Below, piece by piece: positions 1-64,000 of a stretch of 64,000 nucleotides of DNA. Source of the stretch: Acidithiobacillus ferrianus (GTDB taxonomy: Bacteria > Pseudomonadota > Gammaproteobacteria > Acidithiobacillales > Acidithiobacillaceae); contig NZ_WNJL01000037.1 in NCBI RefSeq assembly GCF_010378095.1, positions 186,001 to 250,000 on the forward strand, in the 5' to 3' direction. Each line of letters opens with the position of its first letter. The first letter of the stretch is position 1. A program made the position numbers and the translations under genes. The notes below the pieces were generated by a model, which ran no database searches, was not told the origin of the DNA, and worked only from the letters and a program-made list of their open reading frames with translations.

Positions 1-138
1 ATGGCGCAAGTGGCGCTTCCGCTTGGTCGTTTTCTTCGTCAGGATATGATTCAAAAAAGCCTGACGATGCTTGAACTTACCGGATCCGGTGCGCTTAAAG
101 CGCTTGGCCGCCCCGCGATTACTCTTCATTTTTGGCAC
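1..138 (-). CDS. rpmI: 50S ribosomal protein L35 (partial, C-terminus outside window)
   Basis: Forty-six codons of a small, very basic protein read on the minus strand without a stop before the window edge. It begins GTG (138-136) and then reads [13 protein letters not shown], the N-terminal signature of L35. An AGGAG lies a few bases upstream, and the start is 9 bases past the infC stop, so the two genes are translated from one message. L35 is a structural protein of the large ribosomal subunit. The order thrS-infC-rpmI is the classic proteobacterial one; rplT would be expected just outside the window. The GTG start is inferred from the family N-terminus and the ribosome-binding site. Confidence 0.93.
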
Positions 139-147
139 GATGGTCTC

Positions 148-666
148 CTATTTTTTCCGCGGCGCGACGATCATCACCATTTGTCGCCCTTCCATGCGTG
201 GCCGCTGTTCAACCACGCCCACTTCCATTAAATCCTTTTCTACCCGATTGAGCACTCCCATGCCCAGTTCGGGGTGCGACATTTCACGACCGCGAAAGCG
301 CAACGTAATTTTTGCGCGATCTCCGTCTTCAATGAAACGCAAAATGCTGCGTAGCTTGATCTGGTAATCGGCGTCATCCGTACGGGGACGGAATTTAATT
401 TCCTTCACCTGCGTCTGTTTCTGCCGACGTTTCGCGTCATGCTGGCGTTTGCTTTCCTGAAAACGGAACTTCCCGTAATCCATTATTCGGCACACGGGAG
501 GATCCGCTTGCGGGGCGATCTCGACCAGATCCAGTTCAGCGCCCTCGGCGGCGGCAATGGCTTCCGCAAAGGATAACACACCCAGCTGCTCCCCCTCGAC
601 ACCTATCAATCGGACCCGCGCTGCGGTAATTTCCCGATTGATATTCACCTCTTTCTCTGTCGCGAT
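148..666 (-). CDS. infC: Translation initiation factor IF-3, with AUC start codon
   Basis: IF-3 of 172 residues, the usual family length (170-180). It binds the 30S subunit, proofreads the start codon and prevents early 50S joining. The N-domain begins near Asn-Ile-Asn-Arg-Glu-Ile; the basic linker (Lys-Arg-Gln-His-Asp-Ala-Lys-Arg-Arg) and the C-domain with the Phe-Arg-Gly-Arg-Glu-Met stretch follow. No ATG, GTG or TTG fits the expected N-terminus. A GAGGAGG at 680-674 sits 7-8 bases before an ATC (666-664), which I take as the start. In E. coli the start is AUU and this rare codon underlies autoregulation by IF-3, so the same control is likely here. The gene starts 16 bases after the thrS stop. 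Reading upstream in frame gives 25 extra residues that overlap thrS and are not IF-3-like. Confidence 0.95.
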
Positions 667-682
667 CGCCTTATCCTCCTCG

Positions 683-2617
683 CTAGCCTTGCCACTCCAA
701 GGTGTTGTAACGTGCCTGGTCCATTTTCTGCAGGGCGACACCCACAGCGCCCACGGTCAGGGTGCCGAGATCTTGGCCATCCCGATCCCGCACCGCCACC
801 GTACCCGCTTCCCTCTCCCGTTCCCCGACCACCAAAAGATAAGGCACCCGGCGCAAAGTATGGGCGCGTATCTTATAACCTATCTTCTCGTTTCTCAAGT
901 CCGTTTCCGCCCGAATACCGCTTTTCGCCAAGGTATCGCGCACGGATTCGGCATATTCTGCATGGTGCTCGCTGATAGGCAGCACCACGGCCTGCACCGG
1001 TGCGAGCCAGACCGGGAACTTCCCTTCGTAATGCTCGACGAGGACACCGAAGAAACGTTCCATTGAACCGAAGATGGCGCGATGCACCATGATCGGCACC
1101 TTTCGTGTGCCGTCTTCCGCCACATACTCCATGGCAAAACGCTCGGGAAGATTGAAATCCAGTTGCACCGTACTACATTGCCATCGACGGCCGATGGCAT
1201 CCTGGATCTTCAGATCGATTTTAGGGCCATAGAAGGCACCACCACCCGCATCCACCTGATAATCCAGGTCCGCGCGCTCCAGGGCATTGCGCAAGGCCTG
1301 GATGGCGACGTCCCAAATCTCGTCACTGCCCACCGAGTGCTCAGGGCGGGTGGACAAATTGATTTCATATTGGCTGAAGCCGAAAGTACCGAGAATTTTC
1401 CGGATCAGTACCAGCACCGCGCCAATCTCCGCTTCTATCTGGTCCGGCCGACAAAAGACGTGGGCATCATCCTGGGTAAAGCCGCGCACCCGCATCAAGC
1501 CATGCAGGGCACCCGACATTTCATGGCGGTAGACAGTACCCAGCTCCGCCCAGCGAATCGGCAACTCCCGGTAGGAGCGCAGCTTGTCCTTGTAGATCAG
1601 GATATGGAAAGGACAGTTCATCGGTTTGAGCTGATAAGGTTGACCCTCGTCCTGCATTGGATCAAACATGGACTCGCTATAGAAATCCTTGTGCCCGGAG
1701 GTGTACCACAGTTGCTCATGGGCGATATGCGGCGTGTACAGCAGATCGTAACCCGCCTCGACGTGGGCACTGCGCCAGAAGTCCTCAATGATGCGACGGA
1801 CCCGCGCGCCCATGGGGTGCCAGAACACCAGTCCGCCACCGGCATCCTCCTGGATGGAGAACAGCTCCAGTTCCGTACCGATGCGCCGATGATCCCGCCT
1901 TTCGGCTTCCACCAACTGCTGGAGATAGGCGTCGAGGTCTTTTTGCTGCGCCCAGGCGGTACCATAAATGCGCTGCAACATGGGATTACGCGAATCGCCG
2001 CGCCAGTAGGCCCCGGCTACCCGCTGCAATTTGAATGCCCCCAGCGCGCCGGTCGACGGCACATGGGGGCCACGACATAAATCCACAAAATCCCCCTGCC
2101 GGTACAGGCTCAGGGGCTCACCTTCCGGAATGGCACGGATGATTTCAACCTTGTAGGTCTCACCCTTCTTTTCAAAGAGGGCAACGGCGTCTTCACGGGA
2201 GAGTAATTCACGCCGCACCGGGAGATCTGCTTTAATCAACGCGCGCATCCGCCCCTCGATGGCTTCCAGATCTTCTGGAGTGAAGCCGCGCGGGAAGGCA
2301 AAGTCATAGTAGAAGCCGTTCTCGATGACCGGTCCGATGGTCACCTGAACTTCTGGATAGAGGGACTGTACCGCCTGTGCCATCAGATGCGCGGTCGAGT
2401 GGCGAATCACTTCCAGTCCGTCGACGCTGTCGCGGGTCACGATCGCCACTTCGGCGTCCTGATCCAACACCGTCGAAAGGTCTTTGAGAGCGCCATCGAC
2501 CCGCATGGCCACCGCGGCCTTAGCCAAACCACCGCCGATCGCACGCGCCAACGCCAGTCCGCTCACCGGTTCCGCGAAGTGACGAAGACTACCATCCGGC
2601 AACTGGATATCTGGCAT
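683..2617 (-). CDS. thrS: Threonyl-tRNA synthetase
   Basis: Class II aminoacyl-tRNA synthetase of 644 residues that charges tRNA-Thr in the cytoplasm. An N-terminal TGS domain (about residues 1-65) is followed by the second-additional/editing domain, with a His-Ser-Thr-Ala-His motif near residue 73 and Cys-Arg-Gly-Pro-His near 180. The class II catalytic core includes motif 2 (Tyr-Arg-His-Glu-Met-Ser-Gly), and the C-terminal anticodon-binding domain follows. Length matches E. coli ThrRS (642). The ATG is preceded by GGAGGGG. A terminator-like hairpin lies directly upstream, so thrS may be read through from the tRNA-Val unit or have its own promoter. infC and rpmI follow closely. Confidence 0.97.
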
Positions 2618-2625
2618 AGCCCCTC

Positions 2626-2663
2626 CAAAGAAAAAGCACCAGCGAGCATTGCCCCTCTGGTGC
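2626..2663 (-). terminator. Rho-independent terminator/attenuator between tRNA-Val and thrS
   Basis: On the minus strand a 7-bp stem, GCACCAG (2663-2657) with CTGGTGC (2642-2636), closes a 14-base loop and is followed by TTTTTCTTT. It lies just after tRNA-Val and ends about 10 bases before the thrS start codon. It should terminate the nuo/tRNA-Val transcript; its closeness to the thrS ribosome-binding site leaves room for an attenuator role, which is inference. Confidence 0.7.
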
Positions 2664-2669
2664 GGGATT

Positions 2670-2744
2670 TGGTAGGCACGGGCGGTTTCGAACCGCCGAC
2701 CTCTACCGTGTCAAGGTAGCGCTCTCCCCCTGAGCTACGCGCCT
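2670..2744 (-). tRNA. tRNA-Val (GAC)
   Basis: A 75-base cloverleaf on the minus strand with the 3' CCA encoded. Acceptor arms AGGCGCG and CGTGCCT pair over 7 bp with one G-U. The D arm has TAGCTCAG...GAGAGC, the anticodon stem-loop is CTACC-TTGACAC-GGTAG giving anticodon GAC, and the T arm contains GGTTCGAAACC. It decodes GUC (and GUU by wobble). It sits downstream of the nuo operon and may be co-transcribed with it. Confidence 0.96.
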
Positions 2745-2779
2745 GCAGCCCGCAAATGTACCGAGTGGCGGGCTATGCG

Positions 2780-3094
2780 TCAAGATCTCCGCAAGATCGG
2801 CAGCAGGTTGAAACGCCAAATAAAGCCTGGGATCGCAAAAACGGCGAACATGCACAGGGCGACCACATAAAACTCCCAACCTTGAACATGGTTATGGCCC
2901 CTCAGGCCACGCTCCACACCCATGCCGACGAGACCGACCGTAAAATACATCACCAGCCATTCGAGTAGATACCACGGCAATGTCTTACCACCCGTCGCGG
3001 CACGAAAAAAGAACAGGCGGCTACTCAACCACGGCAAATTGGCAGCGATAAAAGCCAGTACGACATAGGCCAGCGCCCAGTTTTGCATAGTCAT
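2780..3094 (-). CDS. DUF2818 family inner-membrane protein
   Basis: A 104-residue hydrophobic protein with about three membrane segments (roughly residues 7-25, 42-62 and 74-94). It matches my memory of the DUF2818 family, which in beta- and related proteobacteria lies directly after nuoN; its function is unknown. The ATG follows the nuoN stop with no intervening base, so the genes are translationally linked. Position suggests a role in assembly or stability of complex I, but nothing in the sequence shows this. It is the last protein gene of the nuo unit and is followed by tRNA-Val. Confidence 0.8.
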   Translation of the reverse strand: MTMQNWALAYVVLAFIAANLPWLSSRLFFFRAATGGKTLPWYLLEWLVMYFTVGLVGMGVERGLRGHNHVQGWEFYVVALCMFAVFAIPGFIWRFNLLPILRRS

Positions 3095-4540
3095 TTACAT
3101 CATCCCCCGCATGGCATAGAAGCAAAAGGCCATCAGTGGCCCCGGCAGGATGCCGAGCATCAACAGCGCCAGACTGTTGATGCTTAACACGGTACTGGCC
3201 AGGTCATCACGCACGATAATTCCCGCCTCGGCATCTGCTTTATCAAAATACATGACTTTGACCACACGCAGATAATAAAATGCCCCGATGACCGCAAGCA
3301 GCACGCCAATGACGGCCAACCACACATAGCCGGCCGAAATCACGGCCTGAAACACGGCCAGCTTGGCATAAAAGCCCACCGTCGGCGGCACACCCGCCAT
3401 GGAAAACATAATGATCAGCATCAGAAAGGCATACCAGGGCTTGCGCTGCGCCAAACCTTTAAAATCGTCGATGCGCTCCGCCTCGAATCCCGCCCGGCTG
3501 AGCAGCAGGATCATGCCGAAACCCGCCAAAGACATCAGCACATAGACCACGGTATAGAAAAACGCGCTGGCCAATCCGGCCTCGGTGCCCGCGACAATGC
3601 CCAGCGACAGGAACCCGACATGGCCAACGGTGGAATAGGCCAGCATTCGCTTGATATTCTGCTGAGCGATTGCAATCACGTTACCGATCACCAGCGACGC
3701 CAGCGACAAAGCGACGAAAATCTGCTGCCAGGATTCCAGCATCCCGTAACCGCCATCCACCAGCAGGCGGATGACCAGGGCAAAGGCACCGATTTTAGGC
3801 GCCGAGGCCAGGAAGGTCGTCACCACGGTGGGTGCCCCCTGGTAGACGTCGGGTAGCCACATATGAAAAGGTGCCGCCCCCAACTTGAAGGCGATACCGG
3901 CAACGACGAAGACGATGGCGAAAACCAGTACCAGATTGCCTGCCGCCACGTTCACCAAAGCGCCGGCGATGTTCCGTACATCCAGAGTACCCGTCAGTCC
4001 ATAGAGCAGAGACATCCCATACAGCAGCAAACCAGAGGCCAAGGCGCCGAGAACGAAATACTTCAGCCCTGCTTCCGTCGCCACCACACTGTCGCGATAA
4101 AAGGCGACCAGGGCGTATTGGCTCAGGGCCAGCAATTCCAGCCCGAGGTACACGCTCAACAGGTTGCCGCCGGAGACCATTACCATAATGCCCAGCAACG
4201 CGAAGAGCAGCAGCACGAATACCTCACCGCGGTAAATGCCGCGATCCACGAGGTAACGCTTGGAATAGAGCACCACCACCAGCACGGCCAGATAGCTGAA
4301 CAACTCCGCGACATTGGTGAAGGAGTCGAGCACGAAGAGGCCCGCGAAGGCCGTGCCCCTCTGCCCCATCTCAAAAATGGTCAGCACCGTGGCACCCACC
4401 AAGGTCAACATCGTCAGCACGCTGGCCAGGTCGCGCAGACGTTCGCCCCAGTACAAATCCGCCAACAAGACAACGCAGGCCATCGTCAGGACCCAGATTT
4501 CCGGCAGGGCGAAAATCCAGTGCGTGAGGAATGAATTCAT
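3095..4540 (-). CDS. nuoN: NADH-quinone oxidoreductase subunit N
   Basis: Antiporter-like membrane subunit of complex I, 481 residues and about 14 membrane helices, one of the three proton-translocating modules in the membrane arm. Typical signatures include the central helix with Gly-Leu-Lys-Tyr-Phe-Val-Leu-Gly-Ala and the discontinuous-helix region Lys-Leu-Gly-Ala-Ala-Pro-Phe-His-Met-Trp-Leu-Pro-Asp-Val-Tyr-Gln-Gly. The conserved lysines of the half-channels are in place. I chose the ATG at 4540 over an upstream in-frame TTG because AGGA lies about 8 bases before it. It begins 12 bases after the nuoM stop. Confidence 0.96.
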   Translation of the reverse strand: MNSFLTHWIFALPEIWVLTMACVVLLADLYWGERLRDLASVLTMLTLVGATVLTIFEMGQRGTAFAGLFVLDSFTNVAELFSYLAVLVVVLYSKRYLVDRGIYRGEVFVLLLFALLGIMVMVSGGNLLSVYLGLELLALSQYALVAFYRDSVVATEAGLKYFVLGALASGLLLYGMSLLYGLTGTLDVRNIAGALVNVAAGNLVLVFAIVFVVAGIAFKLGAAPFHMWLPDVYQGAPTVVTTFLASAPKIGAFALVIRLLVDGGYGMLESWQQIFVALSLASLVIGNVIAIAQQNIKRMLAYSTVGHVGFLSLGIVAGTEAGLASAFFYTVVYVLMSLAGFGMILLLSRAGFEAERIDDFKGLAQRKPWYAFLMLIIMFSMAGVPPTVGFYAKLAVFQAVISAGYVWLAVIGVLLAVIGAFYYLRVVKVMYFDKADAEAGIIVRDDLASTVLSINSLALLMLGILPGPLMAFCFYAMRGMM

Positions 4541-4552
4541 AGGCAAAGTCCT

Positions 4553-6037
4553 TTACACCGGGATCTTGGAGAGGGACACCTGAGTCACCAGATGCTGTAC
4601 CGAACTGTGCACGATATCGAGGAAAGGCGCTGGCCAGAGCCCCAATAGCAGAGTGGAGGCCGCCAGGGCACCGAGTACGAACATTTCCCGACCATCGAGG
4701 TCTTTCAGCCCAGCCACTTCAGGATGGGCAATGCCGCCGAAAATCACCCGCTTGAAGAGCCATAGGGTATAGCTCGCGCCGGTGATCAGGCCCGTGGCCG
4801 CCAGAATCGCCGCCCACGGACTCACCTGATAGGTTCCGAGCACCACCATGAACTCACCGACGAAACCCGAGGTTCCCGGCAGGCCGACGTTGCCCATGGC
4901 GAAAAGCATCATCAGCGCGGCGAAAATCGGCATGACATTGACCACGCCACCATAGGCTTTGATATTGCGGGTGTGCATCCGGTCATAGAGCACCCCGACG
5001 CAAAAGAACATGGCCGCGCTGATAAAACCGTGCGACAGCATCTGGATGATACCCCCCTCGATCGCCACGCCATCGAACATGAAAAAGCCCAGGGTCACGA
5101 AGCCCATGTGGGCAACAGAGGAATAAGCGATCAGCTTCTTCATGTCCTCCTGCACGATAGCCACCAGTGCCACGTAAATGATCGCGATGAGGGACAAAGC
5201 GACCATCAGCCAGGCCAGTCTGTGACTGGCGTCGGGCACGATGGGCAGGCTCAGGCGCAGGAAGCCGTAGGCACCCATCTTGAGCATCACCGCCGCAAGG
5301 ATGACGGATCCTCCCGTCGGCGCCTCCACATGGGCGTCAGGCAACCAGGTATGCACCGGCCACATGGGAATCTTCACCGCGAAGGCGAGGAAAAGGGCCA
5401 GAAAGATGAGAATCTGCGCCGTCATCCCCAGGGGGGTTTTCTGAAACGCCAGCAGACTGAAGCTGTCACCACTGTGGAAATACAAATAAAGCAGCGCCAC
5501 CAGCATCAGCACCGATCCCAGAAAGGTGTAGAGGAAGAACTTGATGGTCGCATAGACTCGCCGCGGCCCACCCCAGACCCCGATGATGAGAAACATGGGA
5601 ATCAACATGCCTTCCCAAAAAACATAGAAGAGAATGGCATCCAGCGCGCAAAAGACACCGATCATCATGCCTTCCATGATCAGGAAGGCCGCCATGAATT
5701 GCGCCACCCGCTCCTGCACGTTGCGCCAGGAACCGATGATCACCAGCACCGTCAGAAAACTGGTGAGCAGGATGAACCACAGGGAAATTCCGTCGATGCC
5801 CAGGTGATAGAAGATATTCAGGGCGGGAATCCAGGCGACGCGTTCGCTGAATTGCATCGCCGCCGTATGCGTATCGAACCCGGTGAACAGTGGAATGGTC
5901 ACGGCGAAGGTGACCAATGACACCAGCAGCGCCAGCCAGCGGGCGGCCCCGGCGCGGCGGTCACCCACCGCGAGAACCAGCAGACCGCCGAGGATCGGCG
6001 TCCAGATGGCGTCACTGAGCAGAGTAGAATATGTCAT
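4553..6037 (-). CDS. nuoM: NADH-quinone oxidoreductase subunit M
   Basis: Antiporter-like proton-pumping subunit of complex I, 494 residues with about 14 helices. Family landmarks are the conserved Glu in the helix Phe-Tyr-Val-Phe-Trp-Glu-Gly-Met-Leu-Ile-Pro-Met, the Lys-Ile-Pro-Met-Trp-Pro-Val-His-Thr-Trp-Leu-Pro-Asp-Ala-His motif with the broken helix, and a lysine in Asp-Met-Lys-Lys-Leu-Ile-Ala-Tyr-Ser-Ser. It starts three bases after the nuoL stop. Length and motif order are those of ordinary NuoM. Confidence 0.97.
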   Translation of the reverse strand: MTYSTLLSDAIWTPILGGLLVLAVGDRRAGAARWLALLVSLVTFAVTIPLFTGFDTHTAAMQFSERVAWIPALNIFYHLGIDGISLWFILLTSFLTVLVIIGSWRNVQERVAQFMAAFLIMEGMMIGVFCALDAILFYVFWEGMLIPMFLIIGVWGGPRRVYATIKFFLYTFLGSVLMLVALLYLYFHSGDSFSLLAFQKTPLGMTAQILIFLALFLAFAVKIPMWPVHTWLPDAHVEAPTGGSVILAAVMLKMGAYGFLRLSLPIVPDASHRLAWLMVALSLIAIIYVALVAIVQEDMKKLIAYSSVAHMGFVTLGFFMFDGVAIEGGIIQMLSHGFISAAMFFCVGVLYDRMHTRNIKAYGGVVNVMPIFAALMMLFAMGNVGLPGTSGFVGEFMVVLGTYQVSPWAAILAATGLITGASYTLWLFKRVIFGGIAHPEVAGLKDLDGREMFVLGALAASTLLLGLWPAPFLDIVHSSVQHLVTQVSLSKIPV

Positions 6038-6040
6038 ATC

Positions 6041-8023
6041 CTACCCTCTCCAGACCACGAAATACGTCATGAGCAGAATCAACCCGATAATCATCGCAAA
6101 GGCGTAGTGATAGATGTAGCCGGTCTGAATGCGCCGCCACGACAAGGCCGCCTTGCCGATCTCACGGGCCGTCCCATTGACCAGAACGCCATCGATAAGA
6201 CGCTCATCCCCCACATGCCAAAACCAGCGACCAAACTGTAGGACACCACGCACCAGCACGATCCGGTTGAAGGCATCAAAACCATATTTGTTCTCCAGCA
6301 CCCAGATAAAGGGACGGAGAACGCGCGTCAACGCCACCGGCAGCCCCGGACGCCGCCCGTAGAACCAAGCCGCGACGGCGATACCGGAAAGGGTCAGCCA
6401 GAAGGGCCAGGCCAACAGTCCCTGCAGCAAAAACTCCCCTATCCCTTGCCAGCGGGCACCGATCTCTCCGATGGTATTCCACTGCGGGGCGATCACCAGC
6501 GAGGTATCGAGAAAATGTCCGAGACCAACAGGGCCGATATACGCCCAACCGGCATAAACCGCAGGGATACCCAGGGCGACCAGGGGTACGGTAATCGTCC
6601 AAGGGGATTCGTGCAGATGCGCATGGAGGTGCGCATCCATACGCGGAGCGCCGTGAAAGACCAGAAAGAACATCCGGAAGGTGTAAAGCGCGGTCACGAA
6701 GACACCCGCCACCAGCATGAATTCCGCCCAGCCCGCCTCTGGCAGAGTCGAGCGCCCCACGGCCTCGATGATGAGATCCTTACTGAAGAAACCCGCGAAG
6801 GGGGGCATGCCAGAAAGCGCCAAACTACCGATCAGGAAGGTGAAATAGGTGATAGGCATGGCCTTGCGCAGTCCACCCATTTTGCGAATATCCTGCTCAT
6901 TGGCCATGGCATGAATCACCGAGCCCGCGGCCAGGAATAACAGGGCCTTGAAAAAGGCATGGGTCATCAAATGAAAAATGGCCGCGGAAAAAGCGGAGGC
7001 ACCCAGCGCCGCGGTCATGTAACCCAATTGGGAGAGGGTCGAGTACGCGATGATGCGTTTGATATCGTTTTGCACCAGGCCGATGAGCCCCATAGAAAGC
7101 GCCGTCGCCGCGCCGATGATCAGCACCACGGCAAGCGCCGCCGCCGACTGTTCATAGATCGGCGACATCCGCACCACCATGAAAATACCCGCGGTAACCA
7201 TGGTCGCCGCATGTATCAGGGCGGAAATAGGGGTAGGGCCCTCCATGGATTCCGGTAGCCAGACATGCAGCGGCACCTGCGCCGACTTCCCCATGGCACC
7301 GACGAACAGGAGCAAAGCGATCCAGGTCAGCACACTCCAGGGATGGCCCGGGAGAATTTCCACCATCCGTCCGGCCAGATGGGGCACAACCGTAAACACC
7401 GTGCGGTAATCCAGACTGCCGCAGTAATGGTATATCGCGGCAATACCGATCAAAAAGCCGAGGTCGCCCACCCGGTTGACAATAAAAGCCTTGAGTGCCG
7501 CGATATTGGCGCTTTCCCGCTGAAACCAGAAACCGATGAGCAGATAGGAAACCAGGCCCACCGCCTCCCAGCCAAAAAAGAGCTGGAGAAAATTATTGCT
7601 CATTACCAGCATGACCATGCTGAACGTGAACAGGGCGATATAACTGAAGAAACGCGCATAACCCGGATCATCCCGCATATAGCCGACCGTATAGAGATGC
7701 ACGCACAGAGACACAAAAGTCACGATGACCAACATCAGCGCGGTCAGACTGTCGATATCGAAACCAACCGATACCGGCAGATGTCCCAATACGGCCCAGG
7801 TATAGACATTTCCATAAAAAGTAATGCCGTGGCCAACCTGCCAAAGCACGGCCAAAGACATATAAAAAGCGACAGCGACCCCGATGATGGGTACCCAATG
7901 CGCCTGCTCCCGGAGTTTCCAACCCCAGAAACCCGCCACCAGGGATCCCGCCAATGGCGCCAACGGAATGGCCAGATACACGGCGAGTGGGGGAAAAACG
8001 CGCAACCAGTCAAAAAACCACAT
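6041..8023 (-). CDS. nuoL: NADH-quinone oxidoreductase subunit L
   Basis: Largest antiporter-like subunit of complex I, 660 residues. It has the antiporter core (about helices 1-14; Phe-Phe-Gly-Trp-Glu-Ala-Val-Gly-Leu and Lys-Ser-Ala-Gln-Val-Pro-Leu-His-Val-Trp-Leu-Pro) and the C-terminal extension that forms the long lateral helix and last membrane anchor. Length is within the normal range (610-680). Only one base separates it from the nuoK stop. It supplies the distal proton channel of the membrane arm. Confidence 0.97.
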   Translation of the reverse strand: MWFFDWLRVFPPLAVYLAIPLAPLAGSLVAGFWGWKLREQAHWVPIIGVAVAFYMSLAVLWQVGHGITFYGNVYTWAVLGHLPVSVGFDIDSLTALMLVIVTFVSLCVHLYTVGYMRDDPGYARFFSYIALFTFSMVMLVMSNNFLQLFFGWEAVGLVSYLLIGFWFQRESANIAALKAFIVNRVGDLGFLIGIAAIYHYCGSLDYRTVFTVVPHLAGRMVEILPGHPWSVLTWIALLLFVGAMGKSAQVPLHVWLPESMEGPTPISALIHAATMVTAGIFMVVRMSPIYEQSAAALAVVLIIGAATALSMGLIGLVQNDIKRIIAYSTLSQLGYMTAALGASAFSAAIFHLMTHAFFKALLFLAAGSVIHAMANEQDIRKMGGLRKAMPITYFTFLIGSLALSGMPPFAGFFSKDLIIEAVGRSTLPEAGWAEFMLVAGVFVTALYTFRMFFLVFHGAPRMDAHLHAHLHESPWTITVPLVALGIPAVYAGWAYIGPVGLGHFLDTSLVIAPQWNTIGEIGARWQGIGEFLLQGLLAWPFWLTLSGIAVAAWFYGRRPGLPVALTRVLRPFIWVLENKYGFDAFNRIVLVRGVLQFGRWFWHVGDERLIDGVLVNGTAREIGKAALSWRRIQTGYIYHYAFAMIIGLILLMTYFVVWRG

Positions 8024-8024
8024 A

Positions 8025-8342
8025 TCAACCCCTCAACTCGTCAATATCATCTACATTGATGCTATGGCGATTGCGGAAATAGACGACCAGTATCGCCAGA
8101 CCGATTGCCGCTTCAGCCGCCGCCACGGTCAGAATGAAAAACACAAACACCTGTCCGTCGAGATTGCCCAGATAACGGGAAAACGCGACCAGATTGATGT
8201 TCACCGCCAGCAACAGCAATTCGATGGCCATCAGCAGAATGATGACGTTCTTGCGGTTGAGAAAAATACCGACCACGCCGATGGAAAAAAGTATCGCTCC
8301 GAGGATCAGGTAGGCCGCCAGAGTGGGTTGTTCAGCACTCAT
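8025..8342 (-). CDS. nuoK: NADH-quinone oxidoreductase subunit K
   Basis: A 105-residue, three-helix subunit of the complex I membrane arm (MrpC-like). The glutamates in helices 2 and 3 that carry protons are visible in Met-Ala-Ile-Glu-Leu and Ala-Ala-Ala-Glu-Ala-Ala-Ile-Gly-Leu. The start overlaps the nuoJ stop in an ATGA arrangement, consistent with coupled translation. Length and helices are those of ordinary NuoK. Confidence 0.96.
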
Positions 8343-8935
8343 GGTTTAGGTTCCCGCAAGTCCACCAGATGCATCCGATCCTTGGCGCGCACGGCCATCT
8401 GTGCGCCAATATTCTGGGTTTTGGTACCGCTCCGGCGCCGCAGGGTCAGGGCGATGGCGGCAATAATCGCCACCAACAAAATCACCGCCGCGATTTCAAA
8501 TGGGTACAGGTACTGGGTATAAAGAAGAACCCCCAGCGCCCGCGTATTATCGGCATTGGCGGGTATCGCCGCGGGTGCCGGAATGCGGCCCAACGGAGCA
8601 CTCCAGAAGACCGCCGCCAGTTCCAGCACCCCAAGGACGGCAATGGCCAAACCGAGAGGCAGATAGCTGAGAAAACCCTCTTTGATACGCGTCAAATTGA
8701 TATCCAGCATCATGACCACAAAAAGAAAAAGCACCATCACCGCACCCACATAGACCAGGATGAGGATCAGCCCCAGGAATTCCGCGCCCAGCAGAATGAA
8801 CAAGGCCGCCGCATTAAAAAAGGCCAGCACCAGATATAAAGTCGCATACACCGGGTTACGCGCCGTGATCACCAGGGTCGCGGAACCCAACAAGATGGCG
8901 GAAAAGAGGTAAAACAAGAGCGTCGTTACTGGCAT
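8339..8935 (-). CDS. nuoJ: NADH-quinone oxidoreductase subunit J
   Basis: A 198-residue membrane subunit with five predicted helices, located near the quinone end of the membrane arm. The helix-3 pi-bulge region with its conserved tyrosine is seen as [13 protein letters not shown]. The C-terminus is hydrophilic. It lies 15 bases after nuoI and overlaps nuoK by 4 bases. Confidence 0.95.
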
Positions 8936-8950
8936 GGTCTCTGCTCCCCG

Positions 8951-9442
8951 TCAGCGATAAGCACGATCAGCGTCACGGTCGGCGGCCAGTTCCGCCTCCA
9001 GGCGATCACCGTTAGCCAGCAACAGGTCTTTGGTGTAAATCAGATCATTGCGAATTTCACCGTGATAAGACAGCACCCGGCTCTCGACAATGGAATCCAC
9101 CGGACAGGATTCTTCACAAAGTCCGCAAAAAATACACTTGCCGAGGTCAATATCATAGCGGGTCGTCCGCCGTGTTCCATCGCTACGCTCTTCGCTTTCG
9201 ATGGTAATGGCCAGAGCGGGACACACGGCCTCACAAAGCTTGCAGGCGATGCAGCGCTCCTCGCCGTTCTCATAGCGGCGCAGGGCATGCAAACCCCGGA
9301 AACGCGGGGATTGCGGCGTCTGCTCCTCGGGATATTGCACGGTGATCTTCCGTGCAAAGAAGTAGCGACCGGTGAGTTGCATACCACGCAGCATCTCGGT
9401 CAGAAAAAAGGTGCTAAACCATTGCTTGGGGCGAAATTGCAT
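8951..9442 (-). CDS. nuoI: NADH-quinone oxidoreductase subunit I (two [4Fe-4S])
   Basis: TYKY-type ferredoxin subunit of the peripheral arm, 163 residues. Two CxxCxxCxxxCP motifs bind clusters N6a and N6b: Cys64/67/70/74 and Cys103/106/109/113. It passes electrons from NuoG toward NuoB. The ATG at 9442 is preceded by GAGGAG at proper spacing; the upstream extension of the reading frame is not family-like and was dropped. It lies 10 bases after nuoH. Confidence 0.97.
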
Positions 9443-9452
9443 GTTGTTCTCC

Positions 9453-10478
9453 TCAGCGCAGAATGGCACGTAAGGGCGTTTCCAGAGCAACGCCGACCAC
9501 CACAATCCAGGCAATAGTTACCGGGATGAACACTTTCCAGCCCAGCCGCATGATCTGGTCATAGCGGTACCGGGGAAAAGTGGCACGAATCCACAAAAAC
9601 ACGTAGAGCAAAAAAGCCGTTTTTAGCAACAGCCAAACTATTCCGGGAATCCAGATGAGCAAGGGTGTATTGATCGGCGCATACCAGCCGCCGAGAAAGA
9701 GCACCGTCGTCAGCAAGGAAACAAAAATCATATTCGCATATTCAGCGAGGAAAAACAGCGCGAAGGCCATTCCCGAATATTCCACATGGAACCCCGCCAC
9801 AATTTCCGACTCGCCTTCCGCCACATCGAAAGGCGCACGGTTGGTTTCGGCTATGCCGGAAATGAAGTACACCAGAAAAAACGGAAACAACGGCAGCCAG
9901 TACCAGGACCAGAAACCGCCACCCGCTTGCGCTTCAACAATCTTGGTCAGGTTCAGGGTTTGTGCCACCATCAGCACCCCCACCAGGGCAAAACCCATGG
10001 CGATCTCATAAGCCACCAACTGTGCTGCCGCACGCATGGCTCCCAGAAAGGCGTATTTGGAATTGGACGCCCAACCCGCGACGATGATGCCGTATACGCC
10101 CAGACCGGCAATGGCCAGCACGTAGAGCAATCCGGCATTCATATTGGAGATGGCCACACCCGGACCGAAAGGAATAGCCGCCCAGACCAACAACGCCGGC
10201 ACAAAAGCGAGCACCGGTGCCGCCAAAAACAGAAAACGATTGGCATTGGTAGGAATAATCACTTCCTTGAACATCAGTTTGATCGCATCCGCGATCGGCT
10301 GCAGCGAACCCCTGAAGCCCACCCGGTTGGGGCCCAGACGCACCTGTATGTAGCCAATCACCTTGCGTTCGGCCAGCGTCAGGTAAGCCACGCCCAAAAG
10401 TAGCGGCACCACGACGATGATGATCTTGATCAGTGACCACAGGACCGCCCACCATGCCGTATTCTGAAAATCATGCAT
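9453..10478 (-). CDS. nuoH: NADH-quinone oxidoreductase subunit H
   Basis: Membrane subunit forming the quinone chamber and linking the two arms of complex I, 341 residues and eight or so helices. Signatures are [11 protein letters not shown] and Gly-Pro-Asn-Arg-Val-Gly, then the acidic loop [16 protein letters not shown]. The reading frame is open far upstream into nuoG, but the family N-terminus begins at the ATG at 10478, which has a GGGGGCGGAG just before it. It lies 11 bases after the nuoG stop. Confidence 0.96.
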
Positions 10479-10489
10479 GACTCCGCCCC

Positions 10490-12838
10490 CTAAGCACGCG
10501 CCGCAGCCACAGGCCGTGTCGCCGTGCGCACCGAGCAGGCCGCGTAAGCGGCGCCCAGCGCCGCGGTTTCGCTGTATCCCAGGGGGACCCAGATGGCACC
10601 CATCGGAATCCGCGCATCCAGTATCAGAGGCAGGGTGACCTCCCCGCTGTGACTGCTGATTTCGACGACATCCCCACGCAGATCCAGGGCCTTGAACTGA
10701 TCCGGATGCATTCTGGCCATTGCCGGCTGGGCAAGGGGCACCGCACGCCGCACCAGGGGATCCCCGCGATAGATGGGCCAATCGCCCAAACGGTACAACG
10801 CATCGGCAAGTTTGGGTGCAGGAACCGGTTCTAAAGCGGGGAAGGCATGGAAAGGCGGCACATCCTGCGCATACTCGCCGATATCGCGCTGCCAGGCAGC
10901 CGTCACCTCGCTGAGTGCATTGAAGTGAAATCCCGGCAGTTTGAGCCCGTCACCAAGCACACGCAGTATCTTCCAGGCGGGGCGCACTTCACCCGGTGTT
11001 CTTATGGCCGCACGGAAGCTTTGCAGACGGCCCTCATTATTGATGAAAGATCCGGCGCCCTCGGCAAAAGCCGCCATCGGCAGAATCACATCGGCATACT
11101 GCCTGGCCTCGCCGGCGAACTGCGCGATACTCAACACGAACTGCGCCTGTTGCAGAGCCGTCAGCGCCGCGGCACCGCGCATCGCATCCACACTCGGCTC
11201 GATACCGAGGAGCACGAAGCCCCGCAAATCGGCGTCCCAAAGCGCATCGGCAGGCAGCCCCGCCGTATGCGCCGCATGCCCGCCTGGCAGGCGATGGGGT
11301 ACACAGCCACTCAGCCAAGCCCCGGCGCTATTGGCCTCGTCCGCCAGCCAGCCGACCCGTCCCCCCGCCAGTTCAGCCAGTGTCTCGATCTGCGCGATCA
11401 TCACCGCCGCCTGCGGATGGTGCAGCAGGGCGCTACCAATGAGAATCAACGGATTATCCGCCGCGAGCAAGATACTGGCCACATCCGCCAAATCGGCTGC
11501 AGCGGTCCTCTTCTCCGAGGCGCCGGACAGTTGGTCGCAAAGCGCCGCGTATAGCGTCGCGTCAGTGCCCACGTCGGCCACCAGTTGGGTCACGGGATAG
11601 TTGAAGTCCTGACGCAAGCTATCGACGGCAATCACTTTGCCGCCCTGCAACACGGACTTGCGCAGACGATGGTTGGTCAACGGCTGCTGATGCCGTGGAA
11701 AGGCGTGGCACAGCAACACGACGGGCTCACGCTCCAGCTCTTCCAGCGCCATGTTCAGGGCCGGATAGATCGGCATCGCCACATCCGCACGAAAATCTCG
11801 CTGGCGCAAGCGATGATCCACATGCGGACTCCCCAGACCGCGCAACAACGCCTGGAAAAGGAACAGTTCTTCGTTGCTGGACTGGGCCGAAATGAATCCG
11901 GCCAGTCGTTCCGCGCCATGCCGGGTGACCACCTGCTCCAGTCCCGACAAGGCGGCGTCCAGCGCCTCCACCCAGGAAACTTCGCGCCACACCCCGTCGA
12001 CACGCAGCAGGGGCTGCGTCACGCGATCTTCAGCCTGCAGACCGGTATAGGCATAGCGCCCCTTGTCGCAAATCCAATCCTCGTTCACCGCCTGATTGGC
12101 ACGCGGCAGCACCCGCAGTACTTCACGACCCAGACTGTGCACGTCGGTGTTGCAGCCCGTCGAGCAATGCGGACAGAGTCCTGGCGTATGCTTCAACTCC
12201 CAGGAGCGCGCCTTGTAGCGGAAGGGTTTGCTGGTCAACGCCCCCACCGGACAGAGGTCGATCATGTTGCCGGATAACTCTGACCGCACCGCCTTGGCGA
12301 CATAAGTACCGATGCTCATGTGCTCACCACGCCCAGTCGCCCCCAACTCCATGATCCCACCGATTTCCTGGCCGAAACGCACACAGCGGGTACATTGGAT
12401 ACAGCGGGTCATTTCCGTGGTGATGAGGGGACCGATGTCCTTGTCCTCCACTACCCGCTTCTCTTCCGTGTAGTGACTGTGCGGATTGGCGAAACCCATG
12501 GTGATGTCCTGCAAGGGACATTCGCCGCCCTGGTCACAGATCGGGCAATCCAGCGGGTGGTTGATGAGCAGGAACTCCAGCACACCCTGCTGCGCCGTTT
12601 TCGCCTTGCGGGAAGAGGTCGCGATCTTCATGCCGTCGGCAACCGGCGTCGCGCAGGCAGGCAATGGCTTGGGGGCTTTTTCCACGTCCACCAGACACAT
12701 GCGGCAATTGGCCGCGACCGACAACTTCGGGTGATAGCAGAAAAACGGAATATAAATCCCCAAGGCTCCGGCGGCCTCCATAATGGTCGTCCCCGGTGCC
12801 ACCTCAATGGTTCGTCCGTCGATTTCGATGTGCGGCAT
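10490..12838 (-). CDS. nuoG: NADH-quinone oxidoreductase subunit G
   Basis: Large iron-sulfur subunit, 782 residues. The N-terminal [2Fe-2S] ferredoxin-like domain (about 1-80) has the run Cys-Tyr-His-Pro...Cys-Arg-Met-Cys. The His-Cys3 [4Fe-4S] region ([13 protein letters not shown]) and further clusters with [10 protein letters not shown] follow, then Cys-Pro-His-Cys-Ser-Thr-Gly-Cys for N7. The rest is a degenerate molybdopterin-oxidoreductase domain. The start was set at 12838, where ATG overlaps the nuoF stop as TGATG; an upstream in-frame start lacks support. Confidence 0.96.
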
Positions 12839-14121
12839 CAGACAGCTCCCATACGGATCAGACAACGCTTGTGCTGAATATGATACTCATACTCTTCACG
12901 GAAAAGGCGGATGGAACTCACCACTGGAGCCACGCCGCCATCAGCCAGGGCACAGATGGTCCGACCCTCGATGCGCGCGCCCACATCCAGCAGCAGTTGC
13001 AAGTCTTCTTCGCGACCCTGACCATTTTCGAGACGATGCATCACGCGCCACAGCCAGCCCATACCTTCCCGGCAAGGTGTACACTGGCCGCAGGACTCGT
13101 GCATATAGAAGCGGGCGATGCGTTCCACTGTCTTGACGATGCAGACGCTGTCATCCATGACGATCACCGAACCCGCGCCCAGCGCCGAACCCGCCTTGGA
13201 GATGGCATCATAATCCATGGTCACCTCCATCATGGTCGCGCCCGCCACCATGGCGGTACTGGTCCCACCGGGAATGACCGCCTTCAACCGGCGGCCTGGC
13301 CGCAGTCCCCCCGCCATCTCCAATAAATCCTTGAAGGGCAGACCCATGGGCACCTCATAATTGCCCGGCTTCTGCACCTGACCGGTCACCGAGAAGATCT
13401 TGGTCCCGCCATTATTGGGCTTACCCAGATTCAGGAACCATTCGCCACCCTTGGCGATGATGTCCGGGACCGAGGCGAAGGTTTCCACATTATTGATGGT
13501 GGTGGGCCGTCCGTATAGACCATAGCTGGCCGGGAAAGGCGGCTTGAAACGCGGCTGTCCTTTCTTCCCCTCCAGAGCCTCCATCAACGCCGTTTCTTCG
13601 CCACAAATGTAGGCACCCGCCCCCCGATATACATGCAGATCGAAGGAAAAACCGGTGCCCAAAATGTTCTCTCCGAGATAGCCTTTCGCGTAAGCCTCTT
13701 CCAGCGCCGCCTCTACGATGCGGATCGGCTCGACAAATTCGCCCCGGATAAAAATGTATCCGGTACTGGCGCCCATGGCATAAGCGCCGACAATCATCCC
13801 CTCGATCAGGCGATGGGGTTCATAGCGCATGATGTCCCGATCTTTGCAGGTACCCGGTTCGCCTTCGTCGGCATTGCAGAGCAGATACTTGGTCCCCGTC
13901 ACGCCCTTGGGCATGAAGCTCCACTTGAGACCAGTGGGGAAGCCCGCGCCACCGCGACCGCGCAGGGCGGATTTTTTCATTTCGCCGATGATCTGATCCG
14001 GTGCCATCGGGTCCAGCAGCACCTTGCGCAACGCGGTATAGCCCCCCGTCCCGGTATACACGGAAAGACGGTGGGAATCCGGTAGACCACGATTCCGCAG
14101 AGTAACGCCATTAACGAACAT
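12838..14121 (-). CDS. nuoF: NADH-quinone oxidoreductase subunit F (NADH/FMN site)
   Basis: NADH-oxidising subunit, 427 residues. The FMN/NADH site is marked by [13 protein letters not shown] and Asn-Ala-Asp-Glu-Gly-Glu-Pro-Gly-Thr. The [4Fe-4S] cluster N3 is bound by [12 protein letters not shown] plus a later Cys. I chose the ATG at 14121 (GGAGG about 8 bases upstream) rather than the longer frame; this gives an 11-base overlap with nuoE and a TGATG junction with nuoG. With NuoE and NuoG it forms the electron-input module. Confidence 0.96.
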
Positions 14122-14602
14122 CGTCGGAACCTCCACGCAATTGGGCGAGCAACGCATCCAGGCTTTCCGGAGTCAGATTCTCGTAATAACGATCATCGAC
14201 CTGCATCATCGGGGCATCTTTACACGCGCCCAGACATTCCACTTCCTGCAAGGTAAAAACGCCGTCCGCCGTCGTCTCACCAAGACCCACACCGAGCCGA
14301 TCGCTCAAATGTGCAAGCACCGCGTCAGAACCGTTCAGGAAACAGGAAACGCTTCCGCAGACGCAGAGCTTATGCCGACCCACCGGCTTGAGATCGTACA
14401 TTGTGTAGAACGTCGCCACTTCGTAGACCTGAATCGCCGGGAGACCGAGCAGATCGGCCACGTAATCCATCAGCGCCTCGCTGAGATAGCCATGCTCCTC
14501 CTGAGCGATGCGTAGCGCCGCCAACAGCGCGGACCGCGCTTGATCCGACGGATATTTGGTCCGTTCACGGGCAATTTCCGCCAGAGACTTTTCCGATAAC
14601 AT
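14111..14602 (-). CDS. nuoE: NADH-quinone oxidoreductase subunit E
   Basis: A 163-residue thioredoxin-like [2Fe-2S] subunit (cluster N1a). The N-terminal helical part and the Ala-Thr-Phe-Tyr-Thr-Met-Tyr segment are typical. The cluster ligands appear as Cys-Val-Cys-Gly-Ser-Val-Ser-Cys (the expected CxxxxC within it) and Glu-Cys-Leu-Gly-Ala-Cys. It works with NuoF in electron entry. It overlaps nuoF by 11 bases and begins three bases after nuoD. Confidence 0.95.
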
Positions 14603-14605
14603 GAT

Positions 14606-15859
14606 TTACCTGTCGATCTCGCCAAAAACAATGTCCATGGTGGACAAAATAGCCACCACGTCCGCAATCATGTGTCCACGCGCCATCTCATCCATGGCCG
14701 CAAGGTGAGAGAAGCCGGGCGCCCGGATCTTCATCCGGTAAGGCTTATTGGCACCATCCGAAATCATGTAGATGCCGAACTCGCCCTTAGGTGCTTCCAC
14801 CGCCGTGTACACTTCACCAGCAGGCACCGCCATGCCCTCGGAAAACAGTTTGAAGTGATGAATCAGCGCTTCCATGCTCGTCTTCATCTCTTCGCGGGGC
14901 GGTGCGGCCACTTTGAAATCATCGGTAATCACCGGGCCGGGGTTCTTGCGCAGCCAGTCCACACACTGAGCAATGATCCGATTGCTTTGCCGCATCTCGG
15001 CCACGCGGACCAGATAACGATCATAGCAATCGCCGGTTTTACCCACGGGAATATCGAAATCCAGATCGGCATAAGCGGCATAGGGCTGGGTACGCCGCAG
15101 ATCCCAGGCCACCCCGGAGGCCCGCAGCATGGGACCGGTGAAACCCAGTTGAACGGCCCGTTCGGGCCCCACCACGCCAATGCCCACGGTGCGCTGCTTC
15201 CAGATACGATTGTCCGTCAGCAGGGTCTCGTACTCGTCCACATAGTGGGGAAAACGGCGGGTGAAGTCCGCGATGAAATCGAGCATGCTGCCCTGCCGGT
15301 TGGCATTCAGCACTTCCAGCCGTTTGGCATCCCGGTAAGGAGAAGGCGCGTACAGAGGCATCCGTGTCGGCAAGTCGCGATACACGCCGCCTGGCCGATA
15401 GTAGGCGGCGTGCATGCGCGCCCCGGAAACCGCCTCGTAAACATCCATGAGATCTTCGCGCTCGCGGAAGCAATAGAGGAAGACACTCATGGCGCCAACA
15501 TCCAGGGCATAAGCACCCAACCAGAGCAAGTGGTTGAGCACGCGGGTAATTTCATCGAACAGCGTGCGGATGTACTGGGCGCGCACCGGCACCGTGAGAT
15601 CCAGCAGTTTCTCCACCGCCAGACAATAAGCATGCTCATTACACATCATGGACACGTAATCGAGACGGTCCATATAAGGCAGATTTTGCAGATACGTCTT
15701 GCTCTCGGCGAGTTTCTCGGTGGCCCGGTGCAGCAGCCCGATATGCGGGTCGGCGCGCTCGATCACCTCGCCATCCAGCTCCAGCACCAAACGCAACACA
15801 CCGTGCGCGGAAGGATGCTGGGGCCCGAAATTCATGGTGAAATTATTTATTTCTGGCAT
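14606..15859 (-). CDS. nuoD: NADH-quinone oxidoreductase subunit D (49 kDa)
   Basis: Quinone-site subunit related to [NiFe]-hydrogenase large subunits, 417 residues. The N-terminus has the family motif [13 protein letters not shown], including the His of the Q site; Arg-Gly at the C-terminal end is also conserved. Start at the ATG at 15859, inside the end of nuoC (17-base overlap), because residues upstream are not family-like. Separate nuoC and nuoD genes, as here, are the usual state outside the enterobacterial fused NuoCD. Confidence 0.96.
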
Positions 15860-16451
15860 CGTAACGCCCCCCCTCTTCTTCACGGATGATGCGCGGCACC
15901 ACCACGCGCTCCTCGGTGCGCGTCGGCTCATAGATCACCCGCCCCTGGTCCGCGTCGTAACGCATTTCCACCGTGCCGACCAAAGGGAAATCCTTGCGGA
16001 AGGGATAGCCCACGAAACCGTAATCGGTAAGGATACGCCGCAAATCGGGGTGACCATCAAAGAGAATCCCGTACAGATCGAAAGCCTCACGCTCAAACCA
16101 GTTGGCGGCCGCCCAGATATCCACCACCGAGGGCACGATGGGCAAATCGTCATCCGCAAAAATACGCACCCGCAGACGCTGACGATGTTGCAGAGAGAGC
16201 AGATGATACACTACGGCGAAACGTGGACCGTCCCAAAGTCCGTCACCGTAGTCGACATAGTCCACACCACAAATGTCCACCAACAGATCAAAGGCGCAGT
16301 CCGCGTCATCCCGAAGCCGCAGACACGCCGCTAAAAAACCCTCACGGGACAATTCCACGGTCAGTTCGCCGCGATCCAGTTGCGCCTTGCGCAGCGTCTC
16401 CCCCAGTGCCGCGCCCAGATGCTGGCGCAAATTTTCGAGTGCGTCAGTCAT
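15843..16451 (-). CDS. nuoC: NADH-quinone oxidoreductase subunit C (30 kDa)
   Basis: A 202-residue hydrophilic subunit of the peripheral arm that scaffolds NuoD. The family signature [10 protein letters not shown] and [12 protein letters not shown] is present, then [10 protein letters not shown]. It begins three bases after nuoB and overlaps nuoD by 17 bases. Confidence 0.96.
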
Positions 16452-16454
16452 GGC

Positions 16455-16931
16455 TCACCTGGCGATGGTATTGGTACGACGGATTTTTTTCTGCAACTGA
16501 ATCAGGCCGAAAAGTAGGGCCTCTGCGGTAGGCGGGCAGCCCGGCACGTAGATATCCACGGGCACGATACGATCGCAACCGCGCACGATACTGTAGGAGT
16601 AATGATAGTAGCCGCCGCCATTGGCGCAGGAACCCATGGAGACTACCCAGCGGGGCTCCGGCATCTGGTCGTAGACCTTGCGCAGAGCCGGCGCCATTTT
16701 GTTGACCAGCGTCCCCGCCACGATCATCACGTCGGACTGGCGTGGGCTGGGACGGAAGACGATACCGAAACGATCCAGGTCGTAACGCGCAGCGCCCGCG
16801 TGCATCATCTCCACCGCGCAGCAGGCCAGACCAAAAGTCATGGGCCAGAGAGAACCCGTACGGCTCCAATTCACCACGGTATCGATGCTCGTGGTGACAA
16901 AACCCTTTTCGAGGATACCTTCTATTCCCAT
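16455..16931 (-). CDS. nuoB: NADH-quinone oxidoreductase subunit B (PSST, cluster N2)
   Basis: A 158-residue subunit carrying the terminal [4Fe-4S] cluster N2, which reduces quinone. Ligands are the tandem Cys37-Cys38 in [10 protein letters not shown]102 in Met-Gly-Ser-Cys-Ala, and Cys132 in Val-Pro-Gly-Cys-Pro-Pro. The start at 16931 (Met-Gly-Ile-Glu-Gly) is preferred to one seven codons upstream because the family begins here; it gives a 10-base overlap with nuoA. Confidence 0.96.
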
Positions 16932-17278
16932 TCCAGCGCCCCCTTCTTCCACTCGTAAATGAATCCAACCACAAGGATGGCCAGAAAGATCATCATGGCA
17001 AGGAATCCCCGCATCCCGATCTGGTCGAAAACCACGGCCCAGGGAAAGAGGAAGGCAATTTCCAAATCAAAGAGAATGAAGAGGATGGCCACCAGGTAAT
17101 AACGCACATCGAATTTTACCCGCGCGTCCTCGAAAGCCTCGAACCCGCACTCATAGGGAGAGAGCTTTTCACTGTCCGGCTTGCTTGGCCCCAGCGCAAA
17201 ACCCATTAACAGCGGGACTACGCCCACTACCAGCGCAACAAACAGAAACACGAGCACCGGTAAATAGTGGTTCAACAT
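16922..17278 (-). CDS. nuoA: NADH-quinone oxidoreductase subunit A
   Basis: A 118-residue, three-helix membrane subunit, first gene of the nuo operon. The loop between helices 1 and 2 has the typical Pro-Tyr-Glu-Cys-Gly-Phe-Glu motif, and [15 protein letters not shown] opens helix 2. Two ATGs compete: one at 17287 directly abuts GGAGGG and would be too close to it, while the one at 17278 is 9 bases away, so I use the latter. Confidence 0.95.
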
Positions 17279-17334
17279 ACCCAACATCCCTCCGCCAAAC
17301 CCGAGCTTCGAGAAAACTTTCCCAAGCCCGGCAT

Positions 17335-17370
17335 AAATTAATTTTTTTATATATAGATCAATGCCATGCT
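17335..17370 (-). promoter_or_regulatory. A+T-rich presumptive nuo promoter region
   Basis: Between the tRNA-Leu terminator and nuoA the minus strand has a markedly A+T-rich stretch, with TTGATC followed by TATATATAAAAAAATTAATTTAT. TTGATC could be a -35 element with an A/T-rich -10 around ATTTAT or TAATTT at 15-17 bp. No single hexamer pair is convincing, but the upstream terminator means the 14-gene nuo operon needs a promoter here. Confidence 0.4.
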
Positions 17371-17382
17371 GTGCTCAGAGAT

Positions 17383-17404
17383 AAAAAAACAGCCCTTTGG
17401 GCTG
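17383..17404 (-). terminator. Rho-independent terminator after tRNA-Leu
   Basis: On the minus strand CAGCCC-AAA-GGGCTG forms a 6-bp stem with a 3-base loop, followed directly by TTTTTTTAT. It ends the tpiA-secG-tRNA-Leu unit and insulates the nuo operon. Confidence 0.9.
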
Positions 17405-17409
17405 CGATT

Positions 17410-17494
17410 TGGTGCCGAAGACCGGACTCGAACCGGTATAGCTTGCGCCGCCGCCCCCTCAAGACGGTGTGTCTACCAATTTCACCACTTCGGC
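17410..17494 (-). tRNA. tRNA-Leu (GAG)
   Basis: An 85-base class II tRNA with encoded CCA. Acceptor arms GCCGAAG and CTTCGGC pair perfectly. The anticodon loop TTGAGGG gives anticodon GAG (decodes CUC/CUU); a long variable arm and the T arm with GGTTCGAGTCC follow. Location after secG mirrors the secG-tRNA-Leu order of E. coli. Confidence 0.96.
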
Positions 17495-17531
17495 TTAACG
17501 TTTAAAACTCTCTCATGACACGCTAACGACG

Positions 17532-17924
17532 TCAAGGCTTGCCGGATGTTTTTCCTACAGAAGCGGGGGAAACCGTGGCTGCCGCCGCGCCCGGGGTTGC
17601 AGACTGCATCGGGGCGGTGGCCAGGGCCGGTGACGGCTGCGCCGCAGCCGGCGCGTTCTCCGGCAAAGCGATGCCCGCACCCACGACACTACCGCTGGAG
17701 TGATCCGAAAGATACGCCAGCCCGAGACTGTTCAGGAAAAACACGGCACCGATCACCGCCGTGGCATGACTCAGGAAATTGCCCGCTCCACGCGCACCGA
17801 AAACGGTCTGCGAACCACCACCAAAAACCGCGCCAATATCCGCACCCTGACCTTTCTGGATCAGAACCAGTCCGACCAGAACGATACAAATGACCACCTG
17901 GAATACCAGCAACACCGTGTACAT
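17532..17924 (-). CDS. secG: Preprotein translocase subunit SecG
   Basis: A 130-residue SecG: two membrane helices (about residues 2-20 and 52-72) joined by the conserved loop Leu-Ile-Gln-Lys-Gly-Gln-Gly-Ala-Asp-Ile-Gly and Phe-Gly-Ala-Arg-Gly. It stimulates SecYE-mediated export. The C-terminal 50 residues are an Ala/Pro-rich tail, longer than the E. coli protein (110). The ATG at 17924 lies 4 bases past the tpiA stop, with GGGGAGGC overlapping the end of tpiA as ribosome-binding site. The open frame upstream overlaps tpiA and was rejected. Confidence 0.95.
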   Translation of the reverse strand: MYTVLLVFQVVICIVLVGLVLIQKGQGADIGAVFGGGSQTVFGARGAGNFLSHATAVIGAVFFLNSLGLAYLSDHSSGSVVGAGIALPENAPAAAQPSPALATAPMQSATPGAAAATVSPASVGKTSGKP

Positions 17925-17928
17925 CGAC

Positions 17929-18702
17929 TTAGCCTCCCCGCCCCACCGATTCGGCAGCACGACAAATTTGGACAAATTCCCCGGCCTGCAAGGACGCGCC
18001 ACCAACCAGACCACCATCGATATCTTCCTGGTCGAAAAGCGCGGCGGCATTGTTACCCTTCACGCTCCCGCCGTAAAGCAGCAGCAGGCGCTTGGCGAGA
18101 TGTTCCGAATGCGCGACCACCAGTGTGCGGATAAAGGCATGTGCCGCCTGCGCTTGTTCCGGAGTAGCGCTCAGACCAGTGCCAATGGCCCAGATGGGCT
18201 CATAAGCGATGATCATGTTCGGTTGATTCGCATCCAGGTTCAGCAAGTGCAGGACGGCTTCGACCTGGCGGCGCAGCACCGATTCCGTGGCACCCTGTGC
18301 CCGCTCCGCCTCGCTTTCGCCCACACAAACCACCGGGATCAGGCCGGAGTGCAATGCGGCTTTGACTTTTTGGGCGACCTGCGCATCGGTTTCCCCAAAA
18401 ATCTGCCGCCGCTCTGAATGGCCAAGCAGTACATAGCGGCACCCCATGTCGCGGAGCATCGCTCCGGAGATCTCTCCCGTATAGGCACCACTGGCCTCCC
18501 AGAAGAGATTCTGTCCACCCCAACGCAGGGCGCTGCTTTTGGCCTCCTGTGACACTGCGTGCAGCAGGGTGAACGGAGGAAAGAGCACCACTTCCGGGCG
18601 CATCGGTTCCAGACCGGCATTGAGGATGGCTTGGGTGAGATGCACCGCATCACCGCTCAAGCCATTCATTTTCCAGTTTCCTGCTACCATTGTGGGACGC
18701 AC
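17929..18702 (-). CDS. tpiA: Triose-phosphate isomerase
   Basis: TIM-barrel enzyme of 257 residues interconverting dihydroxyacetone phosphate and glyceraldehyde 3-phosphate. The catalytic residues are visible: Lys in Gly-Asn-Trp-Lys-Met-Asn-Gly, His in Leu-Gly-His-Ser-Glu-Arg-Arg, and Glu in Ala-Tyr-Glu-Pro-Ile-Trp-Ala-Ile-Gly-Thr-Gly. The phosphate-gripping Leu-Tyr-Gly-Gly-Ser-Val is near the C-terminus. It is first in the tpiA-secG-tRNA-Leu unit, a common proteobacterial order. Confidence 0.96.
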   Translation of the reverse strand: MRPTMVAGNWKMNGLSGDAVHLTQAILNAGLEPMRPEVVLFPPFTLLHAVSQEAKSSALRWGGQNLFWEASGAYTGEISGAMLRDMGCRYVLLGHSERRQIFGETDAQVAQKVKAALHSGLIPVVCVGESEAERAQGATESVLRRQVEAVLHLLNLDANQPNMIIAYEPIWAIGTGLSATPEQAQAAHAFIRTLVVAHSEHLAKRLLLLYGGSVKGNNAAALFDQEDIDGGLVGGASLQAGEFVQICRAAESVGRGG

Positions 18703-18800
18703 GGCATTTCTTCCTCATGAGCAATCATCAACGCCGATCTCATCGTCCCCAAGGGGCCATCGACGGTGCCATCGTTGATATCTAACGTGGCGCCCAGTGT

Positions 18801-18820
18801 AAAGATTCCGCCTCAGGCGG
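18801..18820 (-). terminator. Hairpin after glmM, possible terminator
   Basis: Fifteen bases past the glmM stop, the minus strand reads CCGCC-TGA-GGCGG followed by AATCTTT. The stem is short (5 bp) but G+C-only; the T tract is weak. It would end the ftsH-folP-glmM transcript before tpiA. Confidence 0.45.
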
Positions 18821-18834
18821 TCAATTTAGCCCGT

Positions 18835-20187
18835 TCAGGACGAGGCGGCGCTGAGCGCGAGGTCGCTCAGTGCTGCGGTCAGCGTCGCCGCCACTGCGGA
18901 CGCCAGATCGGCTGCCGCCGCTTCCACCATGATCCGCAACACGGGCTCCGTCCCCGAGGGGCGCACCAGCAGGCGTCCGGTCCCCGCCAGACGACCCTCG
19001 GCATCCGCGATGAGTTGTCGCGCCAACGGCTGGTCGAGCAAATCTTGCGCTCCGGCCATACGCACACTCGTCAGCACCTGCGGGAAGGGTCGATACCCTG
19101 CGCGCAGCGCTGCCAGCGTCTGGCCACTACGTCGCAAGATGCCCAGTATCTGCAGCGCGGCGAGCACACCGTCGCCCGTGGTATTTGCAGACGTGATGAT
19201 ATGCCCGGACGATTCGCCACCCAGAGGATAACCGTGACTGCGCATGGCTTCCAATACATAACGGTCCCCTACCGGCGTGCGCAGCATGGGTACACCACAA
19301 TCCGCCAGCGCCTGCTCCAGGGCCAGATTACTCATGACCGTTCCCACCACACCGGCCAGATGACCCCGCTGACACATATCCCGAGCCAGAAGCCAGAGAA
19401 TTTCATCGCCGTCGAGCAGTTCCCCATGCTCGTCCACCAGCACCAGACGATCCCCGTCACCATCAAAAGCGATTCCCACATCCGCACCACTCCGCAGCAC
19501 CTCGCGACACAAGGCATCGGGATGAGTGGAGCCCACCTGATCATTGATGTTGATGCCGTTGGGTTCCGTGCCCAGAAAATCCAGCGTGGCCCCCAGCTCC
19601 CCGAAAATCATCGGGGCCACTTTGTAGTTGGCACCATGGGCACAATCCAGCACCAAATGCATCCCGCGCAGATCGAGATCAGCCGGGAAGGTGGTTTTGC
19701 AGAACTCCACGTAGCGACCCACCGCATCTTCCACCCGGCGCGCTTTGCCGAGACGCTCCGAAGCGGACAGGGTCATGGGTCGATCCATCCACGCCTCGAT
19801 GGCCTCCTCCTGAGCATCTGGCAGTTTGTAACCATCTCCGGAGAAAAACTTGATGCCATTATCCTGGTAGGGATTATGGGAAGCACTGATGACAATCCCT
19901 GCATCCGCCCGCAAGGTGCGTGTCAGGTAGGCGATGGCCGGCGTCGGCAAAGGGCCAACCAGAAGAACGTCCACCCCCGCCGCAGCCAGACCCGACTCCA
20001 GGGCGGATTCCAACATATACCCAGAGAGGCGGGTATCCTTGCCGATCACCACCTGCGGTCGCCCCGATGCGTCGGCCGTGAGCACGTGCCCGGCGGCCCA
20101 ACCCAAGCGCAACACCCATTCAGGATGAATGACAGAGTCTCCCACCTGACCGCGGACCCCGTCCGTACCAAACCATTTTCTCGTCAT
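18835..20187 (-). CDS. glmM: Phosphoglucosamine mutase
   Basis: GlmM, 450 residues, converts glucosamine-6-phosphate to glucosamine-1-phosphate on the way to UDP-GlcNAc and peptidoglycan. The N-terminus Phe-Gly-Thr-Asp-Gly-Val-Arg-Gly, the phosphoserine loop Ile-Ser-Ala-Ser-His-Asn-Pro, the metal loop Asp-Gly-Asp-Gly-Asp-Arg and the C-terminal phosphate loop Arg-Pro-Ser-Gly-Thr-Glu-Pro are all intact. The start at 20187 was chosen by the family N-terminus; the frame is open about 80 codons upstream into folP. Gene order ftsH-folP-glmM matches E. coli. Confidence 0.97.
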   Translation of the reverse strand: MTRKWFGTDGVRGQVGDSVIHPEWVLRLGWAAGHVLTADASGRPQVVIGKDTRLSGYMLESALESGLAAAGVDVLLVGPLPTPAIAYLTRTLRADAGIVISASHNPYQDNGIKFFSGDGYKLPDAQEEAIEAWMDRPMTLSASERLGKARRVEDAVGRYVEFCKTTFPADLDLRGMHLVLDCAHGANYKVAPMIFGELGATLDFLGTEPNGININDQVGSTHPDALCREVLRSGADVGIAFDGDGDRLVLVDEHGELLDGDEILWLLARDMCQRGHLAGVVGTVMSNLALEQALADCGVPMLRTPVGDRYVLEAMRSHGYPLGGESSGHIITSANTTGDGVLAALQILGILRRSGQTLAALRAGYRPFPQVLTSVRMAGAQDLLDQPLARQLIADAEGRLAGTGRLLVRPSGTEPVLRIMVEAAAADLASAVAATLTAALSDLALSAASS

Positions 20188-20242
20188 ACCTCTCCCCAGA
20201 TCCTTGTTTTCAAAACCATGATGCACACACAGCCCCAAGCGC

Positions 20243-21112
20243 CTAGGCGGCGCCCTCGTCAGGATGGATTTCTTCTTCGCCCTGGCGCATCCGATGCCAG
20301 ACGCGCAGCGCCTGCACGGTTTCCGCCACATCGTGAACACGCACCACGCTGGCCCCGTGCTCCACGGCCCACAAGGCCGCGGCGACACTGCCCGCAACAC
20401 GCGCCGACGCCTCCTCCACACCAGACCACTCTCCAATCATGCGTTTACGAGAGAGACCCACCAACATCGGGAACCCTAAACCGGCGAAGGCATCGAGATG
20501 GCGCAGCACTCTGCGATTGGCCGCCAAATTTTTGGCAAACCCAAAGCCAGGGTCAATGAGCAATCGCTGCCGGGGAATACCTGCCGCGAGGCAGCACGCT
20601 ATCCGTTCGGACAGGAAGTCCCGGACCTCTGCCACCACGTCCGTGTAAGCGGTGTCCCTCTGCATATTCCGGGGGGTGCCCCGCATGTGCATCAAGCAGA
20701 CCGGAATATCCAGGTCCACGACCGTCCGCAAGGCCAGCGGGTCGCCGCGCAAGGCCGTCACGTCATTCATCAACCCCGCACCCAAGGACCAGGCGGCCCG
20801 CATAACGGCGGCTTTGCTGGTATCCACCGAAATAGGAAGCGGTACTTCAGCCGCTACCGCCTCAAGCACGGGCAACAGGCGGCGCAGTTCCTCTTTCAAG
20901 GTCACCTCTGGCGCGCCAGGTCGGGTCGATTCCGCCCCTATGTCGAGGATGGCCGCCCCTTCTGCCCACATTTTCTGGGCGCGTTTCAAGGCGGCATCCA
21001 CCGACAAGCAACGGCCACCGTCCGAAAACGAATCGGGGGTGACATTGAGCACCCCCATAACACAAGGGCGCCCGAGAACCAACGGGCGCCCGTTACAGTC
21101 CAGCGTCAGCAT
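20243..21112 (-). CDS. folP: Dihydropteroate synthase
   Basis: TIM-barrel enzyme of 289 residues joining para-aminobenzoate with dihydropterin pyrophosphate in folate synthesis; the target of sulfonamides. Signatures are Met-Gly-Val-Leu-Asn-Val-Thr-Pro-Asp-Ser-Phe-Ser-Asp-Gly-Gly and Asp-Ile-Gly-Ala-Glu-Ser-Thr-Arg-Pro-Gly, then Asp-Pro-Gly-Phe-Gly-Phe and a C-terminal Arg-Val-His-Asp. The ATG overlaps the ftsH stop as TGATG; a TTG one codon upstream is less likely. Confidence 0.96.
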   Translation of the reverse strand: MLTLDCNGRPLVLGRPCVMGVLNVTPDSFSDGGRCLSVDAALKRAQKMWAEGAAILDIGAESTRPGAPEVTLKEELRRLLPVLEAVAAEVPLPISVDTSKAAVMRAAWSLGAGLMNDVTALRGDPLALRTVVDLDIPVCLMHMRGTPRNMQRDTAYTDVVAEVRDFLSERIACCLAAGIPRQRLLIDPGFGFAKNLAANRRVLRHLDAFAGLGFPMLVGLSRKRMIGEWSGVEEASARVAGSVAAALWAVEHGASVVRVHDVAETVQALRVWHRMRQGEEEIHPDEGAA

Positions 21113-23040
21113 CAAACGGGACGTTCTCCCGGATTCAGGCCGGGCAACGGTTGGCCACCGAGATGGTCCGCCGTCGTGGCGTTGCCATTTCCGTCCGGCG
21201 TGGATGGATAACTCCCCGCCCCTTCCACCGGTGGCCGCGGGTCATGTCCCGACATGATGTCATTGACTTGTCCCGCATCCAGCGTTTCATATTTGAGCAA
21301 GGCACGGGCCATGGCTTCCACCTTGTCCCGGTTTTCCTCGATCAGCTTACGGGCGATCGCGTAACGCTCCTGAATGATGCTACGCACCTCCCCATCCACA
21401 GTTTGCGCCGTTTGCTCGGAGACGTTGCTGTGCTTGGTGATCTCTCGACCGAGAAAGACCTCTTCCTCTTTTTCACCGATCACCATAGGCCCGATGGTGG
21501 ACATGCCCCACTGCGTCACCATCCGTCGCGCCAAGTCCGTGGCCCGCTCAATATCGTTCCCCGCACCCGTCGTCATCTGGTTGAGGAAGACCTCTTCGGC
21601 GATGCGGCCACCCATGAGAATGGAGATATTGCTCAGGATCTCCTGACGCTCATAGTTGAAACGATCCTCCATCGGCAACTGCATGGTGAGACCCAGGGCC
21701 CGGCCGCGCGGGATGATGGTGACCTTATGCACTGGATCGGTGCCCGGCAGCAATCTGGCCACCACCGCATGGCCAGACTCATGGTAAGCCGTGGTTTCAC
21801 GCTGCTTGTCGCTCATGACCACCGACTTGCGCTCGGCGCCCATCATGACTTTGTCCTTGGCATCTTCAAAGTCGTGCATATCCACCAGACGCTTGCTTTT
21901 ACGTGCCGCCATCAGCGCGGCCTCGTTGACCAGGTTGGCCAGATCCGCGCCGGAGAAGCCGGGAGTACCCCGTGCGATGATCTTGGGGTCCACGTCCGGG
22001 GCAAGCGGCACCTTACGCATGTGGACTTGCAAAATCTGCTCACGACCGCGGATATCCGGCAATGGCACGGTCACCTGCCGGTCGAAGCGACCAGGCCGCA
22101 ACAACGCTGGATCCAGGACATCCGGGCGGTTGGTGGCAGCGACGACAATAATGCCCTCGGTACCCTCGAAACCGTCCATCTCGACCAGCAACTGGTTCAA
22201 GGTCTGCTCACGCTCATCGTTGCCACCACCCAAACCGGCGCCGCGTTGACGGCCCACCGCGTCGATTTCATCGATAAAAATGATACACGGGGCATGCTTC
22301 TTAGCCTGTTCGAACATATCACGTACCCGCGAGGCGCCGACACCAACGAACATTTCCACAAAATCAGACCCGGAGATGGAGAAGAAGGGCACCCGCGCCT
22401 CACCCGCGATGGCACGCGCCAGCAGGGTCTTACCGGAACCCGGTGAGCCCATGAGTAACACCCCTTTGGGAATCCGTCCGCCCAGGCGCTGGAATTTCTG
22501 CGGGTCACGCAAGAACTCCACGATCTCGGCGAGTTCCTCCTTGGCCTCTTCCACACCCGCCACATCGGCGAAGGTCACCTTGTTGTTCTCTTCCGTCAGC
22601 ATGCGCGCCTTGCTGCGGCCAAAGGTCATCGCCCCCCGGCCCCCCGCGCCGCCACCCCCCATCTGCCGCATGAAAAATATCCACACGCCGATCAGCAGCA
22701 ACATCGGGAACCAGGAAATCAGGATGGAAAGCAGTAGCGACTGCCCTTCCGGCGGCTTGACCGAGATTTTCACTCCGGCCGCCAACAACTGGGGCACGAG
22801 TTGGGTGTCATTCGCCGGCGTATAGACGTTGAACTGCTGCCCGGAATTCAGGCTGCCTTTGATGTGATTACCATTGATGGTGACATCCGCGACCTGGCCT
22901 TGCTTCACACTATTCACAAAGGCCGAAAAATCCATGGCCTGAGCTGGCGTAGAATTACCCGTATTGAGGTTCTGAAACACCAGCATCAGGATGACGCCGA
23001 TGGCCACCCACAACAGCACATTCTTCAAGATATTATTCAT
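21112..23040 (-). CDS. ftsH: ATP-dependent zinc metalloprotease FtsH
   Basis: Membrane-anchored AAA+ protease of 642 residues. Two N-terminal helices (about 5-23 and 98-118) flank a periplasmic domain; then comes a Gly-rich linker and the AAA domain with Walker A Gly-Ser-Pro-Gly-Ser-Gly-Lys-Thr, Walker B Ile-Ile-Phe-Ile-Asp-Glu-Ile-Asp and the second region of homology. The zinc site His-Glu-Ser-Gly-His is in the C-terminal protease domain. It degrades misfolded membrane proteins and regulators. Start at 23040 (Met-Asn-Asn) is preferred over an ATG five codons upstream; the ribosome-binding site is weak for both. Confidence 0.96.
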
Positions 23041-23073
23041 TTCGCACACCCCCAAACGGGAGAATTTAGACTG

Positions 23074-23126
23074 ATTATAAGAACGACATATCCCAGGATG
23101 TTAGCCTTCTGCCGCGCAACTGACAA
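23074..23126 (-). promoter_or_regulatory. Candidate ftsH promoters
   Basis: Between tldD and ftsH the minus strand has TTGTCA (23126-23121), a 17-bp spacer and TAACAT (23103-23098). A perfect TATAAT at 23079-23074 lies closer to the gene but with no good -35 box. Either could start ftsH-folP-glmM transcription. Confidence 0.45.
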
Positions 23127-23137
23127 GGGCAAGTCAC

Positions 23138-24583
23138 CTAACCTTGCGTCCCGCCCACCGTCAAATCACGGATTCTCAGGGTTGGCTGACCCACGCCGAC
23201 GGGTACACTCTGCCCATCCTTACCGCAAATACCCACTCCTGTGTCTAATTGGAGGTCATTGCCAATCATTTCAACCCTGGTGAGCACATCGGGGCCGTTC
23301 CCGATCAGGGTGGCCCCCTTGACCGGCCGGGTTATTTTTCCATTTTCAATGAGATACGCCTCGGAAGCGGAAAAAACAAATTTGCCATTGGTGATGTCCA
23401 CCTGCCCTCCGCCGAAGTTGACGGCATAGAGCCCACGCTTGACACTGGCAATGATCTCTTGCGGATCGCGATCACCCGCCCGCATGTAGGTGTTGGTCAT
23501 ACGCGGCATCGGCAGGTGGGCGTAGGACTCACGGCGGCCATTGCCGGTCGAGCGGGTACCCGTCAGGCGCGCGTTGAGCGTATCTTGCAGATACCCCTTG
23601 AGAATGCCGTCCTCGATGAGCGTCGTGCACTGGGTGGGGGTGCCCTCATCATCCACATTGAGGCTGCCACGGCGACCCTCCAGGGTACCATCATCCACCA
23701 CCGTGACCCCCGGTGCCGCCACGCGCTGTCCGATCCTGCCGCTGAAGGCGCTCGTGCCCTTGCGGTTAAAATCACCCTCGAGACCGTGGCCAATGGCCTC
23801 ATGCAATAACACGCCCGGCCAGCCCGGCCCAAGGACCACGTCCATGCAGCCGGCGGGCGCGGCCTCCGCTTCCAGATTGATCAAGGCCTGACGCGCCGCT
23901 TCCCGGGCGAAATCCTCGGCCATGTCGCCTTGAAGAAGGCGCTGATAATCGTAACGACCGCCACCACCAGCACTTCCCTGCTCACGTCGCCCCCCCTGCT
24001 CGGCAATGACGGTGACATTGAGGCGCACCAGGGGGCGCACGTCGGCAACCATGCTCCCATCGAGACGCGCCACCAAAATGGCTTCGAAACGGGCACTAAG
24101 GCTGGCCATCACTTGCACGACGCGCGGGTCGCAGGCGCGCGCGGCCCGCTCCACCCGTTCCAGCAGGGCGATTTTCTCACCGTTGGAGATGGAACCCAAG
24201 GGGTCGACGGGCGGATAGAGCGCCAGCCCCTGACGCCGCTGCCAAACCAGTCCTTTCTCCCGCCCTGGCTGATGCACGATGGCGCGCGCCGCGTCCGCCG
24301 CAGTCAGCAGGGCCCCTACAGCAATTTCGTCCGAGTAGGCCAGGCCCTGGCGCTCGCCGCTCACGGCGCGCACCCCGACCCCCTGTTCGATGGCGTGACT
24401 GCCCGACTTCACGACCCCCTCTTCCAGGCTGAAGCCTTCGCTGCGACTGTACTGGAAATACAGATCGGCATCGTCCAAAGCCCGATGGGTAAGGCGGCCG
24501 AACACTCTTTCCAGCGCCCCTTCGCTAATTCCGCTGGGCGTAAAGAAGGTGGCGCGGGCAATTTCCAAGGCTGAGGCGGTCAT
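23138..24583 (-). CDS. tldD: Metalloprotease TldD
   Basis: TldD, 481 residues, is one half of the TldD/TldE zinc protease that trims modified peptides and degrades some antitoxins in other bacteria. The active-site metal motif [11 protein letters not shown] is present (HExxxH with downstream Glu), as is the C-terminal Gly-Gly-Thr-Gln-Gly end. Length equals the E. coli protein (481). It reads divergently from nrdA. No tldE/pmbA homologue is in the window. Confidence 0.95.
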
Positions 24584-24802
24584 GGTGATCCTTCCTGACA
24601 GATGATGCGCTCAGTATGCGCCCAAGAGCAGGCTTAGAACAAGTCCAAACCCATTTTGGCGCGCCCGGGCATCCGGCCCCCCCCCGGGAATATCGGAAAA
24701 CCACGGCGGCGAACCCATGGCCGCGGTATTTAATAATGGTGTTCTCAATGATACGGTTGCACGGTTATCCACACCCTCTTCCAGGTTTGTGCCCGGGATT
24801 AT
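24584..24802. other. Intergenic region between tldD and the nrdA promoter
   Basis: About 220 bases before the nrdA control region. I see no gene and no RNA; a run of ten C residues (24679-24688 area) and short A+T-rich patches are the only notable features. The tldD promoter should lie here but no clear hexamer pair was found. Confidence 0.5.
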
Positions 24803-24818
24803 GCACAAGATATAGTTG
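24803..24818 (+). promoter_or_regulatory. NrdR box 1 (candidate)
   Basis: GCACAAGATATAGTTG matches the NrdR consensus ACACTATATATAGTGT at 11 of 16 positions, including the central ATATAG. It overlaps the -35 element of the nrdA promoter. Its start is 31 bp, three helical turns, from box 2, the spacing typical of tandem NrdR sites. Confidence 0.75.
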
Positions 24819-24843
24819 ACATAGGCAAAGAGGGGGCTATATT
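24816..24843 (+). promoter_or_regulatory. Sigma-70-type nrdAB promoter
   Basis: A consensus -35 TTGACA (24816-24821), a 16-bp spacer, and TATATT (24838-24843) as -10. Both hexamers are covered by NrdR-like boxes, so repression by NrdR-(d)ATP when deoxynucleotides are plentiful is the natural reading. Transcription would start about 105 bases before the nrdA ATG. Confidence 0.75.
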
Positions 24844-24849
24844 TAGTGG
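24834..24849 (+). promoter_or_regulatory. NrdR box 2 (candidate)
   Basis: GGGCTATATTTAGTGG matches the NrdR consensus at 11 of 16 positions with a nearly perfect core (CTATATTTAGTG). It lies over the -10 element of the nrdA promoter, 31 bp start-to-start from box 1. Confidence 0.78.
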
Positions 24850-24955
24850 TCATAGGCCATGCAGTCCGATGATGCACCCGGCCGTGAGTGTCTTTTCAGA
24901 GAATGCCCAATCGCACCGTCGTTTGCGTTCACCATGCCCAGATCTGGAGTCATCT

Positions 24956-27802
24956 ATGCCCAATCCCGCCGCTCAGACCATGATCAGCAATCCTGCCTAC
25001 GACCCTTCCGAAGCCAGTCATTATAAGGTTATTCGCCGCAACAACACGATGGTCGGCTTTGACGCCAGCAAAATCCACATTGCCATGACAAAAGCCTTCC
25101 TCGCCGTGGAAGGCGGCGGCGGGGCGGCGAGCGCGCGCGTTCGTGACCTTGTCAGCCGCTTGACGGCGCAGGTGATCGAGGCACTGAAACGACGTCAGCC
25201 GGGGGGCGGCACCTTTCACATCGAAGACATCCAAGATCAGGTGGAACTGGCCCTGATGCGCGCGGGTGAGCACGAGGTGGCGCGAGCCTACGTGCTTTAC
25301 CGGGAAGAGCGGGCGCGGGAACGTCGGCAACAGGCTGCGGTAACATCCAGCACGGCGTCCGCCATCGCCGTCTGTTATGCCGATGGCGGTCAGCGGGCAC
25401 TGGACATGGCGCGGCTGCGCGCCGTCATCGAAGAGGCCTGTGGCGGGCTGGGGACCGCGGTCTCGGTAGATGCGATCCTCGGCAACACCGTCAAAAATCT
25501 CTACGACGGCATCAGCGAGGATGAACTGTTCCAGGCGCCCATCCTCGCCAGCCGCGTTCTCATAGAACAGGACCCGGCCTACGCCTACGCGACCGCGCGC
25601 TTGCTCCTCGACCGCGTGCGTCGGGAAGTGCTCGGCGAGCCCGCAACGCAGGCGGAGATGGCGACGCGTTATCCCGAGTACTTCCGCGATTATCTACAAA
25701 CCGGTATCCAGAATGAACGCCTTGATCCGCGTTTGGCGCAATTTGACCTGGAACGCATCACGGCTGCCCTCCGGCCGGAACGGGATCTTCAATTCCAGTA
25801 TCTGGGCCTGCAAATCCTCTATGACCGTTATTTCCTGCATGTGCGGGAACGCCGGATTGAATTGCCGCAGGCTTTCTGGATGCGCGTGGCCATGGGGCTG
25901 GCCGTAGAAGAAATCGACCGCGAAACCCACGCCATCGCCTTTTATGAGGTGCTGTCCAGCTTCGACTTCGTCAGTTCGACGCCCACGCTATTCAACGCCG
26001 GAACACTGCGGCCGCAATTATCCAGTTGTTTCCTGACCACGGTGGGCGACGATCTCGATGACATCTATGAGGCCATCAAGGAGAACGCCATGCTCTCCAA
26101 GTTCAGCGGCGGCCTGGGGAATGACTGGACGCCGGTACGTGCGATGGGTGCTTACATCAAGGGGACCAACGGCAAATCCCAAGGGGTGGTACCCTTCCTC
26201 AAGGTGGTCAATGATACCGCGGTGGCGGTCAACCAGGGGGGTAAGCGCAAGGGGGCGGTCTGCGCCTATCTGGAAACCTGGCACATGGATATCGAGGAAT
26301 TTCTCGAACTGCGTAAAAATACCGGCGACGACCGCCGCCGCACCCACGACATGAATACCGCCAACTGGATTCCCGATCTCTTCATGGAACGTGTGGAAAG
26401 CAACGCGATGTGGACGCTGTTCAGTCCCAACGAAACGCCGGATTTGCATGACCTCACCGGGTCGGCCTTCCGGGAGCGCTATGCGCACTATGAGCGCATG
26501 GCGGATGCGGGTGAAATGGAGATCTTCAAGCGGATGCCCGCCATTCAACTCTGGCGCAAGATGCTGACCATGCTCTTCGAGACCGGGCATCCGTGGGTCA
26601 CCTTCAAGGACCCTTGCAATCTGCGCAGCCCGCAGCAGCATACCGGGACGGTGCACAGTTCCAACCTCTGCACCGAAATCACCCTTAACACCAGCGCCAA
26701 GGAAATTGCGGTCTGCAATCTGGGATCGGTCAACCTGGTGTCGCATCTGCGCGCGACGGCCGCCCCGGAAACCGGGACACTGCGAGAGGACAGCACGCCG
26801 GAAGAGTTGCTGGCCCTGATCGACTCCGAGAAGCTGGGACATACCATCCGGGTAGCCATGCGGATGCTGGACAACGTCATCGACATGAACTACTACGCCG
26901 TTGCCAAGGCGCGTAACAGCAATATGCGCCACCGGCCGGTGGGGCTGGGCCTGATGGGCTTCTCGGACGCCCTGTTGCGCATGCGGATTCCCTACGCCTC
27001 AGCCGCCGCTGTCGCCTTCGCCGATGTCAGTCAGGAGATCATCTCCTATCACGCCATCGACGCCTCGGCGGATCTGGCCCGGGAGCGGGGGAGTTACCAG
27101 AGTTTTCCGGGCTCCCTGTGGAGTGAGGGCATCCTGCCCATCGACAGCATCGAACTACTGGCGGGTAGTCGTGAACAGGGCGTCGACGTAGACCGCAGTC
27201 AACGCCTGGACTGGGCCGCGCTGCGTAACAAGGTACGGGGCGGGATGCGCAACAGCAATTGTCTGGCCATTGCTCCGACCGCCACGATTTCCAACATCGT
27301 CGGTGTCAGTCAGGGGATCGAACCGATCTACCAGAATCTCTATGTCAAATCCAACCTGTCCGGCGAGTTCACGGTGGTGAACAGCTATCTGGTTCACGAC
27401 CTGAAACGCCTGGGACTCTGGGATGAGGTCATGGTCGACGATCTCAAATATTTCGACGGCTCGGTCATGCCCCTCGACCGGATTCCGGTCAGCATCAAAC
27501 CTCTGTACGCCAACGCTTTCGAGACCGATCCGGAATGGCTGGTGGAAGCGGCGGCACGGCGACAGAAATGGCTGGATCAGGCCCAAAGTCTGAACCTCTA
27601 TTTTGGACAACCTTCCGGCAAGAAAATTGACGAGATCTACCGGTTGGCCTGGCGTCGTGGCCTGAAGACGACCTACTACCTGCGTTCACTGGGGGCCACC
27701 GCGGCGGAAAAATCCACGGTGCAGACGAATACGCTCAACGCCGTATCGGGGCAACTCAAGGTCTGTGCGATCGACGACCCGACCTGTGAGGCCTGTCAGT
27801 AA
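24956..27802 (+). CDS. nrdA: Ribonucleotide reductase class I, alpha subunit
   Basis: Catalytic subunit of 948 residues that reduces ribonucleoside diphosphates. An N-terminal ATP-cone (about residues 20-110, beginning Lys-Val-Ile-Arg-Arg-Asn) gives allosteric control. The barrel holds the active-site cysteine in Ser-Asn-Leu-Cys-Thr-Glu-Ile and the substrate motifs Phe-Asn-Ala-Gly-Thr and Asn-Ser-Asn. The flexible C-terminus ends with the redox pair Cys944-x-x-Cys947. The ATG at 24956 has GGAG 7 bases upstream; the frame is open further but without a ribosome-binding site. nrdB follows 72 bases later, so they form one operon. Overall character is close to the chlamydial-type NrdA. Confidence 0.96.
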   Translation: MPNPAAQTMISNPAYDPSEASHYKVIRRNNTMVGFDASKIHIAMTKAFLAVEGGGGAASARVRDLVSRLTAQVIEALKRRQPGGGTFHIEDIQDQVELALMRAGEHEVARAYVLYREERARERRQQAAVTSSTASAIAVCYADGGQRALDMARLRAVIEEACGGLGTAVSVDAILGNTVKNLYDGISEDELFQAPILASRVLIEQDPAYAYATARLLLDRVRREVLGEPATQAEMATRYPEYFRDYLQTGIQNERLDPRLAQFDLERITAALRPERDLQFQYLGLQILYDRYFLHVRERRIELPQAFWMRVAMGLAVEEIDRETHAIAFYEVLSSFDFVSSTPTLFNAGTLRPQLSSCFLTTVGDDLDDIYEAIKENAMLSKFSGGLGNDWTPVRAMGAYIKGTNGKSQGVVPFLKVVNDTAVAVNQGGKRKGAVCAYLETWHMDIEEFLELRKNTGDDRRRTHDMNTANWIPDLFMERVESNAMWTLFSPNETPDLHDLTGSAFRERYAHYERMADAGEMEIFKRMPAIQLWRKMLTMLFETGHPWVTFKDPCNLRSPQQHTGTVHSSNLCTEITLNTSAKEIAVCNLGSVNLVSHLRATAAPETGTLREDSTPEELLALIDSEKLGHTIRVAMRMLDNVIDMNYYAVAKARNSNMRHRPVGLGLMGFSDALLRMRIPYASAAAVAFADVSQEIISYHAIDASADLARERGSYQSFPGSLWSEGILPIDSIELLAGSREQGVDVDRSQRLDWAALRNKVRGGMRNSNCLAIAPTATISNIVGVSQGIEPIYQNLYVKSNLSGEFTVVNSYLVHDLKRLGLWDEVMVDDLKYFDGSVMPLDRIPVSIKPLYANAFETDPEWLVEAAARRQKWLDQAQSLNLYFGQPSGKKIDEIYRLAWRRGLKTTYYLRSLGATAAEKSTVQTNTLNAVSGQLKVCAIDDPTCEACQ

Positions 27803-27874
27803 CACGGTCCATAGCGCATCACCGCGCTGGCGGGTCGACAGACCACGCCGCGCCCGGTACAAAAGGAAGCGATC

Positions 27875-28999
27875 ATGTTAAACTTTGAAGAAAACCTTCG
27901 CAAAGAATCTGTATTGAATGGACGTTTTTCTATGAGTCAAAACCAGGCGGCAGGGATCGGCAGTACGGAGACAAGCGGTTTCGAACGCGTGCGCGCCGAA
28001 GACAAGCGCATCATCAACGGCCACGCCGACGTCAACCAACTGGTGCCCTTCAAATATCAATGGGCCTGGGACAAATACCTCGCCGCCTGCGCCAACCACT
28101 GGATGCCGCAGGAAATCCAGATGTCCCGGGACATCGCCCTGTGGAAGGATCCCAAGGGACTGACCGAGGACGAGCGGCGTATCGTGAAGCGCAATCTGGG
28201 CTTTTTTGTGACGGCGGACAGCCTGGCGGCCAACAACATCGTGCTCGGCACCTATCGTCATATCACCGCCCCGGAATGTCGCCAGTATATGCTGCGCCAG
28301 GCCTTTGAAGAGGCCATTCATACCCACGCCTATCAGTACATTGTCGAATCCATCGGCCTCGATGAGGGCGAGATATTCAACATGTACCATGAGGTGCCAT
28401 CGGTACGGGATAAAGATCAGTTTCTGATGCCCTTTATCGACATTCTGGCGGACCCCCACTTCAAAACCGGCACCCTGGAAAATGACCAGAAATTATTACG
28501 CTCGCTGATCGTGTTTGCGGCGATTATGGAAGGCACCTTTTTCTATGTGGGTTTCAGCCAGATTCTGGCGATGGGTCGGCAGAACAAAATGGTGGGCGCG
28601 GCGGAACAGTATCAGTACATCCTGCGCGATGAATCCATGCACTGCAATTTCGGTATCGATATGGTCAACCAGATCAAGGTGGAAAACCCGCAGCTCTGGA
28701 CGGAGGTTTTCCAGCAGGAAATCATCGACCTGATCCGCCGTGGCGTAGAGCTGGAATGTGCTTACGCCGACGATACCATGCCCCGCGGCGTGCTCGGACT
28801 GAATGCGCCGGTCTTCAGGGAATACGTCCAATATATCGGCAATCGCCGTCTGGTGCAGCTCGGTTTGCCGCAGCAATATCCGGGCGTACAGAATCCTTTC
28901 CCATGGATGAGCGAAATGATGGATCTCAAGAAAGAGAAGAACTTTTTTGAGACGCGGGTCACCGAATACCAGACCGGCGGGGCGCTGAACTGGGAATAA
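27875..28999 (+). CDS. nrdB: Ribonucleotide reductase class I, beta subunit
   Basis: Radical-generating subunit of 374 residues. Metal ligands can be placed: Asp115 (Thr-Ala-Asp-Ser-Leu), Glu146 and His149 (Glu-Glu-Ala-Ile-His), a Glu in Ile-Met-Glu-Gly-Thr-Phe, and Glu/His in Leu-Arg-Asp-Glu-Ser-Met-His. The radical tyrosine is Tyr153, seven residues after Glu146. The backbone closely resembles the chlamydial class Ic protein as I recall it, but that protein has Glu and Phe at positions 115 and 153. This one should therefore use an ordinary metal-tyrosyl radical. AAGGAAG precedes the ATG. Confidence 0.95.
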
Positions 29000-29047
29000 G
29001 CGGGCGGCCCCGTTGGACGACACATTAAAGTGAGATCAAGCGAGACC

Positions 29048-29076
29048 AGGCAGCCAAACGTAGGCTGCCTATTTTT
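29048..29076 (+). terminator. Rho-independent terminator of nrdAB
   Basis: AGGCAGCC (29048-29055) pairs with GGCTGCCT (29063-29070), an 8-bp G+C-rich stem with a 7-base loop, followed by ATTTTTG. It lies about 50 bases after the nrdB stop and marks the left edge of conserved backbone. Confidence 0.9.
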
Positions 29077-29443
29077 GTGTAGTGATGCCAAAAGATAAAA
29101 ACCTCGGCTCGCGTGTAATGTCCAAACCATAATTCGAATGTCCACAGTGCAGCGTGAGCGATCGTCCAGTGGACTGACCATCATGTTCTCAAAATTCGTC
29201 ACCATGGCTCGAAACCGTATCCGTCTTTTGAGAACGGTTTTCGAGAATTGCAACCCTTTGATTTAATGTGCAACAATCACCGCCATCTGAAGACTCTCGA
29301 AAACGGTTATTTGTGAGAGGCCGTCACAGCGACCGTTGGAACGGGCAGGGTCGGACACAGAAAGATAAAGGGGCTGATGCACGCTTCACGCCGCCGAATC
29401 AGGGCCGCATGTGTCCATCCATCCAGCGTCGATAAAACCTTCG
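29077..29443. other. Intergenic region at the left edge of the accessory island
   Basis: No convincing gene in about 370 bases. It contains the inverted-repeat cluster at 29185-29306 described separately. Base composition changes here from uniform G+C-rich backbone to mixed. I could not find a copy of the tRNA 3' end that borders the right side of the island. Confidence 0.5.
29185..29306. repeat. Cluster of nested inverted repeats
   Basis: GTTCTCAAAA (29185-29194) is repeated as its exact complement TTTTGAGAAC (29226-29235). Between and beyond lie CTCGAAACCGT, then ACGGTTTTCGAG in opposite orientation, then CTCGAAAACGGTT near 29294. Three related 11-13-base elements in about 100 bp, with no coding potential, resemble a recombinase or regulator binding region or the end of a lost mobile element. 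Which of these is true cannot be told from sequence alone. Confidence 0.5.
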
Positions 29444-29647
29444 TTAACGGTGCACCAGGTTTCCCAATATTCCCATGACAAAGACCAGCAACACCCAGAT
29501 CCATCCCCAGGGCCACAGACTGCGTTTCAGAGCTATTTTCCAACGTGCCCGATAAACTAGCAGGTAAATGAAAGCCACCAGCACCCAGGAGAAAGTGAGG
29601 CGTCCCAGAAGATCACCGAAAACATAAGGCGTAACACTCATGACCAT
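29444..29647 (-). CDS. Small membrane protein, hypothetical
   Basis: Sixty-seven residues with two hydrophobic segments (about 15-33 and 46-63) separated by a short basic loop (Arg-Ala-Arg-Trp-Lys-Ile-Ala-Leu-Lys-Arg). I do not recognise a family. It starts ATG 19 bases after the immunity-like gene and on the same strand, so it may belong to the same unit. Gene reality is supported by its hydrophobic pattern and by lying in an otherwise gene-free stretch, but it is short. Confidence 0.5.
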   Translation of the reverse strand: MVMSVTPYVFGDLLGRLTFSWVLVAFIYLLVYRARWKIALKRSLWPWGWIWVLLVFVMGILGNLVHR

Positions 29648-29666
29648 TCGCCAGGGTTGGCACTTT

Positions 29667-30104
29667 TTATGCCATCAATCCAGAGCGCACCAGGACGCCT
29701 CGCTTTGTCCGTTTCTCCTGTAAGATCAATCCAGGCAATCCAATTTTGTCGAGAAAAAGAATGATCATCTTGTCGTCATAATCGGGGTCGTTCATATCCG
29801 GCCACTCATCGTCCAGGCATTTCAGTATGACCCCCTTGTCTACGTGCCAAATCGTGAACTTGTCGGTATAGGAGTCATCGAAGACGATCCTTCCCTCGCT
29901 GAGCAGGCGGTCGATAATGGCAAGCATCAACGCTTTTTTTTCTGACCGACTGACTGGCGCGCCTTTGCTGTCCACCTTGACATGATCGACATCCTGCCAT
30001 ATGTGGTAAAGTAGAAGCGAGAACCAGGTATTGAAACCGTAGGAACAGGCTTGTTCCCATGTCTCCAACGAATCGTCCTGTCTGATGAACTCTTCTATAT
30101 CCAA
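29667..30104 (-). CDS. DUF596-like protein, probable immunity protein
   Basis: An acidic soluble protein of 145 residues, rich in Asp/Glu and aromatic residues. The pattern (Lys-Lys-Ala-Leu-Met-Leu...Leu-Leu-Ser-Glu-Gly-Arg-Ile, then Trp-Pro and Asp-rich stretch) resembles the DUF596 family as I remember it. I set the start at TTG 30104, just 4 bases after the stop of the upstream fragment and with GAGGT at good spacing; an ATG at 30167 would overlap that fragment. A small acidic protein directly after a glycine-rich C-terminal fragment is the usual layout of polymorphic toxin and immunity genes. Its function is inferred only from that layout. Confidence 0.55.
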   Translation of the reverse strand: MDIEEFIRQDDSLETWEQACSYGFNTWFSLLLYHIWQDVDHVKVDSKGAPVSRSEKKALMLAIIDRLLSEGRIVFDDSYTDKFTIWHVDKGVILKCLDDEWPDMNDPDYDDKMIILFLDKIGLPGLILQEKRTKRGVLVRSGLMA

Positions 30105-30108
30105 GTTA

Positions 30109-30501
30109 TTACCTCGCAAATTTGACTTCTCTACCCATTTGATCTCGAAGGGGTCCTTTGGGCACATCTATGGTCCATGCCTTACCCCCGGTTACTTGAG
30201 TCGTACTATCTGCAAAGTCGCGCAATGTAAAGTTGCCTGGGTGTGTGAAGAGCGCATAAATAAAGTGCCCTGCACCAACGGCAGACTGTTCGAAACCATC
30301 TCTGAATCCATGTATAAACCCGTCAATGAACAGCACGGCGTTTCCGAGCCCGCCGGCAAAGTTCGGAAAGCTTCCCGCCCCAATCTGTGCTACGGTTTTT
30401 TGTACGCAGGTGAGGCCTTGCCGCAGCGCGCTTTGCCGCTGCGTTACCTGGTATGGCGCCTGCTGTGCAGGAAATTCATTGGTATCGGCGATTGTTTTTA
30501 A
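30109..30501 (-). pseudogene. C-terminal fragment of a possible secreted toxin
   Basis: One frame is open for 130 codons on the minus strand between a TGA at 30504-30502 and the TAA at 30111. It has no ATG at the upstream end; the first usable start is GTG at 30336, which leaves 75 residues. The product has a Gly/Ala-rich hydrophobic stretch (Gly-Ala-Gly-Ser-Phe-Pro-Asn-Phe-Ala-Gly-Gly-Leu-Gly) and ends Met-Gly-Arg-Glu-Val-Lys-Phe-Ala-Arg. The lack of a start suggests the tail of a larger protein whose front was lost when the restriction locus arrived. I do not recognise the family. Confidence 0.4.
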
Positions 30502-30526
30502 TCATTCGGCTGATCTACCCTCATTT

Positions 30527-30557
30527 TATCAGACACAATGCATCATCGTGTCTGATA
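30527..30557. repeat. Perfect 10-bp inverted repeat upstream of hsdM
   Basis: TATCAGACAC (30527-30536) and GTGTCTGATA (30548-30557) are exact complements around an 11-base centre. It lies 120 bases before hsdM. It could be an operator for the restriction operon or a terminator-like structure, but there is no T tract on either side. Confidence 0.55.
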
Positions 30558-30676
30558 TTCGTGTTGCCAAAACGGCTCTATCCTAGCCGAGTCCGACGAC
30601 CGCTTCCAGTCTGCTGACAACACTCTCACCACCCCACTTTTTCATGATATAACATCACAAAAGCTAAGGGGATAAC

Positions 30677-32251
30677 ATGCCGCGCGGACCAGCCAAGAAG
30701 AAAACCGAAGACACCAGCCAGAGCCTCGAATCCAAGCTCTGGGCCACCGCCGACAAGTTGCGCGGGCACCTGGACGCCGCCGACTACAAGCATGTGGTAT
30801 TGGGCCTCATTTTCCTGAAGTACATCTCGGATCGCTTCGCCCAAAGGCATGCAGAAATCGTCCGGGAAGAAGCGGGTACTTACGCAGCCGAAGATCGGGA
30901 CGAATACACGGCGGAAGGCGTGTTCTGGGTACCCTTATCGGGCCGCTGGGACAGGGTACAGGCCGCCGCCAAACAGCCGGACATCGGCAAGCGCATCGAC
31001 AATGCCATGACCGAGATCGAGCGGGAAAACCCCCATCTGAAAAACATCCTGCCCAAGGGTTATGCCCGTCCCACACTGGATCAGCGCCGCCTGGGTGAAC
31101 TGGTGGACCTCATCGGTACCATTGGCTTAGGCACGGCGGAACATCAGGCCCGCGACACCCTGGGCCGCGTCTATGAGTATTTTCTGGGCATGTTCGCCAG
31201 CGCGGAAGGCAAGCGTGGCGGCGAATTCTACACCCCGGCATCGGTGGTCAGAACCTTGGTCACCATGCTGGCCCCCTACAAGGGACGCATCTATGACCCC
31301 TGCTGCGGGTCCGGCGGCATGTTCGTACAAAGCGAAAAGTTCATCGAAGCCCATGGCGGCAAAGTGGGCGACATCAGCGTCTATGGGGAGGAATCCAACC
31401 CCAACACCTGGAAGCTGGCCCTCATGAATCTGGCCATTCGCGGCATCGAGGCCGACCTGGGGCCGGAAGCGGCGGACACCTTTCATAAAGACCTGCATCC
31501 CGATCTGCGGGCGGATTACATTCTCGCCAACCCGCCCTTCAACATATCCGATTGGGGCGGCGACCTGCTGCGGGATGACAAACGCTGGCAGTACGGGATA
31601 CCGCCCACCGGCAACGCCAACTTCGCCTGGGTGCAACACATGGTCCATCACCTGGCCCCCTACGGCATCGCGGGCTTCGTGTTGGCCAATGGTTCCATGT
31701 CCTCCAACACCAGCGGCGAGGGCGAAATCCGCAAGAACCTCATCGAAGCGGATCTGGTGGACTGCATGGTGGCCATGCCGGGCCAGCTTTTCTACAGCAC
31801 CCAGATTCCCGTCTGCCTGTGGTTCCTGGCAAAGAACCGGGATGACGGACGCGGCATGGTTGGCAAGGAACTGTTTGAACGCACCGGCGAAGTACTGTTC
31901 ATCGATGCCCGCAACATGGGTTTCATGGCCGACCGCACCCACCGGGAACTGAGCGACGAGGACATCCAGAAGATCGCCGACACCTACCACAACTGGCGCG
32001 GTGATGGGGACGGGGAATACGCGGATATTCCCGGATTCTGCAAGGCCGCCAGTCTTGATGAAATCCGCAAGAACGGCCACGTCCTGACACCAGGGCGCTA
32101 TGTGGGGGCTGCCGCCAAGGATGACGATGATGAACCCTTTGAAGAAAAGATGGCACGGTTGACCAAAGACCTATCGGAACAGTTGGCGGAAGGACAGCGG
32201 CTGGAAGACGAGATGCTGAAGAACTTTCGGGTGTTGGGGTATGAGTTATGA
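30677..32251 (+). CDS. hsdM: Type I restriction-modification, DNA methyltransferase subunit
   Basis: N6-adenine methyltransferase of 524 residues. An N-terminal helical HsdM domain (about 15-150) precedes the methylase domain with the SAM motif Asp-Pro-Cys-Cys-Gly-Ser-Gly-Gly (207-214) and the catalytic Asn-Pro-Pro-Phe (285-288). With HsdS it protects host DNA; with HsdR it forms the restriction complex. AAGGGG precedes the ATG. Its last 15 codons are duplicated 1.7 kb downstream, see the repeat entries. hsdS and hsdR follow after an inserted toxin-antitoxin array. Confidence 0.97.
32197..32244 (+). repeat. 48-bp direct repeat, copy 1 (hsdM tail)
   Basis: Bases 32197-32244, the end of the hsdM coding region, recur without mismatch at 33923-33970. 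The two copies bracket the BrnTA, zinc-finger antitoxin and ORF6N genes. Confidence 0.95.
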
Positions 32252-32293
32252 GTGGCCCCATTGACAACGCAGTGTATCAATACAAAAATCAAC

Positions 32294-32575
32294 ATGCGGC
32301 TTGAATGGGACGAGGCCAAGCGGCAAGCCACCCTGGAACATCGGGGTTTGGATTTTGCCGATTGCAAAGAAATCTTTGCAAATGTGACCTTCGAGTTTCC
32401 CGACGACCGTAAGAGCTATGGTGAACCCCGGACGATCTGCATCGGATTTCTGAAAGGCCGTATGGTAGCGGTGGTTTACACTCAGCGGGGGGTTCACCGT
32501 CGCATTGTCTCGATGAGGAAGTGCAATGAACGCGAAAAGAAAGCCTACCGTGACCGTCTGGAAAGACGAGGATGA
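32294..32575 (+). CDS. brnT: BrnT family toxin
   Basis: A 93-residue RelE-fold ribonuclease toxin of the BrnT/BrnA type II system. The family opening Trp-Asp-Glu-Ala-Lys-Arg-Gln-Ala-Thr-Leu-Glu-His-Arg-Gly-Leu-Asp-Phe and the later Arg-Ile-Val-Ser-Met-Arg-Lys-Cys-Asn-Glu-Arg-Glu are clear. I chose the ATG at 32294; the frame is open from the hsdM stop but those residues are not family-like. Toxin before antitoxin with a 50-base overlap is typical of brnTA. This toxin looks intact, unlike most others in the array. Confidence 0.9.
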   Translation: MRLEWDEAKRQATLEHRGLDFADCKEIFANVTFEFPDDRKSYGEPRTICIGFLKGRMVAVVYTQRGVHRRIVSMRKCNEREKKAYRDRLERRG

Positions 32576-32864
32576 GGCCCCAGAGCTGACCGGGGTTGAA
32601 TTCGATCATCCGCAAGGCCGATGGAAACACGGTGGGGAACCCATTGAAGAAGTTCAGGGCAAGGCGGCCTTCCGCGAGGCGCTGAAGAAGAAACAGGTCA
32701 ACATGCTGATCGACGCCGATGTTCTGGAATTTTATCGCCGGAAGGCTGGTGGGCGCGGCTACCAGACACTCATCAATCGGACCTTGCGCGAATCCATGGA
32801 ACGGAACGCCCTGCTGGACGCCGTGCGGCAGGTGGTTCGGGAAGAAATGCACCATCGGGAATGA
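32526..32864 (+). CDS. brnA: BrnA family antitoxin
   Basis: A 112-residue antitoxin whose C-terminal part (about 58-112) is a ribbon-helix-helix-like DNA-binding region: Val-Asn-Met-Leu-Ile-Asp-Ala-Asp-Val-Leu-Glu-Phe-Tyr-Arg, then Gly-Tyr-Gln-Thr-Leu-Ile-Asn-Arg-Thr-Leu-Arg. The N-terminus wraps the toxin. It should bind BrnT and repress the brnTA promoter. The start lies inside the brnT end. Confidence 0.88.
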   Translation: MNAKRKPTVTVWKDEDEAPELTGVEFDHPQGRWKHGGEPIEEVQGKAAFREALKKKQVNMLIDADVLEFYRRKAGGRGYQTLINRTLRESMERNALLDAVRQVVREEMHHRE

Positions 32865-32942
32865 CGATGGGGCTGCCAGGGTATGAATGTAATGACGCAA
32901 TGACCGCTTACCGTGATCTCATCAAGATTACCAAGGAAGCAA

Positions 32943-32977
32943 GGAGTCCTCGTCCTTCAGGGCGAGGAGGATGTCAA
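32943..32977 (+). mobile_element. IS200/IS605-like right-end hairpin, solitary scar
   Basis: TCCTCGTCC-TTCA-GGGCGAGGA (32947-32968) forms a 9-bp stem with one G-U pair and a 4-base loop, preceded by GGAG and followed by GGATGTCAA. This arrangement, a subterminal hairpin ending near TCAA, is how right ends of IS200/IS605-family elements look. No transposase gene or left end is nearby, so this would be a scar. It sits exactly where the coding sequence of a DUF4258-type toxin is broken. A chance hairpin is possible. Confidence 0.5.
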
Positions 32978-32978
32978 C

Positions 32979-33035
32979 GCCTACAGACCATCTCCGGATC
33001 AATGGCATTTGGACAACAAAACGAGGAAGCCATGA
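32979..33035 (+). pseudogene. C-terminal remnant of DUF4258-type toxin
   Basis: The frame reading Tyr-Arg-Pro-Ser-Pro-Asp-Gln-Trp-His-Leu-Asp-Asn-Lys-Thr-Arg-Lys-Pro then TGA (33033-33035) overlaps the antitoxin ATG as ATGA. A Tyr-x-Pro-x-Pro-x-x-Trp ending is what DUF4258 toxins normally have just before their YgiT-type zinc-finger partner. The rest of the toxin is absent, replaced by the hairpin scar. Confidence 0.55.
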
Positions 33036-33256
33036 AATGTGTCATTTGTAAACATGGAAATACGGAACCGGGTTACGCCACCGTTACTTTAGAACGGGGT
33101 GATACGGTGCTGGTCATTCGTGATGTACCCGCACAAATCTGTAGCGAGTGTGGAGAATACTATCTCGACACAGCCACCAGCACGCACGTCATGGCATTGG
33201 GCGAAGAAGCAGTACAGCGCCACGCAGAAGTGGAAGTGCTTCGCTATGTCGCTTAG
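33032..33256 (+). CDS. YgiT-type zinc-finger antitoxin
   Basis: A 74-residue protein with two CxxC pairs, Cys-Val-Ile-Cys near the N-terminus and Cys-Ser-Glu-Cys-Gly-Glu-Tyr-Tyr near residue 40, as in the N-domain of MqsA/YgiT antitoxins. AGGA lies 6 bases before the ATG. Its expected partner, a DUF4258 toxin, is only a remnant upstream, so this is an orphan antitoxin. Confidence 0.85.
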   Translation: MKCVICKHGNTEPGYATVTLERGDTVLVIRDVPAQICSECGEYYLDTATSTHVMALGEEAVQRHAEVEVLRYVA

Positions 33257-33269
33257 CTGACAACGCGAA

Positions 33270-33977
33270 ATGATTTGCGAACTGGATACCGTCATTCCAA
33301 GGTCACAATTGGTGGACTTAAACGAGGAGCCTGACTTGAGATCACAATCCGTGACCTCAAGTGCCCATGGCGGGAGAAGGTATTCTCCCTACGCCTTCAC
33401 CGAACGGAGCGTGGCCATGCTCTCGGCGGTGCTGCGCAGCGAAACTGCCGTCCAGATCAGCATCCACATCATCAATGCCTTTGTCGCCATGCGCCGGTTC
33501 ATGGCCGCCAATGGCGGCCTGCTCCAACGCATGGACTCGCTGGAAAAACGGCAAATCCACCACGAGATCAACACCGACGACCGTTTCAACAAGGTATTCG
33601 ACGCGCTCGAAAGCAAAAGCCTGAATCCCACCCAGGGCATCTTTTTTGACGGCCAGATATTCGACGCCTATGTGTTCGTCAATGACCTGCTGCGCCAGGC
33701 GAAACAATCCATCGTCCTGATCGACAACTACATCGACGACAGTGTGCTGATGCAACTGGCCAAGCGCCGCCAAGGCGTCAGCGCCACCATCCTGACCAAA
33801 ACCATCAGCAAGCAGATTGCCCAAGACCTGAAAAAGCACAACGCCCAGTATCCGCCGATCCAGATACATGAGTTTGGCGACAGCCACGACCGTTTTCTGA
33901 TTCTTGTTGATTGCGGAAGACGGCGGCTGGAAGACGAGATGCTGAAGAACTTTCGGGTGTTGGGGTATGAACTGTGA
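33270..33977 (+). pseudogene. ORF6N-domain DNA-binding protein, truncated and fused to HsdM tail
   Basis: A 235-residue open frame. Residues about 24-75 match the back half of the ORF6N domain (Tyr-Ala-Phe-Thr-Glu...Val-Ala-Met-Leu-Ser-Ala-Val-Leu); the usual first 50 residues of that domain are missing. The middle (about 120-215, Phe-Phe-Asp-Gly-Gln-Ile-Phe-Asp-Ala-Tyr and Leu-Ile-Asp-Asn-Tyr-Ile-Asp-Asp) is the C-terminal domain common in such proteins, ending at Asp-Arg-Phe-Leu-Ile. The last 18 residues are the HsdM C-terminus, joined by the 48-bp repeat. ORF6N/RhuM-like genes often sit in type I R-M operons. This copy is probably non-functional. Confidence 0.7.
33923..33970 (+). repeat. 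48-bp direct repeat, copy 2
   Basis: Exact copy of 32197-32244 (end of hsdM), here fused in frame to the ORF6N-type gene. It marks the right junction of the inserted or rearranged segment. Confidence 0.95.
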
Positions 33978-34043
33978 TGGGACTCTGTTTGCGGTTTATA
34001 CCCAATATGATATAGGCTGCCCCATGGCACAATCGCAACGTCC

Positions 34044-34223
34044 TTGCTCTGGGTGGCTTCCGCCAAAAAGGATCTCATGGATATGCCAGAGGACGTGCGG
34101 GATACGTTTGGGTATGCGTTGCATCTGGCGCAAATAGGTGACAAGCATCCCAAGCCGGATATGGACAGGATACGCGAGCGGTTGAAGTGGGCAGAACAAC
34201 ACGCCAAGGGGGTGATCGAATGA
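34044..34223 (+). pseudogene. Gp49/HigB-like toxin with internal deletion
   Basis: The frame ending at TGA 34221-34223 reads Leu-Leu-Trp-Val-Ala-Ser-Ala-Lys-Lys-Asp-Leu-Met-Asp-Met-Pro-Glu-Asp-Val-Arg, then Tyr-Ala-Leu-His-Leu-Ala-Gln-Ile-Gly-Asp-Lys-His-Pro, and jumps to Asp-Met-Asp-Arg-Ile-Arg-Glu-Arg-Leu-Lys. In the phage Gp49-like/RelE family about 50 residues, including the catalytic beta strands, normally lie between those two parts. There is also no ATG at the 5' end. The toxin is dead; its antitoxin overlaps its stop and is intact. Confidence 0.65.
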
Positions 34224-34525
34224 ACATCGAATGGGGTGGTGGCAACGTCTATGCGGACATCGGTGTGTCTGATGCTGAAGAAATGCTGCTTAAAGCGCAA
34301 CTGGCTTCCCGTATTGCCGGAATGATTCAGAACAAAGGATTGACACAATCTCAGTCAGCGAAATTACTGGGTATTCCACAACCCAAGTTGTCCCTGATGC
34401 TGCGCGGGCAGTTCCGGGGAATCAGTGAAGTCAAAATGCTGGAATGTCTGGCCCGTTTGGGCCGGGATATTCAGATCGTCATCGGGCCGGAACATGCGGG
34501 GATAGGGAATATCGTGGTGGTATAA
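34220..34525 (+). CDS. XRE-family antitoxin (HigA-like)
   Basis: A 101-residue helix-turn-helix protein (HTH about residues 32-80: Gly-Leu-Thr-Gln-Ser-Gln-Ser-Ala-Lys-Leu-Leu-Gly-Ile-Pro-Gln-Pro-Lys-Leu-Ser). The type is the antitoxin that pairs with Gp49-like toxins. ATG overlaps the toxin-remnant stop (ATGA), showing the original coupling. With its toxin deleted it survives as an orphan; it may still act as a repressor. Confidence 0.88.
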   Translation: MNIEWGGGNVYADIGVSDAEEMLLKAQLASRIAGMIQNKGLTQSQSAKLLGIPQPKLSLMLRGQFRGISEVKMLECLARLGRDIQIVIGPEHAGIGNIVVV

Positions 34526-34548
34526 ATGCGGAATCCGAGGATTGAGCC

Positions 34549-34758
34549 ATGCTACAAACCATTGAAGTGGAAATTGATGCACAGGGACAGGTGCATCCCG
34601 TGGGATTGAACAAGCCGTTGCCGCCAGGCCGCGCCTTGCTGACCTTGCTGACGCCGCCTGCCAACGAAGAAGCGCTGCTTTCGGAAGCGGCACTGGCTGA
34701 AGATTGGTTGAAACCCGAAGAGGATGCGGCATGGGCCTACTTGCAGCCGGTCAGGTAG
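34549..34758 (+). CDS. Small antitoxin preceding a MazF/PemK-type toxin
   Basis: A 69-residue acidic protein starting Met-Leu-Gln-Thr-Ile-Glu-Val-Glu-Ile-Asp, a beta-strand start like that of many AbrB/DUF2281-type antitoxins. It overlaps the start of the MazF-like gene by 28 bases, the arrangement of an antitoxin-toxin pair. The assignment rests on position and size; I do not recognise a named family. Confidence 0.65.
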   Translation: MLQTIEVEIDAQGQVHPVGLNKPLPPGRALLTLLTPPANEEALLSEAALAEDWLKPEEDAAWAYLQPVR

Positions 34759-35069
34759 TGGTGCTGCCCTTTCCGTTTTCTGATCTCTCACGAAACAAGT
34801 ACCGGCCCGTACTGGTGCTGGCTGATGCGTGTCGTGGCGACTGGATTGCCTGTCAGATCACCAGCAATCCTTATTCCGACCCCCGCGCTCTCGCGCTGAC
34901 GGAACAGGATTTCGCGAACGGTGGACTTGCGCACACCAGCTATCTGCGTCCCGGCAAGCTCTTCACGGCTCACGCGGACTTGACGGAACAGATTGTGGGC
35001 ACGGTGAAACCAGACTTTCTGAATCGGGCGCGGGAAGCGGTAATCCAGGTGATTCGGGGGAAGCCATGA
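34731..35069 (+). CDS. MazF/PemK-family endoribonuclease toxin
   Basis: A 112-residue PemK/MazF-fold protein. The family pattern is evident: Gly-Gln-Val-Val-Val-Leu-Pro-Phe-Pro-Phe-Ser-Asp-Leu near the N-terminus, Arg-Pro-Val-Leu-Val-Leu-Ala-Asp, and Cys-Gln-Ile-Thr-Ser-Asn-Pro around residue 45. It should cleave mRNA unless bound by the upstream antitoxin. The ATG at 34731 lies within the antitoxin gene; nine further codons upstream are open but unlikely. It appears intact. Confidence 0.85.
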   Translation: MGLLAAGQVVVLPFPFSDLSRNKYRPVLVLADACRGDWIACQITSNPYSDPRALALTEQDFANGGLAHTSYLRPGKLFTAHADLTEQIVGTVKPDFLNRAREAVIQVIRGKP

Positions 35070-35287
35070 CCCGCGAACTGGATACCGTCTTTCTGTTGAA
35101 AGGCCAACCCAATGAGGGCTTGGTGAAGGGCGATGTAGGGTCCGTGGTGTTCATCCATGAGGGCGGCAAAGTCTTTGAGGTCGAGTTTACTACTCTAACC
35201 GGTGAACCATTAGGGTTGCTGACCTTGGCTGAAGATGAAATCCGGCCCGTCTCGGCAAGGGATGTGCCGCATGTGAGGGTGGCGTAG
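35066..35287 (+). CDS. DUF4926 domain protein
   Basis: A 73-residue protein beginning Met-Thr-Arg-Glu-Leu-Asp-Thr-Val and containing Gly-Asp-Val-Gly-Ser-Val-Val. This compact SH3-like pattern fits DUF4926, a family of unknown function often found beside toxin-antitoxin genes. The ATG overlaps the MazF-like stop as ATGA, so it is translated with the toxin. Confidence 0.75.
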   Translation: MTRELDTVFLLKGQPNEGLVKGDVGSVVFIHEGGKVFEVEFTTLTGEPLGLLTLAEDEIRPVSARDVPHVRVA

Positions 35288-35366
35288 ATGCTCATCAGAG
35301 GCGCTACATTAAACTACCTCGGTGCAGCGCAGAGCGTTGCTGCCCAGAATCTCAAGGGGCTGGGGC

Positions 35367-36692
35367 ATGGTGGGTAAATGGCGTGAAGTAACACTTGGTG
35401 AGATTGCTGAGATTTACGATGGGCCGCACGCAACCCCCAAAAAAACCGATGATGGTCCAATTTTTCTCGGAATATCAAATATTTCCAGAGGCCGGCTTGA
35501 TCTATCCAATACCGAGCATGTTTCTGAGAACGATTTTCATCGTTGGACCCGTCGGGTTGAACCCGAAGAAGGCGACGTAGTGTTCTCATATGAGACCCGC
35601 CTCGGTGAGGCGGCACGGGTTCCTCATGGTTTGCGATGTTGCCTCGGCCGCCGCATGGGCTTGCTTCGCGCTCGCGGTGGCCTGGTAGACCCACGTTTTT
35701 TACTGTACGCATACCTCGGTCCAGATTTTCAGGACACACTATACTCACGCACTGTCCACGGCAGCACAGTTGATCGCATTCCTTTAATCAACATGCCGCA
35801 TTTCCCAATAGTCATCCCTGGAAACATTCAAGAACAACGTCGCATCGCCCACATCCTCGGCACCTTGGACGACAGGATCGAGAACAACCGCAAAACGGCG
35901 AAGACCCTGGAAGCCATGGCGCAGGCCATCTTCAAGTCCTGGTTCGTGGACTTCGACCCGGTACGCGCCAAGATGGCCGGGGAATCCCAGGAAAGCATCT
36001 GCAAGCGGCTGAAGCTCACGCCTGAGATTCTGGACCTGTTCCCGGATAGGCTGGTGGATTCGGAATTGGGGGAAATTCCTGAAGGGTGGCGGGTGGGGAA
36101 GCTTGGTGATGTCGCGGAACATCCCCGCCGGAGCGTGCAACCAAACAGTATCGAACCGGATAGGGCCTACATCGCATTGGAACACATGCCAAAGCGGTCT
36201 ATCGCGCTCTTCGACTGGGGGATAGCCAATGGACTGGAAAGCAACAAGTTCGAGTTCAAGAAGGGCGAGATCCTATTCGGCAAGCTCCGGCCATACTTTC
36301 ACAAGGTCGGCATTGCGCCATTGGACGGCGTGTGCTCTACAGACATCGTGGTCGTGGCGCCGCGAAGCGCTGACTGGTTCGCCTTTGTTCTGGCTCATGT
36401 GTCGAGTAACAACTTAGTCGAATACGCGAACGTTGGCTCGACCGGAACGAAGATGCCGAGGACCAGTTGGACTGACATGGCGCGCTACAACATCGCGACA
36501 CCCCCAAAAACTGTCGCCAGGGTATTCAGCGAGATGTTGCTCCCATCCATTGACCGCATCATCGTCGGTATTCATGAATCCCGCACCCTCGCCGCCATCC
36601 GCGACGACTTGCTGCCCAAACTGATTTCGGGAGAAATCCGAGTCCCAGATGTGCAGACAATGGTTCATACAGCCATCGGAACCATTCAATGA
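35367..36692 (+). CDS. hsdS: Type I restriction-modification, specificity subunit
   Basis: Specificity subunit of 441 residues with two target-recognition domains: one from about residue 5 (Trp-Arg-Glu-Val-Thr-Leu-Gly-Glu-Ile) to 165, then a long conserved helix (Gln-Glu-Gln-Arg-Arg-Ile-Ala-His-Ile-Leu-Gly-Thr-Leu-Asp-Asp), and a second domain from Ile-Pro-Glu-Gly-Trp-Arg-Val-Gly near residue 240, ending with another helix. It sets the split recognition sequence, which cannot be read from the protein. I chose the ATG at 35367. It overlaps the following PIN-domain gene by 4 bases. Confidence 0.94.
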   Translation: MVGKWREVTLGEIAEIYDGPHATPKKTDDGPIFLGISNISRGRLDLSNTEHVSENDFHRWTRRVEPEEGDVVFSYETRLGEAARVPHGLRCCLGRRMGLLRARGGLVDPRFLLYAYLGPDFQDTLYSRTVHGSTVDRIPLINMPHFPIVIPGNIQEQRRIAHILGTLDDRIENNRKTAKTLEAMAQAIFKSWFVDFDPVRAKMAGESQESICKRLKLTPEILDLFPDRLVDSELGEIPEGWRVGKLGDVAEHPRRSVQPNSIEPDRAYIALEHMPKRSIALFDWGIANGLESNKFEFKKGEILFGKLRPYFHKVGIAPLDGVCSTDIVVVAPRSADWFAFVLAHVSSNNLVEYANVGSTGTKMPRTSWTDMARYNIATPPKTVARVFSEMLLPSIDRIIVGIHESRTLAAIRDDLLPKLISGEIRVPDVQTMVHTAIGTIQ

Positions 36693-37576
36693 AGACCAAA
36701 ACTTGGCAGCTTCAAACCCACATCCGATCCGAGATGCTGGGCGATCTGCGCAAGATTGAGGGCATGAAGAACCTTCTCGGCCCCCTGGCGCAGTTCATTG
36801 TGGTTGTGGATGCCAATATCATTCTGGGTGATCTGATCTGGCTTGTTAGCAAACGGAAAAATCCAGAGGCAGCCACCGAACTTGTGGAGTGCATCAAGGC
36901 TGGAACCATCGTAGCCTATGTCGCCCGCCCGGTGTTGGCGGAAGTGGATGAGCACATTTCGACGATAGCCGCGACCAAAAAACTGCCTGAAGATGCGTTG
37001 CGGCAAGAGTGGAAGATCTATCGCAAGATCATCAATGTCAGAACTCCCAGGAGGCATCTGGTTGACCGCTACAAGGGAGGTCAAGACCCGGACGACGCGC
37101 CAACCATTGCACTCGCAAAAATGATTCGGGCAGATGGCATTCTGAGCAAGGACAGCGACATCGTGGCGATGGGCGGCCTTGCGATCGAGTTGGACTTTAC
37201 GGATCGCGCAAGAGACTATTCACGAAAAACCGCTATAGCGGTGACTATTCGTTGCTCAGGCGGAATCGCGCTGATCGTCTCTTGGGCATCAATTGAAATC
37301 GTCCTAAAGTCGGCAGCAGGTTTTGTCGCGTGGTTTAGAAAATTGCCTGCGTGTGTCCAGATCGTCCTTTTTGTCGCAGTCGTCGCTGTCGCGTCGAACA
37401 AGAATGTACAAGAGTGCGTGATCGCCATGATTGCGCCAATCAGGACCGCAATATCCGGTCACTGGCCAGAGGTGCTTGACTGGCTGGCGAGCGTAGGCAC
37501 AACGCTTGCCGAAAACACGCTTGCGCCGCCCGTCCCAACTTTCAAAACGCAGAAAAGTCGCAGAGCATCTCCATGA
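36689..37576 (+). CDS. PIN-domain protein with C-terminal membrane segments
   Basis: A 295-residue protein. The first 175 residues form a PIN-type nuclease fold: Val-Val-Val-Asp-Ala-Asn-Ile-Ile-Leu with Asp41, Glu85 in Val-Leu-Ala-Glu-Val-Asp, acidic residues in Asp-Pro-Asp-Asp (133-136), and Ser-Lys-Asp-Ser-Asp (Asp155, Asp157). Two hydrophobic stretches follow (about 183-206 and 222-237), predicted membrane helices, and then a soluble tail. It overlaps hsdS and hsdR by 4 bases at each end (ATGA), so it is co-translated with the R-M system. A PIN RNase tethered to membrane inside a type I operon is unusual. It may be an accessory defence or suicide component; its target is unknown. Confidence 0.8.
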
Positions 37577-40500
37577 ACGAATCCACCATCGAACACCACG
37601 CCATCGCCCTCTTCCGCGAACTGGGCTACACCTACGCATTCGGCCCCAACATCGGCCCGGATAGCGACCATCCTGAACGCGAAGACTACACCGAAGCCCT
37701 GCTGCTGGAACGCCTGCGCACCGCCATCCATACGCTCAATCCCGCCGTCCCTAAAGACATCCGCGACGAGGCCTTGCGCATGGTGCGGGATGCCGCCCAC
37801 GGCGGGTTGATGACTCAGAATAACCTCATCCAGCGCATGCTGGTGGAAGGCGTGCGGGTGGCGCATCAGGTGGACGGCGAAGAGCGCGGCATCATCGTCC
37901 GCCTGCTGGATTACGATCACCCCGAAAAGAACGATTTTCTGGTGGCCAACCAGTACACCGTCATTCATGACCGTATCAACCGCCGAGCAGACCTGGTCGT
38001 CTTTATCAACGGCATGCCCCTGGGCCTCTTTGAACTGAAAAACATGGCCGATGCCAATGCTACCGTGCGCAAAGCCTGGAACCAGTTGCAGACCTATCAG
38101 GCGGATATCCCGAACCTCATGGCCTACAACGCCGTGCTGGTCATCAGTGATGGCCTTAAGGCCGCCATGGGCTGCCTGGGCGCCCCCTACGAACGCTTCC
38201 TGCCGTGGAAGACCATCGACGGTCAGGAACTCATGCAAAAGGGGGATGACCCCTTACGCTTCCTGATTCACGGTGTTTTTGAACCCGGCCGCTTTCTGGA
38301 CCTGCTGCGGTACTTCGTCGCCTTTGAAGACGATGGCCGCAAACTCAGCAAGAAGATCGCCGCCTATCATCAGTTCCACGCCGCCCACAAAGCCCTGCTG
38401 ACCATCCTGGCCGCTGCCGGCATCGGCGGCGACCGCCGGGGTGGTGTGGTCTGGCATACCCAGGGGTCCGGCAAGAGCCTCACCATGCTGTTCTTCGCGG
38501 GTATGCTCATCCAGCATCCCGCACTGGAAAACCCCACGATCCTCATGCTCACCGACCGCACGAACCTGGACACCCAGTTGTTCGATACCTTTGCGGCGGG
38601 CAGCCAGCTTTTACGGCAAGACCCGCAACAGGCCGACAGCGTCAGTGATTTGCGGGAATTGCTGCAAAGGGCGTCGGGGGGTGTGGTCTTCAGCACCATC
38701 CAGAAATTCCAGAAAGACCGCCACGAACCCCAGGGCAAGCACCCGGTATTGTCCGACCGAAAGAACATCATCGTCATGGTGGATGAGGCCCAGCGCAGCC
38801 AGTACGAAATTCTGGACGGCTATGCCGCCAATCTGCGGGCGGCCTTGCCCAACGCGACCTTCGTGGCCTTCACCGGCACCCCACTGGAACTGGATGACCG
38901 GGATACGCGGGTGGTGTTCGGCGATTACATCGACATCTACGACATCCAGCGGGCCGTCGAGGACGGCGCCACCGTGCCCATCTATTACGAAAGTCGCCTA
39001 GTGCGCCTCAACCTGCCGGAAGACCAGCGGCCCCTCATCGACAGCACCTTTGAGGAAATCACCGAAGACGACGAGCAGGATAGCAAGGAACGCCTCAAAA
39101 CCCGCTGGGCGCAACTGGAAGCCCTGGTTGGCGCCCCCAAGCGAGTGGAACAGATTGCCGCCGATATGCTGGACCATTGGGAAAAGCGCAAGAGCATCCT
39201 GTCCGGCAAGGCCATGATCGTCGCCATGAGCCGCCGCATCGCCGTGGAACTCTATGATGCCATCATCCGTATTCATCCCGACTGGCACAGCGAAGACGAC
39301 ATGCAAGGCCGCATCAAGGTGGTCATGACGGGTTCGGCCAGCGATCCCATCGAATGGAAGCCGCACATCCGCAGCAAGGCGGGCAATGAAGCCATTGCCG
39401 ACCGCCTGAAAGACCCGGATGATCCGTTAGAAATCGTCATCGTGCGAGATATGTGGCTGACGGGCTTCGATGCCCCGGCCCTGAATACGCTGTACGTGGA
39501 CAAACCCATGCGCGGGCACACCCTCATGCAGGCCATCGCCCGCGTCAACCGGGTCTTCACCAACAAGTCCGGCGGCCTGGTAGTGGACTACATCGGCATC
39601 GCCCAGGATCTGAAAAACGCCATCGCCACTTACACCCGGTCCGGGGGCAAAGGGAACCCGGCGGAAACCGTAGAGGCCGCCATCAAGGTGCTGCTGGAAA
39701 AACTGGACATCTGCCGCAGTATGTTCCACGGCTGTGACTATCAGGATTATCTGACCGGCGACGGATCGGAAAAGGTGGCCACCCTGCGCAAGGGCACCGA
39801 GTTCATCCTGTCCCAGGAACTCACGGAAGAAGGCATCAAGCGCCGTTTCCGAAATGCCACATCGGGGCTCAGGAAGGCCGCCACGCTGGCGGCGGGCGAC
39901 GATGTGGTGGAACGTTGCCGCACCGAGATCGTTTTCTTCCTGAGTGTCCGCGCCACTCTGGACAAGACCAGCGACGCGGAATCCCTGGTGGAAGAGCAGG
40001 AATACGCCATTCGCCAGTTGATTGACCAGTCCATCGCCCCGGAAGGCGTGGTGGACCTGTATGCGGTGGCGGGGCTGCCCAAAAGCGAAATATCCCTGCT
40101 GTCCGATGAATTCATCCACCAGATCGAGGCCATGCCCGAAAAGAATCTGGCGCTGGAAATGCTCAGAAGGCTGCTACAGGACAAGGTCCGCAAGGAAGGC
40201 AAAGGCAACCTGATCCAGAGCAAAGCCTTTTCGGAAAAGCTGGAAGAAGCCCTGCGCAAGTACCATAACAGGTCGGTGGATACGGTCGAGGTGATGCAGG
40301 AACTCATTGAACTGGCGAAAGCCTTGCAGGCGCTGGATCAGCGTCATGCGGAACTGGGCCTCAGCAAAGAGGAAGCGGCGTTTTATGACGCCCTGGCGAC
40401 CAACGATTCCGCCGTGCAGGCCATGGGCGACGATGCTCTGAAAATGATCGCCAAGGAAGTGGCCGATACCGTGCGCCAGAACACGCGCATCGACTGGTCC

Positions 40501-40632
40501 ATCCGGGAACAGGCGCGGGCGCATTTGCGGCGCATGGTGAAACGGGTCTTACGGAAACACGGCTACCCACCCGACATGCAGGAAGGGGCGGTGAATATGG
40601 TCATTGAGCAGGCTGAGGGGTTGGTGGCATAG
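37573..40632 (+). CDS. hsdR: Type I restriction-modification, restriction subunit
   Basis: Motor and endonuclease subunit of 1019 residues. The N-terminal nuclease domain has Asp140 and Glu154-Leu-Lys156, a PD-(D/E)xK site. The helicase domains follow with Walker A Gly-Ser-Gly-Lys-Ser (298-302), DEAD-like Asp-Glu-Ala-Gln-Arg and the Phe-Thr-Gly-Thr-Pro motif, then helicase C with Gly-Phe-Asp-Ala-Pro and Gln-Ala-Ile-Ala-Arg-Val-Asn-Arg. The helical C-terminal part binds HsdM. It appears intact. Its end abuts the convergent membrane-protein gene without a gap. Confidence 0.96.
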
Positions 40633-41025
40633 TTATCTATGTGGGTGCCAAACGAGGAGATGAGGATCACAAAATAACGCGACAAATCCAATAATATATA
40701 TTGCAAAAGTTAGCCAGTAGAGAGGGTTGTTTTTTAACATTGGCCAAAATCCAAAATACTTTCTTTCAAGCCTCTTTTGAATTTTAAGTATATAGACATT
40801 ATCGCTTTTATTAGCAACCTTCCGGATAACTCTTATTATCTTTGGAAATTTATCTCTTCCGTATTGCATATAGCATAGCCACACTAAAAACGAAAGCAGG
40901 CTAAGGAGCACTGATTGTGCCGCCAAAGCCGCTATTTCAGACAAAAAGCCAATCGTTATTGCTGAATAATTAAGAAACTGAGACCACTCTGCAAACTGTT
41001 TTTCGATTTCTGCATCAGTATTCAT
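40633..41025 (-). CDS. Small membrane protein linked to KAP NTPase
   Basis: A 130-residue protein with hydrophobic helices near residues 22-35, 37-54 and 102-118, separated by a basic cytoplasmic-looking segment (Lys-Ile-Ile-Arg-Val-Ile-Arg-Lys...Gln-Lys-Arg-Leu-Glu-Arg-Lys). It follows the KAP NTPase gene by 72 bases on the same strand and shares its A+T-rich composition, so the two were probably acquired together. I do not recognise the family. Pairing of an NTPase with a membrane protein is a common theme in phage-defence systems, in which the membrane protein is the effector; that is inference here. Confidence 0.7.
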   Translation of the reverse strand: MNTDAEIEKQFAEWSQFLNYSAITIGFLSEIAALAAQSVLLSLLSFLVWLCYMQYGRDKFPKIIRVIRKVANKSDNVYILKIQKRLERKYFGFWPMLKNNPLYWLTFAIYIIGFVALFCDPHLLVWHPHR

Positions 41026-41097
41026 AACTGCCTCAAAGGATCTATACCAGCCAACATACGACCACCACAGCTCACCTTACGTTATGGGCAAACGACG

Positions 41098-42975
41098 TTA
41101 CGTCGCATATTTCTCGAAGGCTTTACCGATTGCCTCTACTATACGTTTTTTCATGTGTAAAGAGAGCCGCTTCGGTACAGAAGCCTCCTCTATCTCAAAG
41201 CGCAATGACTTGCGAACAGAATCGAGCGTGTCCTTTTCCTCCCCAAAGATATCCCCCATATGTTGATATGGCGACTTAGTATAACGAGAAAGGATCATTT
41301 CCGCGAAAGCCCGTTTAACAGCGTTACTCATTTTTTCTATGCCAGACAAAATCTCCTTTGTTTCCAGATATCCAAAAAACACGTTCCGGTTCCATTCAGA
41401 TTGCAGTCCAAAGGTTTGATATAAGGTTTTCATGTCTGAGCTAGTGTAAAGCTCTTTCCAGTCATCTTGAGCCCGCTGTTTCAAACGAACTTCGTCAATT
41501 AAAGGTGTGTTTAACTGCGCGTATTCAAAAACCTGCTTTGCAATCCCGTCAAGGTTGGGGTATTGAAAGGGGATACGGCTTAACTCATTCTGGTCAATGG
41601 AAGTTCTCTGGGCTTCTAAAATCCGATCTATAGCTTGCTTCGCGCATGTTAACAGATCCTGTTCGCTGTAGACGTTCGTCAATCCTTCTTTTAAGAAATA
41701 CTCTAGAAAACTAGCCATATGTATAATACCAGTAACGGATACATTATCTTCTCGCAATTGCCTGAGCGACTCGTCAAGTGCAGTGCTAAAGCTATCGTCA
41801 TCCAGAAGACTGTAGTCTGAAAATAGCATCCTTAACTGATCCTGTTCCGGAAATGTCTTCTCGACGAAGTCATGAAATTCAATATTTATATCTTTTTCAA
41901 AAACCACGCCATGATAAACGAACAGTGCGGCTATTTTTGATAAGTATCCAGATTGCCGGAAAGAGGAGAAATTTTCCCGTATGCGACTGTATATATTGCG
42001 TTTATCACGGATATCATTGCGCCACGTGTTTTCTTCCCCTGCTCCACTCGTGCGTTGCATGAGCGACGACAGATCAAACGCCAACGTCGCCTGGCCTTGT
42101 ATGGTTTCAATGATTTCTTCCATACCAATCTGATGATTCTTATGCTCTATCAGATAAGCTAAAACACAGCAGGATACGTTTTCAATAAATGCATCATAGT
42201 GAATTTCATTTCTTATGTGGCCAGACTTGACCGCCAAGCGCTTAACCAAATGGTATGCAGTGATCAAGATTCTGGCGTTTGCCTCATAATCTTTCGGTAG
42301 CATGTTAAAGGTATTTCTTTCCGCTACAATGACGCGCGAGGCAGTCTTCTCAGCTTCATCACATGAGATACCAGATAGATAGGCCAGTATTTGATCCAGA
42401 TCAAATTCGTATTTATAGGTGTATCTAACCGTCTTTTCTTTTGCTATGCGATATACTGTTTCACTCGGATCTGACGTTGAATCTTCTGATTTGTCAATTT
42501 CTTCTTCATTGCAAACGATTATACATTTCACATGGCGCTGAGAACAATACCTGTCGATATACCCTATTAGCTCAGATGTATCTATCAATTTAGAAGCACG
42601 TTCTAAGTCGTCAAAGATTATGACGATATCGCGGACTGGCATCGAAAGCTGCGGCAAAACAAGGTCAATCTGGTGTAGACTGGCTGCTGTTTTGACGGCG
42701 GTTCGCGCAAGTGCCGAACCTATTTTGAATATTGAAGATTTAACATAAGGGTATACCGCCTGAATCACCAAATGATCAATCTCTTCATTTTTGGTAATCC
42801 CGAACAGCGACACATAGGCCGTCTTTTTCCCTCTTTCTTCCAGCAATCTTTTGATTTTGTTGTTGGCAAAATACGTTTTGCCAGAGCCCCAGGGACCGGT
42901 AACCATTATTGCATAATCCGACTCATTGTCCGCGCAGTAGGATTCGATGCCTTCCAGTATTTCATCATTAGTCAT
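41098..42975 (-). CDS. KAP-family P-loop NTPase
   Basis: A 625-residue protein. Walker A is Gly-Pro-Trp-Gly-Ser-Gly-Lys-Thr (27-34) and Walker B is Ile-Val-Ile-Ile-Phe-Asp-Asp-Leu-Glu-Arg (117-126); the Gly-x-Trp-Gly-x-Gly-Lys and Asp-Asp-Leu-(Asp/Glu)-Arg pattern marks the KAP group, which includes the phage-exclusion protein PifA. The C-terminal 350 residues are helical with no recognised effector domain. The gene is distinctly A+T-rich and uses rare-looking codons compared with the backbone. No membrane helix is evident in it, unlike some KAP proteins; that role may fall to the small protein encoded next. A defence ATPase is the likeliest role. Confidence 0.82.
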   Translation of the reverse strand: MTNDEILEGIESYCADNESDYAIMVTGPWGSGKTYFANNKIKRLLEERGKKTAYVSLFGITKNEEIDHLVIQAVYPYVKSSIFKIGSALARTAVKTAASLHQIDLVLPQLSMPVRDIVIIFDDLERASKLIDTSELIGYIDRYCSQRHVKCIIVCNEEEIDKSEDSTSDPSETVYRIAKEKTVRYTYKYEFDLDQILAYLSGISCDEAEKTASRVIVAERNTFNMLPKDYEANARILITAYHLVKRLAVKSGHIRNEIHYDAFIENVSCCVLAYLIEHKNHQIGMEEIIETIQGQATLAFDLSSLMQRTSGAGEENTWRNDIRDKRNIYSRIRENFSSFRQSGYLSKIAALFVYHGVVFEKDINIEFHDFVEKTFPEQDQLRMLFSDYSLLDDDSFSTALDESLRQLREDNVSVTGIIHMASFLEYFLKEGLTNVYSEQDLLTCAKQAIDRILEAQRTSIDQNELSRIPFQYPNLDGIAKQVFEYAQLNTPLIDEVRLKQRAQDDWKELYTSSDMKTLYQTFGLQSEWNRNVFFGYLETKEILSGIEKMSNAVKRAFAEMILSRYTKSPYQHMGDIFGEEKDTLDSVRKSLRFEIEEASVPKRLSLHMKKRIVEAIGKAFEKYAT

Positions 42976-43085
42976 ATTGATTGCATCACCTTCAAATCTG
43001 TTGATGGTGGTGGTTAATAATAGCGCACCTGCTTAGCCCCCTAGTTCTAAGATTGGATGAGGCGGAATGTCGCATCCACCTATCG

Positions 43086-44057
43086 CTATTTACCCATAGT
43101 CTTCTTTATGGCTGCCGTTAGTTTGGATTCTGCTAGACGGCAGATTTCCGCTGGTGTCGCCCTCTCATTCTTCTTTGTCGGCGTGCTCTTCTTGGGCAGG
43201 TTGGACGCAGGCCCTGGGGAGAACGTCGAATTTGTGCCCTTGCACGCCGCCTTTGCATCGGGGAAGTGCGCAACCATGAGGTCGGTAGCTTCCGCAAGGA
43301 TCGCCGCGCACACATCAAGCGCTTGGGCGATGTAGGTTCGGTCTGTATTGTTTTCGAGGCCGGTTCCGCGCCCGTTGGGTTCGATGCGATAAAAAGACAA
43401 CGGTAAAATGTGGATATGCTGCGACCAAAGGTCGTAGAGGGCATTAAATTGGCCTTTATCAAAGCCCACCTTGGCCAACATCATGTCTCGGTTGTCGATT
43501 ATCGGAAATCGACCTTTAAGGCACTGCTTCTGCACATCAGTGGGGAGAGTTGCAAAAAACTCATTATTTTTCAAACGCCCCTGGAGCTCGGTGCGCTGCT
43601 GTTCAAACTCCACTATATTGTCCGTTATACCCAAATTCTTGTGCAGATCGATGCGGCGGGTGCAGTCGTTGAGATGCATCACGTTGATGCGGGTTTTCAG
43701 TTCAGCCTCTGACTCAGGCGTTTCAATCAAATAGCTGAATAGCAAGTAACCATCAAGTAGCCCACGGGCATGTCCCGCCACAGCGGCAAACTGCCAATCA
43801 TCGAAGTCCGAACGGATCCAGCGCGACAACGGGGTTGCTCGAATCATGGCAATCCCGGTGCCACACATGCGGGTAAAGACTCGCGAGGCATAGCCTACAT
43901 TCGAGGACACGAAACGGTTCGCCGTAGCCTGACTAACGGCGGTAGCTTCGCATATTGCTGCGTCAAACTTCTGCAGGGCAATCGTGTAGGCATCTCTATC
44001 AACGGTTGGTTTTTTCGTCTCAGTCACGGTCAAACTCATCAGCAATCTTGTCTTCAT
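43086..44057 (-). CDS. Hypothetical protein, possibly DUF5677-like
   Basis: A soluble protein of about 323 residues from the ATG at 44057. The centre, with Ala-Val-Ala-Gly-His-Ala-Arg-Gly-Leu-Leu-Asp-Gly-Tyr-Leu-Leu-Phe-Ser-Tyr, resembles the helical core of DUF5677-like proteins, and an aromatic/His-rich stretch follows (Tyr-Asp-Leu-Trp-Ser-Gln-His-Ile-His). The C-terminal 60 residues are Lys/Pro/Thr-rich and probably disordered. The frame is open to 44177, with TTG and ATG starts there directly after the neighbouring stop; none of the starts has a good ribosome-binding site. It is encoded 110 bases upstream of the KAP gene on the same strand and could belong to the same system. Confidence 0.55.
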   Translation of the reverse strand: MKTRLLMSLTVTETKKPTVDRDAYTIALQKFDAAICEATAVSQATANRFVSSNVGYASRVFTRMCGTGIAMIRATPLSRWIRSDFDDWQFAAVAGHARGLLDGYLLFSYLIETPESEAELKTRINVMHLNDCTRRIDLHKNLGITDNIVEFEQQRTELQGRLKNNEFFATLPTDVQKQCLKGRFPIIDNRDMMLAKVGFDKGQFNALYDLWSQHIHILPLSFYRIEPNGRGTGLENNTDRTYIAQALDVCAAILAEATDLMVAHFPDAKAACKGTNSTFSPGPASNLPKKSTPTKKNERATPAEICRLAESKLTAAIKKTMGK

Positions 44058-44177
44058 TAATACTGCACTCTGGGGGCGCAGTACCCTAGTGATAGTAAAG
44101 TTAAGACTTCCAGAACGCACCCCAACATCGAATTTCCAGTTACCATCCGAGTTCAGCCATCCGGCCATAACCGCCAA

Positions 44178-44420
44178 TTAGACCAGAACAGCCACCTTGG
44201 CATAGCTTTGAAAGAAATCATCCTGTAGCAACGGAAATCCCGGCCCATCCAGACGGATACACCAGACAATACCCTCGCGGTCTTCATAGAGCATCCCCAC
44301 CATGTCGGGGGTGTGCGTCGTGACGATCTCAGGAATACCCATGGAACGGGATTCTCGATGACTTAATGGCAAAATGGGCAATGCATACAGCAGGTTCTTA
44401 TCCAAGGTGGTGACCAACAC
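44178..44420 (-). CDS. Small hypothetical protein
   Basis: Eighty codons from GTG at 44420, or 54 from an ATG at 44342. The product has Pro-Glu-Ile-Val-Thr-Thr-His-Thr-Pro and Ile-Val-Trp-Cys-Ile-Arg-Leu-Asp-Gly-Pro-Gly-Phe. I recognise no family. It abuts the next gene on the same strand without a gap, which argues for a real or formerly real gene, but it may be a fragment. Confidence 0.35.
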   Translation of the reverse strand: MLVTTLDKNLLYALPILPLSHRESRSMGIPEIVTTHTPDMVGMLYEDREGIVWCIRLDGPGFPLLQDDFFQSYAKVAVLV

Positions 44421-44559
44421 ATTCCCGGTCCATTATCCGGTGCTCACTTGCCGCTTGATGACGGCACCAACTCCATGCAGTTATTTCTGGTCGACGTAGC
44501 CAGACTTTGTATCAGTGAGATAATTGAAAAAAGTTCTATAGACATCGGGAAGTGGCCGG

Positions 44560-44913
44560 TTACTGAGGTTCCACCACAACCGCCGTTCCATACGCCGTGA
44601 CTTCATTCATGGCCTGCCCTTGTCCAGCGTCAAACTCACCGGAATCAAAACGCATGCCCAGGACGGCATTGGCGCCGAGGGACCGCGCATGCTCGGCCAG
44701 TTGTTCCAGGGCATCATCCCGCGTCTGGGTAATCATTTTGAGATATCCAGCCTGCTTCCCGCCGAAGATCGCGCGGACGCCACCCAGGAAATTGCCGACG
44801 ATATTGCGGGATCGGACACCCGTGCCGTAGACCGGCCCAATGACACGGACCACACGCATACCGGGGCAGTCGTTGATGGTGAGGATGAGGACGGGTTTTT
44901 GTTCTGCTGACAT
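44560..44913 (-). CDS. YbjQ/UPF0145 family protein
   Basis: A 117-residue protein of the YbjQ family (putative heavy-metal-binding, forms pentameric rings in known structures). The family pattern is Gly-x-Val-x-Gly...Arg-Asp-Ala, then Leu-Gly-Ala-Asn-Ala-Val-Leu-Gly-Met-Arg-Phe-Asp, and a C-terminal Tyr-Gly-Thr-Ala-Val. Function is not established. It starts at the ATG at 44913. It looks more like backbone than its island neighbours in composition. Confidence 0.85.
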   Translation of the reverse strand: MSAEQKPVLILTINDCPGMRVVRVIGPVYGTGVRSRNIVGNFLGGVRAIFGGKQAGYLKMITQTRDDALEQLAEHARSLGANAVLGMRFDSGEFDAGQGQAMNEVTAYGTAVVVEPQ

Positions 44914-45044
44914 AAGCTCAGTATGATTGACGGGTCATCTCTCAGCAAGCAGCATCAACCTGCGCCTCTCACGGTATATGCGGGACTTCGTTGCCATGAG
45001 CCTTCTGCAACGACTGGACGACCGCACCCGGAAAGGGCGGCCCT

Positions 45045-45270
45045 CTACACCAGCCGGACCGGCCCTGGATACCGCTCCAGTGTCACATCATTGGTCAACA
45101 GTACAAATCCCTCGACCGTTGCCTGTGCAATCAACAGCCGGTCGAACGGGTCTCTGTGAATCAACGGCAAGGTGTCCACCTCAACAGCATGTTCCCCGGA
45201 TATGGGCAACTCAACGTATCCGTTGTCGATCAGCCCACAGCAGCAGATGCGTGTCCAGCAATAGCTTCAC
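45045..45270 (-). pseudogene. VapC-like PIN toxin, internally deleted
   Basis: The start GTG (45270) reads Val-Lys-Leu-Leu-Leu-Asp-Thr-His-Leu-Leu-Leu-Trp-Ala, the normal N-terminus of a VapC PIN toxin. The frame then breaks, and a second frame continues Asp-Asn-Gly-Tyr-Val-Glu-Leu-Pro-Ile-Ser-Gly-Glu-His-Ala...His-Arg-Asp-Pro-Phe-Asp-Arg-Leu-Leu-Ile-Ala-Gln-Ala to the TAG at 45045. About 45 residues of the centre are missing. The toxin is therefore inactive. Confidence 0.75.
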
Positions 45271-45513
45271 TCGCCGCCCTCGAACAAGGACTCAATTTCG
45301 TCGGCACCCATCGTGTTGAAATCATCCGGCACCTTGATCTGACCGGACAAAAACCCAAACCGCTTCCTCTGCGATGCGTCCGGCGTTTCCAGCGCGATGA
45401 CCTTCACCATAGGCTTCCCCCGCCTTGGCGATCACGAAAGAATCACCCTTGGCAGCCTTCTCAACCAACTTGGAAAGCTGCGTTTTCGCTTCGTGAATAT
45501 TGTATGTCTGCAT
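45267..45513 (-). pseudogene. Phd/YefM-type antitoxin with single-base frameshift
   Basis: The frame from ATG 45513 reads Met-Gln-Thr-Tyr-Asn-Ile-His-Glu-Ala-Lys-Thr-Gln-Leu-Ser-Lys-Leu-Val, a standard Phd-fold antitoxin, and is correct for about 32 residues. At the run of five C's (45417-45421 on the plus strand) an extra base shifts it; in the next frame it continues Lys-Pro-Met-Val-Lys-Val-Ile-Ala-Leu-Glu to Leu-Phe-Glu-Gly-Gly-Glu and a TGA overlapping the toxin GTG. A homopolymer sequencing error would explain this as well as true decay, though the partner toxin is broken too. Confidence 0.75.
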
Positions 45514-45536
45514 GACTGCCCCCATGTGGACCAAGA

Positions 45537-45665
45537 CTAGTGAACCCAGTCTACCAGAACGCGTCGCTTCACCACCTTTTCCCGCTGCGCGGCCCAGAGG
45601 GTCGCTTCCGCCTTGGTGTCGAAAGTGCCCGACAGGGTGGGATACTCTTTATCGTTGCACCAATT
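45537..45665 (-). pseudogene. Tyrosine integrase N-terminal remnant
   Basis: A minus-strand frame ending at TAG (45539-45537) reads Tyr-Pro-Thr-Leu-Ser-Gly-Thr-Phe-Asp-Thr-Lys-Ala-Glu-Ala-Thr-Leu-Trp-Ala-Ala-Gln-Arg-Glu. This is very like the arm-binding N-terminus of the intact integrase at 63571 (Ser-Arg-Thr-Phe-Asp-Thr-Lys-Ala-Asp-Ala-Glu-Arg-Trp-Ala-Arg). Only about 40 residues remain. It lies just after the 3' end of the CAU tRNA, where an integrase of a tRNA-targeting island would be. Confidence 0.6.
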
Positions 45666-45699
45666 AGCGTTTGCCGATTGTGTGACCACTTGATTTTAT

Positions 45700-45776
<77 letters not shown>

Positions 45777-45835
45777 TGAAGTTAAAGATATGGAGCGCAC
45801 CACCTCACGCCCCATGCCACTTTAAAGAACACCCG

Positions 45836-47728
<1,893 letters not shown>

Positions 47729-47787
47729 AACCACCCTGCACTCGCGGAAAGCCGCACATTGTATAAAAAAAAATACACGCTTGGGAA

Positions 47788-47825
47788 GGTGCCTCGGGAT
47801 CATGGAACCCGGCACCCGAAGCACC
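47788..47825 (-). other. Hairpin in the dnaG-rpoD spacer
   Basis: GGTGCTTCGGG (47825-47815) pairs with CCCGAGGCACC (47798-47788) on the minus strand, 11 bp with one mismatch. A run of T's flanked by GTAT/ATAC lies 13 bases further on. This could be a processing or attenuation signal that sets the ratio of dnaG to rpoD message, as the corresponding spacer does in E. coli. The gap between stem and T's is too long for an ordinary terminator. Confidence 0.4.
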
Positions 47826-47846
47826 CTTTGTCGAATCATTCCCGCT

Positions 47847-49577
47847 TCAAGTATCCTTCCGCCTCCCTCGCCGCGAAAGCCGCACGATCTCCGCACGCTC
47901 CTGCTCGGAAAGAGTGCTCAAACCGCCCTGATCCGCCGTTCGACTGATAAAATGACTGCGCGCCGCCCCCAGACGCCGGCCGATCCGAGCCACGCAGTCC
48001 GCAATTTCTCGCTGCATCAGGGCACCGTCGCCCTCGCTCATCGCCAACGCGCAGCAAGTCTCGGCATGTTCCGATGCCGATAATTTTGCCAAAAGCCCGT
48101 GGGGACTTAGATGGGTCATGTTGGCCCAAATATCAAGGGCATCGGCCAGACTTTTTACCATCGGGTCGCTCTCAAAGAGAAACGGCAACAGATCGCGATC
48201 CAGTGTCTGCCAGGCCGGGTCCTCCGGAAAATTCAGCAACAGCCTCAACGCCGTCTTGTAGAGGGACGGCCCTTGCACAGACGGACGGGCGACTTTGCGC
48301 GCCGCGCGGAGCGATGTCCGCCGAGGGACAGGCGCCAACCCGCAAAGATCCTGTATCCGTTGCTCATAGACTTCGCGCAGGGTGGGATCCGGCACCCGCT
48401 TCAGGAAGTCGCGCGCCGCACGCAGAAAATGGGCTTTTTCATCTTCCGCCGCGAGGTCGTAGCGTCGTTGCAAAGCATCCAGAAAGAAATCCACGGCCGG
48501 GCGCGCGGTGGGCAGCAGTCCTTCGAAGGCAGCGGCCCCCTGTTGGCGCACCAGTGAGTCGGGGTCCTCTCCGTCGGGCACAAACAGGACACGCAGCAAA
48601 CGCCCCTCGCGCAGATGTTCCGGCGCCATCTGCACGGCCCGCCAGGCGGCGTTGCGTCCGGCATCATCCCCGTCGAAACAGAGCACGACTTCCGCCGCTG
48701 CCCGAAAGAGCATTTCCAACTGACCATCCCCCAAGGCGGTTCCGCTGGCGGCTACCGCATAGTCAATCCCCGCCTGATGCAAGGTAATGACGTCCAGGTA
48801 GCCTTCCACCAGCAAAACACGACCGGTGCGCCGCAGACCTTCTTTGGCCTGATGCAGGCCATAGAGCACCCGCCCCTTGTGGTAAATCGCACTTTCCGGC
48901 GAGTTGAGATATTTGGGTTCATGACCATCGAGACTCCGCCCCGCCAAACCCACGGCCTGTCCGCGCCCATCACGAATCGGAAAAATCACCCGGCCACGAA
49001 AACGGTCATAGATCGAATCATCCCCGCGTCTGCCAACCAGTCCTACACCCAGCAGTTGCCGGTGGACTGATGCTTCCCTACCCAGTCTCTGGCTGAGGAA
49101 CTGGGCCATGGGAGGTGCATAGCCCAGTTCAAAGCGGGCGATCATGTCAGCGCTCAACCCTCGGCTCTGCAAATATTCCTGTGCCTGCGCATATTCAGCG
49201 AGCGCGGATTGGTAAAGGACGATGGCCTTTTCCAGAACGGCGCGCAGTGGCCGAAGGTCTTCCCGCGCAACGGCAGGATTGTCTTCCGGCAACGCGATGC
49301 CCGCCTCCTCCGCCAGCATTTTCACCGCCTCCGGGAAGGAAAGCCGGTCATAGGCCATCAGGAACCCGATAGCGTTGCCATGGGCGTGGCAACCGAAACA
49401 ATAGTAAATCTGTTTTTCAGCACTGACCGAAAAAGAAGGGCTCTTTTCCTGGTGGAATGGGCAGCAGGCCCAGTAGTCCTTACCCTTTTTTTTCAGGGGC
49501 ACGCGGCTGTCGATAAGGTGTACCAGATCGCTGTGCGCCAGTACGGCATCCATGAACACGGGAGAGAAGCTGGTCAT
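47847..49577 (-). CDS. dnaG: DNA primase
   Basis: Primase of 576 residues that makes RNA primers at replication forks. The N-terminal zinc domain has Cys-Cys-Pro-Phe-His...Tyr-Tyr-Cys-Phe-Gly-Cys-His (CHC2 type, about 37-66). The Toprim core follows with Val-Glu-Gly-Tyr-Leu-Asp-Val-Ile and Phe-Asp-Gly-Asp-Asp-Ala-Gly-Arg, then the C-terminal helicase-binding domain. It begins 3 bases after mutS2, so it is translated from the same message. Confidence 0.97.
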
Positions 49578-49580
49578 GAA

Positions 49581-51917
49581 TCAGCGTAACTCCAACTCGC
49601 TGACACCGCCACCGCCATGTTCCGGCCGCGCCATGCGCCATTGGCTGACCCGTGGATCCTGCTCGGCGAACTCACGCACCATCTCGGCCAGCACACCGTT
49701 CCCCTTGCCATGCAGAATGTCGACCTGCTGGCGACCGGCAGCCACTGCCCCGTCCACATGACGGCGTAACGCCGTCCAGGCATCTTCCCGAAGCTGCCCG
49801 CGCAAATCCAGGCGCCAGGGGTGGTCTTCCGGCGTTGCGTACCGGGTGCCCCCTTGCTCCTTGGGGAGTTGCAAAGCAGCGTCGACGGCGAACCGGGCTA
49901 CAGGGATCCAAAGCTGTTTGCCTCGCAGTTGAATCTGCACCCGTTGCCGCGCGGGGTCCACACGCAACACCTGCGTCACTTGCCGGAGCGGCAAAAACAG
50001 ACCCTTGGCTCCCACGGCAGGCAAACCATTCGCGGGCGGCTCTTCCACCCGAAAAGGGGCGCTCAGACGTTGCAAGGTCGCCGATGCGGCTTGCGTATCC
50101 CGTCCCGACTTGAGCGCGGTGATGGTCTCCCGGACCTGTTGACGTGCCGCCGTCAGAATACCCTCCCATTCCGCGCGTGCCACGGTAGCAGCTTTGTCGC
50201 GCTCCCGGCGTGCCGCCTCCAACTCGTGCTCCAGGCGTCTAGCGGATCTCGCCGCTTCGTTACCCACCCGCTCGGCCTCCTCCATGGCCCGCTGTGCGGC
50301 CAGCAGTAGCCCCTCCCGTTGCGCTTCCCAACGCGCCCAGTCCTCGCGATCACTGGCGTGGAGCACCTCGGCACGGGTCATAAGAGAGGCTGGCATGCCC
50401 TCCCGGCGAGCGATGGCCAAACCATGACTGGCTCCTCCTACCCCCCATTGCAAACGGTAAGTAGGTGCCAACCGTTCTGCATCGAAACCCATGCCCGCCA
50501 GGGCGACCCCCTCACGGCCCAGCGCATAACGTGTCATCACCTCGAGGTGGCTGGTGAGCAGGGTGCAGGCTTTCATCTCCAACAGCGTCTCCGCCACGGC
50601 CTGGGCCAGCGCACCCCCCTCCCGTGGATCGGTTCCATTACCCAATTCATCCAGAAGCACCAGGCTATTGGCGTCGGCATGCTCCAGCACCCCGATCAAA
50701 CGCCGCACTTGTGCCGAAAAAGTGGACAAATCCGCATGAATGTCCTGGGCATCACCAATCACCGCGAAACACTTCTGGAAATAGCCCAGAGTACCCTCCG
50801 CCGTCACCGGCAACCCCATGTAGGCGAGTAGATGATTGAGTCCCACCGCCTTCAGGAGGGCGGTCTTGCCTCCCGTATTCGGGCCGGTAATCACCAACTG
50901 CCCCACCGCGCCGCCCAGACGCACGGTGTTACCCACCACCTGTCCCGGATGACGCAAACAGAGCAGCGGATGACGTAACGCGTGCAGATCAAATGCCGCC
51001 ACCACATCCACCCGGGGCAAAATCCCCCCGTAGGCATTTCCCAGCGCCAACCCCGCTCGCACCGCATCCAGGCGGCCAATATGCCGCAAGGCCGTGATCA
51101 TGCCCGGCGCAGCCTCCCCAACGGCAGCGGTCAGGACACGAAGAATGCGCTCCTGTTCCCGCATCTCGGCACATCGGTCTTGAACCAACTGGTTGTTCAG
51201 ATCAACCGCGGCAAACGGTTCCACAAAAAGCGTTTCGCCACTCGCCGATCGATCGTGGACGATTGCCTTGATCCGTCCCTTGTGACTGGCCTTGAGCGGC
51301 AATACATAACGGTCATTGCGCTGGACGATGACCTGATCCTGCCAATATTCCTGCCAGTCCGGGTTACGCAGAACGTTCTGCAAGAAACGCTGCAGTTCAC
51401 CGCGACTGGTGCGCAAGCGTTGACGCAGAAATGCCAGATCAGGGCTGGCCGTATCGAGTATCTCACCCTCCTCATCCAGCGCCATGCCGAGACTGCGCGA
51501 CAACATCGCCGGGGGATCCAGATCCGCCGCCAGCGTGGTCAGAAAATCCTCCGTCTGGCGTAGGGCGGCAGCATAGGCTTTCTGCGCAATCAATATCGAG
51601 AAAATGGCACGCAGATCCCGGCCACTGAGCCCAGCGCCGGAACGCTGGGCCAGATCCAGCAGGGCGTCCACATCGGGTAGATCAGGCGTAGGGAGGGGAG
51701 AGCCGGAGGTGACACGTTGCGACAGGCATTGCGACCAGGCCAAACGATCCTGAATTTCCGCGCAGGCCACCCACGGCACGATCGCCGCTACATACCGGCG
51801 ACCATATGGATGGCTGCAATGCCGCGACCACCCAGCCCGGATATCATCGGCGTCCAGCGCCCGCCAGAAACTGTCCTGCCAGGGCACCCTCTCGACCGAA
51901 GCCGCACCCCCGTCCAT
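49581..51917 (-). CDS. mutS2: MutS2-family ATPase with Smr domain
   Basis: A 778-residue MutS2 protein. The clamp/core region (about 1-300) precedes the MutS ATPase with Walker A Gly-Pro-Asn-Thr-Gly-Gly-Lys-Thr, Walker B Leu-Val-Leu-Leu-Asp-Glu-Leu-Gly-Asn-Gly-Thr-Asp-Pro and a conserved His in Thr-Ser-His-Leu-Glu. A coiled coil (about 500-600) and a C-terminal Smr domain with Leu-Asp-Leu-Arg-Gly and His-Gly-Lys-Gly-Asn-Gly follow. MutS2 suppresses recombination in some bacteria and rescues collided ribosomes in others. TAATG overlap with yqeY and a 3-base gap to dnaG place it inside the operon. Confidence 0.95.
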   Translation of the reverse strand: MDGGAASVERVPWQDSFWRALDADDIRAGWSRHCSHPYGRRYVAAIVPWVACAEIQDRLAWSQCLSQRVTSGSPLPTPDLPDVDALLDLAQRSGAGLSGRDLRAIFSILIAQKAYAAALRQTEDFLTTLAADLDPPAMLSRSLGMALDEEGEILDTASPDLAFLRQRLRTSRGELQRFLQNVLRNPDWQEYWQDQVIVQRNDRYVLPLKASHKGRIKAIVHDRSASGETLFVEPFAAVDLNNQLVQDRCAEMREQERILRVLTAAVGEAAPGMITALRHIGRLDAVRAGLALGNAYGGILPRVDVVAAFDLHALRHPLLCLRHPGQVVGNTVRLGGAVGQLVITGPNTGGKTALLKAVGLNHLLAYMGLPVTAEGTLGYFQKCFAVIGDAQDIHADLSTFSAQVRRLIGVLEHADANSLVLLDELGNGTDPREGGALAQAVAETLLEMKACTLLTSHLEVMTRYALGREGVALAGMGFDAERLAPTYRLQWGVGGASHGLAIARREGMPASLMTRAEVLHASDREDWARWEAQREGLLLAAQRAMEEAERVGNEAARSARRLEHELEAARRERDKAATVARAEWEGILTAARQQVRETITALKSGRDTQAASATLQRLSAPFRVEEPPANGLPAVGAKGLFLPLRQVTQVLRVDPARQRVQIQLRGKQLWIPVARFAVDAALQLPKEQGGTRYATPEDHPWRLDLRGQLREDAWTALRRHVDGAVAAGRQQVDILHGKGNGVLAEMVREFAEQDPRVSQWRMARPEHGGGGVSELELR

Positions 51918-52363
51918 TAGTGGCTAAGGCGGGCCTTTACTTTGTCCGCCACCACGGCCATGTCGGCCCGTCCCTGCAGGTGCGGGCGCAGTGCGGCAAG
52001 AACCTTGCCCATGTCCTTAGAACCGTTGGCCGCCACTATCGACACGGCCTCATCGATCAAGGTGTTGATTTCTGCAGGCGACAGGGCCTCCGGTAGATAC
52101 ACCGCAAGAAAGGCGACCTCCGATTCTTCTTTTTCTGCCAGATCGGGGCGACCGCCAGCCATGAATTGACTGGCGGAATCTTTGCGTTGCTTGATCAGCT
52201 TGTCGACGATACCCCACATCTCGGGGTCGTCAAGCGTACGGCGTTCGTCAATTTCGCGCTGCTTTATCGCCGCCAGGAGCATACGAATCGTCACCAGACG
52301 CTCGGCTTCCCGGGCGCGCATGGCCGATTTCATATCCTCCTGGATGCGCTCGCGCAATGTCAT
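51917..52363 (-). CDS. yqeY: GatB/YqeY domain protein
   Basis: A 148-residue helical protein homologous to the C-terminal tRNA-binding part of GatB. The typical start [12 protein letters not shown] and later Gly-Lys-Val-Leu-Ala-Ala-Leu-Arg-Pro are present. Its cellular job is not settled. TGATG overlap with rpsU and TAATG with mutS2 show tight translational coupling; rpsU-yqeY-dnaG-rpoD is a widespread order. Confidence 0.94.
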   Translation of the reverse strand: MTLRERIQEDMKSAMRAREAERLVTIRMLLAAIKQREIDERRTLDDPEMWGIVDKLIKQRKDSASQFMAGGRPDLAEKEESEVAFLAVYLPEALSPAEINTLIDEAVSIVAANGSKDMGKVLAALRPHLQGRADMAVVADKVKARLSH

Positions 52364-52578
52364 CAGTAGAGCCGCACCAAACGCAGCGACTGGCGACGCA
52401 TGCGCTTCAAGGCACGCTTACGGGCAGCGGCAGCCTTGCGTTTGCGCTCTTCCGTAGGCTTTTCGTAGAACTCGCGGCGCCGCACCTCGGTAAGCACACC
52501 GGCCTTTTCACAGGAGCGTTTGAAGCGCCGCAACGCGACTTCGAATGGCTCATTCTCTTTGACACGAACAGTTGGCAT
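52363..52578 (-). CDS. rpsU: 30S ribosomal protein S21
   Basis: S21, 71 residues, highly basic, needed for 30S assembly and initiation. The family start [13 protein letters not shown] and the Arg/Lys-rich C-terminus are clear. ATG at 52578; the open frame extends upstream without similarity. It is the first gene of the macromolecular-synthesis operon. Confidence 0.96.
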
Positions 52579-52764
52579 AGAAAGATTCTCGACCTCATTG
52601 GGCAAGGGTAACAGGAAGGGAAGGATTATAGGCAGATCAAGGAGTAGAGTCAAAAAGCCGAGGGGGTCCGCAAGGATCGGCCGCGCAGGCGCATCCCAAC
52701 GGCAAACCTCTTGCATGCACGGTTGCTAAAATGGCGAGACATCATGTTGTCATGTTGCAAAGTC
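52579..52764. other. Divergent intergenic region between rpsU and the sigma gene
   Basis: The 313-base gap between rpsU and the RpoS-like sigma gene. The right part holds the sigma promoter and palindrome listed separately. The rpsU promoter must read leftward from here, but I found no clear hexamer pair; CATGTTGTCATGTTG-type short repeats near 52742-52757 are the only other feature. Confidence 0.45.
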
Positions 52765-52793
52765 TTGACAGGCGGTTTAAAAAGAATTCTAAT
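52765..52793 (+). promoter_or_regulatory. Sigma-70-type promoter for the RpoS-like gene
   Basis: Consensus -35 TTGACA (52765-52770), a 17-bp spacer and TCTAAT (52788-52793) as -10. Transcription would start near 52800, leaving a leader of about 90 bases. A second TATAAT at 52858-52863, without a good -35, may be another start. Confidence 0.75.
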
Positions 52794-52799
52794 ATACCC

Positions 52800-52818
52800 T
52801 GAGGTTGGAGCCACCTCA
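52800..52818 (+). promoter_or_regulatory. Palindrome at the predicted start of the sigma transcript
   Basis: TGAGGT (52800-52805) and ACCTCA (52813-52818) are complementary around a 7-base centre that adds partial symmetry (TGG...CC). Placed at +1, it could be an operator or a small 5' hairpin in the leader. Confidence 0.5.
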
Positions 52819-52891
52819 TAAAAACTTAGAATACGAATTCAGGGTTTTTAAGTCTTCTATAATTTTTGGTGTGGAATCAGAGGGGGCCGCA

Positions 52892-53746
52892 ATGCACACT
52901 GAAGCCAGAGAATTAACCGGTTCAGATATTCCCGATGTGGCGCCCATCATGGATCCACCACCTCTCGATGATTTCATCGCCGAGGAAGAACGTGGCCCCT
53001 TTCTGAGTCAGAAGCAGGAATCACAGTTGATTCGCCGCCTGCGCCGAGGCGACGAGTGCGCACGCGCCACCCTTATTTCCGCGCACATGCCCCTGGTCCG
53101 GGCAGTCGCTCGCGGCTATCGCAACAAGGGCTTGAGCCAGGAAGACCTCCTTCAGGAGGGCTATATGGGCCTGCTGCGCGCCGCCGATCGCTTCCGGGAG
53201 GGCCTTGGCACACGCTTTTCCAGCTATGCGACCTGGTGGATCCGCGAAGGCATGCAACGCGCCCTCATCCGCTCCCGCTTTATCCGTCTGCCCGACTATC
53301 TCGCCAAATCCTTGCATGCCTATCTGCAGCGCGAAGAGGAAGAAGGCGATGTCGGTGCTCGCCGCGAGCAACGCCGCGAGGCCTTGGGCGTGCGTGAGAG
53401 TACCATGCGCGCCCTGGATTTCGCGGACATCCGCGTCTACTCCCTCGACGACGACTCGGATGACGGCCCGAGCCGCATCGAACAAGTAATCGGCGACGTC
53501 GCCGGCCCGGACAACGACTACGACCGCGATGCCATCTGCAGGGCGTTGCGCGTGCATGTGGCCGAACTTAACGAGAAACAGCGGGAGGTCATGATGTTTC
53601 GCTACGGCATGTATGGCGGCGCGCCCATGACTCTGGAGGCCGTCGCCGACCGCATGGGTGTCAGTCGCGAGGCGGTCAGGCAACTGCAAGTGCGCGCATT
53701 GGCCCGCTTGCGTCAATCCCTGAGTGAGAGTGGTTGGGGCTCCTGA
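52892..53746 (+). CDS. RpoS-like group 2 sigma factor
   Basis: Sigma-70 family protein of 284 residues. A short acidic N-terminus (about 1-40) precedes region 2 (residues 60-135: Leu-Ser-Gln-Glu-Asp-Leu-Leu-Gln-Glu-Gly, Phe-Ser-Ser-Tyr-Ala-Thr-Trp-Trp-Ile-Arg), a compact region 3 and region 4 (Leu-Asn-Glu-Lys-Gln-Arg-Glu-Val-Met-Met-Phe-Arg-Tyr-Gly). The region 4 wording is most like RpoS; length is shorter than typical RpoS (about 330). Differences such as Arg-Gln-Leu-Gln where most have Arg-Gln-Ile-Gln/Glu suggest divergence. The ATG at 52892 follows GAGGGGG. RpoH is a less likely alternative. Confidence 0.82.
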   Translation: MHTEARELTGSDIPDVAPIMDPPPLDDFIAEEERGPFLSQKQESQLIRRLRRGDECARATLISAHMPLVRAVARGYRNKGLSQEDLLQEGYMGLLRAADRFREGLGTRFSSYATWWIREGMQRALIRSRFIRLPDYLAKSLHAYLQREEEEGDVGARREQRREALGVRESTMRALDFADIRVYSLDDDSDDGPSRIEQVIGDVAGPDNDYDRDAICRALRVHVAELNEKQREVMMFRYGMYGGAPMTLEAVADRMGVSREAVRQLQVRALARLRQSLSESGWGS

Positions 53747-54336
53747 CGCTCCGCCAACAGTTCCAGTAATCGTCGCAGAGCGCGCGCCCGGTGACTGTCG
53801 CGGTTTTTTTCCGCCGGGTTGAGTTGCGCCGCGCTCCTCTTTCCACCTTCCGGCCAGAATAGCGGATCATATCCGAAACCACCTCTACCTACCGGACGGA
53901 CACCGATACGCCCCCGCCAAAAACCCTGAGCAACGAGGGGCGCAGGGTCGGCCAACGAATCCAAAAAGACCATACAGCACACATAGTGGGCAGCACGCGC
54001 GCATCCTCGTACGCCGGCCAATGTTGCCAGCAGCTTGGCGTTGTTGGCCGTATCGTCGCTCTCGGGACCCGCGTAGCGCGCGGAATAGAGTCCGGGGGAC
54101 CCCTGTAGAAAAGGCACGCAAAGACCAGAATCTTCGGCAAGCGCCGCCATACCGCTTTGCCGTGCCGCATGCCTTGCCTTCAGCAAGGCATTTTCGACAA
54201 AGGTCGTGCCCGTTTCCTCAATACTGGCGATACCCCGCTCTTTTTGCCCAACCACGACAAATCCATGGGCGGCGAGCACCGGCCGCAGTTCCCGTACCTT
54301 GCCCGGATTACCTGTGGCCAGCAACAACGGGGTCAC
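53713..54336 (-). CDS. rdgB: dITP/XTP pyrophosphatase
   Basis: RdgB/HAM1 family, 207 residues, removes deaminated purine triphosphates (dITP, XTP) from the pool. The start [10 protein letters not shown], the motif [10 protein letters not shown] and Gly-Phe-Gly-Tyr-Asp-Pro-Leu-Phe are in place. I use GTG 54336, which overlaps the rph stop as GTGA; a GTG at 54354 is possible but sits right on a Shine-Dalgarno-like AGGAG. The 3' end overlaps the convergent sigma gene by 34 bases. Confidence 0.92.
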
Positions 54337-55067
54337 GGATAGGCGTCCGGACACTCCTGGCGTTGACGCGCTACCAGTTCACCAATCCCCTTACGCGCCA
54401 ACACCAGCATTTCAGCCATTTGCCCCTCACTGAACACGGCCCCTTCCGCCGTACCCTGCACTTCGACGAAGGCACCAGCACCAGTCATCACCACGTTCAT
54501 ATCGACTTCCGCATGACTGTCTTCCGCATAGTCCAGATCCAACACCGCACACCCCTGATATATACCCACGGACACCGCCGCCACCCAGTTCCGCAAGGGG
54601 TTACCCTGGATACGCCCCGCTACGCGCAAATGCTGTAGGGCATCAGCCACCGCCAGACAAGCACCCGTGATACTGGCGGTGCGGGTTCCGCCATCGGCCT
54701 GAAGGACATCACAGTCCACCCAAATGGTGCGTTCGCCCAGTGCGGACAAATCCACGGCAGCACGCAAGCTGCGTCCGATGAGACGTTGAATTTCATGGGT
54801 ACGTCCACCGACACGCCCTTTGGCCGATTCCCGCGCCACCCGTTCTCGGGTCGCCCGTGGCAGCATGCTGTATTCCGCCGTCACCCACCCCTTACCAGCG
54901 CCGCGCAAGAAAGGCGGCACCTTCTCTTCGACACTGGCGGTGCACAGTACCTTCGTGTCACCACAGGCGATCAGCACCGAACCCTCCGCGTGTTTGGTAA
55001 AATTTCTGGTGACCTGCACCGGACGCAGGGTGTCGGCATTTCTTCCACTGGGGCGTGTCATGGGCAT
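54333..55067 (-). CDS. rph: Ribonuclease PH
   Basis: A 244-residue phosphorolytic 3' exonuclease that trims tRNA 3' ends. Family features are Arg-Pro-Ser-Gly-Arg-Asn-Ala-Asp at the N-terminus, [10 protein letters not shown], the RNA-binding arginines in Glu-Tyr-Ser-Met-Leu-Pro-Arg-Ala-Thr, and [14 protein letters not shown]. rph-rdgB-hemW is a frequent neighbourhood in proteobacteria, and hemW lies close by here. Confidence 0.96.
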
Positions 55068-55193
55068 CCTTTTGAGGAGCGGGGCTCCATTCTAGCGGCC
55101 GAGGTGGCAAGATTCAAAGTGTGCGGATCTGTCCTCACCCACCTTCCTGCCTCTATAATGGGAAAAGACCGATCTCCACAAGGAACCCTTCCC

Positions 55194-55688
55194 ATGCTTG
55201 GCATCCCCCATGTAGAAATCACGCAATTTCTCAAGCAACATCATCTGGCCCAGTCCCTGACCATGAGCGAAATCCAGACCCTCGCCGAATATGTCACGCA
55301 CGCCCAGTTCCACCTGGATCAGGTCATCGCCGAATGGGGAACATTGGGGGAGGCCCTCTTCTTCTGCGTCAAGGGAGAAATGGCTATCATCCACCACACC
55401 GCGGACGGTGACGAAGTGGAAGTGGTCCGGGTGCGTGATGGGGAGATGGCCGGGGAGATGTCCTTTTTCGACCGGCAGCCACGCAGCGCCCGCATTCTTG
55501 CCAAAAGCGACGACACCCAGGTATTGGTCCTCACCCGCGCCCGCTATCAGCGTTTAAAGGTGGAGAAACCTTACATTACGGTGAACATCCTGGAACAGGC
55601 CATCATCAGTCTCGACCATCTTTTTCGCAACCTTTCACAGAACTATAGCGACTTTTCCACCTATATTTACGGCAAGGGCAAGCGTTGA
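55194..55688 (+). CDS. Cyclic-nucleotide-binding domain protein without DNA-binding domain
   Basis: A 164-residue protein formed by one cNMP-binding beta-roll: Gly-Glu-Ala-Leu-Phe-Phe-Cys-Val-Lys-Gly-Glu-Met, then the phosphate-binding cassette Gly-Glu-Met-Ala-Gly-Glu-Met-Ser-Phe-Phe-Asp-Arg-Gln-Pro-Arg-Ser-Ala with the Arg-Ser-Ala that grips the cyclic phosphate. There is no helix-turn-helix after it, only a helical tail. It would sense a nucleotide and act by protein contact, as a guess. A perfect TATAAT at 55154-55159 lies 35 bases upstream. The open frame extends far upstream, antisense to rph, and was not used. Confidence 0.85.
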   Translation: MLGIPHVEITQFLKQHHLAQSLTMSEIQTLAEYVTHAQFHLDQVIAEWGTLGEALFFCVKGEMAIIHHTADGDEVEVVRVRDGEMAGEMSFFDRQPRSARILAKSDDTQVLVLTRARYQRLKVEKPYITVNILEQAIISLDHLFRNLSQNYSDFSTYIYGKGKR

Positions 55689-55695
55689 GCCGCCC

Positions 55696-56253
55696 CTACA
55701 CACCACCATGCCGATTGAGCAGATCCATGATGCGGCGCAGCCGCTCCAGTGGATCCTGGAGGAGGAGGAGCCGTTGCTTTTCTTCTGGAGAAGCGGGCAG
55801 AGCCTGTGCCAGGATCATCCCGGCACTACTGGCGTCCATCTCCGCGGCGGGCTCCTTGCCCACCAGTTCTTCCAGAATGGAACGCAGCACGTCGCTTTCC
55901 CGGCGCATGGGCACGATCGGCTCCGCAACCCAGCGGCGAATGACCGCCACCGCCAATAGCCCCTCGTAACGCCAATCCTGGATGGTGAAACGCTCCTGCC
56001 CTTGGACCTGGACTTGGAGAATGCCCGCCTCACCACCCCAGTCCACAATGCGCGCCAGAGTGCCCACTCGTTCGGGTTCAGCACGACCGTCGCCGCGCGG
56101 GCGGCTTAGGCAAATACCAAAATCGTGCCCCTGCCGCAATGCCGCGCTGATCATATCCAGATAGCGCGGCTCAAAAACGCGCAACCCCAATAACGCCTTG
56201 GGGAAAAGCACCGTCCGGAGTAAAAATAAGGGAGTCCAGTCCGTTTCCGCCAC
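55696..56253 (-). CDS. Lon N-terminal-like (LON substrate-binding) domain protein
   Basis: A 185-residue stand-alone LON domain: Pro-Leu-Phe-Leu-Leu-Arg-Thr-Val-Leu-Phe-Pro...Leu-Arg-Val-Phe-Glu-Pro-Arg-Tyr at the N-terminus and Val-Gln-Gly-Gln-Glu-Arg-Phe-Thr-Ile in the middle, then a helical bundle. No ATPase or protease part. Such proteins are common in proteobacteria and of unknown role. It is convergent with the cNMP-binding gene and divergent from hemW. Confidence 0.88.
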   Translation of the reverse strand: MAETDWTPLFLLRTVLFPKALLGLRVFEPRYLDMISAALRQGHDFGICLSRPRGDGRAEPERVGTLARIVDWGGEAGILQVQVQGQERFTIQDWRYEGLLAVAVIRRWVAEPIVPMRRESDVLRSILEELVGKEPAAEMDASSAGMILAQALPASPEEKQRLLLLQDPLERLRRIMDLLNRHGGV

Positions 56254-56277
56254 CTGTCATTCCTTTCGCGAGCATCC

Positions 56278-57435
56278 ATGAATCCCAATCTACAACTGCC
56301 GTCCTCGTTCTCGCTCTATGTCCATCTGCCCTGGTGCAAGGCCAAATGTCCCTATTGCGATTTCAATTCCCACGTCGCCGATAGTATCCCGGCAGAACGT
56401 TATCTCGCCGCCCTGATCGCCGATCTGGACCGCGAGCTACCGCGCATCTGGGGGCGCCGGGTGCAAAGTGTGTTCATTGGTGGCGGCACCCCCAGCCTCT
56501 TCCCCCCGAAAATCATCGATCATCTGCTCTCCGAAATCCGGGCCCGCCTACATCCGTTACCCGGTCTGGAAATTACCCTGGAGGCCAACCCCGGCGCGAT
56601 CGAAGCGGCCTCTTTCCGGGCCTTTCGAGAGACAGGTGTGACCCGGCTCTCGTTAGGCGTCCAGTCTTTCAATGACCGCTTCCTGCAACGGCTCGGACGT
56701 ATTCACGATGCGGCAGCGGCGCGGCACGCCGTCGAACTCGCCATCGCTGCCGAGTTCGAGAGCCTTAACCTTGATCTCATATTTGCCCTACCAGGGCAGA
56801 ATCTCGATGCTGCACGGGTGGATCTGCAAATCGCACTGGACTATGCGCCACCCCACCTCTCCCTCTACCGTCTCACCTTGGAGTCGGGAACCCCCTTTGC
56901 GGCGCATCCGCCGGAAAACTTGCCGAACGACGATCAAGCTGCCGACATGGAGGATGCCCTTCGCCGACAGATCCACGAAGCCGGGTTGTCCCGCTATGAG
57001 ATATCCGCCCACGCCCTCCCCGGACACCGCTGCGAACACAACCGTAATTACTGGCTCTATGGCGACTATCTCGGCATTGGCGCTGGCGCGCACGGCAAAA
57101 TCACGGGGCCCGATGGTATCTGGCGCAGCCGCAAACCCAGCCGCCCGGAAAGCTACATGTGCGACGCCCTGGGCAATACCGAGACCATCGGGCACCATGA
57201 ACCGGTTCTACCCGCCGACAGACCCTTCGAGTTCATGCTCAATGCGCTACGCCTGACGGACGGCTTTCCCATAGCACATTTCCAGGCGCGTACCGGCCTG
57301 CCCTGGCTCGTGGTGCAACCGCAGGTGCGCCGGGCCGAGCGGGAAGGTCTACTGACCATCGCTGGCGAAACTCTGCGGCCCACCGCCCTCGGCCTGAATT
57401 TTTACAACGACCTCTGCGCGCGTTTTGTGCCATGA
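56278..57435 (+). CDS. hemW: Heme chaperone HemW (radical SAM)
   Basis: A 385-residue radical-SAM protein of the HemN-like family. The cluster motif is Cys20-x3-Cys24-x2-Cys27 in Pro-Trp-Cys-Lys-Ala-Lys-Cys-Pro-Tyr-Cys; Gly-Gly-Gly-Thr-Pro-Ser and Glu-Ala-Asn-Pro-Gly follow. It lacks the extra N-terminal residues and cysteine of true coproporphyrinogen oxidase HemN, so it is the heme-binding chaperone HemW. The C-terminal HemN domain (about 300-385) is present. Convergent with the ferritin-like gene, 14 bases apart. Confidence 0.94.
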   Translation: MNPNLQLPSSFSLYVHLPWCKAKCPYCDFNSHVADSIPAERYLAALIADLDRELPRIWGRRVQSVFIGGGTPSLFPPKIIDHLLSEIRARLHPLPGLEITLEANPGAIEAASFRAFRETGVTRLSLGVQSFNDRFLQRLGRIHDAAAARHAVELAIAAEFESLNLDLIFALPGQNLDAARVDLQIALDYAPPHLSLYRLTLESGTPFAAHPPENLPNDDQAADMEDALRRQIHEAGLSRYEISAHALPGHRCEHNRNYWLYGDYLGIGAGAHGKITGPDGIWRSRKPSRPESYMCDALGNTETIGHHEPVLPADRPFEFMLNALRLTDGFPIAHFQARTGLPWLVVQPQVRRAEREGLLTIAGETLRPTALGLNFYNDLCARFVP

Positions 57436-57449
57436 CGACGCATTCGGCC

Positions 57450-57761
57450 TTACTCTCGTCCCATAGCCGCGGTTTCACGGTCGACGATGGCGCCTTCACT
57501 GAACAGGTACTCACGCAACTCTTTGTCCAAACGCGGCATCTGACGGCGCAACCACTCCAGAACCATGGCGGCATGTTCCAGTTCTTCGTCACGATTATGC
57601 TCCAGAATCCGCCTCAGCGCGGGGTCCTTGCAAGCCTCGGCGCGCTGCTGGTACCAGTCCACCGCTTCAAATTCTTCCATCAGGGAGGAAATGGCCCGGT
57701 GGATGTCCACGGTTTCCGGACTCAAGGTCTCGGCGGGCTCATGCAGAGTTTCGTGCGCCAT
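57450..57761 (-). CDS. Encapsulated-ferritin-like (EncFtn) protein
   Basis: A 103-residue, two-helix ferritin-like protein. It matches the Rhodospirillum rubrum encapsulated ferritin as I recall it, with the same Glu-Ala-Val-Asp-Trp-Tyr and Asn-Arg-Asp-Glu-Glu-x-Glu-His-Ala-Ala-Met blocks; the ferroxidase residues Glu30, Tyr37, Glu60 and His63 are all present. EncFtn oxidises Fe(II) at a dimer interface and normally sits inside an encapsulin shell. Here the C-terminus stops soon after Tyr-Leu-Phe-Ser-Glu-Gly and lacks the usual Gly-Ser-Leu-type targeting tail, and no shell gene is adjacent. AAGGAG lies 7 bases before the ATG. Confidence 0.88.
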   Translation of the reverse strand: MAHETLHEPAETLSPETVDIHRAISSLMEEFEAVDWYQQRAEACKDPALRRILEHNRDEELEHAAMVLEWLRRQMPRLDKELREYLFSEGAIVDRETAAMGRE

Positions 57762-57784
57762 GTGCAACTCCTTTCGGCAGTCAG

Positions 57785-58555
57785 ATGAAATATCCCACAA
57801 AGCATAGTTCAAAGCATCTCCAACTCCAAAAAAAACCTCACTTTGGACTGGCGCGCATCCTCTCCAAAACTGGGATCTGCTCCCGCAATGTCGCTGCGGC
57901 ATGGATTCGCGCGGGTCGTGTACAGGTGAACGGTCAGCGAGTGCGCGATCCGGAGGCACGTTTCGCACTGCCCGGCCCGCGAATCCGCATAGACGGTGTT
58001 GAGATCATGGCGAGTGAGCGTCGGACACTCCTATTGCATAAACCCCGGGGAATTCTCACGACCCGCCAGGATGAAAAGGGCCGCGCCACCGTGTATGACC
58101 TGCTGCCGAAGCATCCATGGATGGCGCCCATAGGGCGCCTGGATCAGGCCAGTTCCGGTCTTCTGCTGTTCAGTAACGATCCGCTCTGGGCGCAGCAACT
58201 GCTCGCTCCCGATCAGCACGTGACAAAAACCTATCACGTGCAGGTTCGCCCTCCCCTCCCCGCCGCCATCTTGGCCCGGCTCGCGACCGACTCCGTGCTG
58301 AATGGCCGACCCTGCCTGCCCATGCTGGTCAGTGAACTACGGTGCGGTGGCAAAACCCAATGGCTGGAGTTCGTGCTCCACGAGGGACGCAACCGTCAGA
58401 TTCGCCGCCTTCTCGCTGCCGCGGACACGGAAGTGTTACGCCTGATTCGCGTCGCCATAGGAAATCTGCCCCTCGGCACACTACGCCCAGGTGAATGGCG
58501 CTGGCTCCATGAAGAGGAAGAAACCCTGCTGCGTCAAATACCGGCGCCTCCATGA
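57785..58555 (+). CDS. RsuA/RluB-family rRNA pseudouridine synthase
   Basis: A 256-residue enzyme. An S4 RNA-binding domain (about 22-70: Ile-Cys-Ser-Arg-Asn...Gly-Arg-Val-Gln-Val-Asn-Gly) precedes the catalytic domain with Gly-Arg-Leu-Asp-Gln-Ala-Ser-Ser-Gly-Leu-Leu-Leu, whose Asp is the nucleophile, and ends with Glu-Gly-Arg-Asn-Arg-Gln-Ile-Arg-Arg. It modifies 16S or 23S rRNA; which one (RsuA, RluB, RluE) is not clear. The start is only 23 bases from the divergent EncFtn ATG, so a shared, very compact control region or a later start is implied. Confidence 0.9.
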   Translation: MKYPTKHSSKHLQLQKKPHFGLARILSKTGICSRNVAAAWIRAGRVQVNGQRVRDPEARFALPGPRIRIDGVEIMASERRTLLLHKPRGILTTRQDEKGRATVYDLLPKHPWMAPIGRLDQASSGLLLFSNDPLWAQQLLAPDQHVTKTYHVQVRPPLPAAILARLATDSVLNGRPCLPMLVSELRCGGKTQWLEFVLHEGRNRQIRRLLAAADTEVLRLIRVAIGNLPLGTLRPGEWRWLHEEEETLLRQIPAPP

Positions 58556-58615
58556 CACGCCTCTCGGACACGCCGCGGCGGTCTCCCGGTTCGTAATAGG
58601 TTACCGCCATCCGTG

Positions 58616-58644
58616 TTGCCAGAGCGCGGCGGCCCCTCTATAAT
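58616..58644 (+). promoter_or_regulatory. Strong sigma-70-type promoter of the EmrB-like gene
   Basis: TTGCCA (58616-58621), exactly 17 bp, then a perfect TATAAT (58639-58644). Transcription would begin near 58651, about 107 bases before the GTG start. Confidence 0.8.
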
Positions 58645-58654
58645 TGGGACTCTC

Positions 58655-58678
58655 GACCGGACGGTCAGTATTCTGACC
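58655..58678 (+). promoter_or_regulatory. Two overlapping palindromes, candidate repressor operator
   Basis: GACCG-GA-CGGTC (58655-58666) is a perfect 12-bp palindrome, and GGTCAG-TATT-CTGACC (58663-58678) is a second one sharing four bases with it. They lie just downstream of the -10 box at about +5 to +28, where a bound repressor would block transcription. GACCG/CGGTC half-sites are typical of TetR-family operators. No TetR or MarR gene is next to it. Confidence 0.6.
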
Positions 58679-58757
58679 CGCGCCGTCCCAGGCCAATGCG
58701 CCCGGGGATCACCGCGGAGGCGGTCGGGAACGCCCGTCGCGAAGAGGAGTCATTGCG

Positions 58758-60290
58758 GTGCAAGAGCGTTCGGCTTCACGCCTTACCATCACCATGGCGG
58801 TCATGTTGGCCGTGGTCATGCAGGTACTCGACCTCACCATCGTCAACGTCGCGCTGACCTATATGCGCGGTTCCCTGCAAGCCAACAGCGATCAGATCAC
58901 CTGGGTGCTCACCAGTTACATGGTCGCCAACGTGATCATATTGCCGCTGACCGGATTGCTGGTGGAACGCTACGGTCAGCGCAACATCATGCTATGGAGC
59001 GTGGCCGGCTTCGTGATTTCCTCGGCGCTGTGCGGCCAATCCCATAGCCTGGTGGAAGTTGTGCTTTGGCGATTCCTACAAGGCATTTTTGGGGCCTCTT
59101 TGGCCCCGGTGGGACAGACCATCATGCTCGGCGCCTACCCATCCAACAAGCGGGGGCAGGCCATGGCCATACTCGGCATGGGTATCATGCTGGGTCCGAT
59201 CCTCGGCCCGACCCTGGGTGGCTATCTGACCGACACCCTGAGTTGGCGCTGGGTATTCTACGTGAACATCCCCTTCGGTATCCTCGCCTTTCTTCTCATG
59301 CAAACCGTCCCCGACGGTGGCAAGAGCGACAACCCCCGGCCGGTGGACTGGATAGGCTTCCTCTCGATGGCCTTGGGTCTTGGTAGCCTGCAAGGGGTAC
59401 TGAGTCTCGGCGATCAGGATGACTGGTTCAGTTCGCATACCATCATCATTCTGACGCTTTGCACGATACTGGGGATGCTCTTTTTCGTCTGGCGCTCCTT
59501 GAGCATCAAACACCCGGTGGTGAATTTGCGCCTCCTCAAAGATCGGAACCTGTCCATCGGCAGTATGGGCATCGGCATATTCGGCCTCGCCCTCTTCGGA
59601 ACCATGGTGATTCTGCCCATTATGCTGGAGAGCCTGATGCACTATGAGGCATTCACTGCGGGGCTCGTGATGGCGCCACAGGGCGTTGGCGCGATGATGG
59701 CCATGATGCTGGCGGGGCGGCTACTCGGGCGCGGTGTCCATCCCCGCAACATCGTGCTGGTGGGCATTGTTTTCGGTGCCTTCGGCACCTACCTCACCAC
59801 ACTCTACAATCTGGATATCAACATGGCCTGGGTCATCTGGCCCAGCTTCATTCGCGGTATCGGCTTCGGCCTCGTGACCATTCCACTCTTCACCCTGGCC
59901 TTCATGACGCTGAAAAAATCGCAACAGGCGGAGGGATCGGGAATCTTCAACCTGATGCGCACCTTGGGCGGAAGCATTGGCATCGCCATCGTCTCGACAG
60001 TCACCACACAGGAAACGCAGGTAGCCTGGAACCAGATGAGCCACTTCATCAATCCCTTCAATCCTGCCCTGCGTCATTACCTCAGCGCAGCGGGCATGAC
60101 CCAGAGTCCGACCACTTGGCAAATACTGGGGAACGTAGTGGTCTACAACCACGCCGACATGCGCGGGATGCTGGATGCGTTTGCGCTCGTCCTCTACGGT
60201 TTCCTGGTCATGGTGCCCTTGATCCTGTTTCTGAAGGAGCCACCCACCGACCCGGCGAACGCGGCACCCACCGCCCATGTCAGCGAGTAG
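58758..60290 (+). CDS. DHA2-family (EmrB-type) multidrug exporter
   Basis: Major facilitator of 510 residues with 14 predicted helices. Family features are Asp-Leu-Thr-Ile-Val-Asn-Val-Ala-Leu in helix 1, Leu-Val-Glu-Arg-Tyr-Gly-Gln-Arg in loop 2-3, and motif C-like Met-Gly-Ile-Met-Leu-Gly-Pro-Ile-Leu-Gly-Pro-Thr-Leu-Gly-Gly. It exports drugs or organic compounds by proton antiport, in E. coli through EmrA and TolC; no emrA lies beside it. The GTG start has GAGGAG 8 bases before it. The promoter and paired palindromes upstream suggest ligand-induced expression. Confidence 0.92.
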   Translation: MQERSASRLTITMAVMLAVVMQVLDLTIVNVALTYMRGSLQANSDQITWVLTSYMVANVIILPLTGLLVERYGQRNIMLWSVAGFVISSALCGQSHSLVEVVLWRFLQGIFGASLAPVGQTIMLGAYPSNKRGQAMAILGMGIMLGPILGPTLGGYLTDTLSWRWVFYVNIPFGILAFLLMQTVPDGGKSDNPRPVDWIGFLSMALGLGSLQGVLSLGDQDDWFSSHTIIILTLCTILGMLFFVWRSLSIKHPVVNLRLLKDRNLSIGSMGIGIFGLALFGTMVILPIMLESLMHYEAFTAGLVMAPQGVGAMMAMMLAGRLLGRGVHPRNIVLVGIVFGAFGTYLTTLYNLDINMAWVIWPSFIRGIGFGLVTIPLFTLAFMTLKKSQQAEGSGIFNLMRTLGGSIGIAIVSTVTTQETQVAWNQMSHFINPFNPALRHYLSAAGMTQSPTTWQILGNVVVYNHADMRGMLDAFALVLYGFLVMVPLILFLKEPPTDPANAAPTAHVSE

Positions 60291-60303
60291 TGAAGACGGC
60301 GGC

Positions 60304-61257
60304 TCAAGGCACGGAGATACGTTCCAGATGCGGCGTTGCCGGTAGCCAGAGCGTTCGCGCAAAACCCCAGTCGAGCAATTTCAGGCTTTGCCACGAGGCC
60401 TTCCAGAACCCGCGGTTTTCTTTGTGGAAAGAGGGCACGCCGAGGATCACCGCAATCAGATTGACGCCGCCCTGCGTGCCCGTGGCGACGAGACAATGTC
60501 CAGCCGCATCGGTGTAACCGCTCTTCATGCCGGTAATAAAGGGCACCCGCCCCACCAGCAGGTTGGGATTGGGGCTAGTGATGCCCGCGTAGGTGAACTT
60601 GGCGTGGCCAAAGAAAGGCATGAACTGCGGAAACTGGGTCATGATCGCGCGGGTAAGCACCGCGATATCGTAGGGGCTGGCCATATTGTTGGGGTGCGGC
60701 AGACCGTCGGGGTTGTAGTAGGTGGTGGAAAGCATGCCTATCTGACGCGCCGTTCGGTTCATGTCGGCGACAAAGGCGGGTACGCTGCCCGCCACCAGAT
60801 GCGCCGCCTCCACCGCGGCATCGTTACCAGAGGGTACCGTCATTCCGAGAATCATTTGCGCCACCGAAAAAGACAGGCCGGGATGCAAAAACATCGTCGA
60901 ACCACCGGTCCGTAGTGCCGTCTGGCAAGGCACGAAGTGCTGATTCAACGCCAAGTGTCCTTTGTCGATATCCTTGAACAGCAGGTATAGCGTCATCAAC
61001 TTGGTAATACTGGCGATGGCGTAGGGCAGATAAGCGTTTTTCGCGGCCAGAATGGCGCCGGTATCGGCATTCATCAGGATGTACGCGCGCGCGTCGATGG
61101 CCGGAAGGCCACTCGTCTCGGCGCGGGCGCGGGGCACACAAAACAGCAAAACGATGAGACACAAAACCGTGTACGTGCGCCACGACCTCATGAGCGGAAA
61201 AGATCTTGCCGCCGTGGGCCGAGAAGTTGCACCGGGTGCAGGAATGGAGGCCAGCAT
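60304..61257 (-). CDS. D-alanyl-D-alanine carboxypeptidase (PBP5/6 type, S11)
   Basis: A 317-residue periplasmic penicillin-binding protein that trims the terminal D-Ala of peptidoglycan stems. Catalytic motifs Ser83-Ile-Thr-Lys86, Ser143-Gly-Asn145 and Lys245-Ser-Gly247 are present. An N-terminal hydrophobic segment (about 27-41) ending Ala-Arg-Ala-Glu is a signal peptide. The start at 61257 has GAGGT 6 bases before it, but leaves a long n-region; ATG 61191, right before the hydrophobic stretch, is an alternative. The C-terminal amphipathic domain is shorter than in PBP5 (403 residues). Confidence 0.88.
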   Translation of the reverse strand: MLASIPAPGATSRPTAARSFPLMRSWRTYTVLCLIVLLFCVPRARAETSGLPAIDARAYILMNADTGAILAAKNAYLPYAIASITKLMTLYLLFKDIDKGHLALNQHFVPCQTALRTGGSTMFLHPGLSFSVAQMILGMTVPSGNDAAVEAAHLVAGSVPAFVADMNRTARQIGMLSTTYYNPDGLPHPNNMASPYDIAVLTRAIMTQFPQFMPFFGHAKFTYAGITSPNPNLLVGRVPFITGMKSGYTDAAGHCLVATGTQGGVNLIAVILGVPSFHKENRGFWKASWQSLKLLDWGFARTLWLPATPHLERISVP

Positions 61258-61433
61258 GGGAATACCTCGCCGCATCAATTGGTAATAGTTTAAAGCAAGT
61301 TCTCAGGATGCTTCGATATTAGGCTATTTTTTTAAGGTTGCCTATAGGCCCCGATACCAATACTCCACATGGGCGATACGGCCACGCCACCTGCGTGTGG
61401 AAGCGTCTCCCCAAACCATATAGACTGGTCGGT

Positions 61434-62198
61434 ATGATAACGCAGGCTTCCCTTTCCTACGCTACCCTGATTCAGCGCCCGCCACTTTGGGCACTCGCCG
61501 GAACCATCATCGCCGTCGCCTTTTACGTCCGCGCGGTGATCGGTTTCGGCTCCGGATTGATTTCAGTGGCCGTGCTGACACTCATTTTCCCCATCAAGGA
61601 AGTGGTGCCTGTCGTGCTCCTGCTGGATCTGCTGGGATCGACCCTGCTGGGCGCTTACGACTTCCGGGAGATATGCTGGCCGGAATTGCGCTGGCTGATC
61701 CCCGGCAGCGTGATCGGGCTTGCCCTGGGCTCCTACATTCTCGCCGACACCGACGCCCAGAATCTCACCCGCTTCCTCGGTATCTTTATCCTGGCCTATG
61801 TGGTCTATGCCTTGGTGCTCAAGCCCGAACACCTGCCACAGGCGGGGTTGCCGTGGGGCATGCCGCTGGGGATATTTGGTGGCATCGTGGGCAGTCTGTA
61901 CGGAGGCGGGGGGCCGCCGATCGTTGCCTATTTGCAGATGCGCCACCTGGACAAACGGGCTTTTCGGGCGACGTTTCAAGGTATCGCCCTGACCGACAAT
62001 GTTCTGCGTGCTCTGATATATGTGGCATTAACCTTACTGACCTGGCAGCTCGCCGTGGGTTTTCTGCTGCTGATTCCACCGGTACTGCTGGGCTTATGGG
62101 CCGGGAATCGTTTGCATATGCGGATCAATCAACGGGCTTTCCTCATGGGGACCCTGGCGGTACTCGCAGCAGTCGGAATCAAGTATCTCATCCCATAA
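61434..62198 (+). CDS. TauE/SafE-family sulfite/organosulfur exporter
   Basis: A 254-residue membrane protein with about eight helices. The duplicated TauE pattern is visible in Gly-Phe-Gly-Ser-Gly-Leu-Ile-Ser-Val and Gly-Ser-Leu-Tyr-Gly-Gly-Gly-Gly-Pro-Pro-Ile-Val. Members export sulfite, sulfoacetate or related anions. In a sulfur oxidiser sulfite export would be useful, but the substrate cannot be read from sequence. The ATG at 61434 was chosen; the frame is open upstream without similarity. The methyltransferase follows after 15 bases. Confidence 0.88.
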   Translation: MITQASLSYATLIQRPPLWALAGTIIAVAFYVRAVIGFGSGLISVAVLTLIFPIKEVVPVVLLLDLLGSTLLGAYDFREICWPELRWLIPGSVIGLALGSYILADTDAQNLTRFLGIFILAYVVYALVLKPEHLPQAGLPWGMPLGIFGGIVGSLYGGGGPPIVAYLQMRHLDKRAFRATFQGIALTDNVLRALIYVALTLLTWQLAVGFLLLIPPVLLGLWAGNRLHMRINQRAFLMGTLAVLAAVGIKYLIP

Positions 62199-62213
62199 AC
62201 GAAGGAGCGCGAC

Positions 62214-63218
62214 ATGACTTTACGCAGTATGGATATACTCCGGCAGCAGGCTCAAGGGGCCCTGTCTTTGAACATCGCCTTCATCGGCGTCGTCAATGGA
62301 CTATTCAGCGCCCTGCACACCCTGGGCTCCGCGGATAGTGCGCGGCTGGCCGCCGCCGCGAAGATGGACCCCGGCTACGTACTACGCTGGTGTGACGCCG
62401 CCTATGCCTTTGGCTGGCTGGAATTGGTTGAAGATCGGTGGCGGCTCAGCGAGGACGGTGTCAGCATGTGCCCGGAAGCGGAAAACAGCCGCATGGGTGT
62501 AGCGGTCGGTTCGGTGCTGGCCGCACATATGGCGGAACGGGCAGCGGGTCTCATGCGCACCGGTGAACGCCCGGGCGAGCAGGTGCTGGCCGAACGCGAA
62601 ACCATCCTGCCCTGGTTTGGGCTGATGCTGGAGAACAATTTTCGCAAGACCTTCGAAGAAAAGATCTGTCCGGCCGTACCCATCTTCGCCGAGGTCGATG
62701 CCCGTGGCGGCGTGGCGGTAGACCTCGGTTGCGGAAATGGCTGGTACCTGCGCGCATTGCTGCGACGCTGCCACCAACTGCGTGGGCTGGGACTGGACGG
62801 CTTTGCGGAGAATATCCGACAGGCCAACGTCAAAGCGGCCGCCGAAGGCATGAGTGATCGCCTGAGCTTCACCGAGGGTGACATCCATGCCTTCGATTTG
62901 CCGAAACCCGTCGACCTCATCGCCATGAACCGCGCCCTGCACCATGTCTGGGAACAGCGCGGTGAAATTTTCCAGCGTCTGCGCAACCATCTCAAGACCG
63001 GCGGCGCCATCGTCATTTGGGAACCGGCCTGGCCCGATGACCACCGCGTGCTCAATGAGCCCGCTTTGCGGGGCATGGCTTTCCAGAACCTCACCGAGCA
63101 CATTCAGGGCAATCATTTCCTGCATCCGCAGGAAATCGCCGCGGCCCTCGGCGAGGCGGGATTGCAGGCACAGATCTTCCCCTTCGGCAGCGATGCGGTG
63201 GTGGTGGGGCGGCTCTGA
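62214..63218 (+). CDS. Class I SAM-dependent methyltransferase
   Basis: A 334-residue protein. An N-terminal winged-helix-like dimerisation domain (about 5-85, Leu-Ala-Ala-Ala-Ala-Lys-Met-Asp...Leu-Val-Glu-Asp-Arg-Trp-Arg-Leu-Ser) precedes a Rossmann SAM domain with Val-Asp-Leu-Gly-Cys-Gly-Asn-Gly and Gly-Leu-Gly-Leu-Asp. This is the layout of O-methyltransferase/SmtA-like enzymes. Substrate is unknown. The ATG has GAAGGAG before it, and the gene lies 15 bases after the TauE gene, so they are one operon. Confidence 0.87.
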   Translation: MTLRSMDILRQQAQGALSLNIAFIGVVNGLFSALHTLGSADSARLAAAAKMDPGYVLRWCDAAYAFGWLELVEDRWRLSEDGVSMCPEAENSRMGVAVGSVLAAHMAERAAGLMRTGERPGEQVLAERETILPWFGLMLENNFRKTFEEKICPAVPIFAEVDARGGVAVDLGCGNGWYLRALLRRCHQLRGLGLDGFAENIRQANVKAAAEGMSDRLSFTEGDIHAFDLPKPVDLIAMNRALHHVWEQRGEIFQRLRNHLKTGGAIVIWEPAWPDDHRVLNEPALRGMAFQNLTEHIQGNHFLHPQEIAAALGEAGLQAQIFPFGSDAVVVGRL

Positions 63219-63379
63219 CCCGCGAAACCTCCCGCTCCGCGGGTATCCCGCCCGAATGACGCACCCGAGCCGGCGCGGGGACATCGGCTGGTGGCTGGAT
63301 GGCCAGGACCCATGCCCGGTAAGAATACACTTCCTCCGAGTTGCGTTACGACGCGCTTGCCTTTATCCTACCCGGCGAT

Positions 63380-63455
<76 letters not shown>

Positions 63456-63464
63456 AATAAAATA

Positions 63465-63497
63465 AGGGGTTAGGCGAAAGTCTAACCCCTTTGCTTT
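63465..63497 (+). terminator. Terminator after tRNA-Ala
   Basis: AGGGGTTAG (63465-63473) and CTAACCCCT (63482-63490) form a 9-bp stem with an 8-base loop, followed by TTGCTTT. It lies 10 bases after the tRNA. Confidence 0.8.
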
Positions 63498-63548
63498 GGC
63501 ACATTTGAATTTTTGGCACAATCTTGGCACAGTAGACACTTCGGCACA
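63496..63548 (+). repeat. Four TTGGCACA direct repeats before the integrase
   Basis: TTGGCACA occurs at 63496-63503, 63513-63520 and 63524-63531, and TCGGCACA at 63541-63548. Start-to-start spacings are 17, 11 and 17 bases. Their place between the tRNA att region and the integrase start suggests arm-type integrase or excisionase binding sites. Confidence 0.65.
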
Positions 63549-63570
63549 GTGCCGCTGAGGACGCTAAAAA

Positions 63571-64000
63571 ATGGCCACATTTCAGCTACGCGGAAACCGG
63601 CAATGGCGGGCGATGATCCGGCGCAAGGGCTGGCCGGAACAAAGCCGGACGTTCGACACCAAGGCAGACGCGGAGCGATGGGCTCGGGCGATTGAAGGCG
63701 AGATGGATCGCGGCATTTTCGTTTCACGCAAGGAAGCGGAGAGCACGACGCTTGGCGAAGCTCTGGAGCGTTACGGGAAGGAAGTATCCGCGTTAAAGAA
63801 AGGTGCCGTGCAAGAGCTATCGGTGGTCCGCATGCTGTCTGGATCGCCGCTGTCGCGTATGTTTCTTGCCGCCATCCAGGGCAAGGACATCGCCAAGTAT
63901 CGGGATGCGATGCTGGCCGATGGGTATAGCCCGATTACCATCAAGCGCCGCCTGTCCGTTTTGTCGCACCTGTTCACAATAGCCACCAAGGAGTGGGGCA
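63571..64000 (+). CDS. Tyrosine site-specific integrase (partial)
   Basis: The first 143 residues of a tyrosine recombinase, running off the right edge with no stop. The N-terminal part is a basic arm-binding domain (Arg-Gly-Asn-Arg-Gln-Trp-Arg-Ala-Met-Ile-Arg-Arg-Lys-Gly...Thr-Phe-Asp-Thr-Lys-Ala-Asp-Ala-Glu-Arg-Trp-Ala). A core-binding helical domain begins near residue 55 (Thr-Leu-Gly-Glu-Ala-Leu-Glu-Arg-Tyr). The catalytic Arg-His-Arg-Tyr residues lie outside the window. It follows tRNA-Ala in the orientation usual for tRNA-targeting phages and islands. Confidence 0.9.
   Translation, partial: MATFQLRGNRQWRAMIRRKGWPEQSRTFDTKADAERWARAIEGEMDRGIFVSRKEAESTTLGEALERYGKEVSALKKGAVQELSVVRMLSGSPLSRMFLAAIQGKDIAKYRDAMLADGYSPITIKRRLSVLSHLFTIATKEWG

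Follow-up and report, generated by a model that had tools for sequence, protein, structure and literature searches.

Among the described phage defense systems closest to the locus reported here, Tmn is a KAP NTPase that carries two transmembrane domains in the same protein and is reported to inhibit several phages (PMC11846954). The work on qatABCD describes QatA as a DNA-binding protein that forms a hepta- or octamer and is dispensable for part of the defense (PMC13279940), and a third paper describes one subtype of RADAR as SLATT associated (PMC7699616). The two genes analyzed here lie in a 64,000-nucleotide stretch of an Acidithiobacillus ferrianus contig, hereafter called the window (G000 among our genomes), and encode a KAP NTPase and a small membrane protein. 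Like Tmn, the pair brings together a KAP NTPase and membrane helices; unlike Tmn, with which it was compared by description, the NTPase itself lacks helices (maximum hydropathy mean, 1.46), and these are in a separate protein.

The NTPase matches over its full length (3.6e-56; residues 2 to 607 of 625, profile positions 5 to 602 of 624) the profile PDLC05031 of PDC-S49, a candidate family in PADLOC-DB 2.0.0. By its sequence it is a member of this phage defense candidate family, an assignment made on the full-length match; PADLOC gives no curated cutoff here. The S in PDC-S49 we take to stand for single gene. The window differs from the other PDC-S49 loci examined in adding the membrane gene. 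In the literature collection searched, no paper naming PDC-S49 was found.

The named systems fared differently. The F-plasmid protein PifA has the KAP domain (PF07693) in common with the NTPase, but the best local alignment of the two is just a 27-residue stretch around Walker A (E = 0.008). No PifA profile was matched at an E value of ≤10, while the F-plasmid PifA used as a control reached 2.9e-290, and a special kinship to PifA beyond the KAP domain, as the mention of PifA in the earlier note might suggest, was not borne out. The NTPase likewise matched no QatA profile at an E value of ≤10, although the PifA control reaches the QatA profiles. Among nine proteins of the locus, with the best 25 PADLOC matches considered for hsdM and hsdS, there was no match to QatB, QatC, or QatD, no QueC-like match, and no match to the RADAR profiles RdrA and RdrB. 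The AAA+ fold that RdrA has in common with the N-terminal part of the NTPase is not specific. The profile check proposed in the earlier note thus went against RADAR, PifA, and QatA and returned the candidate family PDC-S49 for the NTPase.

Locus organization and composition

The NTPase gene (41098..42975, minus strand; 625 amino acids [aa]) and the membrane-protein gene (40633..41025, minus strand; 130 aa) are separated by 72 bp and are convergent with hsdR (37573..40632, plus strand), which was matched together with hsdM (30677-32251) and hsdS (35322-36692) as part of one type I restriction-modification (R-M) operon. On the same strand, 110 bp upstream of the NTPase gene, is an open reading frame (ORF) of 363 aa with an uncertain start (43086..44177, minus strand), a possible third gene or separate cargo, which has sub-threshold Pfam matches only (HTH_Tnp_Mu_1, E = 0.009; DUF5677, E = 0.07). 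It is followed by an 80-aa ORF (44178..44420, minus strand) and by ybjQ (44560..44913, minus strand), beyond which lies a tRNA-Met gene (45700..45776, minus strand). The stretch between hsdR and ybjQ (40633..44559; 3,927 bp) has a G+C content of 0.45.

Both genes of the pair are A+T rich against their background. Their G+C contents are 0.42 for the NTPase gene and 0.36 for the membrane gene versus 0.576 for the window, and their third-position values are 0.44 and 0.34, with 0.60 for the 363-aa ORF; hsdR has 0.60 overall and 0.78 at third positions. The 625-aa and 130-aa ORFs, their A+T-rich composition, and the type I R-M neighbor had all been read from the DNA in the earlier note, and each was found again. 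Terminator-like sites number 7 in the region versus 4.0 expected, one of them (41184-41169) in the 3'-terminal part of the NTPase gene, and promoter-like sites are not in excess (5 versus 6.6 in shuffled controls). No direct repeats of ≥25 bp were found at the slot borders around the cassette.

A variable cargo slot between hsdR and ybjQ

The firmest new result is that the interval from hsdR, the near border, to ybjQ, the far border, is a variable cargo slot in Acidithiobacillus. When hsdR was used to search 17 genomes of the genus, 13 gave a match at an E value of ≤1e-50; the best match was 85 to 97% identical in 10 genomes besides the window's own, the others having remoter hsdR-like proteins. 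The loci of these 10 relatives were compared with the window (11 hsdR orthologues), hsdR being matched at the contig level in two pieces in G007 and by its second half only in G015 and G009. In 9 of the 10 relatives, conservation breaks off at most 7 bp from the final base of hsdR; in G015, it extends 28 bp past that base. It resumes at ybjQ. Downstream of hsdR, ybjQ or a piece of it is present in 9 of the 11 loci, window included; none was found before the contig end in G012 and G007, and the evidence for G015 is a 37-bp match that is absent from the protein-level search. The hsdR-ybjQ interval is 3,927 bp in the window, 5,632 bp in G011, 2,027 bp in G015, 1,468 bp in G008, 1,448 bp in G013 (A. 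ferrivorans), 1,117 bp in G014, 962 bp in G003, 381 bp in G005, and 14 bp in G009. In G009, ybjQ lacks its N-terminal half, a separate break on the far side of the gene, so that the junction of 14 bp could reflect either an empty site or a loss that came later.

When the eight intervals of more than 100 bp were each compared with all the others, only two shared pieces emerged. The piece shared by the window and G005 lies near ybjQ (117 bp at 75% identity; 92 aa at 53% when translated), and the 80-aa ORF in this common DNA is probably the remnant of an older slot occupant. The piece shared with G015 is the 28 bp that follow hsdR, which correspond to the last codons and the stop of the membrane gene on the minus strand of G015; the simplest reading of this match would be that an ancestor of G015 had the membrane gene in the slot and that it was later replaced by other genes.

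The occupants of the slot are diverse. Six proteins from five genomes (G013, G015, G008, G014, and G003) were scanned. G013 has a PD-(D/E)XK protein of PDC-S26, one occupant in G015 matches PDC-S32, G008 has a protein with a sub-threshold HEPN match, G014 has a 260-aa protein with no family match, and G003 has a protein with weak outer-membrane matches. PADLOC candidate families were therefore matched by two of the six other-occupant proteins, the window NTPase being a third. A PADLOC match alone is weak proof, since 2 of 8 other window proteins used as a control also match PADLOC profiles, presumably through sigma-factor and primase domains. The defense-associated setting suggested in the earlier note is favored by the variable slot, by the PDC-S49 NTPase, and by these two occupants; co-occurrence of the two genes in unrelated genomes, by which that note proposed to check the pair, found no support in the 103 loci searched.

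A second copy of ybjQ, with an altered C terminus, was observed in A. ferrivorans 57 bp upstream of a PDC-S49 gene (L035, 1579-3852), as if cargo and border might have moved together. PDC-S49 genes thus meet ybjQ at two different loci.

The NTPase and the distribution of PDC-S49

Walker A (GPWGSGKT, residues 27 to 34) and Walker B (VIIFDDLER, residues 118 to 126) are both intact, and Pfam KAP_NTPase (PF07693) is matched with 43 bits, its gathering score being 20, which agrees with the earlier reading of the protein as a KAP-type NTPase. By the 19-residue Kyte-Doolittle mean, the protein has no transmembrane-like stretch, in line with the absence of membrane helices stated in the earlier note. 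The N-terminal part has an AAA+-like fold and the C-terminal half is helical. No solved structure was matched at an E value of ≤0.01 in a sequence search with the NTPase profile. Plasmid and phage collections gave 53 plasmid and 8 phage records, which mostly align with the N-terminal KAP part and none of which covers >80% of the query; no match was found in viral contigs.

The PDLC05031 profile matched 24 of 398 genomes of the phylum at an E value of ≤1e-3. At ≤1e-30, in genome samples that overlap, it matched 4 of 78 in the order of G196, 4 of 385 in the class of G332, and 3 of 369 in the window's own class. Altogether, 17 loci in 16 genomes were obtained at this cutoff, including two copies in A. 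ferrivorans that came from a protein search and one of which was checked against PADLOC. Of 14 named control genomes, one (Caulobacter vibrioides) matches at ≤1e-3 and none at ≤1e-30.

The neighbors of PDC-S49 genes are varied. In G180, the gene 1 bp downstream encodes a protein of 385 aa that matches DUF6161 and AbiZ, a PIN protein gene overlaps the PDC-S49 gene by 4 bp in G782, and a DUF805-type protein is encoded 83 bp upstream in G386 and G454 (Pfam match from the G386 copy). In G284, where the gene ends at the contig edge, the PDC-S49 protein has an N-terminal extension with two helices. A PDC-S19 gene is near the PDC-S49 gene in G939, and a PDC-S15 gene lies 1.8 kb away in G130; in A. 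ferrivorans, one copy is beside an Mrr/type IIG-like fragment and the other beside a PDC-S28-like helicase. No telling neighbor was found in G332, G430, or G917. In G372 (L040), the PDC-S49 gene overlaps a permease gene and one for a solute-binding protein, and an ABC ATPase is encoded next to them; the layout is similar in G196 (L039), where the solute-binding protein was confirmed, and in G321 (L041), where the likeness is by layout only and partly masked. These three loci look like solute-transporter operons, which is not a defense setting. They come from three genomes of one family and are an odd setting for a defense candidate.

A same-strand neighbor within 150 bp with at least two hydropathy peaks is present at 7 of 16 PDC-S49 loci (G000, G196, G372, G321, G180, G386, and G454), a tally in which G196, G372, and G321 are transporter-like, G386 and G454 belong to one genus and have near-identical loci, G284 has its helices fused, and G632 was omitted because a competing frame blurred the gene picture. 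For comparison, 12 of 54 ORFs in the window have at least two such peaks; these are plain counts, and no enrichment is claimed. The candidate outputs at these loci would be the three-helix orphan of the window, the AbiZ-like DUF6161 protein (G180), the PIN nuclease (G782), the fused helices (G284), and the DUF805 protein (G386 and G454). A general scheme in which PDC-S49 is a shared soluble NTPase sensor with interchangeable outputs, and the Acidithiobacillus R-M operon has a dedicated slot for swapping such modules, is in our estimate unlikely.

A contig search with the single NTPase protein retrieved no relatives, and one with an NTPase alignment retrieved at least 419, of which 80 were kept: the two A. 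ferrivorans loci and 78 others (L051-L128) listed as Clostridia, Clostridiales, Eubacteriales, Clostridium, or Bacillota. The 78 were treated as another KAP lineage because nearly all of them align in the N-terminal part only. Their NTPases are mostly about 650 aa long.

The orphan membrane protein

The 130-aa protein has two broad hydropathy peaks, at about residues 22 to 53 and 100 to 126. An AlphaFold2 model built from 7 sequences has a modest mean pLDDT of 67 (the other four models, 46 to 49) and places helices at residues 3 to 34, 39 to 58, 62 to 73, 77 to 91, 93 to 99, and 101 to 119. The long ones (3 to 34, 39 to 58, and 101 to 119) match the roughly three helices counted in the earlier note, and about three membrane passes would fit this modest-confidence model. 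Basic stretches face the cytoplasm under the positive-inside rule, and residues 57 to 98, with 13 Lys and Arg against 3 Asp and Glu, are therefore predicted to lie on the cytoplasmic side.

The protein is an orphan. No match was obtained at an E value of ≤1 in Pfam, NCBIfam, or PADLOC, nor was any found in the plasmid and phage collections, and three matches of its profile to solved structures (E = 0.38 to 0.97) were taken as chance. A protein search found 3 homologues, and a profile search among 5.8 billion proteins found 6: P0121, P0122, and P0123 are 98, 84, and 78% identical, and P0124 to P0126 are 40 to 45% identical. P0121 is marked as the cluster that the window itself encodes. Among the genomes of 96 relatives, the protein was found only in the window's own genome and in G021, and a profile search of 369 genomes of the class gave, besides the window, one match (E = 0.0018) that contains an internal stop and was taken as chance.

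Pairing of the two genes and alternative readings

Co-occurrence of the two genes was examined by searching with the membrane-protein profile in 103 loci, namely, the window, 14 loci (L035-L048), the 78 Clostridia-type KAP loci, and 10 further loci (L159-L168). Apart from the window, the only locus with a homologue was L037 of G021; the gene there (9123-9540) is split over two frames. It lies near ORFs that resemble integrases by eye. The NTPase had no match in the G021 genome. The earlier note had named rare co-occurrence of the homologues as grounds for refuting its two-gene proposal, and for this reason the strict form of that proposal is weakened; a lineage-specific pair is possible. Two observations concern the setting of the membrane gene elsewhere. 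The tail of the P0123 protein (MPPTPQPAQ) corresponds in 9 of 9 residues to the antisense of the 3' end of hsdR, and that of P0122 does so in 6 of 9, so the genes of both metagenomic homologues are, by this match, probably placed against the same hsdR. Moreover, the longest contig is 4,829 bp for both P0001 and P0121, which suggests that the two genes may share a contig. A dedicated system of two genes is thus far only plausible, with the pairing seen in this lineage alone, and the case for it is weaker than the earlier note hoped. The cassette itself is real and mobile and is probably defense cargo.

We tentatively favor, with a probability of roughly 0.4, the reading that the pair is horizontally exchanged cargo that most likely acts as an accessory module against phages (or plasmids) and as a backup to the type I R-M system. 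Counting against it are the absence of the membrane gene from the other PDC-S49 loci, its presence in G021 apart from the NTPase, the three transporter-like loci, the PADLOC matches of the control proteins, the terminator-like site in the NTPase gene, and the dispensability of QatA for part of the qatABCD defense. A real, if doubtful, competitor holds that the NTPase is a single-gene candidate defense protein and that the membrane gene is an independent neighbor in the same slot. PDC-S49 is a one-protein entry in PADLOC, and the two A. ferrivorans NTPases, which at 27 and 24% identity are the nearest relatives with a known setting, have neither a homologue of the membrane protein at their loci nor any same-strand membrane neighbor within 150 bp; G021, with its membrane gene near integrase-looking ORFs and no NTPase, points the same way. 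The probable position of the membrane gene against the same hsdR in the two metagenomic homologues, the contig size common to P0001 and P0121, and the A+T richness of both genes relative to their surroundings argue against such independence. That the unit has three genes, with the 363-aa ORF as the first, we consider very unlikely: all three lie within the slot on one strand with gaps of 110 and 72 bp, but the third-position G+C content sets the ORF apart from the other two genes, its start is uncertain, and no relative of it was detected in 13 Acidithiobacillaceae loci at an E value of ≤1.

It is also quite unlikely, though less so than the three-gene unit, that the NTPase serves in housekeeping or in a mobile element (in transport, DNA uptake, or plasmid upkeep) and that the slot collects any DNA. 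The transporter-like setting of L040, and similarly of L039 and L041, would fit such a role, as would slot occupants such as the outer-membrane-like protein and the unmatched ORFs. In the other KAP lineage, the five Clostridia-type loci viewed in detail look housekeeping-like, with neighbors that we take to be recD2-like upstream (4 of 5), comF-like upstream (4 of 5), and spoVT-like downstream (2 of 5). Against this reading, the slot adjoins an R-M operon on its 3' side, and at other loci PDC-S49 genes have candidate defense genes as neighbors, namely, the PDC-S19, PDC-S15, and AbiZ-like genes and, in A. ferrivorans, the Mrr/type IIG-like and PDC-S28-like ones.

Proposed mechanism and significance

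For the favored reading, an accessory module that backs up the R-M system, we infer a defense role, co-transcription, interaction, and oligomerization of the pair and an effector role for its membrane component, and we propose a mechanism by analogy with Tmn, QatA, and RADAR. The KAP NTPase would be an AAA+-like switch that forms an ATP-dependent oligomer once an infection cue, perhaps a phage protein or a nucleic acid, is encountered by its helical C-terminal half. This oligomer would then dock on the basic, predicted cytoplasmic stretch of the three-helix protein. Either the membrane would be opened or disturbed, whereupon the infected cell stops growing, or the oligomer would be held at the membrane by the three-helix protein and act on entering DNA. 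Overall, the membrane part of such a KAP NTPase would be encoded separately.

Should the module prove functional, PDC-S49 would gain a function, there would be an example of a KAP NTPase that receives its membrane part from a second gene, and the possible defense outputs would include one more family, that of the orphan membrane protein. Regardless of how the module functions, the hsdR-ybjQ slot marks a constant position in the genomes of Acidithiobacillus, which is used in bioleaching, and new candidate defense genes can be collected there through the comparison of a few genomes.

Additional features of the R-M operon

The last 59 bp of hsdM (32193-32251) are repeated with 93% identity 1,726 bp further on (33919-33977), where they form the C terminus of a PDC-S05-like ORF (33270-33977). 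The DNA between the repeats contains small ORFs that resemble toxin-antitoxin genes by eye, and insertions may have entered this R-M operon here as well, at a possible second site. Between hsdS and hsdR (36689-37576), a 295-aa PIN-domain protein with three hydropathy peaks is encoded.
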